The notes beneath the pieces are model-generated. The model was not told where the DNA came from, ran no database searches, and worked only from the letters and a program-made list of their open reading frames with translations. Shown here piece by piece: positions 1 through 53,944 of a stretch of DNA of 53,944 bases. The translations under genes were made by a program, and so were the position numbers. How positions within the stretch are numbered: position 1 is the stretch's first letter; each line of letters starts with the position of its first letter. The DNA lies in the NCBI GenBank assembly GCA_017436865.1, contig JAFSCH010000038.1, positions 1 through 53,944 of the forward strand, given 5' to 3'. The stretch is from Lachnospiraceae bacterium. GTDB lineage: Bacteria; Bacillota; Clostridia; Lachnospirales; Lachnospiraceae.

Positions 1-1
1 A

Positions 2-121
2 GGTGCACAGGAATATCTTACAATTATGAGTTACATCGGATCAGCTCGTAAGCATGGAATCAATGCTTTCACAGCTATCCGTGAAGCACTAAACGGAAAT
101 CCGGATATCATTTTCAACTAA
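2..121 (+). pseudogene. C-terminal end of a transposase (IS66-like), cut by the window edge
   Basis: The frame opening at base 2 reads through 39 codons to a TAA at 119-121, ending in a segment with SYIGSARKHGINAF and an AIREALNGNPDIIFN tail. I recall similar tails in IS66-type transposases of Lachnospiraceae, but a fragment this short does not settle the family. The gene may be complete outside the window, so partial only means that its start is not visible. It converges on the groESL operon and both share the bidirectional hairpin terminator that follows. Confidence 0.45.
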
Positions 122-150
122 CGGGGTTCTGAACAGATACCATAATTCAC

Positions 151-182
151 AAAAAGACTGTGTAATACTACACAGTCTTTTT
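151..182. terminator. Bidirectional intrinsic terminator between transposase end and groEL
   Basis: A perfect 14-bp inverted repeat (AAAAAGACTGTGTA, 4-nt loop, TACACAGTCTTTTT) with T-runs readable in both directions. It lies 20 bp past the groEL stop on the minus strand and 30 bp past the transposase stop on the plus strand. Confidence 0.9.
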
Positions 183-202
183 ATTAGTATATCAAAAATT
201 AA

Positions 203-1828
<1,626 letters not shown>

Positions 1829-1856
1829 TCAAAATCCTCCAAATTTATTAATATAA

Positions 1857-2003
1857 GCCGAATGGCCTCTTTAGTGCTCGTATTCAATACGTACACCTTC
1901 AATAATCACCTTCCAGTATTCACGGCCGAATGGCCTCTTTAGTGCTCGTATTCAATACGTTTATCTTCTACGATATCTTACAGTATTCTCGGCCGAATGG
2001 CCA
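1857..2003 (-). repeat. Tandem 68-bp structured repeat in the groES-groEL intercistronic region
   Basis: The segment starting GCCGAATGGCC recurs at 1857, 1925 and 1992, giving two near-complete units of about 67-68 bp plus a third partial start. Read along the groE transcript, each unit has a small GC hairpin (GGCC-ATTC-GGCC), a variable middle, the odd palindrome CGTATTGAATACG and the constant string GAGCACTAAAGAGGCC. The units lie wholly inside the transcribed spacer and are non-coding. Confidence 0.85.
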
Positions 2004-2007
2004 TCTG

Positions 2008-2033
2008 CAATAATTCTGCCTGCAGAATTATTG
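2008..2033 (-). other. Stem-loop overlapping the groES stop codon
   Basis: A perfect 12-bp stem (CAATAATTCTGC, 2-nt loop, GCAGAATTATTG) spans the groES stop codon at 2028-2030. No U-run follows on the groE transcript, so it looks like a processing or stability stem rather than an intrinsic terminator. The function is inferred. Confidence 0.7.
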
Positions 2034-2312
2034 TATAATGGCTAAGATATCGTTCTGTCTCACAACGATAAATTCTTCCTCATCAAGCTTTACATCTGTT
2101 CCTGAGTACTTAGAATAGATAACCTGATCTCCAACCTTAACTTCCATCTTTACTTCCTTGCCGTCAACAACTCCGCCTGGTCCTACAGCAACAACTTCTG
2201 CCTGCTGCGGCTTTTCTTTGCTCTGTCCTGGTAAAACGATACCTGATTTTGTTGTTTCCTCTGCAACTAACTGCTTTAATACAACTCTGTCACCTAATGG
2301 TACTAACTTCAT
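2028..2312 (-). CDS. groES: Co-chaperonin GroES (Hsp10)
   Basis: The chosen ATG at 2312 gives 94 residues, the normal GroES length, beginning MKLVPLGDRVVLKQ. It is preceded by a good AAGGAGG site, whereas a start 18 codons upstream would run into the leader. GroES caps the GroEL ring. The mobile loop (about residues 17-33), the YSKYSGT motif and the final ILAII strand are all present. It is first gene of the groESL operon, directly behind a perfect CIRCE operator, so HrcA repression and heat induction are expected from established knowledge of this element. Confidence 0.97.
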   Translation of the reverse strand: MKLVPLGDRVVLKQLVAEETTKSGIVLPGQSKEKPQQAEVVAVGPGGVVDGKEVKMEVKVGDQVIYSKYSGTDVKLDEEEFIVVRQNDILAIIQ

Positions 2313-2396
2313 GATAATAGCCTCCTTAAAATGATATATAACCTGATGCAATTCTCTGTTTTGCATAGCAACTGCATATTTGACTTTCGTAATTCA

Positions 2397-2423
2397 TTAG
2401 CACTCTTTTACTTCGAGTGCTAA
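2397..2423. promoter_or_regulatory. CIRCE operator (HrcA-binding site)
   Basis: The sequence is TTAGCACTC, nine bases, GAGTGCTAA, an exact match to the CIRCE consensus. It begins just downstream of the groE -10 box, where a bound HrcA repressor would block initiation. Confidence 0.97.
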
Positions 2424-2431
2424 CAGAACTA

Positions 2432-2460
2432 ATAATAATTTTTTCCATATCGTTGTGCAA
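2432..2460 (-). promoter_or_regulatory. groESL promoter (sigma-A type)
   Basis: On the minus strand TTGCAC (2455-2460) and TATTAT (2432-2437) are separated by exactly 17 bases. The predicted start, near 2425, abuts the CIRCE element. Confidence 0.85.
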
Positions 2461-2553
2461 GCAGATTCAGCTCATCATAACTTTTGTTTTCTTTCATTTT
2501 TGATATGTTTTCTCTTTTTTTCTCTCGTTTTTTGTATTTGGTTGACTTAATAA

Positions 2554-3489
2554 TTATTTTAGATTTAGACCTTTTTCCAGTCTTTCACGGTATCCAGGCG
2601 TTTTTTTCAACACCAGCTTATCCTCATACATTGCATACTCAGCATCAGAAAGTACTTCCTTATAAGATGTGTCTACATTCATCTTCATAACGCAACCAAT
2701 CGCAACGCTCGGTGCTAATATACTATCTTCAAATGTCAAACATGCTTCTTGTACCTTACGACAATACTCTCTCGCTTCCTCCTCTTCTATCATAGGAAGC
2801 AATACTTGAAATGCATCTCCACCGCTTCTTCCAATAATCGCCTGCTCATCTGCACAGTTCTTGAGTATTTCCGCAACAGTCACAATCAAACGGTCACTTT
2901 CTTCTTCTCCAAAATTGTCATGAACAAATAACCAGTCGTTAATATTTACACAGATAACTGCTGTTGGAACAACCTCACGCTCCTTAAGCTGCTCCATATT
3001 CTTTATAAAAGAACTCTTATTTAATACCCCTGTAAGCGGATCATTCTGCTCATCATACTTTGGCTGATATGCTTCCTGCTCCAACTCCTGTTCAAGTTCA
3101 TCTATGTATACTGCCTGTTCACTACTGATATAGGACTTTTCACTATAGCACTCTAATGTCTTAATATATGCATCAAGAAGTCCTTTTACAACTTCTGTAT
3201 ACTCTGGTTCTATTTCTTCCGTTTTGGCATAAACATGACATACGGTACATCCCTTAACACGAATCTTAATTCCCGGTTTATTTACTACATCCGGTTTAAA
3301 TTCTCCAAATTCTCCATTTATCTGAATCATTGCACCATGGCGGTCTGTCATCATTGTCGCCAATCCAAAACTTGTATGCATCAATGAAAGAAACTGTTCT
3401 GCAGCTGTTAAATCAAATAAATCCTTTGGACTATAATCCTTAGTGTTCTGTTCTAATCGTTCCTTAAATGCCCTTTTCGTCTGTCCCAT
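2554..3489 (-). CDS. PocR-like sensor protein with degenerate GGDEF domain
   Basis: The start at 3489 (MGQTKRAFKE) is preferred over an upstream in-frame ATG because it follows a GGAACGG site. Roughly residues 20-115 resemble a PocR-type ligand-binding domain (L..A..F...TSFGLATMMTD, then GCTVC). A short coiled linker with ELEQELEQE follows. The C-terminal half is a GGDEF diguanylate-cyclase fold (DPLTGVLNKSSF, VNINDWLFVHDNFG). The signature reads GGDAF at about residues 223-227, replacing the acidic residue that helps bind metal and GTP. It therefore probably senses or binds rather than makes c-di-GMP. It is monocistronic and the ligand is unknown. Confidence 0.75.
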   Translation of the reverse strand: MGQTKRAFKERLEQNTKDYSPKDLFDLTAAEQFLSLMHTSFGLATMMTDRHGAMIQINGEFGEFKPDVVNKPGIKIRVKGCTVCHVYAKTEEIEPEYTEVVKGLLDAYIKTLECYSEKSYISSEQAVYIDELEQELEQEAYQPKYDEQNDPLTGVLNKSSFIKNMEQLKEREVVPTAVICVNINDWLFVHDNFGEEESDRLIVTVAEILKNCADEQAIIGRSGGDAFQVLLPMIEEEEAREYCRKVQEACLTFEDSILAPSVAIGCVMKMNVDTSYKEVLSDAEYAMYEDKLVLKKTPGYRERLEKGLNLK

Positions 3490-3649
3490 AAATATCCGTT
3501 CCTTTCCACACCTTTCAATCTGTCTGTTCATTCTGTAAATAGACACCACACTTTAACCATCTTACCATATATTTTTCTTCTTTACTACCGCCTTTTGTAC
3601 TAACCCATGGAAATAAATTTCGAGAAATAAATAAAGTTTATATCTAGTG

Positions 3650-3678
3650 TTGAAAGCCCTTTCTACTTATGTTAAAAT
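3650..3678 (+). promoter_or_regulatory. Promoter of the ABC-F gene
   Basis: TTGAAA (3650-3655) and TAAAAT (3673-3678) are separated by 17 bases. A small TTGGG/CCCAA hairpin lies in the 70-nt leader. Confidence 0.75.
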
Positions 3679-3749
3679 ACCTTTGTTTGGGCTTTTTTCC
3701 CAATAAGACACCTAAAATTAGTATGAAAAGTAGAAAATGAGGTTTAGTG

Positions 3750-5396
3750 ATGATTAGTGCGAATAATGTAACCTACCGTGTAGGTAAGAAAGCTTTATTT
3801 GAAGATGTTAATATTAAGTTTACAGAAGGAAACTGTTATGGCCTGATTGGTGCCAATGGTGCTGGTAAGTCTACCTTCTTAAAGATTTTATCTGGTAAAC
3901 TGGAAACAACCAAAGGTGATATCGTAATCACCCCAGGTCAGCGTCTGTCTGTCTTAGAACAGGATCACTTTAAATATGACGAATATCCAGTTATGGATGT
4001 TGTTATCATGGGTAATTCTAGACTTTATGAAATTATGAAAGAAAAGGAAGCCATCTATGCAAAAGAAGATTTTTCTGATGAAGACGGCATCCGCGCAAGT
4101 GAGCTTGAAGGCGAATTTGCTGAAATGGACGGCTGGGAAGCAGAATCTAACGCTGCACAGCTTTTAAATGGTCTTGGTATTCCATCTGAAATTCATTATT
4201 CTGTTATGAAAGACTTAAACGGTAGTGAAAAGGTTAAGGTTCTCCTTGCAAAAGCATTATTCGGTAATCCTGATATTCTGCTTCTCGACGAGCCTACTAA
4301 CCATCTTGATTTAGATGCTATTGCATGGCTTGAGGAGTTCTTAATCGACTTTGAGAATACCGTTATCGTAGTATCTCATGACCGTTATTTCTTAAATAAG
4401 GTATGTACCCAGATTGCCGATATTGATTATGGCAAGATTCAGTTATATGCTGGTAACTATGACTTCTGGTATGAATCAAGCCAGTTACTTGTAAAACAGA
4501 TGAAGGAAGCTAACAAGAAGAAAGAAGAAAAGATTAAAGAGTTGCAGGAATTTATTTCTCGTTTCTCTGCTAACGCTTCTAAGTCTAAGCAGGCTACTTC
4601 CAGAAAACGTGCTTTGGAAAAGATTGAATTAGACGATATTAAGCCATCGAGCCGTAAATATCCTTACATTGATTTCCGTCCTGATCGTGAAATCGGTAAC
4701 GAAGTATTAACTGTTGAACATCTTTCCAAAACCGTCAATGGTGTGAAGGTTCTTGATGATGTTTCTTTTATCTTAAATAGAGAAGACAAGGTTGCTTTTG
4801 TTGGTGGAAACGAATTAGCAAAGACTACTCTTTTCCAGATTCTTATGGGTGAAATGGAGCCGGATGAAGGAACTTATAAGTGGGGTATCACAACCTCTCA
4901 GGCTTACTTCCCTAAGGATCCTACCAATGAGTTCAACAATGACTATACCATCGCGGACTGGCTTATGAGCTATTCTCCTGTTGATGATATTACTTATGTA
5001 CGTGGTTTCCTTGGCAGAATGCTCTTTGCCGGTGAAGACGGTGTAAAAAAGGTAAAGGTTCTTTCTGGTGGTGAGAAAGTTCGTTGTCTGTTAAGTAAGA
5101 TGATGATTAGTGGTGCAAACTGTCTCGTACTTGACGAGCCTACCAACCATCTTGACATGGAATCCATCACTGCACTTAACAATGGTCTTATCAAATTCCC
5201 TGGCGTTGCAATTTTCGCGTGCCATGACCATCAGTTTGTACAAACAACCGCAAACCGTATTATCGAGATTCTTCCAAACGGTACTATCGTTGACAAGATT
5301 ACTACTTACGACGAATATCTTGCAAGCGATGAAATGGCTCGTAAGAGAACCGTCTATACCGCGGAAGCTGAAATCGAAGACGGAAGCGACGAGTAA
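3750..5396 (+). CDS. ABC-F family ATPase, YbiT-like
   Basis: Two ABC ATPase domains without membrane segments, separated by the linker with SRFSANASKSKQATSRKRAL, identify an ABC-F protein. Sequence and length fit the YbiT subgroup of ribosome-associated translation factors. Domain 1 has a normal Walker A (GANGAGKST) and Walker B (LLLDEPTNHLD), but its signature reads LNGSE instead of LSGGE. Domain 2 has a normal LSGGEK signature and LVLDEPTNHLD, while its Walker A reads GGNELAKTT, with Ala in place of the last Gly. I recall the latter change in other Firmicutes YbiT-like proteins, so it is probably a clade feature. An ATG at 3750 follows a TGAGGT site; a GTG sits three bases earlier. An antibiotic-resistance role is not indicated. 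Confidence 0.9.
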   Translation: MISANNVTYRVGKKALFEDVNIKFTEGNCYGLIGANGAGKSTFLKILSGKLETTKGDIVITPGQRLSVLEQDHFKYDEYPVMDVVIMGNSRLYEIMKEKEAIYAKEDFSDEDGIRASELEGEFAEMDGWEAESNAAQLLNGLGIPSEIHYSVMKDLNGSEKVKVLLAKALFGNPDILLLDEPTNHLDLDAIAWLEEFLIDFENTVIVVSHDRYFLNKVCTQIADIDYGKIQLYAGNYDFWYESSQLLVKQMKEANKKKEEKIKELQEFISRFSANASKSKQATSRKRALEKIELDDIKPSSRKYPYIDFRPDREIGNEVLTVEHLSKTVNGVKVLDDVSFILNREDKVAFVGGNELAKTTLFQILMGEMEPDEGTYKWGITTSQAYFPKDPTNEFNNDYTIADWLMSYSPVDDITYVRGFLGRMLFAGEDGVKKVKVLSGGEKVRCLLSKMMISGANCLVLDEPTNHLDMESITALNNGLIKFPGVAIFACHDHQFVQTTANRIIEILPNGTIVDKITTYDEYLASDEMARKRTVYTAEAEIEDGSDE

Positions 5397-5401
5397 AAAT
5401 T

Positions 5402-5475
5402 GTGCGTGCCAGCGCACGCACATTGCAAGAATTTCGTAGAAATTCTTGATTAATTATCACTACGTTACAGCTACA
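5402..5475 (+). repeat. Two-hairpin intergenic repeat, family R1, copy a
   Basis: It starts with a perfect hairpin (GTGCGTGC-CAGC-GCACGCAC), then a second perfect hairpin (CAAGAATTTC-gta-GAAATTCTTG), then a tail containing ACGTTACAG. It lies between the ABC-F stop codon and its terminator. Related copies are at 43021-43076, 43089-43165 and, partially, 42331-42372. Confidence 0.8.
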
Positions 5476-5479
5476 AATG

Positions 5480-5522
5480 AAAGAATCCAATTCCAGTAAT
5501 GTAAATGGAATTGGATTCTTTT
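5480..5522 (+). terminator. Intrinsic terminator of the ABC-F gene
   Basis: A perfect 15-bp stem (AAGAATCCAATTCCA and its complement) around a 10-nt loop, ending in a short T-run. Confidence 0.85.
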
Positions 5523-5562
5523 CACATGGCGACACTCTTATAGAAAGGCTAGGAAAAAGAAT

Positions 5563-6408
5563 ATGGGACAAGTAGATTTACATGTACATTCCACGAAATC
5601 AGATGGAACATACACACCTACAAAACTGGTAAATTATGCTCTTGAAAAAGGATTAACTGCATTTGCATTAACTGATCACGATACTATTGATGGCATTGAA
5701 GAGGCATTAGAAGCTGCAAAAAATAAACCCATTACCGTTATTCCTGGCATTGAATATTCCACGGAATATCTGAATCGCGATGTGCATATCGTAGGACTTT
5801 TTATAGATTATAAAGCTCCTGTTTTTCTGGAATATTTGAACCGGTTCCAGCAATCCAGAACTGACCGCAATTATAAGCTATGTGCTAATCTTCGCTGTGC
5901 CGATATCGATATTACCTACGAAACATTGCTGGAAATGTTCCCAGATGCCGTTATTACTAGAGCACATTATGCAAAGTACCTGCTTACTAAGGGTTACGTG
6001 AAAAGCATGAATGAGGCCTTTGACCGCTATCTTGGTGACTATACACCATACTTTGTACATCGTGAAAAGATTACACCACAAGAAGTTATCGAAGTAACAT
6101 TAAAAGCCGGCGGTGTTCCAGTTCTTGCACATCCTACCCTTTATAAACTAGGTAAGGAACAGTTAGATATTCTAGTATCAACTTTAGTAGAACATGGCTT
6201 AAAAGGTATCGAATGTGTCTATAGCACCTACACACCACAGGAAGAACGTCAGATAAAGGCTCTTGCCACAAAGTATAACCTAATCCCAAGTGGCGGCTCT
6301 GATTTTCATGGAGACAACAAACCAGGACTAGACCTCGGGATTGGATATGGGAAGCTATATGTGCCTGAAGAATATATGACAAAATTAAAAAATGCACAGA
6401 CTCTATGA
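5563..6408 (+). CDS. PHP-domain phosphoesterase (RNase AM/TrpH-like)
   Basis: The 281-residue protein has the four metal-binding motifs of the PHP family: DLHVHSTKSDGTY at the N-terminus, TDHDTIDG near residue 40, LAHPTLYK near 190 and GGSDFHG near 248. Close relatives are 5'-3' exoribonucleases or 3',5'-nucleoside bisphosphate phosphatases (Rnm/YciV type). The exact substrate is not decided by sequence. The start ATG follows AAAGGCTAGG. It is transcribed alone between two terminators, and its stop codon lies in the loop of the downstream hairpin. Confidence 0.88.
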   Translation: MGQVDLHVHSTKSDGTYTPTKLVNYALEKGLTAFALTDHDTIDGIEEALEAAKNKPITVIPGIEYSTEYLNRDVHIVGLFIDYKAPVFLEYLNRFQQSRTDRNYKLCANLRCADIDITYETLLEMFPDAVITRAHYAKYLLTKGYVKSMNEAFDRYLGDYTPYFVHREKITPQEVIEVTLKAGGVPVLAHPTLYKLGKEQLDILVSTLVEHGLKGIECVYSTYTPQEERQIKALATKYNLIPSGGSDFHGDNKPGLDLGIGYGKLYVPEEYMTKLKNAQTL

Positions 6409-6424
6409 GCCTGCGCATTTTCTT
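6387..6424. terminator. Bidirectional terminator between convergent genes
   Basis: The stem AATGCACAG/CTGCGCATT has one mismatch and is flanked by A- and T-runs. It serves the PHP gene on the plus strand and the 702-residue gene on the minus strand. Confidence 0.75.
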
Positions 6425-6439
6425 ATGAAATAAATCTTT

Positions 6440-8548
6440 CTATTTCTTAAACAATCTTCCAAAGAACGACTTCTTCTCTGATGCAACATCTTCCGCACCA
6501 TCTGCTGTCATTTCAACCGTCTTATTCTCCTTCAGTGCCTTTGGATTCTCTTTCAACTGCAACAGCATATCGTATGCCTGTAAAGGATTCAATCCCTTCT
6601 CGTCAGCAAGCTTCTTCGCTGTATAGCCTTCTACTGCTACCATACCTACAGAAGAATACTCTCCGTTACGTACACAGGAAGTAAATTCTACGAAGATACT
6701 GTTATCTGTCTTCAATCTTCTATAATAGTATAAGGCTTTCTGATAAGAAAGATTCAAGCCCTGAGTCAGATAAATCATTAACTCTTCTTTTAATGCTTCA
6801 TTCTTTTTCTTCTGCTTTGCTACCTCCATCATCAGGCGAACATCTGCTAATGCAAGAAGTCCAGGACCGTCAGTAATAGCAACAACCTTACTTGCTTCTA
6901 ACATCTTTGTCATAAACTGCTCGTTTGCAATGCTTACCGGCATCAGTCTGCCTTCTCCATTTCTGCCACTCTCAAAACGATTCGTTACGATAAGATATCC
7001 AATGTTATTACGAAGAGCGAATTCTCCATCTTCTCCCTGCAAAGTATATATGTAAGGTTTCTCACATAATTCTTCTGTCAAAGGAATCGTCATCAGGTTC
7101 ATCAATACGTTATACTTCTTGATATCTTCCTGATTCTGTTCACTTCTTGCAGTATCAAAACGCTGTCCGGCTTCACGAAGCATCACAAGCATCTCCGGTA
7201 AAGTACAGCCAGCCATATAAGCTACTCCCATATCACTATCTGTATCTAAGTGCTTTTTCAGTTCAGCCTGTCTCTCTTCACTAACATCATAAATATTTCT
7301 GGTATCTGCAAAAGAAATCGGTTCAAAACGGAATCCGATATTGCCATCCTTTTCAACCTTGACACGTGCACATTCTTCTACTGTAAAAATCTTTTCCAAA
7401 TCTGTTTCCATTTGGGCTGTTTCAGTAAAGAATGACATTCTGCTTCCAATTGCATTTTCTGTTTCCATATCAAGATTTATACCTGTTACACCCATGTTTG
7501 AAGCAATGGCAAGAACAGTTCTCAAGCTTGACATCTTGTTATTCTTATTCAAAACACCAATCGGATATGTACCGTCTAATACAGGAAGAATCGCCGGATT
7601 CATCAGACAATAGTTCATTGCATCTGTATACTTTTCAAACAAATACATCATAACATTTTTATCGTCCGGTCTTATAAATAACGGAATTCCTTTGCAACTT
7701 CTATAATCACTAAGATTCGGAGCCAGAAGAATATATACCTCTTCCATATCAAGATAAGAGTTAATTCTCTCCTTCACCTTATCGTCATTCCACGCGATTG
7801 ACTGATAATGCTCTGAAATATCTATCGTAGCAGGATCATATTCTAAATAATAATTACGATGTGGCTCGATTACTACCTGAAGACGTCCCTTAACAAACTG
7901 TGACAATAAAGCTAACTTATAACGATTAATCGGTTTCTTATCCGGATTAAATCGCATCGCACTTCCCGCTGTTAAAAATACTTTTACTGATTCATAATCA
8001 AATTTGTCTGCTGACGGTGCACTTCCATCTAACTTACGCTTCATAGTCATAAGTTCAACCGTCTGTTTTTCTTCAGTATTTACTTTTCTAAAATCAGGAA
8101 GATTTCCAATAATGAAAATATTCTTTGTCCAAAGTTTTGCAACAGCCTCTTCCTTTGACATTCTTTCAATTGAAGCTGTATACATATAGTGATAGCTCTC
8201 TACCACATCATGAAGTCCCATGAGGTCTTCCACTGAGATATATTTCTCTTCGCATAATGTACTTTTAGATACATCCGGCTGTGTTGTTACATGAAACACC
8301 ATTCCTGGAATCTCTTCATCAAAAATCTGATAAATAACCTCTCCCAGTTTATCCTCATGATATGCATAACGATGCTCACTGTATTTTTTTGCCTTATTTA
8401 CATAGGCATCATAATATTCCTTCTCAAAAAATACATGAATTGCACCATCAAACACCTCTTCTTCATCACGTTGCATTACCATAACGTCTTTGTCAAAGCC
8501 GTCAAATAATCCAAGCTGCCATACTGTTACATTTGATTCTCTTTCCAC
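6440..8548 (-). CDS. Large conserved-looking protein of unknown function
   Basis: The 702-residue product has no signal peptide and no obvious membrane segment. It ends in a basic, aromatic tail (KKSFFGRLFKK) that could touch a membrane or nucleic acid. I do not recognise the family. Several stretches (IFIIGNLPDFRK near residue 145, VFLTAGSAMRFNP near 190) faintly recall SseB-type modules, but this is weak. It is last in the ppx-ppk-maf operon, 31 bases behind the 87-residue gene, which suggests a housekeeping or stress role without proving one. Codon use matches its neighbours. Confidence 0.8.
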   Translation of the reverse strand: MERESNVTVWQLGLFDGFDKDVMVMQRDEEEVFDGAIHVFFEKEYYDAYVNKAKKYSEHRYAYHEDKLGEVIYQIFDEEIPGMVFHVTTQPDVSKSTLCEEKYISVEDLMGLHDVVESYHYMYTASIERMSKEEAVAKLWTKNIFIIGNLPDFRKVNTEEKQTVELMTMKRKLDGSAPSADKFDYESVKVFLTAGSAMRFNPDKKPINRYKLALLSQFVKGRLQVVIEPHRNYYLEYDPATIDISEHYQSIAWNDDKVKERINSYLDMEEVYILLAPNLSDYRSCKGIPLFIRPDDKNVMMYLFEKYTDAMNYCLMNPAILPVLDGTYPIGVLNKNNKMSSLRTVLAIASNMGVTGINLDMETENAIGSRMSFFTETAQMETDLEKIFTVEECARVKVEKDGNIGFRFEPISFADTRNIYDVSEERQAELKKHLDTDSDMGVAYMAGCTLPEMLVMLREAGQRFDTARSEQNQEDIKKYNVLMNLMTIPLTEELCEKPYIYTLQGEDGEFALRNNIGYLIVTNRFESGRNGEGRLMPVSIANEQFMTKMLEASKVVAITDGPGLLALADVRLMMEVAKQKKKNEALKEELMIYLTQGLNLSYQKALYYYRRLKTDNSIFVEFTSCVRNGEYSSVGMVAVEGYTAKKLADEKGLNPLQAYDMLLQLKENPKALKENKTVEMTADGAEDVASEKKSFFGRLFKK

Positions 8549-8579
8549 TTAACCTTACCCTTATCCTGTTCTATAATTT

Positions 8580-8843
8580 TTAGCTCTCCACAATCAAGTA
8601 TCTTCCATCCCCAATATCAAACACTTCCGGAGCTTCTGTAATTCCTTCCTTATCCAGACCTTCTAAATCCATCCCTTCTTCGTCGAAATACTCCCATACT
8701 TCATCAAGGGAATCTACAACTACAGCCATACACTCCTCTAAAAATGCTTCTGCTTCATCAATGTTCTCAGCTACCTTCTCTGGTAATAATTGAAGCTGAT
8801 TCTTCACAAAACATTTTAATACTGCTTCATCATATTCATGCAT
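8580..8843 (-). CDS. Small acidic Clostridia-type protein of unknown function
   Basis: The 87-residue, strongly acidic protein (EYDEAVLKCF start, DEAEAFLEECMAVVVDS core, GRYLIVES end) is of a kind I recall next to maf in Lachnospiraceae, where it is often labelled glyoxalase without real support. No catalytic motif is visible. It is 20 bases downstream of maf and 31 upstream of the 702-residue gene, clearly in the same operon. Confidence 0.8.
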   Translation of the reverse strand: MHEYDEAVLKCFVKNQLQLLPEKVAENIDEAEAFLEECMAVVVDSLDEVWEYFDEEGMDLEGLDKEGITEAPEVFDIGDGRYLIVES

Positions 8844-8863
8844 AGACTAATCCCTATCCTTTC

Positions 8864-9460
8864 CTATAACACGATTCCAAGCTTAAAAAGCTCCTGCATC
8901 AATCTTGCAACCGGTAAACCTACCACATTATTATAATCTCCACAGATGCCCTTTATATAAGCAGCGCACTTGCCCTGAATTGCATAACCTCCTGCTTTAT
9001 CCATTGGTTCCTTTGTCGCTACATATGTATCAATCTGTGTCTCTGACATCGAATACATCTCGACATCTGTTTTTTCATGAAAGGTTACAACTTGTCTATC
9101 CTCTGCTGTCATGATTATCAGTGTTACACCTGTATACACCTGATGTGAACCATCCTGCAATTTACGAAGCATCTCTTTCGCCATCTCTTCATTCCTTGGC
9201 TTACCCATGATTTCCTCTCCATAGGCAACAATTGTATCTGCTCCTATTACCACAGTCTGCTCTGCCACCTCCAGCTTCGTCTCGTAGCGCCCTGCTACCT
9301 CTGTTGCTTTTTGCAATGATAATTCCTCTACAATTTCCCACGGAAGCTTTCTGGTAATGACTTCTTCCCCATCTGCAACCGAAATCTCAAAGGAAACACC
9401 TATCTGCTCTAAAAGCTCTTTTCTTCTTGGCGAACCGGAAGCTAATATCACTCTAACCAT
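8864..9460 (-). CDS. maf: Maf-type nucleoside triphosphate pyrophosphatase
   Basis: Maf/YhdE proteins hydrolyse non-canonical or excess dTTP/UTP to monophosphates and are linked to septum control. The hallmarks are ASGSPRRKELL at the N-terminus, VIGADTIV near residue 70, YTGVT and KEPMDKAGGYAIQG. The ATG at 9460 gives the canonical MVRVILASGS beginning. A GTG at 9478 would overlap the end of ppk by a few bases. It is translationally close to ppk and followed by the 87-residue gene. Confidence 0.93.
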   Translation of the reverse strand: MVRVILASGSPRRKELLEQIGVSFEISVADGEEVITRKLPWEIVEELSLQKATEVAGRYETKLEVAEQTVVIGADTIVAYGEEIMGKPRNEEMAKEMLRKLQDGSHQVYTGVTLIIMTAEDRQVVTFHEKTDVEMYSMSETQIDTYVATKEPMDKAGGYAIQGKCAAYIKGICGDYNNVVGLPVARLMQELFKLGIVL

Positions 9461-9470
9461 ACTATATAAC

Positions 9471-11651
9471 CTAAACACTTTCTATATGAATCTCCGGAAT
9501 AAAAGTTCTCGACTGCTTCTCTTCCTTCTCCTGAGCGGCTACAGCCTGCACATATTCCTTACAGAATTCATCCTGTGCTATGTACTGGTCTTTACCTCTC
9601 CTGTCAACCTTATCATAAGTTCCGTCAGGTTGCAATATCTGAGCCTTCATTGTATCTCTTAATTGTACATCTAGTACATGCCATACCTTCTCCTGCAACT
9701 CAGGATTCAGAATTGGAAACAGAATCTCAACTCTTCGTTCCAGATTCCTAGGCATCCAGTCTGCACTTCCCATATACAGCTCTGCCTTTCCTGCATTTTC
9801 AAAATAAAAGATTCTTGCATGCTCCAAGAAATTACCTACAATGGAACGAACCGAAATATTATCATTAGTTCCTTCTACTCCTGTCTTAAGACAGCAGATT
9901 CCTCGTACAATAAGGTCAATTTTAACCCCGCAAGCCGCTGCCTCATACAATGCTTTGATTACATCCTGATCACATAAAGAATTCATTTTGGCTACAATTC
10001 TTGCCGGTCGATTTTGCTTTGCATTTTCCTTCTCTCTATTAATTAGATAAAGGAACTTCTCCTTTAACCATATTGGTGCAACCGCCAAATGATTCCATCC
10101 AAGCGGCTCCGAATAACCCGATAGCATATTAAATACTGCAGTTGCATCCTCACCTATTGCCTCATTACAAGTCAATAGACCAAGGTCCGTGTACAACTTT
10201 GCTGTCTGATCATTGTAATTTCCTGTTCCTAGATGAACATACCGTCTTATGCCCTCTTCTTCTTTTCTTACTACAAGTGTAATCTTACAATGTGTCTTTA
10301 GACCAACAAGTCCATAGATAACATGACAGCCTGCTTTCTCCAGCTTTCTCGCCCAAACAATATTGTTTTCTTCATCAAAACGTGCTTTTAACTCAACAAG
10401 TACCGTTACCTGTTTTCCATTCTCTGCTGCCTGTGCAAGTGCTGCAATAATTGGTGAATTACCACTAACACGATACAACGTCTGCTTAATCGCAAGAACC
10501 TGTGGATCTCGTGATGCCTGCTTGATAAAATCAACGACTGGAGTAAAGACCTCATATGGATGATGTAATAAAATATCTCTTTTACTAATCTCCTCAAAAA
10601 TATTCGCTCCCTGTGCTAAGTTTGCTACAGGCTGTGGTGTATATGGCTTATTCTTTAAATGTTCAAATCCTTCCATACCATACATTTTCATTAGAAAAGT
10701 AAGATCAAGCGGACCTTGAATATCATAAATATCCTTCTCCTCAATCTCTAATTCTTTCTGGATAATGGAAAGAAGCTTCTTATCTATACCATCCTCTACT
10801 TCTAGACGAATTGCCTGTCCCCATTGTCTTTTCTTTAACTGTTTTTCAATTTCCTTCAATAAATCAGCCGCATCATCCTCTTCAATTGATAAATCTGCAT
10901 TTCTCATAATTCGGAATGGAGATACGCATTCTATATTATAATTCAGAAACAGCTTATCCATATTTCTCTCGATAATCTGCTCTAAAAGAATGACTCTTTT
11001 GGTTCCATCTTTGTCTTCAGGCAGCTGTACAATTCTCGGAATAACACTTGGCACCTGAACCGTAGCAAATTCAAGCTCCTTACCAACATTTGATTTTTTA
11101 TGGAATAAGTGTTTTTTGAATCCGCCCTTGCCTTCTTCCTTTCTGGAAACCAACGCACCCAGGTTCAAAGATTTATTACGTATCAGTGGAAATGGTCTTG
11201 ATGAATCCACTGCCATCGGTGTTAAAACAGGATAAACATTATCTTGAAAATAACGATCAACAAACTGCTTATCTGTCTCTTCCAATTCTTCATGCTTTTC
11301 AATAATTTTTAAGCCATTTTGTGAAAGCAGAGGAAGTAATGAACGATTATAAGTAGAATACTGCATGTTTACTAATTCATGCGTTGCCTGATTTACTGCT
11401 TCCAGCTGTTCCATTGGAGTCATACCTGCAATATCTTTTTTCGTATATTCTGCATTTACCATATCTTTTAAAGATGCTACACGTACCATAAAAAACTCAT
11501 CTAGATTCGATGCTGTAATACTTAAAAATTTCAAACGCTCAAAAAGAGGAATTGTTTTATCCCTTGCTTCCCCTAAAATACGATGATTAAAAGCAACCCA
11601 GCTAAGTTCTCGATTATGATAATATTCTGATTTACTGTAATCTATCTTCAT
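9471..11651 (-). CDS. ppk: Polyphosphate kinase 1
   Basis: PPK1 reversibly transfers the terminal phosphate of ATP to polyphosphate. The 726-residue length is normal and all domains are present: N-terminal NRELSWVAFNHR, the PLD-like core with LKTHCKITL (candidate phosphohistidine His454), HLGTGNYND and FLEHARIFYFENAG (candidate His611). The YMGSADWMPRNLERR block near the C-terminus confirms the family. A GGGGG-rich ribosome site precedes the ATG. It lies 17 bases after ppx and overlaps the leader of maf, so synthesis and breakdown of polyphosphate are co-transcribed. Confidence 0.97.
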   Translation of the reverse strand: MKIDYSKSEYYHNRELSWVAFNHRILGEARDKTIPLFERLKFLSITASNLDEFFMVRVASLKDMVNAEYTKKDIAGMTPMEQLEAVNQATHELVNMQYSTYNRSLLPLLSQNGLKIIEKHEELEETDKQFVDRYFQDNVYPVLTPMAVDSSRPFPLIRNKSLNLGALVSRKEEGKGGFKKHLFHKKSNVGKELEFATVQVPSVIPRIVQLPEDKDGTKRVILLEQIIERNMDKLFLNYNIECVSPFRIMRNADLSIEEDDAADLLKEIEKQLKKRQWGQAIRLEVEDGIDKKLLSIIQKELEIEEKDIYDIQGPLDLTFLMKMYGMEGFEHLKNKPYTPQPVANLAQGANIFEEISKRDILLHHPYEVFTPVVDFIKQASRDPQVLAIKQTLYRVSGNSPIIAALAQAAENGKQVTVLVELKARFDEENNIVWARKLEKAGCHVIYGLVGLKTHCKITLVVRKEEEGIRRYVHLGTGNYNDQTAKLYTDLGLLTCNEAIGEDATAVFNMLSGYSEPLGWNHLAVAPIWLKEKFLYLINREKENAKQNRPARIVAKMNSLCDQDVIKALYEAAACGVKIDLIVRGICCLKTGVEGTNDNISVRSIVGNFLEHARIFYFENAGKAELYMGSADWMPRNLERRVEILFPILNPELQEKVWHVLDVQLRDTMKAQILQPDGTYDKVDRRGKDQYIAQDEFCKEYVQAVAAQEKEEKQSRTFIPEIHIESV

Positions 11652-11668
11652 TAAATTCCGTCCCCCTT

Positions 11669-13216
11669 TTATATATTACTCTTTTTCTGGCGAATAACCG
11701 GTTTAATATTAAATACTTCTTCAAAGAAATTCGCTTTCTGTTCAAAGAATCCAAGCTCCAAGGTCATATCAGAATTTGTTTCTACCGTTATTGTTACGAT
11801 ATCCTCCTTCCATACTACCTTTACATGCTCAAACTTCTGCTTGTAACTAATATCCAGTGCATTTACCAAACGAAGCATTGCTGTCAGCTTTGCAATCTTT
11901 AAATAAGAACCTCTGTCTAAGGTCGTAGTTTTACCAAGTGTGTCAAAATATTCAAATGGCGCTCTTACATATTTCACAACATTAGCAACAATCTCTCTCT
12001 CTAAATGTGACAAACCAATCATCTCTGTTGCCATGACTATATTATAAGAGCTCTCTCCCACACTTGTAAGACTAATATATTTTCCACATTCACAAAGAAT
12101 AGCAGAAAGCTGTAACAACAATCTGTCACGTTTTGAAAGCCCGTGTGCTTTTTTCATGTGGTCAAATAAATTCAATGCAATTTGTGCTCTTTCCTTCGCT
12201 TTTCTCTCATCACACTGGTATCTCCTGTTCATATCCCATGCACAGGCAAGAATATCCTGTTCAAAATTATGAGTTACTGTCAAAAGTCTGTTTTTCTCTG
12301 CGTATTCATAAGCCATTCCATCACACAAAGCAACTCCCGGTGCCCATATCATCTCAACACCTAAAGTCTTTATCATATTACGTAACATCAAAGCTGATAA
12401 ATAAACAAGAGAAGTATTTTCTTCCGGTATTCCTAACGTTCTTGCTATCTCCTGAGATTTTTTCTGCTTTAAATCTCCTACAAATTCAAGAAATACCTTT
12501 GCATCTACCTGTCCCTTTTTTGCAGACTCTTGAATTCCTTTTTGCAAAATCAAAGACACATAATCATCTACCAGAATCATATTCTTAATCTCACGATTTC
12601 CAACAAAGTTATCCCGAAAGCTTTGAATACTATCTCCAATCAGTTCATCTACCAGTTCCTCTAGCTGATACATGCGGTAAGATAATCTTCCCAGCTCCTC
12701 TCTCATTCGTAGTACACCGGGACGAATGTTTTGTGTCGTCACAAGACTATCCTTATCAAAAAGAGAAATCTGCATACTGCCTCCACCTATGTCAATGAAT
12801 ACTGTTCCCTTTTCAATAACCTTCTGAAAAGCCAATCCCTTTGAAGCCACTGACTTATAATCCAAAAATCTCTGTTCTGAATTACTTAACACTTCAATAC
12901 GGATTCCCGTACGTGCATGTATCTGGTCTAATAGAATCAGTGCATTCTTCGTTTCACGAATCGCACTTGTTCCATAAGCCTTATAGTCCTCAACCCTATA
13001 TGACTTCATAATCTCTGTATACTCTCGTAAGATTCGGCAAAGCTCATCCATTCGTTCATTCGTAAGCTTTCCGGTCAGATAAGAATCCGTCCCCAATTCG
13101 ATTCTATGTCTAATATAATCAATTTCACGAATTCCATTTTTCGATGAAATTTCAAATACCTTCATCGCCAGCTCATAAGAGCCCACATCAATTGCCGCAA
13201 ACGTCTTATATGCCAT
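11669..13216 (-). CDS. ppx: Ppx/GppA-family exopolyphosphatase with C-terminal HD-like domain
   Basis: The 515-residue protein belongs to the ASKHA-fold Ppx/GppA phosphatases that remove terminal phosphates from polyphosphate or pppGpp. It shows the phosphate-1 motif (AAIDVGSYELAMKVFEIS) and the DIGGGSMQISLF motif near residue 145. An HD-type helical C-terminal domain starts near residue 320 but has lost clear metal-binding HD residues. It is the first gene of the ppx-ppk-maf operon, with a GGGG site 8 bases before the ATG. Substrate choice between polyphosphate and pppGpp cannot be read from sequence, but the ppk linkage favours polyphosphate. Confidence 0.92.
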   Translation of the reverse strand: MAYKTFAAIDVGSYELAMKVFEISSKNGIREIDYIRHRIELGTDSYLTGKLTNERMDELCRILREYTEIMKSYRVEDYKAYGTSAIRETKNALILLDQIHARTGIRIEVLSNSEQRFLDYKSVASKGLAFQKVIEKGTVFIDIGGGSMQISLFDKDSLVTTQNIRPGVLRMREELGRLSYRMYQLEELVDELIGDSIQSFRDNFVGNREIKNMILVDDYVSLILQKGIQESAKKGQVDAKVFLEFVGDLKQKKSQEIARTLGIPEENTSLVYLSALMLRNMIKTLGVEMIWAPGVALCDGMAYEYAEKNRLLTVTHNFEQDILACAWDMNRRYQCDERKAKERAQIALNLFDHMKKAHGLSKRDRLLLQLSAILCECGKYISLTSVGESSYNIVMATEMIGLSHLEREIVANVVKYVRAPFEYFDTLGKTTTLDRGSYLKIAKLTAMLRLVNALDISYKQKFEHVKVVWKEDIVTITVETNSDMTLELGFFEQKANFFEEVFNIKPVIRQKKSNI

Positions 13217-13243
13217 GTAATCACCCCTTCTTTTATTCTATTC

Positions 13244-13379
13244 AGGTTCAGAGCTACATCTCAAAAACGCTTTGTGTTTCCTCGATGTGCGTATCCGCCA
13301 AATAGAATTACTTACAAATGCACTCTTGAATGCAAGCATTCATCATGCATTTTTCGTAATTCTGCTTGGCTCTGAACCT
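13244..13379. repeat. Long nested inverted repeat overlapping the end of the DUF815 gene
   Basis: Outer 11-bp perfect arms AGGTTCAGAGC (13244-13254) and GCTCTGAACCT (13369-13379) enclose nested pairs AGAATTAC/GTAATTCT, AAATGCA/TGCATTT and TGAATGC/GCATTCA. No U-run follows in either direction. The last codons and stop of the upstream ATPase gene lie inside it, which is consistent with a small palindromic element inserted at the gene end. Confidence 0.65.
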
Positions 13380-14659
13380 AACAAGTAGTCAATAAACTGT
13401 TGTGCTGTTCTTCCTGACAATCCACCATGTGCAAGTTCCCACTTATTTGCTTCCAGTAAAAGTTCATCCTCTTCCATATTAATATCATTTCTCTGAGCCA
13501 ATACTTTAACAATATTCTGAAATTCTTTTTTATCCGGAGCACAGAAGAAAATAGAAACACCAAATCTTGCAACCAATGACAACTTCTCCTGTACCGTATC
13601 AGAAGAATGCAAATCGTCTCTTCTTTCTTCCTTATCCGAATACTTCTCTCTTACCAAATGTCTTCTATTAGTGGTGGCGTAAATCAACACATTATCCGGC
13701 TTCACCTCTAAGCCACCTTCAATAATCGCTTTCAAATACTTATATTCGATTTCAAACTCTTCAAAGCTCAAATCATCCATATAAATAATAAACTTATAAT
13801 TTCTATTTTTAATCTGGGCAATCACATCATTCAAATCTTGGAACTGATGCTTATACACCTCAATCATACGAAGTCCCTGATCATAATACTTATTAATGAT
13901 TCCCTTGATACTAGATGACTTACCGGTTCCTGCATCACCAAACAACAGACAGTTATTGGCTGGCTTTCCTTGCACAAAAGCTTCTGTATTTGCAATCAGC
14001 TTCTGTTTTGGAATCTCATAGCCAACCAAATCCTCCAGCTTTACATGGTCAATATTCTTGATTGCCTTTACTTCCATCTCTTTTCCTTCCGGATGAGAGA
14101 TTCGGAAAGATTTATTTAGTCCGAACTTACCAACACCATAAGCCGCATAAAAATCCGTAATGATTTTCTTTATGTCTTCTACTGAATCCGCTGAACCAAT
14201 TCCTCTTGCCACTTCACAGATACAATCTCTAATTCGCCTATTATAAACATGACTTTTTTCTTTATTCCCTTCGAAGTTTTTAATAAATTCTAATACACCC
14301 TTACCAAACACTTCTTCCATACCAGCAAAATCATAGTCCAAGAATTCCTTAATAATTGCAAAATCATGGAATGCCACACTACTCAGTGTTCCTTCCGGTT
14401 CGCCTTTTATCTCACAAGCAAGGCTGTAAGAATTTTCATCATTTACCAAAAGATTTGCAAGATAACAATGCCAAAGATTTCCATAAAATCCATGATGAGC
14501 CGCCTTTTCTAAAATATTATGTATGCATTCGTAAAATAACTCTTCTCTATCCTCTAAGTTATAATACTCATCCCTATAATGCTCCATAAGCCATGCCATA
14601 TCACGAAGTAGCTTATCTTCTTTGAGCTTACGATAAACAATCAATTCTTTTTCTTTCAT
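13343..14659 (-). CDS. DUF815 (COG2607) AAA-type ATPase
   Basis: The 438-residue protein (ATG at 14659; a TTG two codons earlier is possible) has an N-terminal helical region and a P-loop AAA domain from about residue 200. Landmarks are Walker A LFGDAGTGKSS, Walker B KFIIYMDDLSF, a sensor-like YATTNRRHLVRE and an arginine-rich KEERRDDLHSSD stretch. This matches the DUF815 family, whose cellular role is not established. Eighteen to twenty-five bases separate it from pheA upstream, so the two are probably co-transcribed. Its final residues (GSEPSRITKNA) are read from an inverted repeat and may differ from relatives. Confidence 0.9.
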   Translation of the reverse strand: MKEKELIVYRKLKEDKLLRDMAWLMEHYRDEYYNLEDREELFYECIHNILEKAAHHGFYGNLWHCYLANLLVNDENSYSLACEIKGEPEGTLSSVAFHDFAIIKEFLDYDFAGMEEVFGKGVLEFIKNFEGNKEKSHVYNRRIRDCICEVARGIGSADSVEDIKKIITDFYAAYGVGKFGLNKSFRISHPEGKEMEVKAIKNIDHVKLEDLVGYEIPKQKLIANTEAFVQGKPANNCLLFGDAGTGKSSSIKGIINKYYDQGLRMIEVYKHQFQDLNDVIAQIKNRNYKFIIYMDDLSFEEFEIEYKYLKAIIEGGLEVKPDNVLIYATTNRRHLVREKYSDKEERRDDLHSSDTVQEKLSLVARFGVSIFFCAPDKKEFQNIVKVLAQRNDINMEEDELLLEANKWELAHGGLSGRTAQQFIDYLLGSEPSRITKNA

Positions 14660-14683
14660 TGTCAAACTCGCTCCTTCTATATC

Positions 14684-15808
14684 TTAATAATTTCCTAATA
14701 TTTTCATATTTCTGGTTTCTTCACGAAGCCCTCTAAGTGCATTCTTTACCGCGCTGTCCTGCATATTTCCTTCAAAATCCACAAAGAAACGATATTCCCA
14801 GTTTCTTCCGGTTAGAGGTCTACTCTCAATCTTTGACATATTTAATCCATTATAAATCAAATGAGATAAGGCGTGATACAATGCACCACTTTCATGATTA
14901 ATTTCAAAGCAAAGGCTAATTTTCTTGGCCTCTGGTGAAAATACCTTCTGGTTTGTAACAATGATAAAGCGTGTTGAATTTTCTTTCAAATCATTTACAC
15001 CCTTCTTTAATACCTGAAGTCCATAAACCTTTGCTGCATATTCACTTGCAATGGCTGCCTGTGTTAAATTCTTCTCATTTGCAACCTTCTGTGCCGCAAA
15101 GGCATTATTTTTCATACTAATCTGCTGCCATCCCGACTCACGCAAATACTCACTACTCTGCATAAGTGATTGAGGATGCGAATACACGGTATTGATATCT
15201 TCTATGTTTGCTCCTTCACAAGCAAGCAAACAATGCTCTATTGGAATAATCTGCTCTCCTACGATATAATTCTCAAATTCTACAAGTAAATCATAAACTT
15301 CGCTAATGATACCTGCTGTAGAATTCTCAATCGGAAGAACTGCGAAGTCCGCACTACCTTCATCAATAGCCAACATTGCATCACGGAAGGTATCCACATT
15401 GAAACAATTTACCTCTTCTCCAAAATACTCAATCATAGCAGCCTGAGAATAAGCACCTTCCGCCCCCTGAAAAACAACTCTACACTTCGTCTTGTCCATT
15501 TCAAGCATTTCATGAAATGCAAGATTACCTCCCTTTCCATTTTCAGCTAACAATCTGTACTGAAGTTTTCTGCTCATAGACATAATCTGCTCAAAAAGCT
15601 CTTTTACGCCGTATGCATTAAATTCATTATGGGCCAAAGCACTCACAGCCTTTAGCTTCTGTTGTTCTCGTTCCTTATCAAATACTCTTTTTCCTGTCTC
15701 TATCTTATACGCAGCTACCTGTTCACAAACTGCCATTCTTTTCTCATACAACTCTACAATATTTCGATCAATTCCATCTAGCTCATTTCTTAATTCCAGT
15801 AAATCCAT
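14684..15808 (-). CDS. pheA: Bifunctional chorismate mutase / prephenate dehydratase
   Basis: The first 90 residues are an AroQ-type chorismate mutase (MDLLELRNELDGIDRNIVELYEKR). The middle is prephenate dehydratase (FQGAEGAYSQAA, LPIENSTAGII, and the catalytic NSTRF segment). The C-terminus is an ACT domain (SGALYHALSHL, ESRPLTGRNWEYRFFVDF) expected to bind phenylalanine. It makes phenylpyruvate for Phe synthesis. I chose the ATG at 15808 because the domain begins there, although an in-frame ATG four codons upstream sits too close to the AAGGG site. No T-box or Phe leader peptide is visible upstream, so feedback at the ACT domain is the likely control. Confidence 0.95.
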   Translation of the reverse strand: MDLLELRNELDGIDRNIVELYEKRMAVCEQVAAYKIETGKRVFDKEREQQKLKAVSALAHNEFNAYGVKELFEQIMSMSRKLQYRLLAENGKGGNLAFHEMLEMDKTKCRVVFQGAEGAYSQAAMIEYFGEEVNCFNVDTFRDAMLAIDEGSADFAVLPIENSTAGIISEVYDLLVEFENYIVGEQIIPIEHCLLACEGANIEDINTVYSHPQSLMQSSEYLRESGWQQISMKNNAFAAQKVANEKNLTQAAIASEYAAKVYGLQVLKKGVNDLKENSTRFIIVTNQKVFSPEAKKISLCFEINHESGALYHALSHLIYNGLNMSKIESRPLTGRNWEYRFFVDFEGNMQDSAVKNALRGLREETRNMKILGNY

Positions 15809-15845
15809 ACTAATAACCATGCCCTTCCTAAATGTTGTTCCTTTT

Positions 15846-15874
15846 AGTATAGCACACCAATTCTTCTTTGTAAA
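15846..15874 (-). promoter_or_regulatory. pheA promoter
   Basis: On the minus strand TTTACA (15869-15874) and TATACT (15846-15851) are 17 bases apart, about 40 bases upstream of the pheA ATG. Confidence 0.8.
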
Positions 15875-15941
15875 AATATATAACCCCTCTTTTCTTTTTG
15901 CAAATAATTCTTTATAATATTTAATATAGGGGGAATTTTTT

Positions 15942-16964
15942 ATGAAAAGAAAGATTATTGCTATATTTTCTATCATTTGTATTATCACTGTATTTATTGT
16001 TACTGGAATTGTAGTACAGTTAAATCAGCGTATTGTCAAAAATCCAGTCGGAACTGTTGGAAATACCGCTGGAAATCTTTATAATGGAGGGCTTTTCTGC
16101 GAAGATGATGGTTACGTGTATTTTTCCAATCCTTATGATACTTACGCCCTCTATCGCATGCGCCCTAATGAAACAGAAATAGAAAAATTAATTCAAACAG
16201 AAACTGGCTCCATTAATGCTGCCGGAAAGTACTTCTATTTTTATCAAAAGGGTTCCGGTTCAGGAGAAGGCTTTGGCTATATGATTAGTACTACAGGTAT
16301 CTATCGTGCTGAAAAAGAAAATCCAAACAAGATTGAATGTCTTGACCGTATCCTAAGTGAAACCATGGTACTTGCAGATAATTCTATCTATTATAATACT
16401 GCTAAACAAGAAGAAGGTGTTAATTTAAAGAAAATAGATATAGATGGTGAAAATGCAGAAATTCTTTTGAATTATAAAGTAACTCCTGCATGTGTTAATA
16501 ACTCAGCCATCTATTTCAATAATACAACAGACAATGGCCATCTAATGCAGCTTCCTTTAGGAAGTAAAAATGCAGCTGATATTTTAGCTGAGGATATGTA
16601 CATGCCTATTGTTGATGGTACTACAGTATACTATATTGATATTCACAATAATTACGCATTAATAAGCTATGATATGTCAAGCGGTGAAAAAACAGTCCTT
16701 ACAACCGAACGTACTGACACATATAACATCTCAGACTTATTCATTTATTATCAGACAGCAGGTGAAACACCACAGCTTAAGCGCATTTCTAAAGACGGAG
16801 CATTTTCTGAAGTTGTTGCAGATGGTGCATACCACAACATAAATATTACCTCTCAGTATGTTTATTTTCAAAAATTTGGTGTAGAGAGACCCGTATATAA
16901 AACTCCGGTGAATGGTGTTGTTACCGTCAGCACCTTTGACTCCGCAAAATTGACAGGATTTTAA
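15942..16964 (+). CDS. Membrane-anchored DUF5050-type beta-propeller protein
   Basis: An N-terminal membrane anchor or signal segment (about residues 4-27) precedes a roughly 310-residue extracellular domain. It is made of repeated strands with YVYFSN, YFYFYQ, SIYYNT, AIYFNN, TVYYID and YVYFQK motifs. Such repeating Y-Y-N blades fit DUF5050/DUF5050-like propellers of Clostridia, whose function is unknown. A strong AGGGGG ribosome site is present, and a TATAAT box at 15913-15918 suggests its own promoter with a weak -35. It is followed immediately by a strong terminator. Confidence 0.75.
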   Translation: MKRKIIAIFSIICIITVFIVTGIVVQLNQRIVKNPVGTVGNTAGNLYNGGLFCEDDGYVYFSNPYDTYALYRMRPNETEIEKLIQTETGSINAAGKYFYFYQKGSGSGEGFGYMISTTGIYRAEKENPNKIECLDRILSETMVLADNSIYYNTAKQEEGVNLKKIDIDGENAEILLNYKVTPACVNNSAIYFNNTTDNGHLMQLPLGSKNAADILAEDMYMPIVDGTTVYYIDIHNNYALISYDMSSGEKTVLTTERTDTYNISDLFIYYQTAGETPQLKRISKDGAFSEVVADGAYHNINITSQYVYFQKFGVERPVYKTPVNGVVTVSTFDSAKLTGF

Positions 16965-16979
16965 TATCCTGTCTTTTTT
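16952..16979 (+). terminator. Intrinsic terminator after the DUF5050 gene
   Basis: A stem GACAGGAT/ATCCTGTC around a 6-nt loop followed by TTTTTT. The 5' arm overlaps the final codons. Confidence 0.9.
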
Positions 16980-17078
16980 GCTTATTCAATGATACATTTC
17001 CTCACAGAATCCGCAGTAAATTCTTATTCCTGTTGTATAGTTACGTATACTCTTCCTATTTATGGCTATACTAAAAAC

Positions 17079-17519
17079 ATGAAACATTTATTTTATCAGT
17101 TTATAATCCATTTACCAATTTATCATTTTCTTTCTGACTTCATCCATTGTGGAATCACTGGATGGTGTCTTGAAATCGTGTTTACAGCGTTCCACTCCTT
17201 TCGAAGGCGCGAAATGTCCCTAAAAGGTACTACCTCTATCTGGATGTTTCCCATTTATGGAAGTATTGCTGTGTTAAAGCCTATTTTCTATCTGATGCGT
17301 CAGCTTCCGATATGGCTTCGCGGCTTACTCTATACTTCCTGCATTTTCACTGGAGAATATATCAGCGGACGGCTGTTAAGTAAACGCAACCTATGTCCTT
17401 GGAATTATGGACACAGCAAATGGCATATTCAGAAGGTTATCAGACTTGATTTCCTCCCTTACTGGTTCCTGACTGGATTGCTCTTTGAAAAATTATTAAC
17501 AAGCAAAAGAAAAAAGTAG
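17079..17519 (+). CDS. ABC-transporter type IV / CmpB-family membrane protein
   Basis: From the ATG at 17079 the protein is 146 residues with three to four hydrophobic segments and the motif HCGITGWCLEI, typical of the PF06541-type putative ABC transporter permease family. An open frame extends 30 codons upstream but lacks a better start. No clear ribosome site precedes 17079 and a TATACT sits just before it, so translation may be leaderless or start elsewhere. The substrate is unknown. It stands alone between terminators. Confidence 0.7.
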   Translation: MKHLFYQFIIHLPIYHFLSDFIHCGITGWCLEIVFTAFHSFRRREMSLKGTTSIWMFPIYGSIAVLKPIFYLMRQLPIWLRGLLYTSCIFTGEYISGRLLSKRNLCPWNYGHSKWHIQKVIRLDFLPYWFLTGLLFEKLLTSKRKK

Positions 17520-17546
17520 GGCTCTTAACAAAGGTCCTACTTTTTT
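17510..17546. terminator. Bidirectional terminator between convergent genes
   Basis: AAAAAAGTAGG and CCTACTTTTTT form an 11-bp stem around a 15-nt loop with A/T-runs on both sides. Confidence 0.88.
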
Positions 17547-17550
17547 CTAA

Positions 17551-17916
17551 TTATTCTATTTCTTCAAACTCTTCTGCTGTGATATCCTGCACATTCATGG
17601 TACGCCGCTTTCTTCTTGCAATCTCTGACTGCTCCCAAATAAATTCCTTAACGTCTTTTGCATTTTTTATATGCTCTAAAACAAGTTGCGGATTTGTTGT
17701 ATCACCTGTATGACATACGATCGTTCCTAATCCAAACATTCTCTCAAAAAGAGAAGCTTTTAAGGTTACATCCTGAACCTTATACATGTAACAGTCCTCT
17801 TCCTGCTTATTTAAAAATCCCATATTAATTGTAATACCATTTTCTTTCACCTTGTAAACCGTAAAAGTAAACGGAAGCCCGAAAAACACCCATCTTTTGC
17901 GTTCTTTGAATTCCAT
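17551..17916 (-). CDS. Bacterial PH-domain protein (YdbS/bPH2-like)
   Basis: The 121-residue protein fits the bacterial pleckstrin-like bPH2 fold: VFFGLPFTFTVYKVKENGITINMGFLNKQEEDCYMYKVQDVTLKASLFERMFGLG is spread over its first 65 residues, with the typical YKVQDV and FGLGTI elements. Unlike YdbS it has no membrane helices, so it is probably cytosolic or complexed. An AGGAGGG site precedes the ATG. Its role is not known. Confidence 0.8.
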   Translation of the reverse strand: MEFKERKRWVFFGLPFTFTVYKVKENGITINMGFLNKQEEDCYMYKVQDVTLKASLFERMFGLGTIVCHTGDTTNPQLVLEHIKNAKDVKEFIWEQSEIARRKRRTMNVQDITAEEFEEIE

Positions 17917-17986
17917 CCTTATTCCCTCCTTTTTTTCTATAGATTATAAAAGAAGCAGAATTTATAGTCAACCTAAACAACAATGG

Positions 17987-18991
17987 TTATTTTGTCGCAT
18001 AAATAATAGCCAACTGTTTTATCAAATCTTTATTTCTAATCCATATTTCCTGCCACTGGGAATACGGCAATGGACAGGCTACCGTTCCTGTTTCAATCAG
18101 AACCGTAGGGGTATTCTGCCCTATCATCATCCAGTTATAATCAAGCCCATTTAAGGGAGACTGTTCTCCATAAGAATACCCGGTAACCTGCTTTACTTCC
18201 ACTGCTAATGCAGCAGTCTTATCCAACAATTCTCCACTCTGGCCTATATTCCAGTATATTGCTCCCTCCATAGAATGATACGAAATCGCAATATCAAATT
18301 TTCTTTGTGCAAATGCATTTGCAATTGCCATAGTTTCTGGCTCAGAAAATGAAAAGATTCCTTCATAAAACTCTGAGGCTGGCGCCTTTACGCACCGTTT
18401 GTTTCCCCATCCTGTCATAAAATTCCGATTAATATCCACACCTGCAGCATTTGCTTTCCATCTTGCCGGTTTTGATGCACCTTTCATTTGATATAAATTC
18501 GCTCGAAGTAATTCATTCTGAATGGCATCAATGCCACATTGACTTATCGTTACTCCATCCGGATTAACCATAGGAACAATATACACTGCACACTGCTCAA
18601 AAATATCACCAAGCTCAACGCCTTCTACAATTGGTGTCTCCCAGTTCTTCATAAGCTCTTCTATCTGCTTCATAAGCATCCAGGAGTTCATCCACTCCCG
18701 TCCATGCACTGCTGCCTCAATAAAAATAGCCTTAGGTGCCTGCGGATTTCCAATTACAACCTCCCATACTGTTCGTGAATCTAATGACGCCCCAATCGGT
18801 ATACATGCCATTTTATCTTTATACTGTTCTTTCAATTGCACTAAATCACATTCCATCTCCATATAGGTATACACGTGATTCGTTACATCTACAATTTCCG
18901 TTTCTGGTAAGTTCAGTTCCTTAGCCTGCACACGTCCCCCGATAATAATACTCAACATGCACAAACCTAAAAATGCTTTTACTTTTTTCAC
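17987..18991 (-). CDS. Secreted M14-family zinc carboxypeptidase
   Basis: A GTG start (18991) follows a GGGG site, and the first 23 residues form a signal peptide (KKVKAFLGLCMLSIIIGG, cut near VQAKE). The M14 zinc site is clear: HGRE near residue 97, GVDINRNF with the family Arg, SYHS as third metal ligand and the catalytic glutamate in VLIETG near residue 300. It should trim peptides or cell-wall stem peptides outside the cell; the latter would resemble gamma-D-glutamyl-diamino acid peptidases. It is monocistronic. A plausible ATGACA/TACAAT promoter lies about 70-100 bases upstream. Confidence 0.9.
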   Translation of the reverse strand: MKKVKAFLGLCMLSIIIGGRVQAKELNLPETEIVDVTNHVYTYMEMECDLVQLKEQYKDKMACIPIGASLDSRTVWEVVIGNPQAPKAIFIEAAVHGREWMNSWMLMKQIEELMKNWETPIVEGVELGDIFEQCAVYIVPMVNPDGVTISQCGIDAIQNELLRANLYQMKGASKPARWKANAAGVDINRNFMTGWGNKRCVKAPASEFYEGIFSFSEPETMAIANAFAQRKFDIAISYHSMEGAIYWNIGQSGELLDKTAALAVEVKQVTGYSYGEQSPLNGLDYNWMMIGQNTPTVLIETGTVACPLPYSQWQEIWIRNKDLIKQLAIIYATK

Positions 18992-19191
18992 CCAATTTTC
19001 CCCTTTTGTTTTTTCTGTATTCTTTGCATTTTTCTTTTATTTTTCTAACTATTTATATTGTAGCATCAATCTTTCTATTTTGTCATCCATTTGTTATCGT
19101 TCTAATCTTATTCGTAATTATGAAGGTACTGAATAATTACGAGACATCTTTGATGTCTTGCAGTAACATTGCAGTAACATGTAAAAAAACA
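18992..19191. other. Divergent intergenic region with small repeats
   Basis: Between the peptidase and the pyr promoter I see three features. One is a palindromic GTAATTAT...ATAATTAC unit at 19114-19140 shared with 22960-22998. Another is a small hairpin GACATC-ttt-GATGTC at 19143-19157. The third is an 11-base string TTGCAGTAACA repeated in tandem at 19158-19179, immediately upstream of the pyr -35 box. The tandem 11-mers could be an activator or repressor site; this is inference. Confidence 0.6.
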
Positions 19192-19220
19192 TTGAAACCC
19201 TTCTCCCTATATGCTATGAT
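19192..19220 (+). promoter_or_regulatory. pyrBI promoter
   Basis: TTGAAA (19192-19197) and TATGAT (19215-19220) are 17 bases apart, placing the start near 19227 and leaving a leader of about 210 nt before pyrB. Confidence 0.85.
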
Positions 19221-19260
19221 TAGAAAAGTATGTTGAACCGATAGAAAAGGAGATTTTATC

Positions 19261-19377
19261 ATGGCTGTATTCACTGGTAATGCGAGAAAACTTTATAGTA
19301 ATCATTCCAGACAGTACGATACTTTTATTTCTTTTTCCATTGTCAGACATTTTGATTTTTATAATGTAAATAGTTAA
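19261..19377 (+). CDS. Putative pyrBI leader peptide (38 residues)
   Basis: An ATG at 19261 follows AAAAGGAG at good spacing and opens a 38-codon frame ([17 protein letters not shown]..., ending FYNVNS). The mRNA has U-rich tracts (CTTTTATTTCTTTTTCC and TTTTGATTTTTAT). Its stop codon touches the first base of a terminator hairpin. This layout matches enteric pyrBI control, in which a ribosome close behind a polymerase slowed by low UTP blocks the terminator. That the peptide is translated is inferred from the ribosome site and arrangement only; the amino-acid sequence itself need not matter. Confidence 0.65.
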
Positions 19378-19403
19378 AGAAGAGATTATTCTCTTCTTTT
19401 TTT
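19377..19403 (+). terminator. Attenuator hairpin upstream of pyrB
   Basis: AAGAAGAG, loop ATTATT, CTCTTCTT followed by a T-run, 33 bases before the pyrB ATG. It begins at the leader-peptide stop codon, so a terminating ribosome would cover its 5' arm. Confidence 0.88.
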
Positions 19404-19436
19404 GCGCACATTCGATTTTATATAAGGAGGATTCTT

Positions 19437-20357
19437 ATGAGACACTTAATGAGCCCACTGGATTTTTCCGTGGAAGAACTGGACAAGCTATTTATGCTTG
19501 CCGATGATATCGAACACAATCCTGCAAAATATGCACATGCTTGTGCTGGTAAAAAGCTTGCAACTTGTTTCTATGAGCCTAGTACTAGAACACGTTTAAG
19601 CTTTGAATCTGCTATGCTGAACCTTGGTGGCAATATCCTTGGCTTCTCTGACGCCGGTTCTTCTTCTGCCGCAAAAGGTGAAAGCGTATCTGATACGATT
19701 CGCATGATTTCCTGCTACGCAGATATCTGTGCCATGCGTCATCCAAAAGAAGGTGCGCCAATGGTCGCTGCAACTAAATCAAGCATTCCTGTAATCAATG
19801 CAGGTGACGGTGGACATCAGCACCCTACCCAGACACTGACTGACCTTCTTACTATACGTGCCATCAAGGGACGTTTAAACAATTTCACTATAGGTTTATG
19901 CGGTGATTTAAAATTCGGAAGAACCGTACATTCCTTGATTAACGCACTGGTTCGATATGACAATATTAACTTTGTATTCATCTCTCCGGATGAGTTAAAG
20001 ATTCCTGAGTATATTATCGAAATGCTTCGTGAAAAAAGCATTCCATACCGTGAAGTTACTGCACTGGAAGATGTTATGTCCGAGTTAGATATACTTTACA
20101 TGACAAGAGTTCAAAGGGAACGTTTCTTCAATGAAGAGGACTATGTACGCTTAAAAGACTTCTATATTCTGAATAAAGAAAAGATGGAACTTGCTAAAGA
20201 TGATATGATTGTCCTACATCCATTGCCTAGAGTAAATGAGATTTCCGTAGAAGTAGATGATGATCCAAGAGCTGTATATTTCCGTCAAGTTCAGTACGGA
20301 GTCTATGTCAGAATGGCATTACTTCTCACATTACTCGAAATCAAAGTTGATTATTAA
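19437..20357 (+). CDS. pyrB: Aspartate carbamoyltransferase catalytic subunit
   Basis: PyrB joins carbamoyl phosphate and aspartate in the first committed step of pyrimidine synthesis. The 306-residue length is normal. The carbamoyl-phosphate loop [16 protein letters not shown] (about residues 47-62), the SSAAKGES 80s loop, the HPTQTLTDL segment and HPLPRVNEI are all intact. AGGAGG precedes the ATG. It is followed 17 bases later by pyrI. Expression is probably governed by the leader attenuator. Confidence 0.98.
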
Positions 20358-20374
20358 AAACGGGAGGTTTTCAT

Positions 20375-20809
20375 ATGTTAAATGTAGGAAAAATTGAAGA
20401 AGGCTTCGTATTAGACCATATAAAAGCTGGAAAAAGTCTTAGCATTTATAAGCATTTAGGCTTAGACAAGCTTGACTGTACCGTTGCCATCATTAAAAAT
20501 GCAAAAAGTGAAAAAATGAGAAAAAAAGATATTTTAAAGGTAGAATGTGATATCAATACCTTAAATCTGGATATCTTAGGATTTATCGATCACAATATCA
20601 CAGTTAATGTAATCAAGAACTGTGAAATTGTTCAAAAATTACCTCTTTCACTTCCAAAAGAGATTAAAAATGTCTTAAAATGTAAAAATCCTCGTTGCAT
20701 CACTTCAATTGAGCAGGAATTACCACATATTTTTGTTTTAACTGATGAAGTAAAGGAAGTATATCGTTGTAAATACTGTGAAGAGAAATATGGAAGTAAA
20801 GAAATTTAA
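20375..20809 (+). CDS. pyrI: Aspartate carbamoyltransferase regulatory subunit
   Basis: PyrI binds CTP/ATP and zinc and assembles with PyrB into the allosteric holoenzyme. The 144-residue protein has the N-terminal nucleotide-binding domain (HIKAGKSLSIYKHLGL, DILGFIDHNITVNVI). The C-terminal zinc domain has four cysteines in CKNPRC and CKYCEEKYG. A GGGAGG ribosome site precedes the ATG. It is coupled to pyrB and followed by a terminator. Confidence 0.96.
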   Translation: MLNVGKIEEGFVLDHIKAGKSLSIYKHLGLDKLDCTVAIIKNAKSEKMRKKDILKVECDINTLNLDILGFIDHNITVNVIKNCEIVQKLPLSLPKEIKNVLKCKNPRCITSIEQELPHIFVLTDEVKEVYRCKYCEEKYGSKEI

Positions 20810-20826
20810 TTATGTTTACATCTTTA

Positions 20827-20857
20827 AAGAGCCCGAAATCCTTAATTTCGGGCTCTT
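20827..20857. terminator. Hairpin between pyrI and the convergent GTPase gene
   Basis: AAGAGCCCGAAAT and ATTTCGGGCTCTT form a perfect 13-bp stem with a 5-nt loop. The following T content is modest, so termination strength is uncertain. Confidence 0.75.
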
Positions 20858-20870
20858 ACAATATCTCTTA

Positions 20871-21803
20871 TTAAGTAAAACTAATGATCTCATCCTTTGG
20901 CTTCTTTGTTGCAGTAACACTAACTGCTCGAAGAACAGGTCCTTCTGCTCTGAACTCTGGACGATACTCCTTATCCACAGTCGCTATTACCTCTACCCAT
21001 GATTTTTCTACAAGTTCATAAGACTTGTCATATTCACAGGCAAATCCAAGGAATGCCATATCATCTGCACAACAGGTCATTGCCATTCTTCCCGGCACAA
21101 AATAATTCTGCGGAAATTCCTTTGGCTTTAATACCATACCAACAAACTTAACTGTTTTACCAAGATATCTTTCCAAGTTGTCCATGGAATCTAAATACCA
21201 AATACCATATCCCATATTATCAAGTGGAATAACAGGCTGATTCAAGTCATAAGGTAAATCTTCCTCTAATAGTTGATTAATCTCTCCATTCTCATCCTCA
21301 AAAATAATCTCTGCCTGAGGATTTACCGCCTTAATGCTTCTCTTAAAATTTGCAAGCTGGTCATTAAGTCCATCACAGCGATTAAAAATAATCAGTTCTG
21401 ACTTTCTAACCTGCTCTGCAACAAGAGATTTCATATTGGCATAATAGGTTTGAAAAGTGGCACCATTAACCGTTGTAATCTGCTGCTCTACCTCCCAATG
21501 CCAAGGAAGCTTCATATCCTTGCAATTCCACATGCCATTATACTCAATCACAATACGCTCTGGCTTATGTTCTTTTTCCAACTCTAACAGCTTCTCTGCT
21601 GTAAAGTCTTCCTCATCTTCAATGACTTCCATAACTGCTCTGCTCTTTTTTAAGAGTTTTTCATCATATTCTACTTCGCCTTCTTCACACACGATTAGCA
21701 ATGTCTTACCACGTATCTGAAAGTAAGGTTGCGAAATGGTAAATGTAATAAATTCTGTCTTACCACTCTCCAAAAAACCATTAATAATATAAACGGGCTT
21801 CAT
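20871..21803 (-). CDS. G3E-type GTPase fused to a DUF1980/YcgQ-like domain
   Basis: The N-terminal 190 residues are a CobW/G3E P-loop GTPase: Walker A GFLESGKTEF near residue 10 and FNRCDG as the G4-like segment. The CxCC metal-transfer motif typical of zinc chaperones is absent. The C-terminal third (YLGKTVKFVGMV, VPGRMAMTCCADDMAFLGFACEYD, WVEVIATV) closely resembles the DUF1980 domain of TIGR03943/YcgQ proteins, normally found on membrane partners of a permease. The fusion suggests a metal- or permease-linked role. It lies 13 bases downstream of the His-rich GTPase and is co-transcribed with it. Confidence 0.8.
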   Translation of the reverse strand: MKPVYIINGFLESGKTEFITFTISQPYFQIRGKTLLIVCEEGEVEYDEKLLKKSRAVMEVIEDEEDFTAEKLLELEKEHKPERIVIEYNGMWNCKDMKLPWHWEVEQQITTVNGATFQTYYANMKSLVAEQVRKSELIIFNRCDGLNDQLANFKRSIKAVNPQAEIIFEDENGEINQLLEEDLPYDLNQPVIPLDNMGYGIWYLDSMDNLERYLGKTVKFVGMVLKPKEFPQNYFVPGRMAMTCCADDMAFLGFACEYDKSYELVEKSWVEVIATVDKEYRPEFRAEGPVLRAVSVTATKKPKDEIISFT

Positions 21804-21816
21804 ACATTATCTCCAA

Positions 21817-22899
21817 CTATTTCTCAAATAATTTCTTAAGTTTCTCTTCCTGCAACTTAGAACCAATCACACAAATCTTACCGGTTACCTCTGCTACACC
21901 TGGTCTCACATTACTTTCACCCGGTACATAATCAAAGTTCACCCAAGTACCATCTCCTGCTGGAACCATACCTTTTGCACGAAGAATAATACCGTAGTTT
22001 TCTTCCTCTTCCAACTTCTTAAGAATGGCTTCAATCTCTGTTGCTGTATACGCTGTTGGTGTCTCCATTCCCCAACTTGTAAACACCTCATCCGCATGGT
22101 GATGATGATGTCCTTCATGGTCGTGGTGATGATCATGGCAACCGCATGTACAATGCTCGTCATGCTCATGATGGTGATGTTCATGTTCCTCATGGTCATG
22201 GTGATGATGATCATGGTCATGGTCGTGGCAACCGCATGTACAATGCTCGTCATGCTCATGATGCTGATGGGCAACTTCTGCCATCAGCTCTGCTTCTAAA
22301 TCCTTTGCTTTTTCAATCGTCTCTAAAATCTGCTTTCCATCAAGCTCATCCCAAGGCGTTGTGATAATCGTTGCCTTCTCATTATGCTCACGGATAATCT
22401 CCATAGCCGTTGCAAGCTTACTCTCACTAATTCCTGCTGTTCTACTTAAGATAATCGTTCCTGCATGCTCAATCTGATTTAAGAAGAACTCACCAAAGTT
22501 CTTTGCATACATCTTGCACTTATTTGCATCAACCACTACAACCGCACTATTTAAAGTTACTTCCACATCCGAATCTACATCTTGAACAGCTTTCATAACA
22601 TCAGAAAGCTTACCAACACCTGATGGCTCAATTAAGATTCTCTCTGGTTGATACTTCTCTAATACCTCTGCCAAAGAAGCACCAAAGTCACCTACCAAGG
22701 AACAACAGATACAACCTTGATTCATTTCCTTAATCTCAACTCCAGCTTCCTTTAAAAAGCCGCCATCAATACCAATCTCACCAAATTCATTCTCAATTAA
22801 CACTACTTTGGATGCATCCATTGCTTCCTGCAACAGCTTCTTAATTAAAGTAGTTTTACCAGCTCCTAAAAAGCCAGAAAAAATATCTATCTTAGTCAT
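21817..22899 (-). CDS. G3E (ZNG1/CobW-like) metallochaperone GTPase with duplicated His/Cys-rich insert
   Basis: The 360-residue protein, started at ATG 22899 behind AGGAGG, has Walker A GFLGAGKTT (residues 9-17) and the metal-relay motif GCICC near residue 65. It also has the C-terminal CobW domain (GIILRAKGMVP, NFDYVPGE). Between the domains, at roughly residues 205-270, lies a His/Asp/Glu run with two copies of EHDEHCTCGCHDH. At DNA level 37 bases are repeated exactly at 22137-22173 and 22227-22263, a 30-codon duplication. Family knowledge points to insertion of zinc or another transition metal into client enzymes under limitation. The client is unknown and no Zur box was recognised. Confidence 0.88.
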   Translation of the reverse strand: MTKIDIFSGFLGAGKTTLIKKLLQEAMDASKVVLIENEFGEIGIDGGFLKEAGVEIKEMNQGCICCSLVGDFGASLAEVLEKYQPERILIEPSGVGKLSDVMKAVQDVDSDVEVTLNSAVVVVDANKCKMYAKNFGEFFLNQIEHAGTIILSRTAGISESKLATAMEIIREHNEKATIITTPWDELDGKQILETIEKAKDLEAELMAEVAHQHHEHDEHCTCGCHDHDHDHHHHDHEEHEHHHHEHDEHCTCGCHDHHHDHEGHHHHHADEVFTSWGMETPTAYTATEIEAILKKLEEEENYGIILRAKGMVPAGDGTWVNFDYVPGESNVRPGVAEVTGKICVIGSKLQEEKLKKLFEK

Positions 22900-22959
22900 T
22901 ATTCCAACCTCCTGCATATCTTACCAAAATCATTTATTTTTTCATACTTATCTCTAACT

Positions 22960-22998
22960 TAACTATTCAGTACCTTCATAATTCCTACTGAACAGTTA
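22960..22998. repeat. Palindromic repeat, TAACTRTTCAGTA family
   Basis: TAACTATTCAGTA (22960-22972) and TACTGAACAGTTA (22986-22998) are inverted with one mismatch around a 13-nt loop. The 20-base string AATTATGAAGGTACTGAATA on the minus strand is identical to 19116-19135 on the plus strand. TAACTATTCAGTA recurs at 50040-50052. Confidence 0.7.
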
Positions 22999-23038
22999 CC
23001 TCTAACCTACTAATACTAGCACATTAAAATCCAAAATA

Positions 23039-23055
23039 CCATAGTAACTCCTATG
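23039..23055. promoter_or_regulatory. Possible MerR-type operator upstream of the GTPase pair
   Basis: CCATAG-taactc-CTATG is an interrupted palindrome resembling MerR-family sites, which lie between -35 and -10. It is about 140 bases upstream of the metallochaperone ATG. The flanking TTTTTT and TATTTT are poor promoter boxes, so this is tentative. Confidence 0.3.
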
Positions 23056-23080
23056 AAAAAACGATAAAATATATCACTTC

Positions 23081-23104
23081 TTACTGTTCACTCCGTTCCA
23101 GTAA
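23081..23104. repeat. 24-bp dispersed repeat, copy 1
   Basis: A 24-base string starting TTACTGTTCACT and ending CAGTAA is identical to 33161-33184. Its ends are complementary (TTACTG/CAGTAA). It lies at the 3' end of the dCMP deaminase gene. Confidence 0.75.
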
Positions 23105-23107
23105 TTA

Positions 23108-23605
23108 TCACTTCACCTCGTCCTTAGTGTACCACTCTAATTCTGTAGCTGGAATCATCTCATAGTTATTTTCTCCTTCACCATTACGCAAATATACATT
23201 GCGAATTCCTGCCTGAATAATCATACGTGCACAAAGAGGACAAGGTTTTGCCTTATGAACTGACAAATCTTCCGGATTGATACCTGCCAAATACAAATCC
23301 GCACCAATGGTCTGCTCTCTAGAACAATTCAATAATGCATTTGCTTCTGCATGCACAGCACGGCACATAGCATACCCCTCACCTTGATGCAGATTCATTC
23401 GAATTCTTGGACATTCTCCAATATCACAACAATTTTCAAATCCCCTTGGCGAGCCATTATATCCTGTCGATATGACCGCATCATCTTTTACAATAACAGC
23501 ACCATATTTACGTTTAATGCACGTACTTCGATAGGCAAAGTTCTCCGCACAGTTTAAATATGCATCCACTTTAGAAATTCGTTTTATTCCTTCCGGTCTT
23601 ACCAT
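23108..23605 (-). CDS. dCMP deaminase (ComEB-like)
   Basis: The 165-residue cytidine-deaminase-fold protein has the zinc and catalytic motifs CRAVHAEANALL and KPCPLCARMII, plus ISTGYNGSPRG. These are typical of deoxycytidylate deaminases that feed dUMP to thymidylate synthase. A ThyX is encoded elsewhere in this window, consistent with that route. Extra cysteines (FENCCDIGECPR) match the Firmicutes dCMP deaminase subgroup. The ATG is 15 bases past the acetyltransferase stop, so the two are likely co-transcribed. Confidence 0.93.
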   Translation of the reverse strand: MVRPEGIKRISKVDAYLNCAENFAYRSTCIKRKYGAVIVKDDAVISTGYNGSPRGFENCCDIGECPRIRMNLHQGEGYAMCRAVHAEANALLNCSREQTIGADLYLAGINPEDLSVHKAKPCPLCARMIIQAGIRNVYLRNGEGENNYEMIPATELEWYTKDEVK

Positions 23606-23620
23606 AATGTCACTCTCCTA

Positions 23621-24109
23621 TTATATTTCTGTTAACTGATAAGCAATTCTCTTACTTCCATCCTTCATATAAACAATACCACACCGTTGAAATCCATACT
23701 TTTCCAGTAAATACTGCATGGTTTTATTATCATGATGCGTATCTGCTCTCAAATTGCCATGCTCTTTTCTGCAAAAAGCCAGACACGTTTCAAAAATCCC
23801 TTTCTGCTTTCCATCACCACCAAGTCTATGAATTGTTCCATAAGGTTCTACATTCTTCCATGAACCATCCTCGATCATCTGATAAGTAGGTTCTTCTCCT
23901 ACAAAAAACATAAAAACTCCATGAATCTGTCCATTCTCTTCACAAACAAAAAATTGCTGTCTGCTAATATCACTCTCAATAATCTCTCTTGTTGGATATC
24001 CATTTACCCATTGATTTGGATTTCCTGAAGCAACCATGTATTCCTTCGAAGCACGATAAACTTCCATAATTTGTTCTATATCCTCTAATACTGCATTTCT
24101 TACTAACAT
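23621..24109 (-). CDS. GNAT-family N-acetyltransferase
   Basis: The 162-residue protein starts MLVRNAVLEDIEQIMEVYRAS, a standard GNAT beginning. It continues with FFVCEENGQIHGVFMFFVGEE and an acetyl-CoA-binding segment around RLGGDGKQKGIFETCLAFC, slightly off the usual R/Q-x-x-G-x-G/A. The closing YGFQRCGIVYM strand is typical. The substrate is unknown. It is located between a secreted protease and dCMP deaminase, with 15-40 base spacing. Confidence 0.85.
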   Translation of the reverse strand: MLVRNAVLEDIEQIMEVYRASKEYMVASGNPNQWVNGYPTREIIESDISRQQFFVCEENGQIHGVFMFFVGEEPTYQMIEDGSWKNVEPYGTIHRLGGDGKQKGIFETCLAFCRKEHGNLRADTHHDNKTMQYLLEKYGFQRCGIVYMKDGSKRIAYQLTEI

Positions 24110-24145
24110 CTGTTTTTCCTTTAACTCACCATGATTCCATATCTT

Positions 24146-25015
24146 TTAATCTTTTATCTCTAGCTTATTGTATTCTTCCTCTATCTGCCAAGCGGGTATA
24201 CTATAAGTAATTTTCGATTCTCTTGCCAAATCATCCTTATCAACCTGCCCACCTGCTATCATTCCTAATAAATATCCCTTTTCATCAAATACGCCACCAC
24301 CTGACATACCTGCTTTAGAAAAGCACTCCGTTTCCAGCATAAAAGCTTGAAACTCAGGTACAAAAACAATTTTCTTACTTGTTCCCTTATAGCAATCTGC
24401 TGCCACTTGTTGTGACGAAGCAATCTGTATAATCTTTTGCTCTTCCAGCTGTTCTCCTGCCTGTTTTATCCCTTCCTTCGTTTTCCTAACTTCATAGCAA
24501 TTCCTTAGAATATCTGCATGTAACACCTCTCGTGGAATGAATAGAAATCCTAGGTCATATTCCTGTGAAAAGTATAAAACCTCTGCTTGCAAAACCATTC
24601 CATTCGAAAATGTCACACTTCCGTATGCAGACTCCTGCAACAAATGTTTATTGGCAACAATCACCATTCCATCTTCTTCCATACGCCAGATTAATCCACT
24701 TCCCGCATATTGTCCCATCACAATTCGCACAACACATCCAGATGCTTCTTCATAGAGCCTGTCTTCCTTCTTGTCTATAATCTCCGGCATCGTAAAGGCC
24801 CCAAGCCTTACTCCCCCACAGTACTCCTCTTCATATGTGGTCGTCTGAATTAAAGGACGGTTATCCCATGGATTATCATTTTCAGAAGAAATACTTTCGA
24901 TTATAACTTCCTCAGCAGATATATTTATTACACTTACACTCCATACCATTATAAGTATACTAATTCGTATAAGTTCTGTCATTATTTGTTTCCATCTTCT
25001 TTTTTGCATACTCAT
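24146..25015 (-). CDS. Secreted trypsin-like serine protease
   Basis: An N-terminal hydrophobic segment (about residues 14-34) acts as signal or anchor. The S1 fold follows with a plausible triad: His in VANKHLL near residue 122, Asp in QEYDLGFLF near 153 and Ser in AGMSGGGVF near 240. The AEVL and YSIPAW strands fit HtrA-like chymotrypsin folds, but there is no PDZ domain. ATG 25015 is taken over a TTG three bases upstream because it lies 8 bases from AAAGGT. Target unknown. Confidence 0.8.
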   Translation of the reverse strand: MSMQKRRWKQIMTELIRISILIMVWSVSVINISAEEVIIESISSENDNPWDNRPLIQTTTYEEEYCGGVRLGAFTMPEIIDKKEDRLYEEASGCVVRIVMGQYAGSGLIWRMEEDGMVIVANKHLLQESAYGSVTFSNGMVLQAEVLYFSQEYDLGFLFIPREVLHADILRNCYEVRKTKEGIKQAGEQLEEQKIIQIASSQQVAADCYKGTSKKIVFVPEFQAFMLETECFSKAGMSGGGVFDEKGYLLGMIAGGQVDKDDLARESKITYSIPAWQIEEEYNKLEIKD

Positions 25016-25054
25016 CAATCATTTACCTTTTCTACGATTTGATACATAAATCTT

Positions 25055-25110
25055 AACAAATTTAAAGCTCTTTATCTATCGTTTCATAGATAAAGAGCTT
25101 TAAATTTGTT
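25055..25110 (-). terminator. Terminator closing the alpha-glucoside operon
   Basis: A 25-bp perfect inverted repeat (25055-25079 and 25086-25110) around a 6-nt loop, AT-rich at its ends and 16 bases past the last glucosidase stop. Confidence 0.85.
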
Positions 25111-25125
25111 CACATAGTATAAAAA

Positions 25126-26799
25126 TTATTGTATTTCCATAATTGCGGCTTGAAATCCACTCAGCAGTAGTTCCTGTTCTTCTATTACAAGTTCTCCCTC
25201 ATTTATCAATAATACTTTCACCACTTGCCCAGGTATAACGGCCTTCTGTGGTTTACTCTGATAATTCGCTACCACAAACAGACGTTTCTTTTTATCTTCA
25301 CGTACATAAGCCATCAGATTTTCTTCCGGCTTTGCATGTGATACAAATCTCCCGTATACCATAACATCTTTATATTCCGGATTTTTTCGCAATGCAATCA
25401 GTTTTTGATAAAATGTAAAAAGAGAATTCTCTTTTCCTATCTGTGATTCTACATTAATCCTATTACAGTTCGGATTCACCCCGATCCATGGTTCTCCATC
25501 AGTAAATCCTGCTGTCTTTTCTGCTGTCCACTGCATTGGTGTTCTTGCATTATCACGACTATATTTATTCACAGCATGTAGCGCATCTTCTTCAGAAAGT
25601 CCCGCTCTAAGAGCAACCTTATACTCATCAATTGTTGAAATATCATCAACCTGATTTATAGAAGAAAACTGCACATTTTCCATACCTATTTCTTGCCCTT
25701 GATAAATAAATGGAATTCCACGTAATCCCATAGTCAATAATGCCAGCATCTTTTTTCCTTTTTCAGTACGACCTTCCTCGGGCAGATATCTGCTAACTCC
25801 TCGGGGTTCATCATGATTTTCAATAATATTTGCTAAAAATCCAATGTCATTCATTTTTTCCTGACTACTACAAATCGTCCTAATATACTCTTCTGGACTT
25901 ACCGATTTATATGCATACCACCCCTTTTCATCTCCTCCTATCAGGGTTGTTCCAAAGTCAAACATCGTCGAAAAATAGCCATTATCTCCTACAAAATTTG
26001 CAATTTCATTTTCTTTAACGTCAAATACTTCCCCAACAGAAAATGCATCATGTAAATGAAATGTACGATCTCTAAGCTCACTCAGAAATTCCCCGACCCC
26101 TTGTGCCTCTGCAAGCATATTGTTTACCTTGGATAAGTTATCATCTCTATCTACTGGATAATCTTTAAATGGCAATGCTTTTTTTATATTAATAATTGCA
26201 TCAATACGGAATCCTCCAAGTCCCTTATCTAACCACCAGTTTACCATCTTATAAATTTCTTCTCTAACTTCTTTATTCTCCCAATTCAAATCGGGTTGTT
26301 TTTTATGGAACAAATGAAGATAGCATTTATCAGACCACCCTGGAAGAAGATCCCAGCTGCTTCCACCAAAATAAGAACGCCAATTTGTTGGCATTTTTCC
26401 ATCTTTTACATCTTCAATATAAAAATATTTTCCATACTTTCCTTCTGGATTTTTTATCGCTTCCGCAAACCACTCATGCTCATCGGAACAATGATTTGCA
26501 ACTAAATCCATCAAAATATACATATCACGCTTTTTAGCTTCTGCAATCAGGTTTTCCATATCCGTCATAGTACCAAATCTCGGATCAATATTATAATAAT
26601 CAGAAATATCATATCCTTGATCCGCCAGTGGCGAACAGAAAATAGGTGATAACCATATAATATCAATACCAAGCTCTTTTAAATAATCCAATTTACCTAT
26701 AATACCAGGAATGTCCCCTATGCCATCCCCATTAGAATCAAAAAAACTTTTTGGATAAATCTGATAAGCAATCTTATCATGCCACCATTTTTTATTCAC
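25126..26799 (-). CDS. GH13 alpha-glucosidase (maltase-like)
   Basis: This 557-residue TIM-barrel glucosidase belongs with the oligo-1,6-glucosidase/maltase group of GH13. It has the catalytic nucleophile D200 (GGFRIDAI), acid/base E257 (SVGEVF) and D330 (ENHDEPR), plus the QPDLNWEN and NARTPMQW signatures. The residue after the nucleophile is Ala. In this group Ala or Thr there is associated with alpha-1,4 preference, so maltose and malto-oligosaccharides are likely substrates. No signal peptide is present, so it acts on imported sugars. It is last of the five-gene operon. Confidence 0.92.
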   Translation of the reverse strand: MNKKWWHDKIAYQIYPKSFFDSNGDGIGDIPGIIGKLDYLKELGIDIIWLSPIFCSPLADQGYDISDYYNIDPRFGTMTDMENLIAEAKKRDMYILMDLVANHCSDEHEWFAEAIKNPEGKYGKYFYIEDVKDGKMPTNWRSYFGGSSWDLLPGWSDKCYLHLFHKKQPDLNWENKEVREEIYKMVNWWLDKGLGGFRIDAIINIKKALPFKDYPVDRDDNLSKVNNMLAEAQGVGEFLSELRDRTFHLHDAFSVGEVFDVKENEIANFVGDNGYFSTMFDFGTTLIGGDEKGWYAYKSVSPEEYIRTICSSQEKMNDIGFLANIIENHDEPRGVSRYLPEEGRTEKGKKMLALLTMGLRGIPFIYQGQEIGMENVQFSSINQVDDISTIDEYKVALRAGLSEEDALHAVNKYSRDNARTPMQWTAEKTAGFTDGEPWIGVNPNCNRINVESQIGKENSLFTFYQKLIALRKNPEYKDVMVYGRFVSHAKPEENLMAYVREDKKKRLFVVANYQSKPQKAVIPGQVVKVLLINEGELVIEEQELLLSGFQAAIMEIQ

Positions 26800-26813
26800 A
26801 CATCATCCCTCCA

Positions 26814-28493
26814 CTATTTGTGATAAATAACTAAAGTTTCATATGGTCGAAGTTCTTTTACTTTCACAGACTCCCTACCATAATTAGAAATCAAAATTCT
26901 ACAATCTGCGGTCATAAACTCTTCCGGGATTTTAATCGCCTGTTCTTCCTCACTAAAATTACAAAGTACCAATAAACGCTCCTTTTCATATGTTCTTGTA
27001 TAAACATATAAATTAGGATCATTCTCTAATAATAACTCATAGGTTCCATATACAATTATCTTATACTCTTTTCGTAGAGCTATCAGTTTTTTATAATAAT
27101 GAAATACGGAACTAACATTGTTAACTTGTTCCTTTGCGTTGATTTTCTTATAATTTGGATTTACTGCAATCCATGGTGTTCCCGTTGTAAAACCTGCATT
27201 ATCACTATCATCCCACTGCATAGGTGTTCTTGCATTATCGCGACTCTTATACTGAAAACAAGCAATCAACTCGTTCTTTTCTCTACATTTCTCTTCTTCT
27301 ACCAACTCACGATAAGCATTTATACTTTCAATATCACGAAATTGACTAATATCCGTAAATGGATAATTTGTCATTCCTAATTCCTCACCCTGGTAAATGT
27401 ATGGCGTTCCCTGCATCATGTGCAGACATGTGCCAAGCATCTTCGCAGAACGTTCCCGATATTCCGGACTATCATTGCCAAAACGTGATACACAACGAGG
27501 TTGGTCATGATTTGAAAGATATAAACTATTCCATGCTTTTCCATTCAATTCAGTCTGCCATTTTGATAATATTTTCTTCAGCTCTACAAGTGGTACTTTG
27601 TTGAGATTCCACTTATTTCCATTATTTCCGATGTCTACATGTTCGAACTGAAACACCATATTCAACTCGTTTTCATCTTCTCCCGCATAACGTTTTGCTT
27701 CTTCCACAGTAACGCCTGCTGTCTCGCCTACGGTCATCAAATCATATTTTGAAAGTACTTTACGATTCATCTCTTTTAAATAATTATGTACATTTGGACC
27801 ATGAATAGAATATGGTGCAAAATCTCCATATACAGCCCCCTCTGCCTTTATTCCGTCTGGCATCTCTTTCGTCTTAGAAATCATACTGATTACATCCATT
27901 CGGAATCCATCTACACCTTTTTGGCACCACCAATCCATCATAGAAAATACTTCTTGACGTACTGCTTCATTATCCCAGTTTAAATCTGGTTGTTTTTTCG
28001 AAAATAAATGCAAATAATACATGTCTGTTGTCACATCATACTGCCATGCCGACCCTGAAAAAGATGATCCCCAGTTATTAGGAGGTTGCTTTTCACCTTT
28101 TCCTTCTCTCCAAATATAATAATCTCGATAAGGATTATCTACACTTTTTCTACTCTCCACAAACCATTGATGTTCATCCGATGTGTGATTTACCACCAAA
28201 TCCATCATAATTTTTATTCCACGTTTATGCGCTTCCGAAAGCATCTCCTCAAAATCATCCATTGTTCCAAATTCTTTCATGATTTCCTGATAATCACTGA
28301 TGTCATAACCATTATCGTCGTTAGGTGATTGATAAACCGGTGAAAGCCATATTACATTAATCCCTAATTCCTTCAAATAGTCCAAACAAGACGTAATTCC
28401 TTTCAAATCACCCACACCATCTCCATTACTGTCTTTAAAACTCCGTGGATAAATCTGATAAACTACTGCTTCTTTCCACCATACATGTTTCAT
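26814..28493 (-). CDS. GH13 alpha-glucosidase (oligo-1,6-glucosidase-like)
   Basis: A 559-residue paralogue of the downstream gene with the same catalytic layout: D200 in DGFRMDVI, E257 in TVGETAG and D330 in SNHDQPR. The residue after the nucleophile is Val, which family studies link to alpha-1,6 activity on isomaltose and dextrin ends. Together the two enzymes would cover alpha-1,4 and alpha-1,6 bonds. It is cytosolic, with 14-18 base spacing to both neighbours. Confidence 0.92.
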   Translation of the reverse strand: MKHVWWKEAVVYQIYPRSFKDSNGDGVGDLKGITSCLDYLKELGINVIWLSPVYQSPNDDNGYDISDYQEIMKEFGTMDDFEEMLSEAHKRGIKIMMDLVVNHTSDEHQWFVESRKSVDNPYRDYYIWREGKGEKQPPNNWGSSFSGSAWQYDVTTDMYYLHLFSKKQPDLNWDNEAVRQEVFSMMDWWCQKGVDGFRMDVISMISKTKEMPDGIKAEGAVYGDFAPYSIHGPNVHNYLKEMNRKVLSKYDLMTVGETAGVTVEEAKRYAGEDENELNMVFQFEHVDIGNNGNKWNLNKVPLVELKKILSKWQTELNGKAWNSLYLSNHDQPRCVSRFGNDSPEYRERSAKMLGTCLHMMQGTPYIYQGEELGMTNYPFTDISQFRDIESINAYRELVEEEKCREKNELIACFQYKSRDNARTPMQWDDSDNAGFTTGTPWIAVNPNYKKINAKEQVNNVSSVFHYYKKLIALRKEYKIIVYGTYELLLENDPNLYVYTRTYEKERLLVLCNFSEEEQAIKIPEEFMTADCRILISNYGRESVKVKELRPYETLVIYHK

Positions 28494-28511
28494 TTTCTAA
28501 TCCTCCAATAT

Positions 28512-29369
28512 TTATTTGATTGCTCCTTCTACCATTCCACGCATAATCTGTTTCTGCGCAAAAAGGAATAAAATAATAACCGGTACCATTGCTAAAAATG
28601 CAGCAGTCAAAATCAAATCCCACTGTTTTACATATGACCCAACGAAACTTGTCACAGCAACCGGAATCGTCTTAATCTTTCCATTTAACCCCAACATAAG
28701 CGAAGGAAGAAGATAATCATTCCAAATCCAAAGTCCATTTAAAATAGTAATGGTTACCAATACTGGCTTTAACAAAGGAAAAATAATTCTGAAAAATGTT
28801 CCCTCAGGTGTACATCCATCTATATATGCTGCTTCTTCCAATTCATAAGGAATGCCTTTAATAAATCCGTGTAAAATGAATACAGACATGGCACCACCAA
28901 ACCCAAGATAGGCAAATATAATCCCCTTATAGCTCTGCAACATTTGAATACCTAAAAAGTTTCCTACATCACGAAACGTTGACAACAACGGTAGCATAAC
29001 AACCTGAAACGGAATAACCATGGATGCTACAAACATCATAAAAATCAAATTAGACCATCTTGTCTTATTACGACACAATACCCAAGCAGCCATAGCAGAA
29101 CACACACACAGCAGGACTAAAGAGATTACTGTAATAAGCAGAGAACTACTAAATGATGACCAATAATTAAAGTTTTGATTGTTAATAACATTTTTCATAT
29201 TTTCAAATAACTGTCCCCAGTTTTCCGGCAATGAGATAGGACTGATAACAATATCCGCACTCTTTTTAGCAGAATTAATTACAACTAAAAAAAATGGAAA
29301 CAGAACAATAAGTGACAACACCAGACCTACTACGGTTGCTATTCTTTTGCGTATTTTTTCTGCCTTCAT
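28512..29369 (-). CDS. Sugar ABC transporter permease, MalG-type
   Basis: The 285-residue protein has about six membrane helices and the EAA loop EEAAYIDGCTPEGTFFRIIFP near residue 190, which docks the ATPase. It is the second permease of a CUT1 sugar importer. Its start codon overlaps the stop of the MalF-type gene, showing translational coupling. No ATPase gene occurs in the locus, so a shared MsmK-type ATPase elsewhere is expected. Confidence 0.93.
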   Translation of the reverse strand: MKAEKIRKRIATVVGLVLSLIVLFPFFLVVINSAKKSADIVISPISLPENWGQLFENMKNVINNQNFNYWSSFSSSLLITVISLVLLCVCSAMAAWVLCRNKTRWSNLIFMMFVASMVIPFQVVMLPLLSTFRDVGNFLGIQMLQSYKGIIFAYLGFGGAMSVFILHGFIKGIPYELEEAAYIDGCTPEGTFFRIIFPLLKPVLVTITILNGLWIWNDYLLPSLMLGLNGKIKTIPVAVTSFVGSYVKQWDLILTAAFLAMVPVIILFLFAQKQIMRGMVEGAIK

Positions 29370-30406
29370 TACATTTCTACCTCCTTCTTCTTGCTTATTG
29401 TTACCTGTGTCAACGATACTACAGCTAATATCAGGAAAAATACAACAGCTTTCGCCTGGCCAAGTGAGTAATTATTCTTTGAAATTGCTGTATTATAAAT
29501 GCTAAGTGCCAAAAACTCTGTACCTGCATACATTTTATCCCCAATAATGCGGCTTGGTGCACCATTCGTCAATGCAAAATTTAAGTCGAACTGTTTAAAC
29601 GAATTTACAAGTGTCAAAAATATACAAATAGTAAATGTATTCCAAATCATTGGCATCTTTATTTTTATCAATGTTACCCAGAAATTTGCACCATCAATCG
29701 CAGATGCCTCAATAACTTCACGTGGAACGGTCTGCAGACCTGTCACATAGATCATCATAATATATCCTGCATACTGCCACGCGCTTACAATTAATATTGC
29801 AATAAATGCATAATTTGCATTAGAAAGCATAGAATTACTATTTGTGATTGCTACAAGAACTTTATTAAAAATAAACTGCCATACATATCCAAGTACAATG
29901 CCTCCAATCAGATTCGGTAAAAAAAAGGAAGCTCTAAAAAGATTTTTACCTTTTACTTCTGCAGTACACAAAAGTGCTAATGCAAACCCAATTCCATTTA
30001 CCAAAATCATATTAATCACAGTAAAAAGGAATGTAATCACAAAAGAATACTTATAATCCGCTCTTTGAAACATATCAATATAGTTTTGAATCCCTATAAA
30101 CTCTGTATACCGTACCCCATTCCAGTCTGTCATAGAATAAAACACACCACAACAAAACGGAAGTATTACAGTTATCAAAAAGGTAAACACCAACGGCAAT
30201 AAAAATAGAATATTAATAATCATCCTATGCTTTTTTGTCGGTAGTGCATAAAGTCCAAACAAAACCAATATGACACCTATGATTAACGTTGTTCCTCTTG
30301 CATCATTATTATTCTTAGTAAAGTCTAGATATAAAGCATATGCAGCCAATCCTATTCCAACCAAAAGACAGAATATTGAAATAATTTTTTTAACAGATGT
30401 ACTCAT
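29369..30406 (-). CDS. Sugar ABC transporter permease, MalF-type
   Basis: The 345-residue protein has an extra pair of N-terminal hydrophobic helices (residues about 8-60), then the standard CUT1 permease core. The core has FSMTDWNG-like periplasmic text (FYSMTDWNGVRYTEF) and the EAA loop EASAIDGANFWVTLIKIKMP. It forms the heterodimer with the MalG-type subunit and belongs to the alpha-glucoside operon behind the binding-protein gene. Confidence 0.93.
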   Translation of the reverse strand: MSTSVKKIISIFCLLVGIGLAAYALYLDFTKNNNDARGTTLIIGVILVLFGLYALPTKKHRMIINILFLLPLVFTFLITVILPFCCGVFYSMTDWNGVRYTEFIGIQNYIDMFQRADYKYSFVITFLFTVINMILVNGIGFALALLCTAEVKGKNLFRASFFLPNLIGGIVLGYVWQFIFNKVLVAITNSNSMLSNANYAFIAILIVSAWQYAGYIMMIYVTGLQTVPREVIEASAIDGANFWVTLIKIKMPMIWNTFTICIFLTLVNSFKQFDLNFALTNGAPSRIIGDKMYAGTEFLALSIYNTAISKNNYSLGQAKAVVFFLILAVVSLTQVTISKKKEVEM

Positions 30407-30474
30407 TCGTCTCTTCCTCTCTATTATAACAATTTAAGGCAGCCGTCATTTCTTTCGACTGCCTTCTGTTTCTT

Positions 30475-31806
30475 TTATTTTGTCTCTTCAATACAGCTCT
30501 GTATCTGACTTTCCAACATACTTACGAATCCATCTAAATCAATTTCCTCTTTTGCATATGCTTCAAATACATATCCTGTATAGTTCATTGCAATTCCTTC
30601 TGGCATATTTACCCAATCCCATGCATAAGTATCTCCCGTTGCTATGAAACCTGATAAACTTGTCGAAAGTGGAAGAGTTGGAGTAATTGAGCAACTGCTA
30701 TATGGTGAAACCATACCACACTCTGTAACGAGTCCAGTACGTCCTGTTTCCGAGGTTGCTAACCAGTCTAAAAATGCTTTACATGCTTCTGCATTCTGAC
30801 TATCCTTATACACACACCACCAAGATGGGCAATCTGCTAATACACCCGACATCTCCTCTTCTGTAAATGCTAATGGTGCAATTCCACAATCAAATGTCAC
30901 ATTATAGTCTGCAAGAGAACTATCTAGCCAATTACCTTGTGTAATAAACGCAGTCTTGCCCTGTGCCCAAAGTGCTAATTGATCATCATATGTACCCGAA
31001 ATCAGTGTCTGCTCATCTGAATACTGATACAGAAGATCAATAAACTTACCGAACTGTGTCATACGTTCCTTATCAATCTCTCCATTCATCAGCATATCAT
31101 AATATGTTGTGTCCCCTCTCTCAAGACCACCAGATAAATAATAACCAAACAAGTGATTTCCTGTTGACCAATACATCTGACCAGACTCTGCTGCTACCGA
31201 ACATACTGCTGACAATCCAAGTTCATCTTTTTTTGCCTCAAGCGTCTCAAATGCTTTTTGATATCCACTATAGCTAGTAAGCGTTGTTGGATCAACACCT
31301 GCCGCTTCTAGAACATCTGCATTATAAGTGATACCATACCCTTCTACTGCATAAGGAAATCCAACGACTGTTCCTGCCGCATCCTTAAATCCCATATCAG
31401 TATCTTTTGCAAATGCACAGTCTCCAAGGTCAGCACACAAGCCATCCCAATTCTTATAATCTCCTTGCCCTCCAATAACGAACATATCCGGCATATTTCC
31501 TGCTTGATAATATCCCTTGATTGTACCTTGAATATCTACACCACCACCAAGAGACTCAACTACTATCTCCTGACCTGTCTCTTCTTTATATTTAGCTACA
31601 AGCGCTTTTAATGGCTCATCAATTTCAATTTTCCCATTTACCAGACGAATTGTTGCTACACTAGCTGTTTGCTCCTCTGTTGTTACATTTTCTTCTTTTG
31701 CATCTGTCGAAGTTGTGCTACTTGCCACATCTTCTCCACCACATCCTGTCATGATCCCCATACATACTGTTGCCGTTAGCAACATAGACAATACTCTCTT
31801 TTTCAT
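30475..31806 (-). CDS. Alpha-glucoside-binding lipoprotein of an ABC importer
   Basis: The signal peptide ends in a lipobox (GIMTGCGG, Cys22), so the protein is lipid-anchored outside the membrane. The 443-residue mature chain is a family 1 solute-binding protein (ATIRLVNGKIEIDEPLK, GTVVGFPYAVEGYGITYN, AFITQGNWLD, AFLDWLATSETG). Two downstream intracellular GH13 glucosidases suggest maltose, isomaltose or short gluco-oligosaccharides as ligands. It is first gene of the operon behind a strong promoter and LacI-type operator, and usually the most highly expressed member. Confidence 0.92.
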   Translation of the reverse strand: MKKRVLSMLLTATVCMGIMTGCGGEDVASSTTSTDAKEENVTTEEQTASVATIRLVNGKIEIDEPLKALVAKYKEETGQEIVVESLGGGVDIQGTIKGYYQAGNMPDMFVIGGQGDYKNWDGLCADLGDCAFAKDTDMGFKDAAGTVVGFPYAVEGYGITYNADVLEAAGVDPTTLTSYSGYQKAFETLEAKKDELGLSAVCSVAAESGQMYWSTGNHLFGYYLSGGLERGDTTYYDMLMNGEIDKERMTQFGKFIDLLYQYSDEQTLISGTYDDQLALWAQGKTAFITQGNWLDSSLADYNVTFDCGIAPLAFTEEEMSGVLADCPSWWCVYKDSQNAEACKAFLDWLATSETGRTGLVTECGMVSPYSSCSITPTLPLSTSLSGFIATGDTYAWDWVNMPEGIAMNYTGYVFEAYAKEEIDLDGFVSMLESQIQSCIEETK

Positions 31807-31851
31807 ATTCTTTCCTTTCTATTAACAAATTCCTTCTCTAACACGTTTCTT

Positions 31852-31869
31852 ACCTTTTGCGCATAAGGT
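31852..31869. promoter_or_regulatory. LacI-type operator O1 of the alpha-glucoside operon
   Basis: ACCTTTTGCGCATAAGGT is an 18-bp palindrome with a central CG and one mismatch. It starts about 15 bases past the -10 box, covering the early transcribed region. The likely ligand is the adjacent LacI-family repressor. Confidence 0.8.
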
Positions 31870-31884
31870 CTTGCTACAATTATA

Positions 31885-31913
31885 TTTATACACCTGTTTT
31901 CTTATTATGTCAA
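31885..31913 (-). promoter_or_regulatory. Promoter of the alpha-glucoside operon
   Basis: On the minus strand a perfect TTGACA (31908-31913) lies 17 bases from TATAAA (31885-31890). Confidence 0.88.
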
Positions 31914-31958
31914 GTCATTATTGCTAATTTATATTGTATATATAGTCATTCTTTTGTT

Positions 31959-31976
31959 ACCTTTGTCGCAAAAGGT
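31959..31976. promoter_or_regulatory. LacI-type operator O2, upstream of the promoter
   Basis: ACCTTTGTCGCAAAAGGT shares the ACCTTT..CG..AAAGGT pattern of O1. It is centred 107 bp from O1 and about 50 bp upstream of the -35. Two sites around one promoter suggest repression by DNA looping. Confidence 0.75.
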
Positions 31977-31988
31977 TGTTTTTTTATC

Positions 31989-32031
31989 AAAAAAAGTATG
32001 ACAGGAATAAATGTTCCTATCATACTTTTTT
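31989..32031 (-). terminator. Terminator of the lacI-family gene
   Basis: AAAAAAGTATGA and TCATACTTTTTT with an inner AGGAA/TTCCT form a long stem with a T-run on the minus strand. It overlaps the last codons of the regulator, insulating the operon promoter downstream. Confidence 0.88.
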
Positions 32032-33030
32032 AACCGAATCACGTATAACTAGTTCTACTGGTAGCCTAATCCAATTATTCTCTATTTCCTCACCATTTAA
32101 TAACCGCATCATATAATCAACCGCAAGCTCACTTTTTCTCTTCGGGCTTTGATGTATTGTCGTAATTGCCGGACGACACATTTTCGAATAGATATTATCA
32201 TCAAATCCAACCAATGAAATATCTTCTGGCACATATATATTACGGTCATAAAAGTAATTTTTTATATGCAAAGCATAGTAATCCGATGCTGCAAAAATAG
32301 CGCTATATTGATGATATATGCTATACAATTCCGACAAGCTTTTTTGTAAATCCTCCTCACCTGCACCCAGCCTCATATAATTCCTTTGACTTACATGATA
32401 CCCTGCTTCCCTCATCGCTGCTGAAAAGCCACAATAACGTTCATAATCAGCACCCGCAAAGTTATCTGACACAAACAAAATTTCCTTATGCCCTTGCTCA
32501 ATGAGGTAATTGGCCATCAGATGTCCCCCTTGTCTATCATCTAAGCCTATATCCACTCCTTTAATTTTCGTATCTCCGAAATAACTGTCTATATAAACCT
32601 GTGGTTTTTTATACTGTTTTTGAAGCAATTCACAATCTTCCTGTCTCATTCCAAAGAAAATCATTCCTTCCACATTCCAGGATTTAATTGTACGAATTAA
32701 TTCCTGTGCTGTTTCTGAAAAATACAGCATCACAAAATACCCGTATTTTTTTAGCTCTCGTTCAATTACACCAATTAATTCTGATACGAATGCATCTCGA
32801 AGATAATTGTTATCATTTTCTTTAGAGACAACCCCTACGCCTATCAACCTTGATTTGTTTGATGCTAAATTACTTGCACTAATATTAGGCACATATCCAT
32901 ATTCTTCTACAAGTTTATTTACCTTATCAATTGTTGCTTGAGAAACCTCTTTTGTCTTTCCATGTATCACATTTGAAACCGTTGTGGAACTGATTCCCAA
33001 CATATTTGCCATTTCCTTAATTGTAATCAT
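32020..33030 (-). CDS. LacI-family transcriptional repressor of the alpha-glucoside locus
   Basis: Residues 1-22 form the LacI helix-turn-helix (ITIKEMANMLGISSTTVSNVIHG) and the hinge follows (VPNISASNLASNKS). Residues about 60-336 are a periplasmic-binding-type sensor (GMIFFGMRQED, DDRQGGHLMANYLIEQGH, LVGFDDNIYSKMCRPAITTIHQSP). It is transcribed separately, upstream of the transport genes. The two 18-bp palindromes downstream are its likely targets, and a maltose- or isomaltose-type inducer is inferred from the locus. Confidence 0.93.
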   Translation of the reverse strand: MITIKEMANMLGISSTTVSNVIHGKTKEVSQATIDKVNKLVEEYGYVPNISASNLASNKSRLIGVGVVSKENDNNYLRDAFVSELIGVIERELKKYGYFVMLYFSETAQELIRTIKSWNVEGMIFFGMRQEDCELLQKQYKKPQVYIDSYFGDTKIKGVDIGLDDRQGGHLMANYLIEQGHKEILFVSDNFAGADYERYCGFSAAMREAGYHVSQRNYMRLGAGEEDLQKSLSELYSIYHQYSAIFAASDYYALHIKNYFYDRNIYVPEDISLVGFDDNIYSKMCRPAITTIHQSPKRKSELAVDYMMRLLNGEEIENNWIRLPVELVIRDSVKKV

Positions 33031-33159
33031 ATTTCACCTATCCACATTCATCAGAAAGTGTTTACCCCTATCGAGGAAAATCCAATCATTATATAACATC
33101 ACATCTTTCCTTTGTAAGTTTATCATTTCCAAGATTTTTCCGCAATATCTACATTCCTC

Positions 33160-33307
33160 GTTACTGTTCACTCCGTTCCAGTAACGCGCAAAAATCTATC
33201 CTAAATTTGCTTCGGCTACTATGCCGTGCAATTGGATTTTTGCTTAAACATACTACATTTTTCTTACGCACTTAGCAGTAAATGCTAAGCGCTGTGTGAA
33301 CAGTAAC
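33160..33307. repeat. 148-bp inverted-repeat (MITE-like) element
   Basis: Perfect 12-bp terminal arms GTTACTGTTCAC (33160-33171) and GTGAACAGTAAC (33296-33307) flank inner pairs: GCAAAAATC/GATTTTTGC and CTTAGCA-gtaaa-TGCTAAG. The left end includes the 24-base repeat shared with 23081-23104. No ORF is inside, and no clear target-site duplication was found. Confidence 0.7.
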
Positions 33308-33352
33308 CATTTCTCACCTTACTAGCTCTTATCCTCATTATCCAAATACAAA

Positions 33353-33403
33353 AATTGCTCCACTTTTATTAGACATTACTTTTCCTAATAAAAGTGGAGC
33401 AAT
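33353..33403 (-). terminator. Terminator of rnpB
   Basis: A 20-bp perfect stem (AATTGCTCCACTTTTATTAG and its complement) around an 11-nt loop, with TTTTT following on the minus strand, about 40 bases past the mature RNase P RNA end. Confidence 0.8.
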
Positions 33404-33439
33404 TCACCATCAAAATCCATATATTTTTTTATTATATAA

Positions 33440-33821
33440 AAATACAAGCGTAGCGATAAGCCGGGTTATGTCGGCGCCACAGGTCTCCCTATGACACGAA
33501 TGTTCATCTATCTAGGACTGCTGTTACCAACAGCCTCAAGCGACCTACCTGGAAACAGGTCGGGCAAACCTATGATTTCCTAACTTGGTCTTGCTTCGGA
33601 TGGGGTTTACATGTGCCCTCCTCGTTACCTTAGAGGCGGTAGTCTCTTACACTGCCTTTCCACCCTTACCAGACCGCCCTAATGGGCGCTCGGCGGTTTA
33701 TTTCTGTTGCACTGGCCTTGGAGTCACCTCCACCGGACGTTATCCGGCATCCTGCCCTGTGAAGCCCGGACTTTCCTCACCCCCGAAAAACGGGGCCGCG
33801 AACATTTGCCACACTTGCCGT
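33440..33821 (-). ncRNA. rnpB: RNase P RNA (class A)
   Basis: The minus strand carries the universal core GAGGAAAGTCCGGGCT near the 5' end, GGTAAGGGTGGAAAGG in the middle and the conserved ACCCGGCTTATCG near the 3' end. The termini pair (AAGTGTGGC with GCTACGCTT) as helix P1. It is the catalytic RNA that matures tRNA 5' ends. The exact ends are estimated from P1 pairing. Confidence 0.95.
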
Positions 33822-33824
33822 ATC

Positions 33825-33854
33825 ATTATATACTTATTCTTTTCATTTTGTCAA
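33825..33854 (-). promoter_or_regulatory. rnpB promoter
   Basis: On the minus strand consensus TTGACA (33849-33854) and TATAAT (33825-33830) are 18 bases apart, placing the start at about 33818. Confidence 0.88.
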
Positions 33855-33883
33855 ATGTAATATTACGTGCAAAATGCCATTCA

Positions 33884-35554
33884 TCACACCTTAAAACAGC
33901 TTCCACCAACAAATTCTCTCACAATAGAATTCTTTGGTAAGTCTTCCGTACTTACACCAAGGAAATAACTTAAGAATTTAAGCATACGCACCGCTTCAAA
34001 ATATTCCGGTTCTCCCGGCTGAATACTATGAAGCAATGGCTCTGCAAACTGTTTTAAAACAGATATCTCATAAATTAATGCTGAATTAAACATCGCATCT
34101 GCACTTTCCTGAAACGGAAAAATATTCTCCTCTTCCCCTTTTCTTACGGATGGCCACATCTGAATAGTTCTCTTTGCACTGGCCCCTCTGGTTCTTGCAT
34201 CTCTTACCATACGACGAAGCAATCTGCCATCCGTGGTTGGAATACGATTATGCTCATCGATATTTAGTGTTGTCAAGGCACTGATATAAATTTTATATTT
34301 GCTCTCTGCCGGTAACGAATAAGACATCTTATCATTTAAGCCATGTATGCCTTCAATCACAAGAATATCATCAGCTCCTAACTGCTTGAAATCACCTTTA
34401 TATTCTCTCTTTCCAGTCACGAAATTAAAATGTGGGAGTTCTACCCTCTTTCCTGCAAGCAACTCACACATATCATGATTAAACTGCTCTATGTCAATAG
34501 CTCCAAGACACTCAAAATCATAATCACCATTTGGCTGTCTAGGCGTTTTTTCTCGATCCACAAAATAATCATCCACTGCAATTGGATGCGGTGTTAGGCC
34601 ATGTGTTCGGAGTTGTATAGACAACCTGTGAGAAAAAGTTGTTTTTCCCGATGATGATGGTCCTGCAATCATAACAAACTTTACGCCACCTCTGGATACA
34701 ATATCTGAAGCAATCTCACTCACTCTGCTTTCCTGCAATGCTTCCTGCACCAGCATCAATTCGTTAAAATCACCATTCCGAATCTGATCATTCAAATCAG
34801 CTACCGTATCAATACCTAGCTTAAGTCCCCAATCCGACGCCATTTCCATTGTTTCAAAAAGCTTTGTGCTCTCCTCAAACGGTTCTACCACCATTGGATT
34901 ATTCTTACGTGGCAATACCAACATAAAACCATCCCGATATGGTAACACATCAAAAAATTTCACATAACCCGTGCGCGGAAGCATGGAACCATAGAAATAA
35001 TCATAATATCCATCTAACTCATATACATTCACGGATGAACTTCCTCGATAGCGAAACAGATTTTTCTTATCTAGCATCTTCTGTTTCTCAAATAGAACAT
35101 TCGCATCCTCTATAGGCATTGATGTTTTAATAATCGGCAAATCAAGCGACACATAATCATGCATCTTGTTCTTTACTTGCTCTACTAATTCCTTCGTAAC
35201 AATAAAATCACCTTTTTTCGAACAATAATAACCATTTCCGATCGCGAATTCCATTTTAATTTTTTCTACTTTATCCGCCCCTACCACTTCCGTAATTGCT
35301 TTCATCATGATAAGTGTTGCTGTACGATTATAAGTCTTGTGTCCCGCATCATCTGCCAATGTCAAAAAGTCAAGTGTGCAATCTCTGTCGATTCTCTTAA
35401 AAAGCTCTTTAATCTTTCCATTTCTTACCGCAAGAGCAATCGGCTGTTCATACTCCTTCTGATATTCATCCGCTATCATTCCAAATGTTGTTCCACTTAC
35501 ATATTCTCTTACTTCATCCCCAATTGTAACCTTGTAAGTTTGCTTCATAACCAT
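33884..35554 (-). CDS. Uridine kinase-like nucleoside kinase with N-terminal TGS-type domain
   Basis: The 556-residue protein has an N-terminal region like the TGS and second domains of threonyl-tRNA synthetase (about residues 1-250). A P-loop kinase of the phosphoribulokinase/uridine kinase family follows: Walker A AGPSSSGKTTFSHRL near residue 293, VDDYFVDREKTPR and ILVIEGIHGLND. It likely phosphorylates a nucleoside or similar small molecule, with a regulatory N-terminus. Start codons TTG 35560, ATG 35554 and ATG 35548 are all possible; 35554 is spaced best from AAAGG. It is the last gene of the macromolecular-synthesis operon. Confidence 0.87.
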   Translation of the reverse strand: MVMKQTYKVTIGDEVREYVSGTTFGMIADEYQKEYEQPIALAVRNGKIKELFKRIDRDCTLDFLTLADDAGHKTYNRTATLIMMKAITEVVGADKVEKIKMEFAIGNGYYCSKKGDFIVTKELVEQVKNKMHDYVSLDLPIIKTSMPIEDANVLFEKQKMLDKKNLFRYRGSSSVNVYELDGYYDYFYGSMLPRTGYVKFFDVLPYRDGFMLVLPRKNNPMVVEPFEESTKLFETMEMASDWGLKLGIDTVADLNDQIRNGDFNELMLVQEALQESRVSEIASDIVSRGGVKFVMIAGPSSSGKTTFSHRLSIQLRTHGLTPHPIAVDDYFVDREKTPRQPNGDYDFECLGAIDIEQFNHDMCELLAGKRVELPHFNFVTGKREYKGDFKQLGADDILVIEGIHGLNDKMSYSLPAESKYKIYISALTTLNIDEHNRIPTTDGRLLRRMVRDARTRGASAKRTIQMWPSVRKGEEENIFPFQESADAMFNSALIYEISVLKQFAEPLLHSIQPGEPEYFEAVRMLKFLSYFLGVSTEDLPKNSIVREFVGGSCFKV

Positions 35555-35614
35555 CCCCAACCTTTCTTTTTGGTAACTATCTTATCCCTTTATAGATACC
35601 TTTTTACACATTTT

Positions 35615-36397
35615 TTAAACAACAACAAACGGCTCTTTTTGTTCTGCCTGATATAACTGTATATTCGGAAATTCTCTATGTAAAAATTCCTTCATATATG
35701 GTATAAACAGCTTCTCAATTCCATAATGTCCTGCATCAATTATATTGAGTCCCTGTGCAATCGCATCAATTCCCTCATGATGATCGATATCCCCTGTAAT
35801 CATCACATCAGCTCCTGCACGCAATGCATCCTGAATATAACTTCCCCCAGATCCTGGCATAACTGCTGCTATCTCTACCATATCTGTCAGATTACCAAAT
35901 ACTCTTACGTTTGGTACTTGATATGTTCTTTTTACCAATTCAGCACACTCTGCAAGGCTTATTTTCTTTGCAAAACTTCCAAATCTTCCACACCCCTCCT
36001 TGGAAATCTCATCTTCATAAGTTACATTTAGCACCTGACAATTCTGCAACCTCAATTCATCTGCTGCTGCATCTGCCATTCCCATAACATCAAAATTGGT
36101 ATGCATTGCATAATAACATATATCGTTTTGAATTAAACGAAATACTCTTCTTCCAATAAAATCGTCCGTATTGACTCTACTCATTTTCTTAAAAATAAGA
36201 GGATGATGCGTCAAAAGGAGATCCGCCTTTAGGCGGACTGCCTCCTCTATCACATCATCCGTAGCGTCAAGTGCAATATAGATTGTATTTACTTCCTTGT
36301 CTCTTCTTCCGGCAAGCAAACCAATATTATCCCATGCCTCAGCATAAGATACCGGAGAAAGCGTTTCTAATTTTTCTATGATCTCATAGCACTTCAT
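35615..36397 (-). CDS. Nif3-like dinuclear metal-centre protein
   Basis: The 260-residue protein carries the Nif3/DUF34 metal ligands in AWDNIGLL, LLLTHHPLIFK, MHTNFDVM and GHYGIEKLF near the C-terminus, and lacks the extra middle domain of longer homologues. The family forms hexameric toroids with two metals, and its cellular role is unsettled. It follows trmK by 20 bases, an arrangement commonly seen in Firmicutes. Confidence 0.93.
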   Translation of the reverse strand: MKCYEIIEKLETLSPVSYAEAWDNIGLLAGRRDKEVNTIYIALDATDDVIEEAVRLKADLLLTHHPLIFKKMSRVNTDDFIGRRVFRLIQNDICYYAMHTNFDVMGMADAAADELRLQNCQVLNVTYEDEISKEGCGRFGSFAKKISLAECAELVKRTYQVPNVRVFGNLTDMVEIAAVMPGSGGSYIQDALRAGADVMITGDIDHHEGIDAIAQGLNIIDAGHYGIEKLFIPYMKEFLHREFPNIQLYQAEQKEPFVVV

Positions 36398-36417
36398 ATA
36401 CGTCTACTCCTTTTTGT

Positions 36418-37236
36418 TCATGAAAAGTAATTATATAAACAAAAGACAATATCACTCAGTTCCTCATCTAGTTCCGCAATACGATATTGCTGTCTTGGCG
36501 TACTCTTTTTCTGGCTTAAAAGATTTCCTCTGATATTCTCGTAATTCTCTTTTTGCCATAATAAATATCTTTTTAAAACAGGATGCGCTTTTTCCAAAAG
36601 ACATGGACCAAACTGATCTTGTACCCTAAGAAGTTTCTGCGCTTCTTCTTTTGATACCTCTGAAACACTTGGCAGTTCTACCTCTCCTACATGCTGTGTT
36701 CCTGTTTTTTTACATTTTTCTGCAAGATTTTCAGCTATGTGTTTCTCCTGCTTCCCAAATGCACAAGGTACTACATGCATCATCGGATAATACTTTCCAT
36801 CCTCATAAACCATATCTTCCTTATCAATTACAAAACCAGATTCTCTTAGAAATCTTCGAACCTCATCAATCTCTGACTGCGGTTGTAACACAAGCTGACT
36901 CATCTTACTAATCACTTCTTTTTTTTGTGTCAAAATATGAATCACCAGCCTGCCACCCATACCAGCGCATATCATACCTTCCACTTCACCGGGCTCCAAA
37001 GCTTCCACTCCATCCGATAATCTTGTATGAATATATTCCTGCATTCCGTATTCTTTTATGTTACTTTTAGCCTGCTGTAATGGTCCGTGATTGATGTCCA
37101 TAGCGATTACTTCATTACAAATCCGACGTTTTATAAGCTCCATTGCTACATAGCCATGGTCACAGCCTATATCTGCAAAACGTTCGCAGGGCTCTACCAG
37201 CCCTACAACTGCCTGCATTCTATCTGATAATAGCAT
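36418..37236 (-). CDS. trmK: tRNA (adenine-22-N1)-methyltransferase
   Basis: The Rossmann methyltransferase core has the SAM-binding motif FADIGCDHGYVAMEL, an acidic ribose contact at VIAMDIN and the catalytic-loop motif CAGMGGRL. These match TrmK, which makes m1A22 in bacterial tRNAs. The C-terminal coiled helices (residues about 170-272) are family-typical. ATG 37236 lies 8 bases from AAGGGG; an ATG two codons earlier is too close. It is sandwiched between rpoD and nif3. Confidence 0.92.
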   Translation of the reverse strand: MLLSDRMQAVVGLVEPCERFADIGCDHGYVAMELIKRRICNEVIAMDINHGPLQQAKSNIKEYGMQEYIHTRLSDGVEALEPGEVEGMICAGMGGRLVIHILTQKKEVISKMSQLVLQPQSEIDEVRRFLRESGFVIDKEDMVYEDGKYYPMMHVVPCAFGKQEKHIAENLAEKCKKTGTQHVGEVELPSVSEVSKEEAQKLLRVQDQFGPCLLEKAHPVLKRYLLWQKENYENIRGNLLSQKKSTPRQQYRIAELDEELSDIVFCLYNYFS

Positions 37237-37259
37237 TCTCATTACCCCTTGAACATGAA

Positions 37260-38372
37260 TTAATCCAAATAATCCTTCAGCTTACGGCTTCTGGATGGAT
37301 GGCGAAGCTTACGAAGTGCCTTTGCCTCTATCTGTCTAATACGTTCTCTCGTAACATTAAATTCCTTACCAACTTCTTCCAAAGTTCTTGCTCTTCCATC
37401 GTCAAGACCAAAACGAAGTCTTAATACCTTCTGTTCTCTTTCCGTTAACGTCTCTAGAACCTCTACCAACTGTTCCTTTAACAAGGTAAATGCTGCCGCT
37501 TCTGCTGGTACCGGAACATTATCATCCTGAATAAAATCTCCTAAATGGCTATCTTCCTCTTCACCAATAGGTGTTTCCAAAGAAACCGGTTCCTGGGAAA
37601 TCTTTAAGATTTCACGTACTCTGTCTTCTGGCATATTCATTTCCTTTGCAATCTCTTCCGGAGACGGCTCACGTCCTAATTCCTGTAAAAGCTGTCTGCT
37701 TACACGAATCAACTTATTAATCGTCTCTACCATATGAACCGGAATACGGATTGTTCTTGCCTGATCTGCAATTGCTCTTGTAATTGCCTGTCTAATCCAC
37801 CATGTCGCATAAGTCGAAAACTTAAATCCTTTACGGTAGTCAAACTTTTCAACCGCCTTAATCAAGCCAAGATTTCCTTCCTGAATCAGATCAAGGAATA
37901 GCATACCTCTTCCCACATATCTCTTTGCAATACTTACTACAAGACGAAGATTTGCCTCAGCAAGACGCTTTTTCGCTTCTTCATCACCAACCTCTAAACG
38001 CTTTGCAAGTTCAATCTCTTCCTCCGCGCTTAACAACGGAACTTTACCAATTTCCTTTAAGTACATTCTAACAGGGTCTTCAATACCAATTCCATCAGGT
38101 ACGGAAAGATCAATGGATTCCATATCCACATCGTCTTCCTCTGATAAGAGAAGTTCTTCATCTGGAACATCATCATCATCTGTAATACGAAGCACATCGA
38201 CATTACTCTGTTCTAGTGCTTCTAAAATCTTTTCAAACTGCTCCTCCCCAAGATTAAATTCCTTGAAAAAATCACTAATTTCCTGATATTCCAATACATT
38301 CTTCTTTTTCTTGGCTAATGCCAATAGCTCTTTCACTTTCACTTCAAATTTTGCTTGTGTGTTTTCATCCAT
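37260..38372 (-). CDS. rpoD: Housekeeping RNA polymerase sigma factor SigA
   Basis: The 370-residue size fits SigA of Firmicutes. Region 1.2 ([21 protein letters not shown]), region 2 ([22 protein letters not shown]), region 3 and region 4.2 ([21 protein letters not shown]) are intact, so -10 and -35 recognition should be standard. This agrees with the TTGACA/TATAAT promoters across the window. ATG 38372 is preceded by GGAGG. It sits between dnaG and trmK in the macromolecular-synthesis operon. Confidence 0.97.
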
Positions 38373-38406
38373 TCTGGTTATCCTCCATACCATATTATTT
38401 TTATCC

Positions 38407-40185
38407 TTAATTCAAAGAAATATGCATTTTGCTAAGTTCTTCCAACGCCTTTTTCCCTTCAATAACCTGACTCATTGCACTAAGGTCAACGCCGAGTCTT
38501 TCTGAATAATAATTGAAGCTGTTACGTTTCACACTAAGCAGGATATCATGAAATGCCTTTTCCTTCTCCTGCTCACTTTCAAGCTCTGGCAGTTTAGTCG
38601 TAAAAAGGGATGCAGCCTCACTTTGCTCTTTTTCATCCGCAAACATATTGATAATGCCTGCTGGATTTAAAGAATTATTTACAATATCGGAAAACATTCT
38701 TTCCGCTACCTTGCTATATAATTCAATCGTAAAATCCGCTGGTGTAATATAAGACTTAATCTTATGATACAGTTGCGGATAATCTGTCAACCATGTAAGC
38801 AGAAGTCTCTGAGCTTTCTTTACGTTCTCCTCTGGTGTATTCTTCTTTTGAATACCAGACTTAGGCCGTTCCGGTACCACTGCATAACCACCTGCTTTTG
38901 CCGCTGTATTCACGACAAGCTTACGCAGATTGTCAAAACCAATGTGATATTTTTCAGCAACAGCTTCAATGTAATTCTCACGCTCAACATCCTCGCTAAA
39001 CTCACATAATTTCTTGGCTATCGCATTATGAAAATTCGTCTTTTCCTCCGGGTCATTCATATCAAAATCCCGTTCCAAAATCCTTATCTCAAACATAAAC
39101 GAATTCTCTGCATGATTGATTCTGTCCTGAAAAGCTTCCTTACCCATATTTTTCATAAATTCATCTGGGTCTTTATAAGGACTCATATCAATAATTTTAC
39201 CTGACATCCCTGCATCCCGAAGAATCCGAATTGCCCTAAGCGCTGCTTTAACGCCTGCTCCATCGCTATCATACGCCAGCAATACATCTCTGGTATACTT
39301 TTTAATCAACCCTGCCTGTCCTGGTGTAAATGCTGTTCCTAAAGACGCTACTGCCTGTGTAAAGCCTGCCTGATGCATGGAAATAACATCCATATAACCT
39401 TCACATAAAATAATATTGCCCGTCCGCGCACTTCTGGCATAATTCATACCATACAGATTACGACTCTTATCAAAAATTTCCGTTTCCGGCGAATTTAAGT
39501 ATTTTGGACCACTGTCAGCATCTCCCATGATACGACCGCCAAACCCAATCACTCGATGATTAATATCCTGAATTGGAAACATGACTCTATTCCAAAACTG
39601 TGTCGTAGTTCCACGTTCGCTCATTTTAGCAAGTCCTACATCACGAATCAAGTCATCCGAAAAGCCCTTCTGTCTCAAATAAGCAAGAAGTTCTTCGCCC
39701 CGTACAGGCGCATAACCCAACCCAAAATTCTTCCTAACCTCATCCGATAACTGACGCTTGTCCAAATATTCCTTCGCTTTTGCTCCGTGTGGTGTTCGAA
39801 GCTGATAAAAATAGAACTTCGCAGCCTCTTTATTAACCTCTAGCAACCTCTGTCTTCTTGTTTCTCGACGTTTTGCATCTTCTGAATATTCTACCTCTGG
39901 TAATGCCACTCCTGCCTTATCTGCCAGTTGCTTAATTGCTTCCGGAAACGTACAGTTCTCGTACTTCATAACAAAGGTTACAACATTACCACCTTCTCCA
40001 CAGCCAAAGCATTTATAAATTTGTCTATTTCGATTTACGGAAAACGATGGTGTCTTTTCACTATGGAAAGGGCAACAACAAACATAGTTGCCCCCCTTTT
40101 TCTGTAATCCTACATAACCGGAAATCACATCTACTATATCATTTTTTTGTCTAATTTCTTCAATCAGTTCTTCCGGATAATACAT
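38407..40185 (-). CDS. dnaG: DNA primase
   Basis: DnaG makes RNA primers at the fork. The CHC2 zinc finger ([21 protein letters not shown]) lies at residues about 38-65. The RNA-polymerase/Toprim core has [20 protein letters not shown] and PYKDPDEF. The C-terminal 150 residues are the helicase-binding domain. Length (592) is normal. GAGGAG precedes the ATG, 12 bases after dgt. Confidence 0.97.
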
Positions 40186-40197
40186 GTTTCAACTCCT

Positions 40198-41202
40198 CTA
40201 GCCCATCCAGAACTTTGGAACATAAAGTTCATTATATAACGAAATCGCAAAACGGTCTGTCATCGAACTGATATAATCACATACCACCAGCTCTCTTGGC
40301 TCACCTCGCAATCCTAGCTCTACAAAAAATTTCGGAAGCTCATCCGTATGATTCATATAATACTCATACAATGTTTTTATCAGGGAAACCGCCTTCTCTT
40401 CCTCACCTTTTGCAATTGGATTACTATATACCTTGTCAAACATAAAGCTACGCAAATCTCTCATTGCGCGTTCTATTTCTTCTGACATTCGTACATCATT
40501 CGTTCCCTTGCTCTGTGTTACAATATCATGAATAAATTTGTTTAATCGTTCTCTAGGCGTATAGCCTACTATTTCACCTATCTCTCTTGGTACATCTGAC
40601 TGTTTTAAGATGCCAGCCCGAATCGCATCATCCATATCATGATAGGTATATGCAATCTTATCAGAAAATCTTACCACCTTGCCTTCCAAGGTAGACGGCA
40701 TATTTTCTGTCTGATGATTCTCTATTCCATCCCGCACTTCCCATGTTAAATTCAGCCCAGCGCCATTCTTTTCTAAAATATCTACCGTCCTGACACTCTG
40801 CTCATTATGATGAAATCCATACGGGCAGATTTCATTCAGGGCACGCTCTCCAGCATGACCAAATGGCGTGTGGCCTAAATCATGTCCAAGTGCAATTGCT
40901 TCAACCAGTTCTTCATTTAGTTGCAAAGCCTTAGCTATTGTCCTTGCGTTCTGAGAGACCTCTAATGTATGCGTAAGTCGTGTTCTGTAATGATCTCCCT
41001 CCGGTGACAAAAAAACCTGCGTCTTATCCTTTAATCGTCTAAATGACTTAGAATGAATAATTCTGTCTCTGTCACGTTGAAAAACAGGGCGGATATCACA
41101 AGGCTCCTCTTCCCTGCCTCTTCCTTTTGAGTTCATACTTAATGTTGCGTATGGACTAAGATAAATCTTTTCCCACTGTTCTACATGTTCACGAATTGTC
41201 AT
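40198..41202 (-). CDS. dgt: dGTP triphosphohydrolase-like HD protein
   Basis: The 334-residue protein has the HD metal site (RTRLTHTLEVSQ, IALGHDLGHTPFGHAGE, and the final SDKIAYTYHDMDDA). It belongs to the dGTPase-like family often located before dnaG in Clostridia. It should hydrolyse dNTPs to deoxynucleosides and triphosphate, though specificity for dGTP is not assured. ATG 41202 is chosen because GGGAG lies 5 bases upstream. It is the first gene of the operon that runs to the nucleoside kinase. Confidence 0.9.
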   Translation of the reverse strand: MTIREHVEQWEKIYLSPYATLSMNSKGRGREEEPCDIRPVFQRDRDRIIHSKSFRRLKDKTQVFLSPEGDHYRTRLTHTLEVSQNARTIAKALQLNEELVEAIALGHDLGHTPFGHAGERALNEICPYGFHHNEQSVRTVDILEKNGAGLNLTWEVRDGIENHQTENMPSTLEGKVVRFSDKIAYTYHDMDDAIRAGILKQSDVPREIGEIVGYTPRERLNKFIHDIVTQSKGTNDVRMSEEIERAMRDLRSFMFDKVYSNPIAKGEEEKAVSLIKTLYEYYMNHTDELPKFFVELGLRGEPRELVVCDYISSMTDRFAISLYNELYVPKFWMG

Positions 41203-41455
41203 ATTTCTCCCTCTGTGCATAGCACGAAAACGAAAAATCCGTAATTATTTCACATCTTCATAAATACAATGCAAAAACTCTATACTTTAATATTCTGCAC
41301 GAAACCAAAAATTCCTTTTTCTTTTTTTATTTTTCCAAACTTTTTCCAAAAATTAAACTTTTTTCATTTTTTCAACAGAAAACAACAATTCATACTATCT
41401 TTTCTTACAACATCCGCAGTAAATATGTACTCCTATCGAGTAGGTATAACACTCT

Positions 41456-42301
41456 TTATAATTCCTCACTAAATATAATCTCTACATAATCCCCCATTGC
41501 ATGTTCTGTCTTAACAAACAACACTACATGATTATCCTTTATACATGAAAATCCTGCTGGAACAAATGCCAAGTTTTTAAAGTCTATATCGTAATCCAAT
41601 AGCGTCATGGCATAATCCGTCACATAGCCATTATTCATAAATGCAGCAAAATCATCCTTCAAAATCCCCTTTGAAGCCACTTCATACCCCCAGCCCGTCT
41701 CCAACGCAGAAACCACTGTTGCTACGTCTGCATAGTCCTTTAATCTTACGCTTTCTCCCGTTAGCAGATTCAGATTTAATGTTTTTACTTCATTCACCGG
41801 ATAAGGACTTCCTTCATAATTTACATAGCCCTTAAAAACAAAAGAAACAACTCCAGCCCCCATCGATGCGACCTCATAATCATACTCAAAAGCTGTTACT
41901 CCCTCTTGTGCACTTCCTTGCATAAGCGTTTGTTTTATATTTTCATTTATTCTTGTCTGGAGCTCTGTATCTTGCATTCCTGTAATCTGCGGAAATGTCA
42001 GCCTTACAACACCTTCTTCATATGTTTTTGTTTCTACAGAATAAGAAACCGACTGTTCTCCTGCCAAACGATCAACCCACGGTATAATCTCCTCTACCTC
42101 TATGGTCGTTGTTTCCTCTTCTGTAATAGTCTCCTCTACACTGGGCTGCTCTGCTCTAATAATAATAGGTTCTGATTCCATCGGTGTAAGCTGTTCAAAT
42201 TCTACCACCTCTTCCGTCAATACCTGCTGTTCCTCCTTTTCACACCCTAACAGCATACATGTCAACACCCCACATAAACACAAATACTCCACTCTCTTCA
42301 T
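41456..42301 (-). CDS. Lipoprotein with DUF4163/PdaC-like domain
   Basis: The lipobox LLGC (Cys20) marks a lipid-anchored surface protein. A Glu/Thr-rich spacer (residues about 22-75) precedes a domain with VSYSVETKTYEEGVVRLTFPQITG, LQTRINENI and a closing DYVEIIFSEEL. This recalls the DUF4163/RsiV-like modules found in PdaC-type proteins. No enzyme domain is attached, so it may be a binding or regulatory lipoprotein. Function unknown. Confidence 0.78.
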   Translation of the reverse strand: MKRVEYLCLCGVLTCMLLGCEKEEQQVLTEEVVEFEQLTPMESEPIIIRAEQPSVEETITEEETTTIEVEEIIPWVDRLAGEQSVSYSVETKTYEEGVVRLTFPQITGMQDTELQTRINENIKQTLMQGSAQEGVTAFEYDYEVASMGAGVVSFVFKGYVNYEGSPYPVNEVKTLNLNLLTGESVRLKDYADVATVVSALETGWGYEVASKGILKDDFAAFMNNGYVTDYAMTLLDYDIDFKNLAFVPAGFSCIKDNHVVLFVKTEHAMGDYVEIIFSEEL

Positions 42302-42330
42302 CGTAAACCTCCACTCCCTTTGTACTATTA

Positions 42331-42372
42331 CAAAATTCTTGTATAACGCTTACTACGTTACAGCAATTTCCT
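42331..42372 (+). repeat. Partial R1 repeat, copy d
   Basis: AAAATTCTTG followed by ACGTTACAGCAATTTCCTA matches the 3' half of copy c (43089-43165). The first hairpin is missing. Confidence 0.6.
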
Positions 42373-42382
42373 AACGAACAGA

Positions 42383-42424
42383 GAAAGCCCTCAGGAATCA
42401 TATGAATTCCTAAGGGCTTTTTAC
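42383..42424. terminator. Hairpin terminator between the lipoprotein and tRNA-Leu genes
   Basis: AAAGCCCT-AGGAATT and its complement form a long stem followed by TTTTT on the plus strand. It probably ends the tRNA-Leu(CAG) transcript from the minus strand, with a shorter U-run there. Confidence 0.7.
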
Positions 42425-42494
42425 TTTATCCCACATAAGCCTTACGCTATGTTTTCCTTCATTCCTATAACCACTTTTCATATATAATAAAAAG

Positions 42495-42578
42495 TGCAGG
42501 AGATGGGACTTGAACCCACACGGTATTGCTACCACAGGCACCTGAAGCCTGCGCGTCTGCCAATTCCACCACTCCTGC
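42495..42578 (-). tRNA. tRNA-Leu, anticodon CAG
   Basis: The minus strand folds into an 84-nt class II tRNA: acceptor GCAGGAG/CTCCTGC, anticodon stem CAGGC/GCCTG with loop TTCAGGT, a long variable arm and T-arm GGTTCAAGTCC. CCA is not encoded. It reads CUG. Confidence 0.95.
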
Positions 42579-42674
42579 GAACAAAAAATATTTTACATTC
42601 TTTATTGTTTTCTGTCAACCTCTTTTCCCTAAAAACCCCTTCAAAAAAACTTTTTTATTTTTCTCCAAAAAATG

Positions 42675-42703
42675 TTGACATATTTTTCTTATAATGATAA
42701 TAT
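42675..42703 (+). promoter_or_regulatory. Promoter of the tRNA-Leu(AAG) pair
   Basis: TTGACA (42675-42680) and TAATAT (42698-42703) are 17 bases apart. A second TATAAT-like string lies closer but is badly spaced. Confidence 0.75.
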
Positions 42704-42770
42704 AACTCATGCAGCGCGATGAAGTTACATAGTATTATGTTTCTGATTCCTAATTACATATAGCTGATGC

Positions 42771-42854
42771 GCGGAAGTGCTGGAATTGGCAGACAGGCAA
42801 GACTAAGGATCTTGTGTCCGTATAGACGTGTGGGTTCAAGTCCCATCTTCCGCA
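42771..42854 (+). tRNA. tRNA-Leu, anticodon AAG, copy 1
   Basis: An 84-nt class II tRNA with acceptor GCGGAAG/CTTCCGC. The anticodon stem CAAGA/TCTTG encloses loop CTAAGGA, giving anticodon AAG. CCA is not encoded. A34 would need deamination to inosine, or must read all CUN-family partners unmodified. Confidence 0.95.
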
Positions 42855-42885
42855 TCCTTTTATGTAATTAAATATAGTTGTAAAT

Positions 42886-42969
42886 GCGGAAGTGCTGGAA
42901 TTGGCAGACAGGCAAGACTAAGGATCTTGTGTCCGTATAGACGTGTGGGTTCAAGTCCCATCTTCCGCA
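42886..42969 (+). tRNA. tRNA-Leu, anticodon AAG, copy 2
   Basis: The 84 nt appear identical to copy 1, with starts 115 bases apart. Co-transcription from the promoter at 42675 and a shared terminator are likely. Confidence 0.95.
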
Positions 42970-42981
42970 TTAACTTTTTAA

Positions 42982-43017
42982 TAAAAGCCTTGAAATTCAA
43001 GGCTTTTTATTTTTTTA
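42982..43017 (+). terminator. Terminator after the tRNA-Leu(AAG) pair
   Basis: AAAAGCCTTG, a short loop and CAAGGCTTTT followed by TATTTTTTT. Confidence 0.88.
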
Positions 43018-43020
43018 AAA

Positions 43021-43165
43021 GTGCGTGCCAGCACGCGCACTTTATTAGCCACCACTATGTAACAACAATTTTCTATCGCAGAAAAATAGTGCGTGCCAGC
43101 GCACGCACCTTGGCAAGAATTTCTTGCGAAATTCTTGTTTAACCACCACAACGTTACAGCAATTT
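43021..43165 (+). repeat. R1 repeats, copies b and c in tandem
   Basis: Copy b (43021-43076) has the GTGCGTGC hairpin with altered right arm and a short tail. Copy c (43089-43165) is the fullest: GTGCGTGC-CAGC-GCACGCAC, CAAGAATTTC-ttgc-GAAATTCTTG and ACGTTACAGCAATTTCCTA. Confidence 0.8.
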
Positions 43166-43174
43166 CCTATTACA

Positions 43175-43211
43175 TAAAAAAAGCGCAAGGCGAAATGCCT
43201 TGCGCTTTTTT
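43175..43211. terminator. Bidirectional terminator upstream of the HPr-like gene end
   Basis: AAAAAAAGCGCAAGGC, loop gaaat, GCCTTGCGCTTTTTT. It ends the minus-strand HPr-like transcript and could stop read-through from the tRNA genes. Confidence 0.9.
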
Positions 43212-43232
43212 ATTAACATTTTATGTATAAGA

Positions 43233-43475
43233 TTAAGCTACTACATACTTCTCAATCTTTTCTAAAAATTCTCTTCTCTCTTCGATTTCAGCATGAATAT
43301 CTAATACAAGTGGTTTGGTACAATCACAGCTTAATACACCTAATAAAGACTTTGCATCCAAATATGTATTTCTACCACTGATTAAATCAATATCATAAGA
43401 AGCACTTCTTGTAATATCTACAAAATCTCTTACCTTATCAACTGAATCCAATAATACTTTTACTCCCTTAATCAT
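43233..43475 (-). CDS. HPr-like protein without the phosphorylatable histidine region
   Basis: The 80-residue protein aligns with the HPr fold over DSVDKVRDFVDITRSASYDIDLISGRNTYLDAKSLLGVLSC, residues about 11-50. SLLGVLSC corresponds to the region around HPr Ser46. The usual N-terminal active site with His15 is absent: the segment is KVLLDSVDKV. It therefore cannot act as a normal PTS phosphocarrier and may be a regulatory relative, a type I recall as common in Lachnospiraceae. A GGGAG site precedes the ATG and the leader holds a hairpin. Confidence 0.8.
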   Translation of the reverse strand: MIKGVKVLLDSVDKVRDFVDITRSASYDIDLISGRNTYLDAKSLLGVLSCDCTKPLVLDIHAEIEERREFLEKIEKYVVA

Positions 43476-43497
43476 AATTTAACTCCCTTTCTTTATA

Positions 43498-43523
43498 CCT
43501 TATACTAACTCATCCGTATAAGG
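43498..43523 (-). other. Leader hairpin before the HPr-like gene
   Basis: CCTTATAC and GTATAAGG form an 8-bp perfect stem around a 10-nt loop, directly upstream of the ribosome site. There is no U-run, so a role in translation or stability is inferred. Confidence 0.45.
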
Positions 43524-43753
43524 CTACACACATATATATTTACTCTGCTATTATTACGCATTTTATTTTTGCGCGCAAGTAAAAAGTGGATTTTCTATGG
43601 TTCTTGCATTTTTTTTATAAAAGCTTTATAAATATTGTGCAAAATTACATAATAATATGAAAACAGGATAGTTTTAAATTTCCTGTTTTTTTCGACAATT
43701 TTTACAACACCATGTTTCTTGTTATATTTACAGATATTTTGTATTTTCCCCCA

Positions 43754-43779
43754 GAAAAAAGACACCACATCGTGATGTC
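43754..43779 (-). terminator. Terminator of the kdgK-kdgA operon
   Basis: On the minus strand GACATCAC-GATGTGGTGTC folds into a stem with one mismatch followed by TTTTTT, 21 bases after the kdgA stop. Confidence 0.8.
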
Positions 43780-43799
43780 CTTTATCGAGCGCTTCTATT

Positions 43800-44762
43800 T
43801 TATTTCTGAACAAGGTGTACCGCAAATCCCCCAATTTCATCTTCCATATAAATTGCAACTAATTTGCCATTCTTAACAACTGCTGAGTCATCAATAAACT
43901 TAACACCCTTAACGGATTCCAAATAATTCTTAGCACGAACAACATTGTTTGTTCCAATCCCAATATGTCCATTTGTACCACGACCTACAGCTTTCATAGC
44001 TTCGATCTCTATACCTGCAAAGACAGAACTATTTCCAACCTTTTTACTAAAACCAAATAGATTATCAAACTTAGAAGCTACAGAATCTGCCTCCTTCTCG
44101 TCTGTACAGTTCACCCCAACATGCCTTAACTCAAATCCAAGCATTGTTCTTACTGCTTCTTCTGTAAGATTCTGAATTTCATCAAATTTACCTGCTGCAA
44201 CAAGTTCCTTGTTCACCATCCAAGAACCACCACAAGCAATAATCTTATCAAATGCAAGATATTCACAAATATTCTTCGCACTGATACCACCTGTTGGCAT
44301 GAACTTCATCTGTGTATAAGGAGCTGCCAACGACTTAATCATATTTAATCCCCCCGCCGCTTCTGCCGGAAAAAACTTCACAACATCAAGGCCTAATTCA
44401 ATAGCTGCTTCTACATCAGAAGGATTCGCTGTGCCCGGTGTTATAGGCCCCCCCTTCTCAAGACAGTATTTAACAACCTTGGGATTTAACCCAGGACTAA
44501 CAATAAACTTAGCACCTGCATCTATCGCCCGGTCAACCTGCTCTGTTGTTAATACCGTACCTGCACCAACTAACATTTCAGGAAACTCACTTGTCATAAT
44601 TCTGATCGATTCCTCTGCTGCCGCAGTTCTAAAAGTAACCTCTGCACATGGCACCCCGCCCTTAATTAATGCTTCTGCTAAAGGCTTTGCATCTTTTGCA
44701 TCATCTAATACAACAACTGGTACAATACCAATTTGACTAATCTTCTCTAACACCCCATTCAT
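43800..44762 (-). CDS. KDPG/KHG aldolase fused to a VOC (glyoxalase-like) domain
   Basis: Residues 1-210 are the Entner-Doudoroff class I aldolase: VTFRTAAAEESI, the GAGTVLT motif, SPGLNPKV, PTGGISAKN and the Schiff-base lysine in VVKFFPAEAAGG. It splits 2-keto-3-deoxy-6-phosphogluconate to pyruvate and glyceraldehyde 3-phosphate. Residues 213-320 (LRHVGVNCTDEKEAD, GRGTNGHIGIG, IGGFAVHLVQK) have the beta-alpha-beta-beta-beta pattern of a VOC domain. I recall this fusion in other Lachnospiraceae. ATG 44762 follows GGAG at 7 bases. It comes 10 bases after kdgK. Confidence 0.9.
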   Translation of the reverse strand: MNGVLEKISQIGIVPVVVLDDAKDAKPLAEALIKGGVPCAEVTFRTAAAEESIRIMTSEFPEMLVGAGTVLTTEQVDRAIDAGAKFIVSPGLNPKVVKYCLEKGGPITPGTANPSDVEAAIELGLDVVKFFPAEAAGGLNMIKSLAAPYTQMKFMPTGGISAKNICEYLAFDKIIACGGSWMVNKELVAAGKFDEIQNLTEEAVRTMLGFELRHVGVNCTDEKEADSVASKFDNLFGFSKKVGNSSVFAGIEIEAMKAVGRGTNGHIGIGTNNVVRAKNYLESVKGVKFIDDSAVVKNGKLVAIYMEDEIGGFAVHLVQK

Positions 44763-44772
44763 ATTCGCTCTC

Positions 44773-45807
44773 CTATCTCTGTACTCTACCAGACGCATCT
44801 CCACCAGCAAGTGTTTCAACTTCTTTTCTAGACACTAAGTTAAAATCTCCAGGAATCGTATGTTTTAATGCTGAAGCAGCTACACCATATTCAAGAGCTG
44901 CCTTAAAATCTTTTCCATCTAAAAGACCACATATAACACCGCCTGCGAAAGAGTCTCCACCGCCTACACGATCAACAATTGGATGGATGCTGTATTCCTT
45001 AGAATGATAAAACTCCTTTGCATCTCTTGAGTAGATACATGCAGACCAACCATTATCAGAAGCAGAGTGACTTACTCGTAAAGAAGAAATGCAGTATTCA
45101 AAATTGTAATCTGCAACCATCTGTTCAAAAATTGACTTATAACCTACCAGTTCAAGATCACCACTTCTTACATCTGTATTACCCGGTTTATAGCCCAATA
45201 CCAATTCTGCATCTTCTTCATTTCCAATGCACACATCTACATACTGCATAAGATTCCTCATGATTTTTTGAGCTTTTTCTGAAGACCATAATTTCTTACG
45301 AAAATTCAAATCCACGGAAACTTTAACGCCATGCTTCTTTGCAACCTTTAAAGCTTCCTCCGTTAATACTGCTGCCGAATCAGAGACTGCTGGTGTAATA
45401 CCAGTAAAATGAAACCAATCTACGCCTTCAAAAATCTTATCAAAATCGAAATCAGTAACATTGGCTGTAGAGATAGAAGAATGTGCTCTATCGTAGACAA
45501 CCTTGGAAGGTCTCATAGCAGAACCAGACTCTAAGAAGTAGATTCCAAGTCTTTCTCCACATTTAGCAATATTCTGTGTTCCAACATTATATTTTCTCAA
45601 AGCAGCTACTGCGCATTCACCAATCTCGTTATCAGGCACTGCTGTAACAAACTCAACATTATGTCCATAATTTGCAAGAGATACTGCAACGTTAGCCTCT
45701 CCACCACCATAACATACATCAAACTCGTCTGCCTGGATAAATTTCTCATTGTTAGGTGTCGAAAGCCTTAACATAATCTCACCCATTGTAACTACTTTTT
45801 TACTCAT
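44773..45807 (-). CDS. kdgK: 2-keto-3-deoxygluconate kinase (PfkB family)
   Basis: The 344-residue sugar kinase has the N-terminal substrate region (GEIMLRLSTPN, GGGEANVAVSLANYG) and the PfkB signature with catalytic Asp (VGGGDSFAGGVICGLL near residue 295). It phosphorylates 2-keto-3-deoxygluconate, and the downstream aldolase then cleaves the product. Together they serve uronate, galacturonate or pectin breakdown whose upper genes are not in this window. GGAGG precedes the ATG. The promoter contains a perfect palindrome. Confidence 0.92.
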   Translation of the reverse strand: MSKKVVTMGEIMLRLSTPNNEKFIQADEFDVCYGGGEANVAVSLANYGHNVEFVTAVPDNEIGECAVAALRKYNVGTQNIAKCGERLGIYFLESGSAMRPSKVVYDRAHSSISTANVTDFDFDKIFEGVDWFHFTGITPAVSDSAAVLTEEALKVAKKHGVKVSVDLNFRKKLWSSEKAQKIMRNLMQYVDVCIGNEEDAELVLGYKPGNTDVRSGDLELVGYKSIFEQMVADYNFEYCISSLRVSHSASDNGWSACIYSRDAKEFYHSKEYSIHPIVDRVGGGDSFAGGVICGLLDGKDFKAALEYGVAASALKHTIPGDFNLVSRKEVETLAGGDASGRVQR

Positions 45808-45903
45808 CTTCCTATCCCTCCATTATTTTTAACCCTTTTCTTTTATGAAGTATTCCCAACCTTACATGTTTTTAACAAAATAAAAACCAATTTCATCACG
45901 CTT

Positions 45904-45921
45904 ATTGTAAGCGCTTACAAT
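45904..45921. promoter_or_regulatory. cre/LacI-type operator of the kdg operon
   Basis: ATTGTAAGCGCTTACAAT is a perfect 18-bp palindrome fitting the CcpA cre consensus and LacI/KdgR-type operators. It lies 3 bases downstream of the -10 box, a repressing position. Confidence 0.85.
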
Positions 45922-45924
45922 TGT

Positions 45925-45953
45925 ATTTTATATTGCTTTTTTGTGTAAATCAA
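45925..45953 (-). promoter_or_regulatory. kdgK promoter
   Basis: On the minus strand TTGATT (45948-45953) and TAAAAT (45925-45930) have a 17-base spacer. The leader to the kdgK ATG is about 110 nt. Confidence 0.8.
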
Positions 45954-46122
45954 CCATATTTCACATCAAAACCGTAATCATTTTTAGGCATTTTTAGCAA
46001 TACCTTCCCTTGCCCTCCATCTTTTTTTTATTTTTTCCACACGCTGTCTTTTCATTATGAAAACAGTTACATTTTTATAAGAAATAATTACATTTTCAAT
46101 CTCTTCTCTTTATCTATTCCTC
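45954..46122. other. Intergenic, no gene recognised
   Basis: AT-rich sequence between the kdg promoter and the terminator of the DUF2974 operon. I see no ORF or strong structure. Confidence 0.5.
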
Positions 46123-46153
46123 AAAAGGAGACAGCTCTTATCTGTCTCCTTTT
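46123..46153 (-). terminator. Terminator of the DUF3810-DUF2974 operon
   Basis: AAAAGGAGACAG and CTGTCTCCTTTT form a 12-bp perfect stem. The hairpin includes the final codons and stop of the DUF2974 gene. Confidence 0.8.
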
Positions 46154-47337
46154 ATTCCATTCAGAATGAAATCATCCATTCTGCCTCGCATGCGTTCTAT
46201 TAATTTCCATTTCTGAATTCTTTCATGCTGATCTTTTGCCATAAGTTCTACGACAAATATTGCCATTTCCCACAAAATGTTCTTTGTTTCTTCATCCATT
46301 TCACGATAGGCATTTCTAACCAGCTTCATTTTCTTTAAAAGCTCTGATGATGGTGTCTTAAAATCTGAAAGTGTCTGTGCCTCTGTTACTTCGACCATAC
46401 AAAACAATTCATTCAAAAAATTTTCTGTTCTTTCTCTCCCTAAATCATAAATCCATTGATTCATTCTCTCATAAAGAGCTTTTCTCACCGGTTCATTACT
46501 CTCTGCTCGCACAAAAAAATCATTCTCAATACACCATGACAGAGGCATATGCTGTTGCACTCCCACTTTCTCACTTTCTATGAGAATATATTCTATCGAC
46601 TTCTCATCATGATCCTGCATGAGCATCCCTACAAAAGATTCCTTTGGTACATATTTTATTATTTTTTCTTTTACCGAAGCATAATCTAATGTTTCCATAA
46701 AATCCGGTCTAAAACCTGGACCATCATAATCATACACTTTACCAATCTTATGCTTTAGCTTCGAATCACAACACATTGCTGCATATGCTGCAAGATTCCC
46801 CCCTTTTGAATGTCCTCCTAGGTAAAAACGTGCATTTTTTCTTCTTACAAACTTCCTCGCAACCGCTTCTACATAATCCGCACTTCTTTTTTGAGCTTCT
46901 ATAGGAGTCCGATACGCCATACAGAAATCTTCTTTCCAACCGATCAGCCCATCATCTGTCCCTCGAAAAGCAATATAAATATCACCATTTCCTAGTAAAA
47001 AAGTAATCGCACTAAACTGTAGCGACTGTTCTTTATCTATCGCATTTACGTAATAATTTGCCTTCATACTACGGAAACGCCTTGTTTCAAGAATCTTATA
47101 AAACAGTTCTCTATTCTGTGCTTCCTCCCATGTAACCGACAAAAAATTCTTCTCATCCATATTCTCTTTCATATATTCTGTTGTTACTGCAGGCTTTGTT
47201 TCTTCTATTCCCGGAACAACTCCGTCATAAACATAATAAGATAGATGTGCCAGAATTAGCCCATCTATCTCACAAAGCGGTTTCTCTATAAAATTATATC
47301 CACCATATTCTTCTAAATATGATACTATTGTCCCCAT
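46138..47337 (-). CDS. DUF2974 (Mbeg1-like) alpha/beta-hydrolase-type protein
   Basis: The 399-residue protein has a lipase-like nucleophile elbow GGHSKGGNLAAYAA near residue 170, preceded by IYIAFRGTDD and followed by VYDYDGPGF. This fits the DUF2974 family related to class 3 lipases. Catalytic Asp and His are not certain. No signal peptide is present. Its ATG directly abuts the stop of the DUF3810 gene (TAG-ATG), so the two are translationally coupled and may act together on the cell surface or lipids. Confidence 0.85.
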   Translation of the reverse strand: MGTIVSYLEEYGGYNFIEKPLCEIDGLILAHLSYYVYDGVVPGIEETKPAVTTEYMKENMDEKNFLSVTWEEAQNRELFYKILETRRFRSMKANYYVNAIDKEQSLQFSAITFLLGNGDIYIAFRGTDDGLIGWKEDFCMAYRTPIEAQKRSADYVEAVARKFVRRKNARFYLGGHSKGGNLAAYAAMCCDSKLKHKIGKVYDYDGPGFRPDFMETLDYASVKEKIIKYVPKESFVGMLMQDHDEKSIEYILIESEKVGVQQHMPLSWCIENDFFVRAESNEPVRKALYERMNQWIYDLGRERTENFLNELFCMVEVTEAQTLSDFKTPSSELLKKMKLVRNAYREMDEETKNILWEMAIFVVELMAKDQHERIQKWKLIERMRGRMDDFILNGIKGDR

Positions 47338-48528
47338 CTAATACAGCACCCCATTATAATAATCAAGTAATAAATTTACTACCTTATCATACTGCTGCAT
47401 GCCTTCCTCAACACCATTCAGCCTCAGAGTTGTTTCCATAAGGGTATTCGAAACTTTTTTCACCGTTGCAGTTCTTACAACAGCTTTTTTCTCTACCACT
47501 TCCCAATCTTCCTTTGACAAAAAAATGTTATCTTCAGCCACAAGGTCGCTGATTCTTACATGCCTTTTATATACATTTTTATTATTATCTATTGACTTAT
47601 AGAAGTCATTATTCACATAATTCAAAACACTTAAATATCCACAATACTGTAAAAACAAATCTTCAGACTCTATACAGGCAAGAAAACCAATAAAATTTGC
47701 ATCATCCTCATAGATAAATCCCTTTGTATGTGACAACTCATGACATACCGTCGGCGCTACATTACATATATGCATCATAGAGTTAATATTCGCCTCCATA
47801 GAAAACGGAAAATAATATCCCTGAATATACTGCTGACTAAAAAATTCAGAAGCAGACAAATACTTCGGTGTCACATAAAAACCAGATAATTGTTCATACT
47901 TTTCTCCAAGATGCTCCATTGCTCTTACAGACTCTGCCATTAAATCTCCGCGATAAACAGCATTCCCTTTTTCATCACGTTCAATTTGTAGTGCCAGCGC
48001 ATTGCATTTTTCTACCAAATAATCACGTAATATAATAATATTTTTCTTTGTATATACTGTCCTTTTCTCTGTCATAACTTCTGTTACCGCGGACGCCTTG
48101 ACATCAACAACCATGCTTCCTACTTCATTGCTACTCATATATTTTTCCGAAAAACTTGATGCATGATACATAATAAAACAATTGCATGTCATAACATCGC
48201 ATACTATAAGCCCTATCCACGCATAAATCCTCCAGTATTTCACCAATGCATTTTTATGTTTTCCACAAGCAAAAACATTCCATACCAAAAATGCTATCCC
48301 AAATACCGTAAGAAACACTGCAAGAACAAGCATAATCTCACCAACTGAAAAAGGCACAAGGCTTGTGAGTCTGGCATATGTGTTTAACCAGATAGGATAA
48401 ACATATGCAATATACCAATCACAAAAATCCACACTCAACCATGCTGTAATATTTACTAAAATAATCACAGCTACACCCATCACATAAATTCTTTTTCTGA
48501 TATCATGCTTTTTTCCTTGTCCATCCAT
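47338..48528 (-). CDS. DUF3810 membrane protein with HExxH-like zinc motif
   Basis: Three hydrophobic helices (about residues 14-35, 58-85 and 98-120) are followed by a large extracellular domain with CHELSHTKGFIYEDDANF near residue 260. This HELSH motif and the downstream acidic residues are a metallopeptidase signature, as expected for DUF3810. The substrate is unknown. A GGAG site precedes the ATG. It is the first gene of the pair with the DUF2974 protein. Confidence 0.86.
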   Translation of the reverse strand: MDGQGKKHDIRKRIYVMGVAVIILVNITAWLSVDFCDWYIAYVYPIWLNTYARLTSLVPFSVGEIMLVLAVFLTVFGIAFLVWNVFACGKHKNALVKYWRIYAWIGLIVCDVMTCNCFIMYHASSFSEKYMSSNEVGSMVVDVKASAVTEVMTEKRTVYTKKNIIILRDYLVEKCNALALQIERDEKGNAVYRGDLMAESVRAMEHLGEKYEQLSGFYVTPKYLSASEFFSQQYIQGYYFPFSMEANINSMMHICNVAPTVCHELSHTKGFIYEDDANFIGFLACIESEDLFLQYCGYLSVLNYVNNDFYKSIDNNKNVYKRHVRISDLVAEDNIFLSKEDWEVVEKKAVVRTATVKKVSNTLMETTLRLNGVEEGMQQYDKVVNLLLDYYNGVLY

Positions 48529-48695
48529 GGCAAAAATCTCCTTTGGCGTTTTTCTGCATATGTTTATTTTACCGCATTTTTATTATTAAATTTTAAATAA
48601 TTTGTAAACATTCGCCAAATTGATTTTTATCTATTATTATTTTACCATATTTTTACACAATTCAAAGTTTTTTTCATTTATTATTTTCTACATCT

Positions 48696-49973
48696 TTACC
48701 TCTCTTCACCATCTTTCAACAACATATACTCTTCAAATCTACCTGCATCACTTACCTTCAAATTTGCACTTATATATACTCCATCCTCACGATAATCCAT
48801 TTCATAAACTACTGCATTATCATTCAGGTATGACACCACATCCCCACGTTTATATGGTATCAGCAATTCACAATCCTGATATCCACCAGCAAGCTTTCCA
48901 GCTATTAAATTCAAAAGGGCCTCGATTCCATCCGCTGCCTTTGCTGACATAAAAATCTTATCATTTCCCTGTATCATTGCTAAATGCCCCATTCCGCATA
49001 AATCTGCCTTATTAAATACATAAATCATCGGAATATGATCTGCACCTAACTCATGTAACGTATCTTGCGTCACTTTCATATATTCCGTATGATTTTCATC
49101 CGAATAATCAATAATCTGCAAAAGCAAATCTGCTTCTCTTACTTCCTCAAGAGTGGAACGAAATGCTTTAATCAGATTATGTGGCAATTTCGAAATAAAT
49201 CCAACCGTATCAGATAGTAGAAAAGGATTTCTATCCGGCGGAGCAATTCGTCTTACAGTAGTATCCAAAGTTGCAAAGAGCATATCCTTCTCAAAGACTC
49301 TCTTTTCTTCATCTCCAATGTAAGTATTTACAAGCATATTCATAATCGTAGACTTCCCTGCATTGGTATAACCTACCAGTGCAACACGAGGAATTCCTGA
49401 CTGTGCTCTCTTCTTACGCTGTACCTCACGCTCTCCAGCGATTTCCTCCAATTCACGCTTCATACTGGTTAAACGCTGTTCTAGACGTCTTCTGTCCAGC
49501 TCAATCTTTTTTTCTCCGGCTCCCTTATTACTCATGGAACCACTTCCACCACCCTGTCTTGACAGAGCCTCATGTAATCCTACCAATCTAGGAAGCATAT
49601 ATTGTAATCTCGCAACCTCTACCTGAAGCTTTGCTTCCTTTGTTTTTGCTCGTGAAGAAAAAATTTCCAGAATTAATGTTGTTCTATCCATAACAGGCTT
49701 CCCCAAAGCATCCTGTAAATTTCTTAGCTGTATTGGAGATAGTGCATTATCAAAAATTACAATATCAGCCGCTAGATGCTCGGCCGCATCCCTCACTTCT
49801 TCTACTTTACCTGAACCAATGTAAGTTGCATTATTCACATTTTCCATGTTCTGTTCTGCCTGCCCTACGACTTCCATATCACAAGCCTCTGCCAGACTTG
49901 CAAGTTCCTTCATCGATAATTCAAAATTATCCCCCTGATTCAGATTCACTCCTACAATTAGTGCTCTTTCCAT
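48696..49973 (-). CDS. hflX: Ribosome-associated GTPase HflX
   Basis: HflX splits stalled or stressed ribosomes. The 425-residue protein has the N-terminal HflX domain (ERALIVGVNLNQGDNF), a helical linker with GGSGSMSNKGAGEKKIELDR and the G domain: G1 GYTNAGKST near residue 205, G3 DTVGFI, G4 NKADL. Its short C-terminal part is typical. The ribosome site (TTAGG) is weak, whereas the promoter at 50065-50093 is strong. Confidence 0.96.
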   Translation of the reverse strand: MERALIVGVNLNQGDNFELSMKELASLAEACDMEVVGQAEQNMENVNNATYIGSGKVEEVRDAAEHLAADIVIFDNALSPIQLRNLQDALGKPVMDRTTLILEIFSSRAKTKEAKLQVEVARLQYMLPRLVGLHEALSRQGGGSGSMSNKGAGEKKIELDRRRLEQRLTSMKRELEEIAGEREVQRKKRAQSGIPRVALVGYTNAGKSTIMNMLVNTYIGDEEKRVFEKDMLFATLDTTVRRIAPPDRNPFLLSDTVGFISKLPHNLIKAFRSTLEEVREADLLLQIIDYSDENHTEYMKVTQDTLHELGADHIPMIYVFNKADLCGMGHLAMIQGNDKIFMSAKAADGIEALLNLIAGKLAGGYQDCELLIPYKRGDVVSYLNDNAVVYEMDYREDGVYISANLKVSDAGRFEEYMLLKDGEER

Positions 49974-50064
49974 TTTTTATACCTAAGCCTTTCCGCAACA
50001 ATATATCTCTTAACATATGCCTATTACACACCAAAATCGTAACTATTCAGTATAGTCACCCCAA

Positions 50065-50093
50065 ATCATATATGTTATAATTCCCCATGTCAA
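50065..50093 (-). promoter_or_regulatory. hflX promoter
   Basis: On the minus strand TTGACA (50088-50093) and TATGAT (50065-50070) are 17 bases apart, about 85 bases upstream of the hflX ATG. The dispersed TACTGAATAGTTA repeat lies in the transcribed leader. Confidence 0.85.
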
Positions 50094-50099
50094 CCATTT

Positions 50100-50249
50100 C
50101 ATAAGCGCAAAGAAGGCTTTATTCCGATAGCAAAGAATTGGGAGGATACTACCAGAACAAAGCCTTCTTTTAAGGATTACTATATTGAAAAAGAGTTAAG
50201 TGAAAAGCTTTTGGAATTTGAAACTTATTGTTCCAAAATCTATATTTAA
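50100..50249 (+). pseudogene. Possible gene remnant of about 49 codons, no start codon
   Basis: An open frame ending TAA at 50247-50249 reads HKRKEGFIPIAKNWEDTTR and ends in ELSEKLLEFETYCSKIYI, with a protein-like amino-acid mix. No ATG or ribosome site is in frame, and the frame runs back into the hflX promoter. It may be the tail of a truncated gene or a chance frame. I do not recognise the family. Confidence 0.35.
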
Positions 50250-50319
50250 TATAACAAATTGTCTGACAATTGTCAATATTTTTTCTCATAAACATTAAAT
50301 TATTTTTTTATTATTTTCA

Positions 50320-50348
50320 TTGACTTTTTTATGTGAATATGGTTAAAT
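50320..50348 (+). promoter_or_regulatory. Promoter of tRNA-Pro
   Basis: TTGACT (50320-50325) and TTAAAT (50343-50348) are 17 bases apart, about 15 bases before the mature tRNA. Confidence 0.6.
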
Positions 50349-50364
50349 AACTGTTGTTGATTAT

Positions 50365-50439
50365 CGGGGTGTGGCTCAGTTTGGCTAGAGCACCATCTTA
50401 GGGAGGTGGGGGCCGCAAGTTCGAATCTTGTCACTCCGA
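50365..50439 (+). tRNA. tRNA-Pro, anticodon AGG
   Basis: A 75-nt cloverleaf: acceptor CGGGGTG/CACTCCG with one G-T pair, D-arm GGCTCAG...TAGAGC, anticodon stem CCATC/GGTGG with loop TTAGGGA, T-arm GCAAGTTCGAATCTTGT. C1 and anticodon AGG indicate proline. CCA is not encoded. Confidence 0.92.
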
Positions 50440-50457
50440 TTGATTTATAGAGTAAGA

Positions 50458-50492
50458 AATACCGTAGAACTCAAGGGTTCTGCGGTATTTTT
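50458..50492 (+). terminator. Terminator after tRNA-Pro
   Basis: AAATACCGTAGAAC and GTTCTGCGGTATTT pair with one mismatch around a 6-nt loop, followed by a T-run. Confidence 0.88.
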
Positions 50493-50564
50493 GCTTGTAA
50501 AAAAGAATACACTCAATACACACCTATACATTCCATTCAAACTCCTCTATAGGCTCATTACTCC

Positions 50565-51275
50565 TTATGACTTCTTTATAAAATACTTCTCACGAAATGC
50601 CTCATAATCCGCCTTAGCAATCTGATACTGTTCTCTCATAGTATCATCCGCTTGCAAATACTCTTTTGGTTCTACAGCCTCTGCAAGTGCATCCGATATA
50701 ATTCTAATCAAGTATTTTTTTTGCTCATAATTCGCCATAACCAAAGAGTCTCTCACATACATTGGATTTTTTCGTAATAATTCCACTCGAAAATCAATTC
50801 CCTTACCAGTTAAATAGTGCCACAAAAACGTAATACAAGTTCTTGTATTTCCTTCTCTAAACGGATGAATTATCCACAATTCCAATAGAAATTCAGATAC
50901 CTTATTCCCAATTTCACTTTCTTCTTTCCATTCAAAATCCTTATATCTTTTTAATAATTCATCCAACTGTCTTTCAATATCATGATAATCCACATATTCC
51001 GTTGAACCACCAGACAGAACTCTCTCGCTTTTATATAAATTTTCTTTTCTAAAAGTTCCTGCCCACTCATAAATATCACCAAATAGATATTTATGAATAT
51101 GAATCAAATGTTGCTTATCATAAGTGCATTCTATTCTATCCTGTCTCACATCAAGTCCCAAAAGTTTTGCAGTCACTTTCTGTATTTCTAATTTTTCCAA
51201 AAGTTCTTTGTCATGAATATTATATTTATTAATCAAAACTTCACTATCTGGATAACAATGTCTTCCACCACTCAT
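50565..51275 (-). CDS. Fic-family AMP-transferase (toxin-like)
   Basis: The 236-residue protein carries a canonical Fic core HPFREGNTR (His137 to Arg145), matching HPFx(D/E)GNxxR, so AMP transfer to a hydroxyl side chain is expected. The flap region is around YKSERVLSGGSTEYVDY, and DIYEWAGTFR is the usual pre-core motif. I see no internal inhibitory (S/T)xxxE(G/N) helix, as expected for a class I Fic controlled by a separate antitoxin. The ATG follows GGGAG and lies 3 bases after the XRE gene stop. Targets such as gyrase or topoisomerase IV are inference from VbhT/FicT. Confidence 0.92.
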   Translation of the reverse strand: MSGGRHCYPDSEVLINKYNIHDKELLEKLEIQKVTAKLLGLDVRQDRIECTYDKQHLIHIHKYLFGDIYEWAGTFRKENLYKSERVLSGGSTEYVDYHDIERQLDELLKRYKDFEWKEESEIGNKVSEFLLELWIIHPFREGNTRTCITFLWHYLTGKGIDFRVELLRKNPMYVRDSLVMANYEQKKYLIRIISDALAEAVEPKEYLQADDTMREQYQIAKADYEAFREKYFIKKS

Positions 51276-51278
51276 TTG

Positions 51279-51638
51279 CTACACTCCCAAATATTCCAAT
51301 CTATCTATTCTTGCTTCCATTTCCTCCAATGAAATCTTTCCAAAAATATAGGATTCTAATACATCCATAAACTTTTCATCCGGACCATTAGTAGCTGTCA
51401 AAACAATCGCTAATGCCTTTTCTACACTTTTCCTTCTTCTCTCACATGCTTCAACATATGCCTCGTCAACAAGAATTCCTTTATATTCTAAGATAGTCTT
51501 AATCATACCGATTACATAACTTGGTGGGTTTCGTCTTTCCTGTTCCCAATCTTTTAATGTCGCAACCGGTATTTCAAACATATTTGCAAATTTACTCTGA
51601 CTTAATCCAGTTTGTAAGCGTAACTCTTTTATACTCAT
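51279..51638 (-). CDS. XRE helix-turn-helix protein fused to a VbhA-like domain (Fic antitoxin)
   Basis: Residues 1-60 form an XRE-type DNA-binding domain (IKELRLQTGLSQSKFANMFEIP, TLKDWEQERRNP). Residues about 70-119 resemble the small antitoxin VbhA (ERRRKSVEKALAIV, LESYIFGKISLEEMEARIDRL). Where VbhA carries the inhibitory SxxxEG helix, this protein reads IVLTAT, without the glutamate. The arrangement suggests an autoregulating antitoxin with unusual or lost Fic inhibition. ATG 51638 has 9-base spacing from GGGAG; an earlier ATG is too close. It lies 3 bases upstream of fic. Confidence 0.82.
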   Translation of the reverse strand: MSIKELRLQTGLSQSKFANMFEIPVATLKDWEQERRNPPSYVIGMIKTILEYKGILVDEAYVEACERRRKSVEKALAIVLTATNGPDEKFMDVLESYIFGKISLEEMEARIDRLEYLGV

Positions 51639-51673
51639 TAATATCATCTCCCATTTTTATACGGTCTTAATAT

Positions 51674-51702
51674 ATTATACGGCATTGCCTACCAATATAC
51701 AA
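51674..51702 (-). promoter_or_regulatory. Promoter of the XRE-Fic operon
   Basis: On the minus strand TTGTAT (51697-51702) and TATAAT (51674-51679) are 17 bases apart. CCGTATAA recurs downstream as ACCGTATAA, and GGCAATGCC is palindromic in the spacer. Both are candidate autoregulatory sites. Confidence 0.7.
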
Positions 51703-51772
51703 TTATTTTTATTATATCTTATCCTTGCAAATCCCCTTCCCATCCCTTACAATATCCATACACAAAACCACC

Positions 51773-51812
51773 CTAACCCATCAAAAAATCACATTTTCCG
51801 ATGAATTAGGGT
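51773..51812. other. Hairpin at the truncated end of the acetyltransferase gene
   Basis: CCCTAA-CATC and GATG-TTAGGG pair around a 17-nt loop. The last codons of the damaged gene are read from this structure, which may mark a rearrangement junction. Confidence 0.55.
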
Positions 51813-52041
51813 AACTCCAATACAACAATATACCTGAACCATAGTATTTCTCAGCACTTGAATTGTAGTCATTCCTAACTCTTCAAATCCACGTCTGATA
51901 AGTTCTCTTGCAGCTTCTGGCATATATCCTTTTCCCCAAAATGGTTTACCAATCCAGTAGCCTAACTCACACTCATCATCTCGCTCAGTCATATCTGTAT
52001 GTCCATTTTCGAAGTATCAGCCTTTCTGTTGTCAATCTCAT
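51789..52041 (-). pseudogene. Collapsed RimJ-type acetyltransferase gene
   Basis: An ATG at 52041 behind GAGGG begins MRLTTERLILRKWT, the usual start of RimJ/RimL acetyltransferases, but this frame ends after 18 codons. The next frame then reads DDECELGYWIGKPFWGKGYMPEAARELIRRGFEELGMTTI in consecutive pieces, the core of the same family. It continues into unrelated sequence (VLRNTMVQVYCC) and stops. About 60-70 middle codons and the C-terminus are missing. This shows internal deletion plus frameshift and loss of the end. Confidence 0.85.
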
Positions 52042-52091
52042 ATTTATCCCTCTATTGTATCTTTTCTATACTCTTTTAAGCCAAATATATA

Positions 52092-52778
52092 TTACTCAGC
52101 TTTCGGCATTCTTCCACAACATTTCTTCTCAGTACAGTAACCAGCAACTTCACACTTAGGTTTAAAATAATGCTTTACAAGATAGGCCCATTCCTCTGAA
52201 TAAGCTTCTAATTCTTTCATAATATCCTGCATGAGTCTACGATATTCCCAGTATGCTCTGGTACATAATCTTTGATGCGACATCTCAATTAAGTTACGAA
52301 CATTTCTCTTGTCCACAATTTTAGTACTCATACCAAGTGGGAGTAACATTGCTGCGTCTTCTCTTGGTACTCCACACTCTGTCTCTAACTTATTGCAGGT
52401 TTCTGCAATCTGCTGCATAAGCTCGGTGTATAACTTCTTTGTCTCTTCCTTCTTCTCTATCGTTGGTGGAATCACATATTCAAAGTTTTTGTAATTAATA
52501 TATCTGGTACTTGCCTGTAATCTGGTTGGCGCCCCTCCAATATGAGTATACCACTCTCTAATTACCCTGGCAGAATAACCGTCTAAAACCATTTCTACAT
52601 TCACATATTCCAAAACACGATGATGTCCTGATTCAATACAGTCCAATCCTCGCTTATAGTTTTTCTCTTTATCATTAATATCTGCCCCCCAGCAAACACC
52701 TGCGCGCTCTCCTACAAGTGTTATTGGATTCTTTGGTGTTTCACTTATAATTGTTACTTTTGCCATCTCTATCTTCAT
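52092..52778 (-). CDS. thyX: FAD-dependent thymidylate synthase ThyX
   Basis: ThyX methylates dUMP using FAD and methylene-tetrahydrofolate. The 228-residue protein keeps the family layout: SGHHRVLEYVNVEM, REWYTHIGGAPTRLQASTRYINY (a ThyX motif in a form lacking the strict RHR start) and NVRNLIEMSHQRLC. A Cys-rich tail (CTEKKCCGRMPKAE) is unusual and may bind metal. The ATG at 52778 is taken; ATG 52766 is a possible alternative. It pairs functionally with the dCMP deaminase at 23.1 kb. Confidence 0.93.
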   Translation of the reverse strand: MKIEMAKVTIISETPKNPITLVGERAGVCWGADINDKEKNYKRGLDCIESGHHRVLEYVNVEMVLDGYSARVIREWYTHIGGAPTRLQASTRYINYKNFEYVIPPTIEKKEETKKLYTELMQQIAETCNKLETECGVPREDAAMLLPLGMSTKIVDKRNVRNLIEMSHQRLCTRAYWEYRRLMQDIMKELEAYSEEWAYLVKHYFKPKCEVAGYCTEKKCCGRMPKAE

Positions 52779-52862
52779 ACTCCTTCCTAACTATAAAAAG
52801 TGTTTTACTGCTACATAAAAAGCTATCATAACTCACATTTCAAATAGGTACTATAATAGCCT

Positions 52863-53732
52863 TTAGAAACCTTTTAATCTTGCTATCTCTTCTTTATATG
52901 GCGGAATGGTTTTCTTATCAGATCCTTCTGCACAACGCCACGGTGTTTCCAAAATTTTAGGTACTTCCTTAAATCTCTCATCGTGAACAATCTTTTGTAA
53001 GGTTTCAAATCCAATCTGCCCTTCTCCTATATTGGCATGTCGGTCTTTGTGCGCCCCACATGAATTTAAACTATCATTAATATGCAGTACTGCAATCTGC
53101 TCAAGTCCAATCACTTCATCAAATTTCTGCATAACACCTTCATAGTCTCCTACCAAATTATAACCAGCATCATTTACATGACATGTATCAAAACAAACAC
53201 GCAAGCGTTCTTTTTTATGCACACCATCATAAATCATTTTCAATTCTTCAAAGGTTCTACCAAGCTCACTACCCTTGCCTGCCATCGTTTCCAATGCAAT
53301 ATATACGTCATCATCATTATTATCTAAAACAAAATTAAGTCCCTTTACCACTTGTGCTATGCCTACTTCCACTCCTTCATTCAAATGCGACCCTGGATGC
53401 AGCACTAAAATCTTACTGCGCATAGCTGCCGTTCTATGAATCTCTTTCTGTAAAAACTCTGTCGCTAATTCAAAAATTTCAGGTTTTACTGTATTAGCAA
53501 GATTAATTATATATGGTGCATGCACAACAATTTCCTCAATTCCTGCCTTTTTCGCATATTCCCAACCTGCCTCTATATTTAATTCCTCAATCTCTTTTCT
53601 TCTTGTATTTTGTGGTGCTCCTGTATAAAGCATCAAAACATTTGCCCCATAAGCTTCTGCTTCTTTTACAGAAGCTAAAAACATTTCTTTTCCAGCCATC
53701 CCTACATGAGAACCTATCTTTATTTTTTCCAT
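52863..53732 (-). CDS. nfo: Endonuclease IV (AP endonuclease)
   Basis: Endonuclease IV nicks DNA 5' to abasic sites. The TIM-barrel protein of 289 residues shows the zinc ligands in [49 protein letters not shown] and RHANIGEG. All are in place, indicating an active enzyme. The ATG at 53732 gives the standard [11 protein letters not shown] start. An upstream GTG at 53762 lies near a better ribosome site, so the exact start is uncertain. It lies 84 bases upstream of thyX. Confidence 0.93.
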
Positions 53733-53812
53733 TCTATATAACCATGCCTTTCTAAAGTACACCTATTATCTCACAAAACTCAAAAAATTTGCAAACATTA
53801 TATCATAAAAAT

Positions 53813-53862
53813 AGTGTCTTCGACACTTCAGCTCCCCTGCCCCTCAATCTTTGAGGGGTAGG
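53813..53862. repeat. Two adjacent hairpins before a possible transposase start
   Basis: AGTGTC-ttc-GACACT (53813-53827) and CCTGCCCCTCAA/TTGAGGGGTAGG (53836-53862), the latter followed by TTTTT on the plus strand. Their position just before an incoming ORF fits either a terminator of an unseen transcript or the end of a mobile element. Confidence 0.55.
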
Positions 53863-53897
53863 TTTTTCTTTTGCCTTTTTTGTTCTATAATTATTTC

Positions 53898-53944
53898 ATG
53901 AACATACTACAAGAAATATTCAAAGATAATTACGAACAAATGAT
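53898..53944 (+). CDS. First 15 codons of an ORF at the window edge, possibly transposase
   Basis: An ATG reads MNILQEIFKDNYEQM and runs off the window. A TATAAT lies 6 bases upstream, so any transcript would start at or near the ATG. The text recalls the beginnings of some IS91-type transposases in Clostridia, but so short a fragment cannot settle it. Confidence 0.3.
   Translation, partial: MNILQEIFKDNYEQM

Follow-up and report, generated by a model that had tools for sequence, protein, structure and literature searches.

In Firmicutes, pyr operons are usually controlled through transcription termination by PyrR, as in Bacillus (RF00515), and the rph-pyrE attenuation of E. coli provides a basis of comparison for those relatives of the present locus in which a nitroreductase-like gene stands before pyrB. 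E. coli ribosomes are described as blocking terminators that lie close behind a stop codon, for which pyrBI makes use of pauses (PMC4824070), and tight coupling across PyrL prevents the pyrBI terminator (PMC5021804). In amino-acid attenuators, according to the first of these accounts, leader gene and terminator are separated by more than 20 bp (PMC4824070). Bacillus polymerase is reported to outrun ribosomes (PMC13323073), and in the tlrB (yxjB) leader of B. subtilis translation is described as having to start before an SD-hiding hairpin is completed, with pausing giving the time (PMC6851288). A 2010 survey presented regular leader peptides as new for Firmicutes, and its main text is without the word pyrB (PMC2965389); among the matches listed in the open-licence PMC literature, none dealt with pyrB leader attenuation in Lachnospiraceae or with a nitroreductase-pyrB attenuator. 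Here we describe the pyrB leader of a Lachnospiraceae bacterium, which is probably a translation-coupled transcription attenuator of pyrBI, UTP being its most likely signal.

Anatomy of the pyrB leader

The window, by which we mean the whole 53,944-nt stretch analysed (contig JAFSCH010000038.1 of assembly GCA_017436865.1), carries the leader on its forward strand. A promoter at 19192..19220 (TTGAAA-17-TATGAT, 10 of 12 consensus matches with a TG extension preceding the -10) is followed by the Shine-Dalgarno sequence (SD) of a leader ORF, AAAAGGAG, read at 19245..19252, and by the ORF itself, whose 38 codons occupy 19261..19377 from the ATG at 19261 to the TAA at 19375-19377. Two U-rich stretches, at 19322..19337 and 19350..19361, stand out in the sequence and its T profile, and the ORF reaches an intrinsic terminator, the putative attenuator, at 19376..19403. 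Its 10-bp hairpin, AAAGAAGAGA-TTAT-TCTCTTCTTT, spans 19376-19399 at about -11 kcal/mol and is followed by a T-run ending at 19403. Beyond it, the pyrB SD (AAGGAGG, 19424..19430) leads into pyrB at 19437..20357, the aspartate carbamoyltransferase catalytic chain (TIGR00670, above cut-off), and then into pyrI at 20375..20809, the regulatory chain (NF002063, above cut-off). The whole-leader fold of the window was not exceptional (z -1.31).

When we re-read the coordinates, the promoter, SD, 38-codon ORF, two U-rich stretches, terminator and pyrB reported in the first-pass annotation were all in place. So were the elements of the E. coli pyrBI-like layout it had recognised, namely an SD-led ORF, a U-rich stretch and an ORF reaching an intrinsic terminator directly before pyrB. 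Its description of a stop codon touching the first base of the terminator was right as to closeness and slightly off in detail, since the TAA overlaps the terminator stem by 2 nt. Elsewhere in the window, two tRNA matches of equal Rfam score lie 115 nt apart (42771 and 42886), with a third match on the opposite strand at 42495-42578.

The same annotation had seen no PyrR-type antiterminator, and our searches agree with it. No Rfam PyrR site scored above gathering in the window, RF00515 had no match in the whole of the window's own genome, and no PyrR site was found at the eight leader-ORF loci tested; the model does match one class-level relative (L257) and is thus able to detect such sites. 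PyrR itself exceeded its cut-off in 0 of 38 genus genomes and in 5 of 200 sampled family genomes. The best match to the PyrR model in the window's own genome, at 38.8 bits against a cut-off of 138, was rejected as PyrR and identified as hypoxanthine phosphoribosyltransferase (HGPRTase, TIGR01203). In that genome an integrase-like ORF, recognised by eye (L277:336-2275), adjoins pyrE, as if a mobile element lay beside it.

Relatives of the leader and drift of the encoded peptide

We collected pyrB neighbourhoods from four sources: the best 80 loci among the matches listed in a named genome collection; 38 genomes of the genus, the window's own included; 108 of the 187 family genomes that had a match, each from another genus; and 48 class-level loci, of which 42 belong to other families. 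The pooled 268 loci gave 257 distinct upstream regions. Within the genus, a near-complete pyrB match was absent in 6 of the 38 genomes and a usable upstream region was available in 32. An SD, a short ORF and a hairpin precede pyrB in 20 of these 32 when they are read by eye and the ORFs are located by peptide. Automated classification assigned 16 to the short-ORF type, the difference arising from a weak SD in L084 and from the automated choice of another hairpin in L091, L111 and L112. Eight of the 32 have no attenuator-like hairpin (L090, L094, L095, L096, L099, L100, L103 and L104), and within this group a looser finder returned hairpins of -4.6 kcal/mol in L104 and L003, the latter being the same as L090. 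Two more upstream regions, L101 and L109, end at contig ends. L089 keeps promoter, SD and hairpin and is without the leader ORF, so that it resembles a natural deletion of that ORF. L113 is rearranged, the 5' arm of its hairpin being the leader SD and the ATG lying in the loop; read by eye, the ORF from that ATG overlaps the pyrB start. Beyond the genus, the layout of SD, short ORF and hairpin is also present at two loci (L016 and L135). In L091, positions 1-128 match part of a TwoAYGGAY RNA (RF01731), about 316 nt before pyrB.

In a midpoint-rooted pyrB tree of 39 rows, the leader layout is present on branches close to the base of the genus, and the hairpin-less genus genomes form two groups; eight label changes are counted when the outgroup and the cut and odd rows are included. 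We infer that the layout was ancestral in the genus and was then lost twice. The first-pass annotation had proposed comparing the leaders of relatives, expecting ORF, SD and stop-to-hairpin distance to be kept while the peptide drifts, and had named relatives lacking the ORF or its ribosome site as evidence to the contrary. The comparison came out mostly as predicted: ORF, SD and the ending at the hairpin are kept and the peptide drifts. Most genus leaders retain both ORF and SD; L089, L113 and the eight hairpin-less upstream regions are the contrary cases.

A second arrangement is found in 69 of the 257 distinct upstream regions, where a gene with a conserved nitroreductase tail precedes a hairpin and pyrB; only the L010 gene was scanned (PF00881), and the remainder were recognised by the tail pattern. 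Many of the loci L009-L081 show a nitroreductase-like gene ending a few nucleotides before a hairpin that directly precedes pyrB, as in L010:2381-3001. The stop-to-stem distance is 1-16 nt in 63 of the 69, the picked hairpin starting at or before the stop in the other six, and the hairpin ends at most 50 nt from the pyrB start in 43. In the family sample the type accounts for 19 of 108 loci, with 8 more having the tail and no hairpin found. These leaders are U-rich only in about their last 24 nt. The type is absent from the window, and the genome's nearest nitroreductase (53% identity) is on a different contig. The two genes that lie farther upstream in the window match, by eye, those of L010, and an M14 peptidase occupies the nitroreductase place.

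We measured 21 leaders, comprising 19 distinct genus leaders (the L112 upstream region is identical to that of L111) together with L016 and L135, all selected because an ORF had already been seen in them. A simple scan placed the ATG 32-45 nt from the end of the -10 in 17 of the 21. The ATG lies 81-121 nt from the stem, and the frame is open as far as the hairpin in all 21, which had been chosen for a visible ORF. The stop codon falls anywhere from 9 nt before to 108 nt beyond the start of the stem (stop-to-stem -108 to +9 nt), being within -2 to +9 nt in 14 leaders, while in the other 7 the frame extends deeper into the hairpin or beyond it. In leaders as AT-rich as these an open frame is by itself not rare, occurring in 0.09 of dinucleotide shuffles for the window and in 0.08-0.50 across leaders. 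The combination of SD, ATG and a frame open to the stem is found in 0.002 of dinucleotide shuffles of the window leader and in 0.001-0.009 for the representatives, 11 of 12 of which pass; L084 fails because its SD is weak, and neither L089 nor L113 passes.

Among 20 close pairs that share lineages, the substitutions at codon positions 1, 2 and 3 numbered 105, 122 and 94; because they are spread about evenly, no peptide-level selection is visible. Most aligned leader bases are in register, with compensated frame shifts in some pairs that place bases up to 21 off, and none of 111 substitutions introduced a new stop, which under neutral drift has p 0.026 in what is a weak test. With E allowed up to 10 the leader peptide matched 0 Pfam families, and with E up to 100 BLASTP produced no alignment to E. 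coli PyrL. By eye, Phe, Ser, Ile and His abound in the leader peptides, which share no C-terminus.

These observations bear on two alternatives. Attenuation in which ribosomes stall at amino-acid codons, or in which the nascent peptide gives the signal, would suit a leader ORF that precedes a biosynthetic operon and encodes peptides of this composition. Against it, substitutions hit all codon positions, no codon run is common to the leaders by eye, and U-richness alone explains the Phe codons; moreover, the terminator distance of more than 20 bp given for amino-acid attenuators (PMC4824070) differs from the -2 to +9 nt of 14 leaders here, the rest of which run on. We regard stalling as very unlikely. 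Alternatively, the ORF might be a small-protein gene with its own terminator, pyrB being transcribed from a separate promoter, and promoter, SD and terminator do form a complete unit, with a distance from stop to terminator such as ordinary genes show. The T-run and the pyrB ATG, however, are only 33 nt apart, which is too short for another promoter, so that transcription most likely enters pyrBI through the terminator; with no Pfam match and no peptide-level constraint seen, a small-protein gene is the least probable explanation we considered. We note that closeness of stop and hairpin is nothing unusual in this DNA: stop-to-stem distances range from -6 to 64 nt for the 11 window genes with a terminator found. 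Since ordinary genes show similar closeness, we dropped the adjacency of stop and hairpin as evidence of coupling.

The U-rich tract and the leader ribosome site

The T fraction is 0.20-0.31 beyond 84 nt before the stem, compared with 0.48-0.61 within 60 nt of it. In the last 48 nt of the leader ORF, T makes up 0.51, 0.48 and 0.65 of codon positions 1, 2 and 3, compared with 0.19, 0.32 and 0.31 in pyrB. T becomes more frequent toward the hairpin at each of the three codon positions, and C is low, at 0.08-0.20 within 60 nt of the stem. A requirement for U at the RNA level combined with a requirement for translation would leave such a pattern of T content and substitutions. The composition also invites an explanation in which leader translation mainly shields a pyrimidine-rich leader from Rho, with the hairpin a constitutive brake that is not specific to UTP; targets of Bacillus Rho are reported to be rich in C and U (PMC13323073), and the leader is strongly U-rich. 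Excess C, however, is part of the target score in that report, whereas C is low near the stem, and an intrinsic terminator is present; we consider protection from Rho quite unlikely as the main role. TTNTTT is a NusG-type motif, of which the leaders contain 25 against 33.9 expected. Only the forms without a sixth T are slightly enriched (19 against 13.0 expected, p 0.04), and we set this motif aside as evidence.

A pure RNA switch, in which an antiterminator or a ligand-binding leader structure controls the hairpin, leaving the ORF incidental, has in its favour that the U-rich tract can pair with the purine 5' arm: in the window leader this pairing reaches -7.3 kcal/mol against a shuffle mean of -5.6, and in L085 it comes to -7.6 against -7.8 for the hairpin. 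Over all leaders, however, the pairing of arm and tract is no better than with permuted partners (+0.13 kcal/mol, median p 0.63), and in 21 of 21 the hairpin is the stronger of the two. As its pairing with the hairpin arm did not surpass that of permuted partners, an antiterminator was rejected. As no Rfam family scored above gathering at the window leader or at the leaders of the eight loci, and the open frame is kept, we judge such a switch unlikely.

The segment that does match the tract is the leader ribosome site. RNAalifold on small clusters first suggested an SD helix and prompted permutation tests; since the idea came from viewing folds, the p values that follow are post hoc. In the fold of the window leader, 19244-19254, which contains the SD, pairs with 19327-19337, and 19239-19242 extends the helix by pairing with 19339-19342, giving a predicted 5' strand at 19239..19254 and a 3' strand at 19327..19342 that lies mostly within the first U-rich stretch. 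Across 11 lineages, the SD region pairs more strongly with its own tract than with those of other leaders, by a mean of -2.4 kcal/mol (post hoc median permutation p 0.003-0.005, largest 0.03 across choices of representatives); within the genus the value is -2.0 kcal/mol (post hoc median p 0.01, largest 0.10). No such match with the own tract was found for the segment before the SD (median p 0.15), the early ORF (0.54) or the pyrB SD (0.97). The 60 nt nearest the hairpin carry the effect (p 0.003), whereas the 5' part of the ORF does not (p 0.58).

Because the ribosome site matches its own U-rich tract best, the tract may close that site while it is being made, and the U-rich stretch may also time ribosome loading. 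In the window leader, predicted accessibility of the SD falls from 0.76 to 0.12 once the tract is added. Closure beats shuffled tails at the 0.05 level in only 5 of 21 leaders, and in 9 the value against shuffled tails is above 0.2, so that closure is not predicted everywhere. Tentatively, the U-rich tract could be both UTP sensor and lock, folding back on the leader SD as the polymerase makes it, a possibility that we advance with more doubt than confidence. At low UTP, slow synthesis would then leave time for a ribosome to load, and fast synthesis would shut the leader before any ribosome arrives. The first-pass annotation had the anatomy of this leader right and missed both the possibility that the U-tract closes the SD and the nitroreductase variant.

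A probable coupled attenuator among known systems

The reading that we favour, a translation-coupled attenuator of pyrBI, draws on the anatomy, its recurrence in relatives, a frame kept without a kept peptide, the lack of PyrR and the SD complementarity, all of which are legible in the DNA; translation of the ORF, polymerase pausing, a response to UTP and a timing role of the helix would be its working parts, as we infer them. UTP is the likely signal, given the U-rich tract and an operon whose products make pyrimidines. With ample UTP, the polymerase would cross the U-rich part of the ORF quickly with no ribosome close behind, the hairpin at 19376-19403 would form, and transcription would end before pyrB. 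With scarce UTP, the polymerase would slow in the U-rich stretches and a ribosome on the 38-codon ORF would catch up and cover the 5' arm of the hairpin, on which the stop codon lies, allowing the polymerase to continue into pyrBI. As a possible refinement, 19327-19342 would pair with the leader ribosome site at 19239-19254, in which case the ribosome would have to load before that strand is made. If the polymerase outruns ribosomes here as in Bacillus, a pause or an SD lock would have to create the coupling.

Attenuation of this kind in a Firmicute bears on whether polymerase and ribosome couple in this phylum, and the leader offers an answer to how pyrimidine synthesis may be controlled in a family mostly without PyrR. 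Should the tract act as both sensor and lock, UTP-sensing attenuation would be workable where polymerase outruns ribosomes and, together with the nitroreductase variant, would be a main pyrimidine control of this mostly PyrR-less family.

Among the known systems, PyrR attenuation in Bacillus (RF00515) shares the control of a pyr operon and differs in its regulator, there being no PyrR above cut-off and no PyrR site here. Amino-acid leader attenuators place the terminator well downstream of the leader gene and have an antiterminator that competes with it, features that this leader does not show. The tlrB leader is likewise a Firmicute leader ORF, with a terminator blocked by the ribosome as proposed here, and differs in its tylosin stalling at an RYR motif, its 9-residue peptide and a NusG-dependent pause described as shown (PMC6851288). 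The nitroreductase-pyrB relatives resemble rph-pyrE in that a full gene ends just before the hairpin, pyrB then following, and differ in both the upstream gene and the pyr gene; that type is absent from the window.

The nearest likeness is to E. coli pyrBI and PyrL, with which the leader shares the control of pyrB-pyrI, an SD-led ORF of similar size and a U-rich stretch before an intrinsic terminator; the ATG-to-stem distance, measured alike, is 88 nt in E. coli pyrL and 81-121 nt here. In contrast to pyrL, whose stop lies 27 nt past the hairpin, the stop here is usually at the hairpin, the hairpins are mostly weaker (-5.9 to -16.7 against -15.3 kcal/mol), the U-rich part is longer and may close the SD, and the host belongs to a Firmicute family mostly without PyrR. 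Given the missing sequence match to PyrL, the leader would work like pyrBI attenuation without detectable sequence kinship.
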